Source of the DNA: Candidatus Schekmanbacteria bacterium
GTDB taxonomy: Bacteria; CSSED10-310; JACPHN01
NCBI GenBank assembly: GCA_016188575.1
Contig: JACPHN010000017.1
Location: 1-11,821, forward strand
DNA length: 11,821 bases
Direction of reading: 5' to 3'
The notes beneath the pieces were generated by a model that saw nothing but the letters and a program-made list of their open reading frames with translations, was not told the origin of the DNA and did not search any database. Numbering within the stretch: the first letter of the stretch is position 1; the number at the start of each line of letters is the position of its first letter. A program made the translations under genes and the position numbers. This document shows positions 1-11,821 of the stretch, piece by piece.

Positions 1-81
1 ACAATTAGAGAAAAAGACGCCAGCCTCCCAACGCCGCCGCCAGCCCCGTGGCGCCCGCGCGATCAATCGGCAAATCGCCAA

Positions 82-1760
82 TCACGTGTCGGCCCACTTT
101 ATGTGAGCGAATGCGGCACCTATCTGGTGAGCGTCGAAGGCGGCGGTCAGGCGCAGCCACCCGAGTCGCTTGAAGGTCTGGATCTGCTGGGCGCGCGGGC
201 TGTAGCCCAGCTCCTTGAGCCAGTCGCCGACCCGTTCTCCGGTGAGCAGCTCGTGGGGGCTTATGCCTTTGCGGAGCCCGTCCGCGAATGGCGTGAGATT
301 GAGCATGGCGACGCGTAGATGGAGGAATCCGCTGCTCATGCGCTTCTGCGGGGCGATCACGGCAGCGATCCGGCCATTGGCCCACTCCACGGGGATGCTG
401 GCGGCGAGCACGTCGCGGAAATCAACGTAGAGGCTCTGGAGAATCTGCTCCGTCTGTACGCCGATCAGATTCGGGAACCCTCCCAGCGCCTTCGGCGCTG
501 GGCGCCGCCCTAGACCTCGCTACGCTCGGTTGGTGAGCTTTCCCCAGAGTGTGACCCTGTCGCGATGAAAACGCTCGCGAGTGCCAGGCCAGGTGGCCGC
601 ACGCTCGTGTCGGTCCAGCTCCCAGAGTCGGGCTGCGGTTTCAACCGCTTCCCACGGGACACGCCCTCGTTCGGCGACCCCGCGCATCACCTCGACGTAT
701 GCCTGGCGTTCCTGGACCAGGGCGTAACCCACCGACAGGCGGTTGCGCGCCGCCTCGCGAGCTATCGTCGTCCCCACTTCGTGCAGTTCCGCGGCCACCT
801 CGGCGAGGACTGCCCGCGCGCCCTCGACGCCATTGGTGTGGCCGCTGACAGGATCGATCAGGTTGAGCGCACCATGGGCACGCTCCACAGCTTGCCCGAT
901 GGCGTGGGCGCTGTCGACGGCCTCTCGCTCACGGATCGTGGCGGCCTCGAGCGTCCGCTCCAGCTTCCCCCCAGGCGTTGGCTGCGAAGGTGCTTGGCGG
1001 CAGCGCTTCCGTACCCGGTCGAGCTCCTCGATGGCCCGATAGGCCGCCGCTCCACTTGCGCGCGTACCTTTTCGAGAGCCCGTCGGAGGTGGTTGATGTC
1101 ATGCGCTCCCCGCGCTGTTGGATTAACCTCTCCCACCGCCTTCGCGATCGCGCTGGACCCATCGAAGCCGGCATGTTCGGGGCAGAGGCCTTGCTGGTCT
1201 CGCAAACGTTCGAGCACCCTCTGCCATTGGGCGGCTCCGCACCCGGGCTGCTTTTCCACCAGGAAGATTAAGAGACTGTCGGTATCGACTCCCGTCAGCT
1301 CGCAGCGGTCCCACCGATACATCTCGTCGAGACCGATGCGCGAGATCCCGCTCAGGTCAACGCTCTCGCGGTAATTGAAAGCACGCTGGTACGCCTCCTG
1401 GAGCACCTCCCGGACAGTGTCTTCGGCGATCCCGAGCGAGAAAACCTCCCGGACCATGGCAACGATCATCGCGTGAGTCGCGCCGCAGATAGCCCGTAGA
1501 GCGACGATGGCGCGCTTGATAGCGTTGGCGTCCACCTGGACTCAGTAGCTTTCGAGCCCGGGCGCGGTCGCTGGTGTCGACTGCCCATTGAAGACCGTCT
1601 CGAGAGCCTTGCGCCCCTTGTCAGCGATGATGTACAGGGTCGGGCGGGACACACCGGCCTCGCGGGCGGCTTGTGAGCGGTTCAGCCCGGGAGGCGCGGT
1701 GACCTTGGCGCTAATCTGGATGCGATCGGATGCCGAGAGAGACCGGTGGTGAGCAGACAT
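82..1760 (-). pseudogene. Decayed transposase (HTH plus DDE-like core), two stops and one frameshift
   Basis: Read together, three minus-strand frames make one protein of about 560 codons. The N-terminal part starts at an ATG at 1760 with GGAG nine bases upstream, and has a helix-turn-helix (NRSQAAREAGVSRPTLY). It runs into a TGA at 1542-1544, just before VQVDANAIK. The same frame resumes through a catalytic-core-like stretch with IGLDEMYRWD and GVDTDSLLIF, as in transposases that carry an IALDEIF-type motif. Near 1050 one base appears to be lost: the frame changes in QVE/AAAYRAIEEL. The new frame runs to a TAG at 520-522 (LTNRA*), and then on in the same frame to a TGA at 82. The tail carries ISPHELLTGERVGDWLKELG, which resembles the SPAELL...DWLE.LG tail of that transposase type. 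The family name is not certain. The element looks inactive. Convincing terminal inverted repeats or target duplications were not found: TGTCGG at 87-92 and CCGGACA at 1931-1937 are the best weak candidates. A minus-frame tail at 5-90 may belong to the interrupted host sequence. Confidence 0.75.
482..531. repeat. Palindromic unit inside the broken transposase
   Basis: A perfect 9-bp stem (CCCAGCGCC, 482-490, with GGCGCTGGG, 494-502) closes a TTC loop. It is followed by a GC-rich spacer and CCTCGCTACGCTCGG (517-531). The transposase frame's TAG stop falls inside this block, and the codons translated from it (RGLGRRPAPKALG) do not look like family sequence. This fits a short REP/MITE-like palindromic unit inserted in the gene. 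A native hairpin cannot be excluded. The outer boundaries are approximate. Confidence 0.45.
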
Positions 1761-2061
1761 GGGGCCTTTCTCCGTCGTAGAACAATGGAGAGGAGGATCC
1801 CGTCTGCTCATCCACTCGCCACGCAAGCCCTGTCCGTCGGCTCACCTGTAGGGGCTCGACACCCGCATCTACATTGCGTCCGCGGCCGCCACGCCGAGGA
1901 CTATGGCGGGACAAAGTGTAAAGGACTCAACCGGACATTCGGCCAACGCCGAAAATAGCGGTCCTGTGTCGTCGTGGTCGCTCTGCTCTACCACGCCGCT
2001 GTTCCGCCTGAAGGTGCGCGCCTTGCATCGGCAACTCGCCATCGTGCATCAAGAAGGGCGA
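1761..2061. other. Intergenic stretch upstream of the transposase remnant
   Basis: It holds the transposase ribosome binding site (GGAG, minus strand) and probably the right boundary of the element. An open plus-strand frame starts at 1903 and continues into the small ORF at 2062, but codons 1903-1985 look random. No promoter, RNA gene or clear inverted repeat was recognised. Confidence 0.4.
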
Positions 2062-2220
2062 ATGTTCGAGGAAGTAAACTTGGAAGCGCTCGCTCGGGAG
2101 ATCGAGTCGCGGATGTCGCACGCGGACCGGATCGGCCTCGGCGAGAAGATCCGCGAATGGCTCCCGAGAGTCCTGGCCCGGGAAGAACCGACCGCGACGC
2201 CGGCGGCGACGCAGCCATGA
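2062..2220 (+). CDS. Small hypothetical protein (52 aa)
   Basis: The product is not recognised. The ATG at 2062 has GAAGG five bases upstream (2053-2057). The frame is also open upstream to an ATG at 1903, giving 105 aa, but the better ribosome binding site and the more protein-like sequence favour 2062. The product is a soluble, charged, probably helical peptide: MFEEVNLEALAREIESRM, then a basic stretch with IREWLPRVL, ending in an Ala/Thr/Pro-rich tail. There is no membrane segment and no cysteine motif. It sits between a transposon remnant and the CBS gene, so it could be a fragment of an older accessory gene. Its reality as a gene is uncertain. Confidence 0.35.
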   Translation: MFEEVNLEALAREIESRMSHADRIGLGEKIREWLPRVLAREEPTATPAATQP

Positions 2221-2595
2221 TCAGCAGGTGATTCTAGCCGGCGGCTGGCCGCCTCTTGTCGTGAACCGCGTGCTGCCTGATCCACCGGCCCCGAGTGTTC
2301 AGTCTCGGGTACGAGCGGGTCGATCTGGCACATTCGTTTCGGTTTCGCGTCGTGGTTCGGCCGCAGTCTTCGATCGCAGTGGCGGACCCATGGCATTCTT
2401 TCCCAGGAAGTGGGACTCCGAAACGCCCGCCGAGCGCACAGTTGAGCTTTTCTCGCCTCCCTCGCTCACTTCGCGGGCCAGTGGATTCAGGTCGACCGTC
2501 ACAGTGGCGGTCCCGCCGCCAACACTGTACACTATCGTCGCCGGGCGGATTCGCCGCATCGGCCTCGCATATCGCTGCCGCAACCGGAGTTGACT
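2221..2595. other. Gene-free stretch upstream of the CBS-ACT gene
   Basis: No convincing coding sequence is seen on either strand; the open frames here have no recognisable protein features. It contains a hairpin at 2240-2253 and another at 2290-2309 (CCCGAG, 8-nt loop, CTCGGG). The ribosome binding site of the next gene is at its end (GGAG 2586-2589). A TACACT at 2528-2533 could be a -10 element, but no matching -35 is present. It probably holds the promoter of the CBS-protease operon. Confidence 0.4.
2240..2253 (+). terminator. Possible terminator hairpin after the small ORF
   Basis: GGCGG and CCGCC form a stem around a CTGG loop, 20 bases after the stop of the small ORF. The following bases (TCTTGTCG) are only weakly T-rich, so intrinsic termination is a guess. 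Confidence 0.25.
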
Positions 2596-3246
2596 ATGCT
2601 CGTCAGGGACAAGATGAAGCCGAACCCGAAGGTCGTCTCTCCCACCGACAGCCTCCACGTCGCCTGGATGACGATGCGGGAAAACGACATCCGACATCTC
2701 CCCGTCGTCGATCGCGAGCTCCGACTCGTCGGCGTCATCACCGAACGAGACCTCAGACTCAACCTGCCTTCACCCCTCGAGTCCGCCACTCCCGAACAGC
2801 AGGCAGCCATCCTGGCGCGCTACCAGGCGCTTCGCGTCGGCGACTGCATGACCCGCGAGGTCAAGGTCGTCGCGCCGACCACGCCCGCGCAGGATGCCGC
2901 ATGGCTCATCATCTCGCACAAAGTCGGCGGCCTGCCCGTCGTCGAGCACGATCGAGTCGTCGGCGTCATCACCCGATCCGACCTCCTCGAAGCCCTCGTC
3001 GAGGTGCTCGATACCGCAACCACCACCACGCGCGTCGAAGTCGTCGTCGAGGAAAAACCGGGCGCATACGCCACGCTCGCCAGCCTCGTCGAGCAGCGCG
3101 GAGGCACCGTCGTGAGCGCCCTCGCCGCCCGGAGCCTCGAATCCGATCGCTCTGTGCTCATCTTCCGCCTTGCCACTCCCGATCTCGACGAGCTCAAGGA
3201 AGCTCTTCGGGCCGCGGGCCATCCTGTGCTTAGCGGACCGCGATAG
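2596..3246 (+). CDS. CBS-pair and ACT domain protein (AcuB-like)
   Basis: A 216-aa soluble protein. Residues 4-56 form the first CBS motif (RHLPVVDRELRLVGVITERD) and 82-133 the second (GGLPVVEHDRVVGVITRSDL), together a full Bateman module. Residues about 146-214 look like an ACT domain (VEVVVEEKPGAYATLASLVE). CBS pairs usually bind adenine nucleotides and ACT domains usually bind amino acids, so the protein is probably a small-molecule sensor without its own catalytic domain. The ligand cannot be read from sequence. The frame opens at a TTG (2590), but the ATG at 2596 has GGAG six bases upstream and is preferred. The stop is 30 bp before the Lon-related protease gene, so the two are very likely co-transcribed. 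The domain order is that of AcuB-type proteins, but a role in acetoin metabolism is not implied. Confidence 0.95.
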   Translation: MLVRDKMKPNPKVVSPTDSLHVAWMTMRENDIRHLPVVDRELRLVGVITERDLRLNLPSPLESATPEQQAAILARYQALRVGDCMTREVKVVAPTTPAQDAAWLIISHKVGGLPVVEHDRVVGVITRSDLLEALVEVLDTATTTTRVEVVVEEKPGAYATLASLVEQRGGTVVSALAARSLESDRSVLIFRLATPDLDELKEALRAAGHPVLSGPR

Positions 3247-3276
3247 CGCCCCCCTCTCCCGCCAAGGACATCGGCG

Positions 3277-5742
3277 ATGAGCTTCTCCGATCCGCTCCCT
3301 ACCGCCGCGCTCTACCGTCGCTGCGACCCCGAGTCGCTTCCCTTCCGCACCACCACGGAGCTCACGGACGGCGACGAAATCGTCGGCCATGAACGGGCTA
3401 CCGAGGCTCTCAGGTTCGGCGTCGGCATGCGGCGCCCGGGATTCAATCTGTTCGCGCTCGGCTCTCCCGGCACCGGCCGGCACTCGCTCATCCTGCGCTT
3501 CCTCGAGGCGCGCGCCGCGACCGAGCCGACGCAGTCCGATTGGTGCTACGTCAACAACTTCGCAGCGCAACACCAGCCCATTGCCATCAAGCTCCCCGCA
3601 GGAAAGGGCGCGGTCTTCCGGCGCGACATGGAACGGCTCGTCGACGAGCTGCGCACCGTCGTCCCTGCTGCGCTCGACACCGACGAGTTCCGCGCCAAGC
3701 TCCAGGAGCTCGAAAACGCCTTCGTCGACCGCCGTGACGAGGCGCTCGACGAGCTCCAACGCGAAGCGCGGCAGCGCAGCATCGCGCTGCTCCGCACGCC
3801 CGCCGGTTACGCCTTCACTCCCATACGCGAAGGACAGGTGCTCAGCCCCGACGAGTTTGCGGAGCTTCCCCAGCACGACCAGGACGCCGTCAAGGAGGTC
3901 GTCGCGGACCTCCAGCACAAGCTCCAGGCGATCCTCAGAGAAATCCCCAAGTGGCGCCGCGAAAACCAGCGCAAGGCGCGGGAGCTCACCGCGCAGGTGA
4001 CCCGCACCGCTGTCGAGCACCTCATCGCCGAGCTTCGCGAGGCATACGCCGATTCTCCCGAAATCGCCGCCCACCTCGACGCCATCGAAAAGGTTGTCAT
4101 CGAGCAGGCCGGCGAGTTCAAACAGGAAGAAGAGGCGACTCCGAGCTCCCCACAGGAACCTGGCACCGCGCAACCCGGGAGCAGCCTGGACCGCTTCCGC
4201 GTCAACGTCATCGTGGATCGCACCGGAGCTTCCGGAGCCCCCGTGATCTATGAGGACAATCCGACCTTGCAGAACCTCGTCGGTCGTGTCGAATACCTGT
4301 CGCTCTTCGGTGCGCTCGTCACCAACTTCACGCTGATCAAGGCAGGTGCGTTGCACCGCGCCAACGGCGGCTACCTCATGCTCGACGCCCTCAAGGTGCT
4401 GCAGGAGCCCTACGCCTGGGAGGCTCTGAAGCGATCCCTGTCCGCGGGGTCGGTCAAGATCGAATCCCCCGGCGAGCTCCTGGGACTCACCAGCACCGTC
4501 AGCCTCGACCCGCAACCCATTCCCCTGTCGACGAAAATCGTCCTGATCGGTGACGACCGCACCTACCACTTCTTGTCGCTGTTCGACCCGGACTTCTGCA
4601 AGCACTTCAAGGTACTGGCGGACTTCGATGACAGCGTCGACCGCAATGCCGACACCGTCCTGGCCTACGCGCGGTTCATCGCCATGCTCGCCCGGCGTGA
4701 AAACCTGCGCGCCTTCGACCGCGGCGCCGTCGCCCGCGTGGTCGAGCACGCCTCACGGCTGGAGGAAGACGCCGAGAAGCTTACGACGCGCATGCGCGAC
4801 ATTGCCGATCTCCTCCTGGAAGCCGACTATTGGGCCGCGGAGGCGGCGCGCGACGTCGTCGCCGAGGTCGACGTCAAGCGCGCCATCCAGGCACAGGTGC
4901 GTCGCTCCGACCGCATTCGGCAGGAGTCCATCGAGGTCATGCTGCGCGGCCTGCAGTTCGTCGAAACTGACGGCGAGCGGATCGGACAGGTCAACGGCCT
5001 GGCCGTCATCGACCTCGGGAATTTCGCTTTCGGACATCCTTCCCGCATCACGGCATCCGTGCGCATCGGCGAAGGCGACGTGATCGACATCGAGCGAGAG
5101 GTAAAGCTGGCGGGCTCCGTCCATTCCAAGGCTGTGCACATCCTCACCGCCTTTCTGGCGACGCGCTATGCGGAGCACGACCCACTTGCGATCACCGCCA
5201 GTCTCGCCATGGAACAATCCTATGGCCGCGTCGACGGCGACAGCGCTTCGCTGGCGGAAACCTGCGCCTTGCTTTCCGCGTTAGGCCAAATCCCCATTCG
5301 CCAGTCGCTGGCCATTACTGGTTCGATGGATCAGTTCGGTAGGGCGCAGCCCATCGGCGGCGTAAACGAAAAAATCGAAGGCTTCTTCGACCTCTGCAAG
5401 GCCCGCGGCCTGACCGGCAGACACGGTGTCGTCATCCCGAAGACCAATGTGTCCAGTTTGATGCTGCGCCACGACGTCGTGGAGGCGGTTCGCAATGGCC
5501 AGTTCAACGTCTACGCCGTGGAATCTCTGGATGAGGCCGTGAGCCTGCTCACCGGCTTGCCCGCCGGAGAGCGCCAGGACGACGGGTCATACCCGCCCGA
5601 CACCGTGAACGAACGGGTCCTGGCGCGCACGAGCGCCTTTGCGGTCACCATGCGCGAGCTGGACACGCATGGTGACGACGACTCTGCGCATCACGCCGCC
5701 GAGACCGAGAAGCCGGAAAACGACGCCGGCGACTCGCAGTGA
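3277..5742 (+). CDS. Lon-related AAA ATP-dependent protease (AAA_32/S16 type)
   Basis: An 821-aa cytoplasmic protease of the Lon-related group related to LonB and E. coli YcbZ, not classical LonA: there is no LonA substrate-binding N-domain. It would unfold and degrade proteins using ATP. The P-loop-like motif is GSPGTGRHS (62-70), with Arg68 where the usual Lys stands. A charged helical insert, probably coiled coil, spans about 110-280. The Walker B-like motif is GGYLMLDA (364-371). The S16 protease domain starts near 569 and has catalytic Ser656 in DGDSAS and Lys699 in GGVNEKIEGF. These are 43 residues apart, as in E. coli Lon (679/722), so the peptidase should be active. The tail after about 795 is acidic. 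The start ATG has AAGGA eight bases upstream (3264-3268). The gene follows the CBS-ACT gene by 30 bp, suggesting that proteolysis is tied to a nucleotide or amino-acid signal (inference). Confidence 0.95.
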   Translation: MSFSDPLPTAALYRRCDPESLPFRTTTELTDGDEIVGHERATEALRFGVGMRRPGFNLFALGSPGTGRHSLILRFLEARAATEPTQSDWCYVNNFAAQHQPIAIKLPAGKGAVFRRDMERLVDELRTVVPAALDTDEFRAKLQELENAFVDRRDEALDELQREARQRSIALLRTPAGYAFTPIREGQVLSPDEFAELPQHDQDAVKEVVADLQHKLQAILREIPKWRRENQRKARELTAQVTRTAVEHLIAELREAYADSPEIAAHLDAIEKVVIEQAGEFKQEEEATPSSPQEPGTAQPGSSLDRFRVNVIVDRTGASGAPVIYEDNPTLQNLVGRVEYLSLFGALVTNFTLIKAGALHRANGGYLMLDALKVLQEPYAWEALKRSLSAGSVKIESPGELLGLTSTVSLDPQPIPLSTKIVLIGDDRTYHFLSLFDPDFCKHFKVLADFDDSVDRNADTVLAYARFIAMLARRENLRAFDRGAVARVVEHASRLEEDAEKLTTRMRDIADLLLEADYWAAEAARDVVAEVDVKRAIQAQVRRSDRIRQESIEVMLRGLQFVETDGERIGQVNGLAVIDLGNFAFGHPSRITASVRIGEGDVIDIEREVKLAGSVHSKAVHILTAFLATRYAEHDPLAITASLAMEQSYGRVDGDSASLAETCALLSALGQIPIRQSLAITGSMDQFGRAQPIGGVNEKIEGFFDLCKARGLTGRHGVVIPKTNVSSLMLRHDVVEAVRNGQFNVYAVESLDEAVSLLTGLPAGERQDDGSYPPDTVNERVLARTSAFAVTMRELDTHGDDDSAHHAAETEKPENDAGDSQ

Positions 5743-5760
5743 GCCTCGCCACGCTCCGAC

Positions 5761-5777
5761 GCCACCCGCTCGGTGGC
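5761..5777. terminator. Hairpin between convergent genes
   Basis: GCCACC (5761-5766) pairs with GGTGGC (5772-5777) around a CGCTC loop. It fills most of the 36-bp gap between the stop of the plus-strand protease and the stop of the minus-strand fusion gene, so it could terminate both transcripts. There is no T-tract on either side, so the call rests on position and stem only. Confidence 0.4.
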
Positions 5778-5778
5778 C

Positions 5779-8004
5779 TCAATAGTGCCGCTCGAGCACG
5801 TACCAGCCGAACGAGCGCAACATGATCTTGGGCATCGAATCCTCCACCAGCGGGTCGAGCCGCTGCCAGGCGTCGTCCACGAGCTCCCGCGCCTGGCGGC
5901 TGCATGCCGCGAGCGCCCCGCAAGCCTCGAGGCGGTCGACCACGCTCCCCACAATCGCCGGGTCCTGCGACTGTTGCCGCAAGGTCTCCCAGAGCCACTC
6001 GCGCTCCTCGCGCCCCAGCAAGGACATTGCCTTGGCGACCGGCAACGTGACCTTTCCCTGGGAGATGTCTTCGCCGCGCTGTTTCAAGTCGCGCTCGAAA
6101 CCGCTCAAGTTGAGCACGTCATCGACTATCTGAAACGCCAGCCCGACCGCCTCGAAGAACCGCCCGACACCGTCGATCTGCGCCGCGCTCCCGCCGCCGG
6201 CGATGCCGCCCATGCGCGCCAGCGCCCCTGCGGGCGCGGCCGTCTTGAGCCGATGCACCGCCAATACCTGCTCCTCCAGCAGGCGGCCATCCCCTGTTTC
6301 CACGATCTGCGGCATGATATCGTCGAAACCGCCCAGGTCGAGCGCCTGCCCGGCGTGCCCGGCGCGCAATGCCTCGAAGTACAGATCGTAGAGCTTGAGC
6401 TTGTCGGCGCTGGACAAGGTGGGCGCCGAGAGGAGCCGCTGCCCCATGAAGTAGCATGCGGTACCGGCGTTGATGGCAAGCGCCTCCCCGTAGATCACGT
6501 GCGCCGGCGGGCCGCCGCGCCGCACTGTCGAACGATCCTGGACATCGTCCACGATCAGTGAGCCCACGTGCATGAGCTCGGGCATGGCCAACCACCTCAC
6601 GAAGTCGCGCGAATCGCCGCCGACGACGTCACAGCAGGCCAGCGCTGCATAGGATCGCCAGGACTTCCCGCCACGATCGGTGATCTCCCGAACGGGCTTG
6701 CACATCGTGCGCACGAGCTTTTCGCTATCGACACCGACCATCTGCTGCTCGCGCTCGGGGCTGGCGATCATGTCGCGCACTTGCGCAAACGTCGGATTGA
6801 AGGGCAAAAGTGACTGCACCGACTTGCGGACTTCTTTGCCCACCTGCTTGAAAAAATCATCGAGTGTCTCGACTACGTCGAAGCCGCTTCGCTCGATAAA
6901 CCCCAGCCCCTTCACGGTCTCACCGAGCACCCGACCCGAAACCTCGACTCGCCCCTCCCAAAAAGCGGGCTTGGAAATCAACGTGACGAACTCCTGGTCG
7001 TCGAATACTCCGTCGATGTCCAGTGACAGGTCACCGTCCGGGGCATCGACGTGCCAGTGCGTGGGGTATTCGTTGAAGGTTCGGGTGCTGCGCCAGACGT
7101 TCGCGAACGAAATCGTCGCTGGAAACAGATGGCGACGGTGCTCGCGATCGACGACGATAACCTTGCTGTTGAGCAGCTCGCCGGTCTGGCAGTCGACGAG
7201 CTGCGCCGCCGTGACGTCAAAGCCGTTATCGAGTTGCAGCGCGCACCAGTTCCAGCCGATGTCGCGACGTTTGTCGCGGCGTTCCTCCTGCTTGCCGCCG
7301 AACTCGTGATCGTACCAGGCCGTGCCGGTGAGAACCTGCTGCTCCACGGCATTGATGGTCACGGTCCCGGTTACGTCGCACTTGGGGATAAAGTAATAGA
7401 ACATCGTTTCGCCACCCTGGATGTCGACGATTCCATCCTCTCCATGGCGGATCGGGGGGCGGCGGGGACGCAAGACGAGATTGCAGCCGACGCGTTCTCG
7501 TTCGTTGTACAGCTCGAGCTCGTAGCAGTTGTCGTCACGCTTGCAGAAACGCTGGCCATCGAGCTCCAGCGCGAGGCGTCGCGCCCCGACGTGGACGTCG
7601 CCCTTGAACATTCGATCCGGATACGGGACGTGGCCCTTCTCGAGAATCTCACGCATGGCGCGCCGCAGCCGCTGATCCGGGGTTCCCTCGCCCTGCTCGA
7701 GCTTGTCGAGCGCGAGCCGCGGTGCGTCCTTGTCGACCAGCGAGATCGCGTGGTATTTCCGGGCGTCGGCATCCACGTACGCCCACGTAATCGAGTGGGC
7801 GTAGTGGAGCTCCTTGGTGACCTCGTCCTGGGCTTTGACGATGCGGAAGAACGAAGCGAAAATCGAGATCGAGCGATGGTCCGACGTATGGAGGTGGGTG
7901 TTTACGTACCACCATTCCGTCGCCGCACTGCGGTGCGGCAGGTCGTGCACAGCCAGATCGATGGGTCCTGCCTGTGGCCAGTCCGCCGGAATCTTCTTGC
8001 TCAT
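5779..8004 (-). CDS. Fusion: CrtC/AttH-like lipocalin domain plus trans-isoprenyl diphosphate synthase
   Basis: A 741-aa two-domain enzyme. Residues 1-375 carry the signature of carotenoid 1,2-hydratase (CrtC)/AttH proteins: EWWYVN (30-35), GTAWYDHEFG (227-236), GWNWCALQLDNG (250-261), AFWEGRVEVSG (347-357) and GFIERSGF (368-375). Residues about 400-741 are a complete trans-prenyltransferase: GGKSWR (445-450), first Asp motif DDVQD (486-490), RRGGPPAH, GQALDL (552-557), KTAAP, second motif DDVLN (628-632) and GKVTLP (650-655). It should condense IPP with an allylic diphosphate. Gly481, five residues before the first Asp motif, is small, which usually allows chains longer than C15. The N-terminal domain could hydrate or cyclise the prenyl product (inference). 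The ATG at 8004 has GAGGG six bases upstream (8011-8015). A longer frame to 8130 would overlap HMGR and lacks support. The gene lies 37 bp after HMGR in one operon. No signal peptide is seen. Confidence 0.93.
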   Translation of the reverse strand: MSKKIPADWPQAGPIDLAVHDLPHRSAATEWWYVNTHLHTSDHRSISIFASFFRIVKAQDEVTKELHYAHSITWAYVDADARKYHAISLVDKDAPRLALDKLEQGEGTPDQRLRRAMREILEKGHVPYPDRMFKGDVHVGARRLALELDGQRFCKRDDNCYELELYNERERVGCNLVLRPRRPPIRHGEDGIVDIQGGETMFYYFIPKCDVTGTVTINAVEQQVLTGTAWYDHEFGGKQEERRDKRRDIGWNWCALQLDNGFDVTAAQLVDCQTGELLNSKVIVVDREHRRHLFPATISFANVWRSTRTFNEYPTHWHVDAPDGDLSLDIDGVFDDQEFVTLISKPAFWEGRVEVSGRVLGETVKGLGFIERSGFDVVETLDDFFKQVGKEVRKSVQSLLPFNPTFAQVRDMIASPEREQQMVGVDSEKLVRTMCKPVREITDRGGKSWRSYAALACCDVVGGDSRDFVRWLAMPELMHVGSLIVDDVQDRSTVRRGGPPAHVIYGEALAINAGTACYFMGQRLLSAPTLSSADKLKLYDLYFEALRAGHAGQALDLGGFDDIMPQIVETGDGRLLEEQVLAVHRLKTAAPAGALARMGGIAGGGSAAQIDGVGRFFEAVGLAFQIVDDVLNLSGFERDLKQRGEDISQGKVTLPVAKAMSLLGREEREWLWETLRQQSQDPAIVGSVVDRLEACGALAACSRQARELVDDAWQRLDPLVEDSMPKIMLRSFGWYVLERHY

Positions 8005-8041
8005 CGCGTTCCCTCGCGTTTCCCTCTGCTGCTGTGTGCGG

Positions 8042-9337
8042 TCATCTGGGCTTTTTGCAGTCGAAGTCGGCGTTTCTGGTGAGCGCCGTGGTTCCTCTGG
8101 CGAGACGCTCGTGGGCGCTGGCAAGCTCATTGGAGGAGAGCGCCGCGAGCAGAGAAACCTCCCCCGCGAGCACGGCCGCGCCGACGAGCTCCGCCAGCCG
8201 CATGACGGCCGCGCCCACCTCCGCGCCGTCCGGGGTAATTCCCATCAAGGCCAGCGCCTCGCGCTGCGTCTCCAGGCCGGTGCCACCGCCTAGCGCCGCG
8301 AGCGGCACGTCGGGCAGATACACGGATGCGTAAATAGCGCCGTTATCCCGGGCTTCGACGCAAGTGACGCCGAGCGAACCTTCGACGACCTGGGCAACGT
8401 CCTGCCCCGTGGCGATGAAGAACGCCGCGAGGATGTTGGCGTAGTGGGCGTTGAACCCCATGGCGCCGGCGGCGATCGAGCCGAGAAGATTCTTCCGGTA
8501 CTGGACCTCGGCCAACACGGCGGCGGTCGTCTTGAGCGTTTTCCGCAGGACGTCCGCGGCGATCGTCACCTCCGCGTGGATGCGCTTGCCTCGCCCGAGC
8601 ACGAAGTTGAGGGCGGAGGGCTTCTTGTCCACACAGTAGTTGCCGGAGATCGCCACGCAGGCGACACCGGTCTCGGGCTCGATGATCTCGCGGACGATGC
8701 GATCCACCGCAAACGTGGTCATATTCATCCCCATCGCGTCGCCGCACGCGAAGCGGAAGCGCAGAAAGACGGTGGCTCCCATGATCGTCGAGCTGACCTC
8801 TCGCAGCCGCAGGTAGCGGCTCGTCGATGCGGTCAGCTCCTCAAACCGCGTGACGTTGACCTCGACCCACTGCACGAGCGCCCGACTTTCGATGATGCCG
8901 CTCGTCCGGAATACCGGCCCTCGCGTCATCCCGACATCCTCGACGAACACCGTCGCCCCGCCGGAACGGCGCAAGGCGGCGCAGCCGCGATTGACGCTGG
9001 CAATCAGCGCCGCCTCGGTGGTCGCCAGAGGAAGATAGAACTCCCCATTGGCGTAGTTGCCGTTTACGGGGATCGGCCCGGCGATCCCTACCGGCACTTG
9101 TGCCGCTCCGATGAAGTTCTCGCAATGGCGGTGCGACGCTTTCCGCGCGTCGAGCGAGTAGCTACCCAGATGATCCAGGGAAGCTCCCGTCATTTCGCTG
9201 AGGGCCTGACGGCGAACCGCGGCGGCTTCCTCAGGCGCGATGACGGCGGGAAGCTCGTGCATGCGCCGCTCGCCCGAGACCAGGGAGCGCACGAGCTCGT
9301 CGCGGTCGAGGAGGTGTGACTTGTTTGAGTGCTCCAT
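8042..9337 (-). CDS. hmgA: HMG-CoA reductase, class I
   Basis: A 431-aa soluble catalytic core without the membrane anchor of the eukaryotic enzyme. It reduces HMG-CoA to mevalonate with two NAD(P)H, the committed step of the mevalonate pathway. Conserved blocks are ENFIGAAQVPVGIAGPIP (73-90), TTEAAL with catalytic Glu108, DAMGMNM (200-206), DKKPSALN with Lys238, GQD with Asp313, GGGTGLETQ (350-358) and SAHERLAR with His409. All four residues matching human Glu559/Lys691/Asp767/His866 are present, so activity is expected. The sequence is of the archaeal/eukaryotic class I type, not class II (MvaA). The ATG at 9337 was chosen; a TTG at 9343 is an alternative, and upstream Shine-Dalgarno pairing is weak for both. 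The gene lies 18 bp after the lipoprotein stop and 37 bp before the prenyl synthase fusion. Other mevalonate genes are not in the window. Confidence 0.97.
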   Translation of the reverse strand: MEHSNKSHLLDRDELVRSLVSGERRMHELPAVIAPEEAAAVRRQALSEMTGASLDHLGSYSLDARKASHRHCENFIGAAQVPVGIAGPIPVNGNYANGEFYLPLATTEAALIASVNRGCAALRRSGGATVFVEDVGMTRGPVFRTSGIIESRALVQWVEVNVTRFEELTASTSRYLRLREVSSTIMGATVFLRFRFACGDAMGMNMTTFAVDRIVREIIEPETGVACVAISGNYCVDKKPSALNFVLGRGKRIHAEVTIAADVLRKTLKTTAAVLAEVQYRKNLLGSIAAGAMGFNAHYANILAAFFIATGQDVAQVVEGSLGVTCVEARDNGAIYASVYLPDVPLAALGGGTGLETQREALALMGITPDGAEVGAAVMRLAELVGAAVLAGEVSLLAALSSNELASAHERLARGTTALTRNADFDCKKPR

Positions 9338-9355
9338 CAGCAATCCGAGCCGTCA

Positions 9356-9913
9356 CTACTTGACGCTGTAGCCGAGGAGCTCGACATCCGTAGCGCCGGT
9401 GCTGACCTCTACGGATCTTACGAATCCCACGCGTGGCGCGAAGTAGGTGTCGAAGCCCGCCGCTCGATAGCGATAGCACTTGAAAGTCCCGGCACCCACC
9501 GTGATCGAGTCCGCCGTCGCCATGAGCTCGATTCGGGTCCCAAAGAACGACCACGAATCGCCGACCGCCGCCGGATACTTGAGCCACAGCACCGGCGAGC
9601 TCAGCGGGTTCGCCGCGGAGCCGAACGTGTAGAGGCCGCTGGAGAGATTGGCGTAAAGCGTGTCATCGACGGGCTCTCCGCCCGTGACGTGGAGCTGAAA
9701 CGCTTCGGTGTTGGCAATCGTGCGCTTGGACGAGACCGTGGTCGAGTATTCTCCAGAGCGAGCCGAGCTCCACCGCCACGTGTTGCCCACCGCGAGCGGC
9801 CAAATCTGGTCCGGGATATCCGGCCCGGAGCTGCCCCCGCTGCAGGACACCACCATCACCGCCGCCGCGACGGCGCATACGAGACGCACGGACAAACGAG
9901 CAAGCATCTTCAT
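9356..9913 (-). CDS. Small lipoprotein, PLAVGNTW-type
   Basis: A 185-aa precursor. The N-terminus is a lipoprotein signal: basic MKMLARLSVR, a hydrophobic stretch and the lipobox VVSC with Cys24, followed by a Gly/Ser linker. The mature part begins DIPDQIWPLAVGNTWRW and contains YPAAVGDSW, VGAGTFKCYRY and RVGFVRSVEV. This pattern recurs in secreted bacterial proteins of unknown function that share a PLAVGN.W opening and a GxFxC...GxGxVK ending, and are probably beta-rich. No enzymatic residue set was recognised. The ATG at 9913 has GGAG six bases upstream (9920-9923); the frame is open further to 9952 but without a site. It lies 18 bp upstream of HMGR, so it is likely co-transcribed with the isoprenoid genes, but a functional link is unproven. 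Confidence 0.82.
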   Translation of the reverse strand: MKMLARLSVRLVCAVAAAVMVVSCSGGSSGPDIPDQIWPLAVGNTWRWSSARSGEYSTTVSSKRTIANTEAFQLHVTGGEPVDDTLYANLSSGLYTFGSAANPLSSPVLWLKYPAAVGDSWSFFGTRIELMATADSITVGAGTFKCYRYRAAGFDTYFAPRVGFVRSVEVSTGATDVELLGYSVK

Positions 9914-9965
9914 CCCCGGCTCCAGCCTTGTTCCGGTCCACGGACAATTCACGTGAGTGGGCTCA

Positions 9966-9994
9966 AGGATAGCCGGTCCGAGCGGCTTTCACAA
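9966..9994 (-). promoter_or_regulatory. Candidate sigma70-like promoter of the lipoprotein-HMGR unit
   Basis: On the minus strand TTGTGA (9989-9994) is followed 17 bases later by TATCCT (9966-9971), each matching four of six consensus positions. The expected start of transcription is about 45 bases upstream of the lipoprotein ATG. It overlaps a 5-bp-stem hairpin (AGCCG/CGGCT, 9971-9987) just after the ClsB stop, which may be a weak terminator instead. Confidence 0.35.
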
Positions 9995-10003
9995 CCGCGC
10001 CGC

Positions 10004-11161
10004 TCACAGCCACTCGCGGAACCAGAAGGCGATCCAGGAAACGATGCGTTCGCTGAGCGAGCGGCGTTGCCAGGCCTCCATGGTCACCTCCTCGCACGAC
10101 GCGACGTCCTCCAGGAAGAGCCGTTCCATCTGCGCCGCAAAGTCCTCGCTCGAGATCACGATGTTGACCTCCCGGCTGCGTCGCAAGGACTGAAAATCGA
10201 GGTTCGCCGAGCCCACCGTAGACCAGAATCCGTCCACGGTCGCCGTCTTGGCGTGCAGAATCCGCCCCTGCCATTCGTAGAGGCGGACTCCCGCCGCCAG
10301 CAGGCGCCCGTACACGTGGCGCGCCGCCAGCAGAATGGGAAGCACATCTGTTGACCCGGCGAGGATGATGCGCACGTCGACGCCGCGTCGCGCCGCCCGA
10401 CAGAGCGCGCGGAGGACCAAACCCGGCGGGAGAAAATACGCATTGGTGATAAACAGCCGGCGTTGCGCCGTGCGCAGTGCCGCAACGTAGGCGCGAAGAA
10501 TGGCGCGCCGCGACCGCCTGAGATCGCTGGTGATCGCCTTCACGTGGGGATCTGGACGGCGACCACCTGCCGTCGCGGGGGCGTCCCGGAGCTCCTGGCC
10601 GCCGGCTCGTGCCCAGCGCCGCGAGAAGAAATACGTGAGCTCCTTGACCGCCGGCCCCTCAATTCGCGTGTGCGTGTCTCGCCAGTTTCCACCGCCATGT
10701 TCGCTCCCGGCATATTCTCTCCCGATGTTCTGCCCGCCAACAAAGCCGATCACACCATCGATGAGCAGCACCTTGCTGTGATTGCGCCGCCGCAGGCGCG
10801 AAAGCACCCGGCCGAGCGGTCCGTGGAAGCGTATCGGGTTGAAGAAATGAGCCCGCACGCCGCATTCCTCCAGGCGCCCCAGGAACGGCGACGACAAGGA
10901 CGTACCCCAGGCATCGAGCAAGAGGTTGACCTGCACCCCGCGCAATGCTCGGTCGATCAACACCTCCGCAAAGCCGCGGCCGATCTCATCTTCACGGAAG
11001 ATATAGGTTTCCAGACAAATGACCCAGGTCGCCTCGGCAAGCGCCGCGATCATCGCGGCATACGTTTGGGCACCGTCGATGAGCAGCGATATCCGGTGGG
11101 TGCCGACGCGCAGCGTCGCAAACGGCTCGCGGCCGGCGATGGCGTTCTCACTCCTCGTCAA
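10004..11161 (-). CDS. clsB: ClsB-type cardiolipin synthase (phospholipase D family)
   Basis: A 385-aa protein with two HKD motifs. The first is H128-K130-D135 (NHSKVLLID) followed by GFVGGQNIGREY. The second is H303-K305-D310 (LHAKTATVD) followed by GSANLD. Both halves are complete, so an active phosphatidyltransferase is expected, making cardiolipin or a related anionic phospholipid at the inner membrane. There is no N-terminal transmembrane pair, which fits ClsB rather than ClsA. The start is uncertain. The first usable codon is TTG at 11161, 12 bp after the cyclase stop, with only a weak upstream site. A strong GAGGAG lies just after this TTG, ahead of an ATC. The gene is in the same frame as the cyclase, with only a TAG and four codons between them. 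It belongs to the same minus-strand cluster; 90 bp separate it from the lipoprotein start. Confidence 0.94.
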   Translation of the reverse strand: MTRSENAIAGREPFATLRVGTHRISLLIDGAQTYAAMIAALAEATWVICLETYIFREDEIGRGFAEVLIDRALRGVQVNLLLDAWGTSLSSPFLGRLEECGVRAHFFNPIRFHGPLGRVLSRLRRRNHSKVLLIDGVIGFVGGQNIGREYAGSEHGGGNWRDTHTRIEGPAVKELTYFFSRRWARAGGQELRDAPATAGGRRPDPHVKAITSDLRRSRRAILRAYVAALRTAQRRLFITNAYFLPPGLVLRALCRAARRGVDVRIILAGSTDVLPILLAARHVYGRLLAAGVRLYEWQGRILHAKTATVDGFWSTVGSANLDFQSLRRSREVNIVISSEDFAAQMERLFLEDVASCEEVTMEAWQRRSLSERIVSWIAFWFREWL

Positions 11162-11173
11162 GGCTGCGATCCG

Positions 11174-11665
11174 CTACATCCAGTCGAACCGGAAGTACAA
11201 TACCGACGTACCCGCCACGCCGAGCGTCAAGCCGTGGCAACGCGCTCGCGTCTCCGCCGAAAGCAACCCAGCGGCGGCGTGGGTCAGCAAGATCTCTCCC
11301 GGCCGGGCGGTGTCTTCGCCCAGCTTCGACGCCAGATTCAGCTCGAGACCGTAGTAGTCGCCATCGACTGCCCAGCGCACCAGCTCGCCATGACCTATGC
11401 CTACGCACACCTGGACCTCGCCTTGCAGCGCGCGATTGAAGCACATGGCACCGCGCACGGCCTCTTCGGGCGAGGAGAACACCGCCAGAACATTGTCCGC
11501 GTAGAGCTTCTCGATGCGGCCACCGTGAGTCGGCAAGGAGAGAGTGGCCGCCTCCCTCATGGTGGCGATCTTGCCGAGTGCCGCTTCGACGCCTGACTCC
11601 AACACCGTCCGCGTGAAGTCCGCCATGTCCGCGACGAGCACGCTCCGGGTTACTTTCTCGGTCAT
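11174..11665 (-). CDS. Minimal class III nucleotide cyclase domain protein
   Basis: A 163-aa protein that is almost nothing but a class III adenylate/guanylate cyclase homology domain. Metal-binding Asp13 lies in VADMADFT and Asp57 in KLYADNVLAVF. Lys53 and Asp103 (GDYYGLELN) match the adenine-specifying pair. Asn110 matches the transition-state Asn, but the usual Arg four residues later is Lys114 (NLASK). ARPGEILLT (120-128) follows as in the family. Cyclases work as dimers; with the Arg replaced, activity may be low or the protein may be a nucleotide-binding regulator. There is no sensor, HAMP or membrane domain. The ATG at 11665 has GGAG five bases upstream (11671-11674). The stop is 12 bp before the ClsB start, in the same frame. 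It is the first gene of the cluster in this window. Confidence 0.88.
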   Translation of the reverse strand: MTEKVTRSVLVADMADFTRTVLESGVEAALGKIATMREAATLSLPTHGGRIEKLYADNVLAVFSSPEEAVRGAMCFNRALQGEVQVCVGIGHGELVRWAVDGDYYGLELNLASKLGEDTARPGEILLTHAAAGLLSAETRARCHGLTLGVAGTSVLYFRFDWM

Positions 11666-11684
11666 CCGATCTCCGGCGCGGAAA

Positions 11685-11704
11685 CCACCGGGTTCAGCCG
11701 GTGG
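11685..11704. repeat. Hairpin resembling an IS200/IS605 end
   Basis: CCACCGG (11685-11691) and CCGGTGG (11698-11704) form a perfect 7-bp stem with a GTTCAG loop. Hairpins of this look (CCACCGG..TTCAGCCGGTGG) occur at the ends of IS200/IS605-type elements, by recollection rather than by a search. On the minus strand the frame upstream of the cyclase start stays open to a TAG near 11816 without a start codon, translating to a Pro/Gly-rich tail. On the plus strand a GTG frame from 11701 runs off the window edge. Neither is called as a gene. The hairpin lies just upstream of the cyclase ribosome binding site, so a regulatory role is an alternative. Confidence 0.35.
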
Positions 11705-11821
11705 AGGAAGCGCCTCTTTCTCTGGCTGTAGGTGTAGCCATCCGCTCGCTGGAGCAGACGACAGTGTTTGTGCGAAATGCCTTGAACCGTACCCGCGTCT
11801 GTTTGAACGTTGAAGCTACCC

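Follow-up and report, generated by a model that had tools for sequence, protein, structure and literature searches.

Two characterised relatives of the protein described here, CrtC and kievitone hydratase, hydrate the terminal double bond of a prenyl group. CrtC adds water to the terminal dimethylallyl double bond and hydrates terpenes of C12-C20, farnesol and geranylgeraniol among them; Asp268 is its proton donor, at which docking placed the terminal prenyl unit, Trp283 and Trp285 are cation-stabilising, mutation of Asp268 was detrimental, and mutation of either Trp drastically reduced or abolished activity (PMC12402844). The residues required for CrtC activity also include His239, Trp241 and Tyr266 (PMC4717167). 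Kievitone hydratase of Nectria haematococca (7a0q/7a0t), a single-domain, secreted fungal enzyme that acts on an isoflavonoid, adds water to a terminal prenyl (dimethylallyl) double bond (PMC5805349). The same fold occurs in 25-phosphosteroid lyase (9g4c), whose reaction is the elimination of phosphate at a tertiary isoprenoid carbon (PMC11061730), and in AttH/NE1406 (2ich), a stand-alone protein of uncharacterised function often found with ABC transporters, whose relatives have been associated with these transporters and with lipid metabolism (PMC2954199). In the fungal chimeric synthase-cyclases such as PvCPS, a chain-building synthase is joined to a chain-processing enzyme, which in principle resembles the arrangement reported below. 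The partner domains of the fungal proteins are helical terpene cyclases, not lipocalin-fold domains.

The gene analysed here lies in an 11,821-nt stretch of DNA (the window) and encodes a lipocalin-fold domain joined to a polyprenyl diphosphate synthase. CrtC shares with it the family PF07143 and the equivalents of Asp268, Trp283 and Trp285, but has His239, Trp241 and Tyr266 and is not fused to a synthase; kievitone hydratase likewise lacks the synthase half. No account of this architecture was found in a literature search that covered mainly open-access papers, in line with the sequence-only reading of the window, which knew of no characterised example.

Two domains in one reading frame

The gene and its parts are as follows.

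5779..8004, minus strand: fusion gene, 741 aa, lipocalin-fold hydratase-like domain plus polyprenyl diphosphate synthase (translation, Pfam, full-length homologues, AlphaFold model)
8011..8015, minus strand: GAGGG, ribosome binding site of the fusion, a few bases 5' of the ATG at 8004
6883..7920, minus strand: CrtC N-terminal lipocalin domain plus Lipocalin_9, residues 29-374, double-barrel fold (Pfam; fold matches to AttH 2ich and kievitone hydratase)
7297..7317, minus strand: WYDHEFG, residues 230-236, with Asp232 aligned to CrtC Asp268 (alignment with CrtC, kievitone hydratase and AttH)
7246..7254, minus strand: W-N-W, residues 251-253, aligned to CrtC Trp283 and Trp285 (alignment)
5782..6873, minus strand: polyprenyl diphosphate synthase fold, residues 378-741 (Pfam match 434-690; structural alignments from about 377-383)
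6535..6549, minus strand: DDVQD, first aspartate-rich motif, residues 486-490 (all three Asp in 52/52 fusions)
6109..6123, minus strand: DDVLN, second aspartate-rich motif, residues 628-632 (both leading Asp in 52/52 fusions)

The open reading frame ran from the ATG at 8004 to the stop at 5779 with neither a stop nor a frameshift between the two domains. Pfam placed CrtC (PF07143) at residues 29-236 (E 3e-20; 73.9 bits against a cut-off of 22.5), Lipocalin_9 (PF17186) at residues 248-374 (E 5e-18, above the curated cut-off) and polyprenyl_synt (PF00348) at residues 434-690 (E 4e-46; 157.9 bits against 27; profile positions 4-249 of 251), so that each half, and not the prenyltransferase half alone, matched its own family. 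The sequence-only reading had described a single uninterrupted polypeptide with two complete domains, motifs at residues 30-375 and 445-655 and one good ribosome binding site, and all of these points agreed with our results. A longer in-frame ORF opens at 8130, but the homologues begin near residues 1-6 of the 741-aa protein.

Every catalytic motif of the synthase was present, including the substrate-binding Arg and Lys587, and residues D486, D487, D490, R495, R496, K587, Q625, D628 and D629 were invariant in all 52 fusions; the third position of the second aspartate-rich motif was N in 45 of these and D in 7. The best fold match of this half was the P. horikoshii GGPP synthase 1wy0 (Z 36.7), and the synthase domain of PvCPS also matched it in fold. 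The whole fold and the catalytic motifs are held in common with geranylgeranyl and longer-chain trans-prenyl diphosphate synthases (e.g., 1wy0), from which the fusion differs in its GGK-S/A-WR and DDxxN variants and in the fused lipocalin domain. Small residues (Ser, Gly) at positions -4 and -5 before the first DDxxD would, by the known rules, argue against a short product, and we assign a chain of C20 or longer with low confidence. The family 2 encapsulin cargo polyprenyl transferase (NF041169) was rejected as an assignment (131.3 bits against a cut-off of 450).

An AlphaFold model built from the 52 fusions had a mean pLDDT of 91.6 and a pTM of 0.90, suggesting that the two domains are held in a fixed arrangement; the lipocalin domain passes straight into the synthase fold at about residue 378, and thus there is no long free linker. 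The lipocalin half modelled alone (pLDDT 92.1) was closest in fold to AttH NE1406 (Z 36.8, 3.2 A, 310 residues), followed by kievitone hydratase (Z 32.4, 3.0 A, 300 residues), and a profile search gave 2ich at 6e-36 and 7a0q at 2e-13. The fungal Diels-Alderases, compared by fold only, fell below both (Z 22.6-23.6), 25-phosphosteroid lyase scored Z 22.4, and all further matches listed were at Z <10, although such lists cannot exclude other families.

Distribution of the fusion family

A scan of 84,980 species genomes yielded 80 loci, most of them full-length fusions of 30-62% identity, in Myxococcota, Bacteroidota (Flavobacterium, Spirosoma, Membranihabitans, Saprospiraceae, Filimonas), Thermoplasmata archaea, Actinomycetota, one cyanobacterium and a Clostridia MAG; the fusion therefore spans at least six bacterial and archaeal phyla. 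A plasmid search added full-length fusions in Tolypothrix and Streptomyces canus, whereas the viral contigs and phage records searched held none. With so many independent full-length copies, found also in isolates such as Flavobacterium hydatis, F. pectinovorum, Streptomyces triculaminicus, Membranihabitans and Tolypothrix PCC 7601, a misassembly or chance fusion, which the sequence-only reading had named as a risk, is ruled out. One locus (L043) came from a record titled as a Klebsiella pneumoniae MAG, and its fusion and neighbours match Myxococcota loci; the bin is probably mislabelled or contaminated.

In profile surveys, each count of which takes in the genome on which the survey was centred, the fusion was found in 38 of 282 Myxococcota genomes, 6 of 249 Flavobacterium genomes (with a further copy divided between two overlapping frames), 4 of 297 Streptomycetaceae, 1 of 292 cyanobacteria and 4 of 200 genomes of the Thermoplasmata class, where the remaining matches were ordinary synthases. 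These low fractions show that the gene is accessory and sporadic within genera.

The pairwise distances of the lipocalin and synthase halves agreed closely (Spearman rho 0.92, 1,326 pairs), so the halves have mostly travelled together, and the simplest reading is that the fusion arose once. The tree of fusions was mostly grouped by phylum, with the archaeal clade sitting among bacterial ones. Separated halves were rare in the surveys of Myxococcota and Flavobacterium; apart from contig ends, none of the 282 Myxococcota genomes had a strong match to one half alone. Some Streptomyces carry synthase-only relatives of the fusion. The split Flavobacterium copy (L130:5859-8134, genome G282) has both halves well preserved in overlapping frames; it may be frameshifted, naturally split or the result of a sequencing error. 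A 649-aa relative on a Nitrosomonas stercoris plasmid (L039:11359-13308) has a front half that Pfam did not recognise as a lipocalin, and is directly followed by a gene for a flavin-binding monooxygenase.

Neighbouring genes and wider fusions

Two proteins of 1,509 residues, from Tolypothrix (L037:9646-14175) and a myxobacterium (L124:6075-10604), carried four parts in the order sulfotransferase, GT28/EryCIII-type glycosyltransferase, CrtC lipocalin and polyprenyl synthase, and point to an undescribed sulfated glycolipid. A DevBCA-type exporter lies beside the Tolypothrix protein and a sulfatase upstream of the myxobacterial one; sulfatase genes near L097, L119 and L124 were too few to weigh. 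Glycosyltransferase genes adjoined the fusion in four more loci, those of Cyanosarcina, Spirosoma, Membranihabitans and the Clostridia MAG (the last by a weak Pfam match), accompanied in Cyanosarcina and Spirosoma by an FkbM methyltransferase and in Membranihabitans by the upstream dTDP-rhamnose genes RmlC and RmlD. Most of the fusion loci scanned had no glycosyltransferase neighbour. Among the 25 families shown for 80 adjacent genes, the lipid-type glycosyltransferase families PF04101, PF00201 and PF06722 appeared in 3, 2 and 2 genes, respectively, and were not among the families shown for 80 distant control genes; this excess is a hint and not a test, as single weak control matches may be hidden. 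We looked among the fusion loci for a conserved operon or partner gene from which the pathway could be identified and found none, the neighbours varying by lineage. In several Myxococcota only, a protein of about 205 aa without a Pfam match (cluster c10; L049:2583-3200 and relatives) directly follows the fusion.

The gene upstream of the fusion in the window probably concerns isoprenoid supply.

8042..9343, minus strand: class I NADPH HMG-CoA reductase, a separate gene 37 bases upstream of the fusion (PF00368 3e-114; TIGR00533 above cut-off)

This reductase is likely to provide precursors for the fusion. The 9.2-Mb host genome contained one HMG-CoA-synthase-like gene, which scored below the cut-off of a eukaryote-type model, and a model search of the genome for DXS gave nothing above cut-off; the mevalonate route is therefore the probable source of IPP in this host, and the reductase and the fusion form a plausible supply-and-use pair. 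Two further polyprenyl synthases, and no Lipocalin_9 protein other than the fusion, were found in this genome. Elsewhere in the window, a LonB/LonC-type protease (AAA_32, LonC_helical, Lon_C; 3277-5742, plus strand) is convergent with the fusion, and an ORF at 858-1535 (minus strand), near one contig end, is possibly transposase-like by eye.

The lipocalin active site and its proposed chemistry

Since profile-based matching of the aligned fusions to a single CrtC sequence left the lipocalin unaligned, we placed the CrtC residues by multiple alignment and checked their spacing in R. litoralis CrtC against the published numbering. Asp232, Trp251 and Trp253 aligned with CrtC Asp268, Trp283 and Trp285, and likewise with their counterparts in kievitone hydratase and NE1406. 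This triad was intact in 46 of the 52 fusions, the exceptions all being actinobacterial, and position 232 was D or E in 50. Trp32 was not counted as a match of CrtC Trp110, as the same residue in NE1406 is the structural calycin Trp50 (PMC2954199). The positions of His239, Trp241 and Tyr266 held T200/M201, F202 and W230, so that three of the four residues found essential in CrtC in 2015 are changed and the domain is not filed as CrtC. The CrtC/AttH-like domain of the sequence-only reading was thus borne out by the PF07143 match and by AttH, the closest relative in fold and sequence (sharing the EWWY, W-x-D and W-x-W motifs), but does not extend to a true CrtC. Kievitone hydratase, at 14% identity, shares the double-barrel fold and the W-x-W pair, and its WYD motif, where CrtC has Y-x-D, places the fusion nearer to it at this motif.

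Every prenyl diphosphate ends in a terminal dimethylallyl group. We favour hydration because CrtC and kievitone hydratase, the characterised relatives with this site, hydrate the terminal prenyl bond, and we consider the chances evenly balanced that the fusion is a bifunctional enzyme that builds a prenyl diphosphate and, by hydration, turns its far end into a tertiary alcohol. In the order of reactions that we infer, the C-terminal synthase would condense IPP with an allylic primer to give the prenyl diphosphate (C20 or longer, with the low confidence given above), Asp232 would protonate the terminal C=C(CH3)2 bond, Trp251 and Trp253 would stabilise the tertiary cation, and water addition would yield an omega-hydroxy (tertiary alcohol) prenyl diphosphate, the hydroxyl of which might next be glycosylated and sulfated in some lineages. 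Glycosyltransferases and sulfotransferases usually need a hydroxyl as acceptor, and their fusion to, or presence beside, the gene therefore supports hydration. The invariant synthase motifs, the co-divergence of the two halves, the rarity of split copies and the HMG-CoA reductase immediately upstream also speak for the bifunctional enzyme. Against it, AttH, with no known activity, keeps the same Asp and Trp pair, so that these residues do not prove it; the loci without a glycosyltransferase, the few actinobacterial copies that have lost Asp or Trp, the synthase-only relatives in Streptomyces and the loss of the three CrtC residues also count against it.

The probable product of the fusion is an as yet undescribed isoprenoid with a hydroxyl at its end. 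If so, a fairly common, overlooked enzyme would make hydroxylated isoprenoid diphosphates within one protein, without oxygen or a cofactor, which would add a new branch to the isoprenoid chemistry of bacteria and archaea and provide a tool for the terminal hydration of terpenes, which is chemically hard. For the large, uncharacterised AttH/DUF2006 family, the fusion also suggests concretely what the substrate might be.

Asp232 could also serve in a proton-initiated cyclase or other pericyclase, in which protonation of the chain end would be followed by ring closure that quenches the cation, giving a cyclic isoprenoid diphosphate; the enzyme would then parallel the class II terpene cyclases on a lipocalin fold. 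The fungal Diels-Alderases have the same fold, and fungal synthase-cyclase fusions with matching synthase domains exist. However, the nearest characterised fold is a hydratase, well above the Diels-Alderases, and the glycosyltransferase partners better suit a hydroxylated product, which makes cyclisation unlikely in our view. Of the hydrated or cyclised product proposed by the sequence-only reading, the hydrated one thus became the leading idea, resting on the Asp, the Trp pair and the prenyl-group hydratase as nearest characterised fold, while cyclisation or a Diels-Alder reaction gained no specific support.

We give slightly less weight still to a non-catalytic lipocalin half that binds the completed isoprenoid for delivery to a membrane or to an ABC exporter, as proposed for AttH/DUF2006. 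The association of AttH relatives with ABC transporters would fit such a carrier, as would the ABC transporter genes that neighbour the fusion in Tolypothrix and in Streptomyces canus and the lost active-site residues of the Microtetraspora copies. These transporter genes are not a constant neighbour elsewhere, however, and all non-actinobacterial copies among the 52 kept the Asp and both Trp, which binding alone would not need. It is improbable that the lipocalin half acts on a tertiary or terminal isoprenoid carbon of a substrate that other enzymes make (the side chain of a carotenoid, of a quinone or of a sterol-like compound), or catalyses the reverse elimination, with the synthase only feeding the same pathway: CrtC and kievitone hydratase do act on finished molecules, and 25-phosphosteroid lyase works at a tertiary isoprenoid carbon (at about 9% identity, and by eliminating phosphate, not adding water), but the loci scanned showed neither a carotenoid nor a quinone gene next to the fusion (and the ORFs and Pfam matches of the window included no carotenoid gene), and the usual lack of a constant partner suggests action on its own product.

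Returning to hydration, we tentatively raise a wider possibility, which we hold with less confidence than the bifunctional enzyme itself: a horizontally spread, uncharacterised isoprenoid pathway of bacteria and archaea, in which one enzyme would make omega-hydroxylated prenyl diphosphates as a building block with groups at both ends, and in which fused or neighbouring enzymes of some lineages would glycosylate and sulfate the far end, so that the resulting isoprenoid lipids would be two-headed and of a new class.

L115 and L116 (Microtetraspora) and L113 (Streptomyces) have other residues in place of the Asp or a Trp of the lipocalin active site, with Asp232 and Trp251 both changed to Arg in the Microtetraspora copies; such actinobacterial copies provide a natural test of the role of this half.
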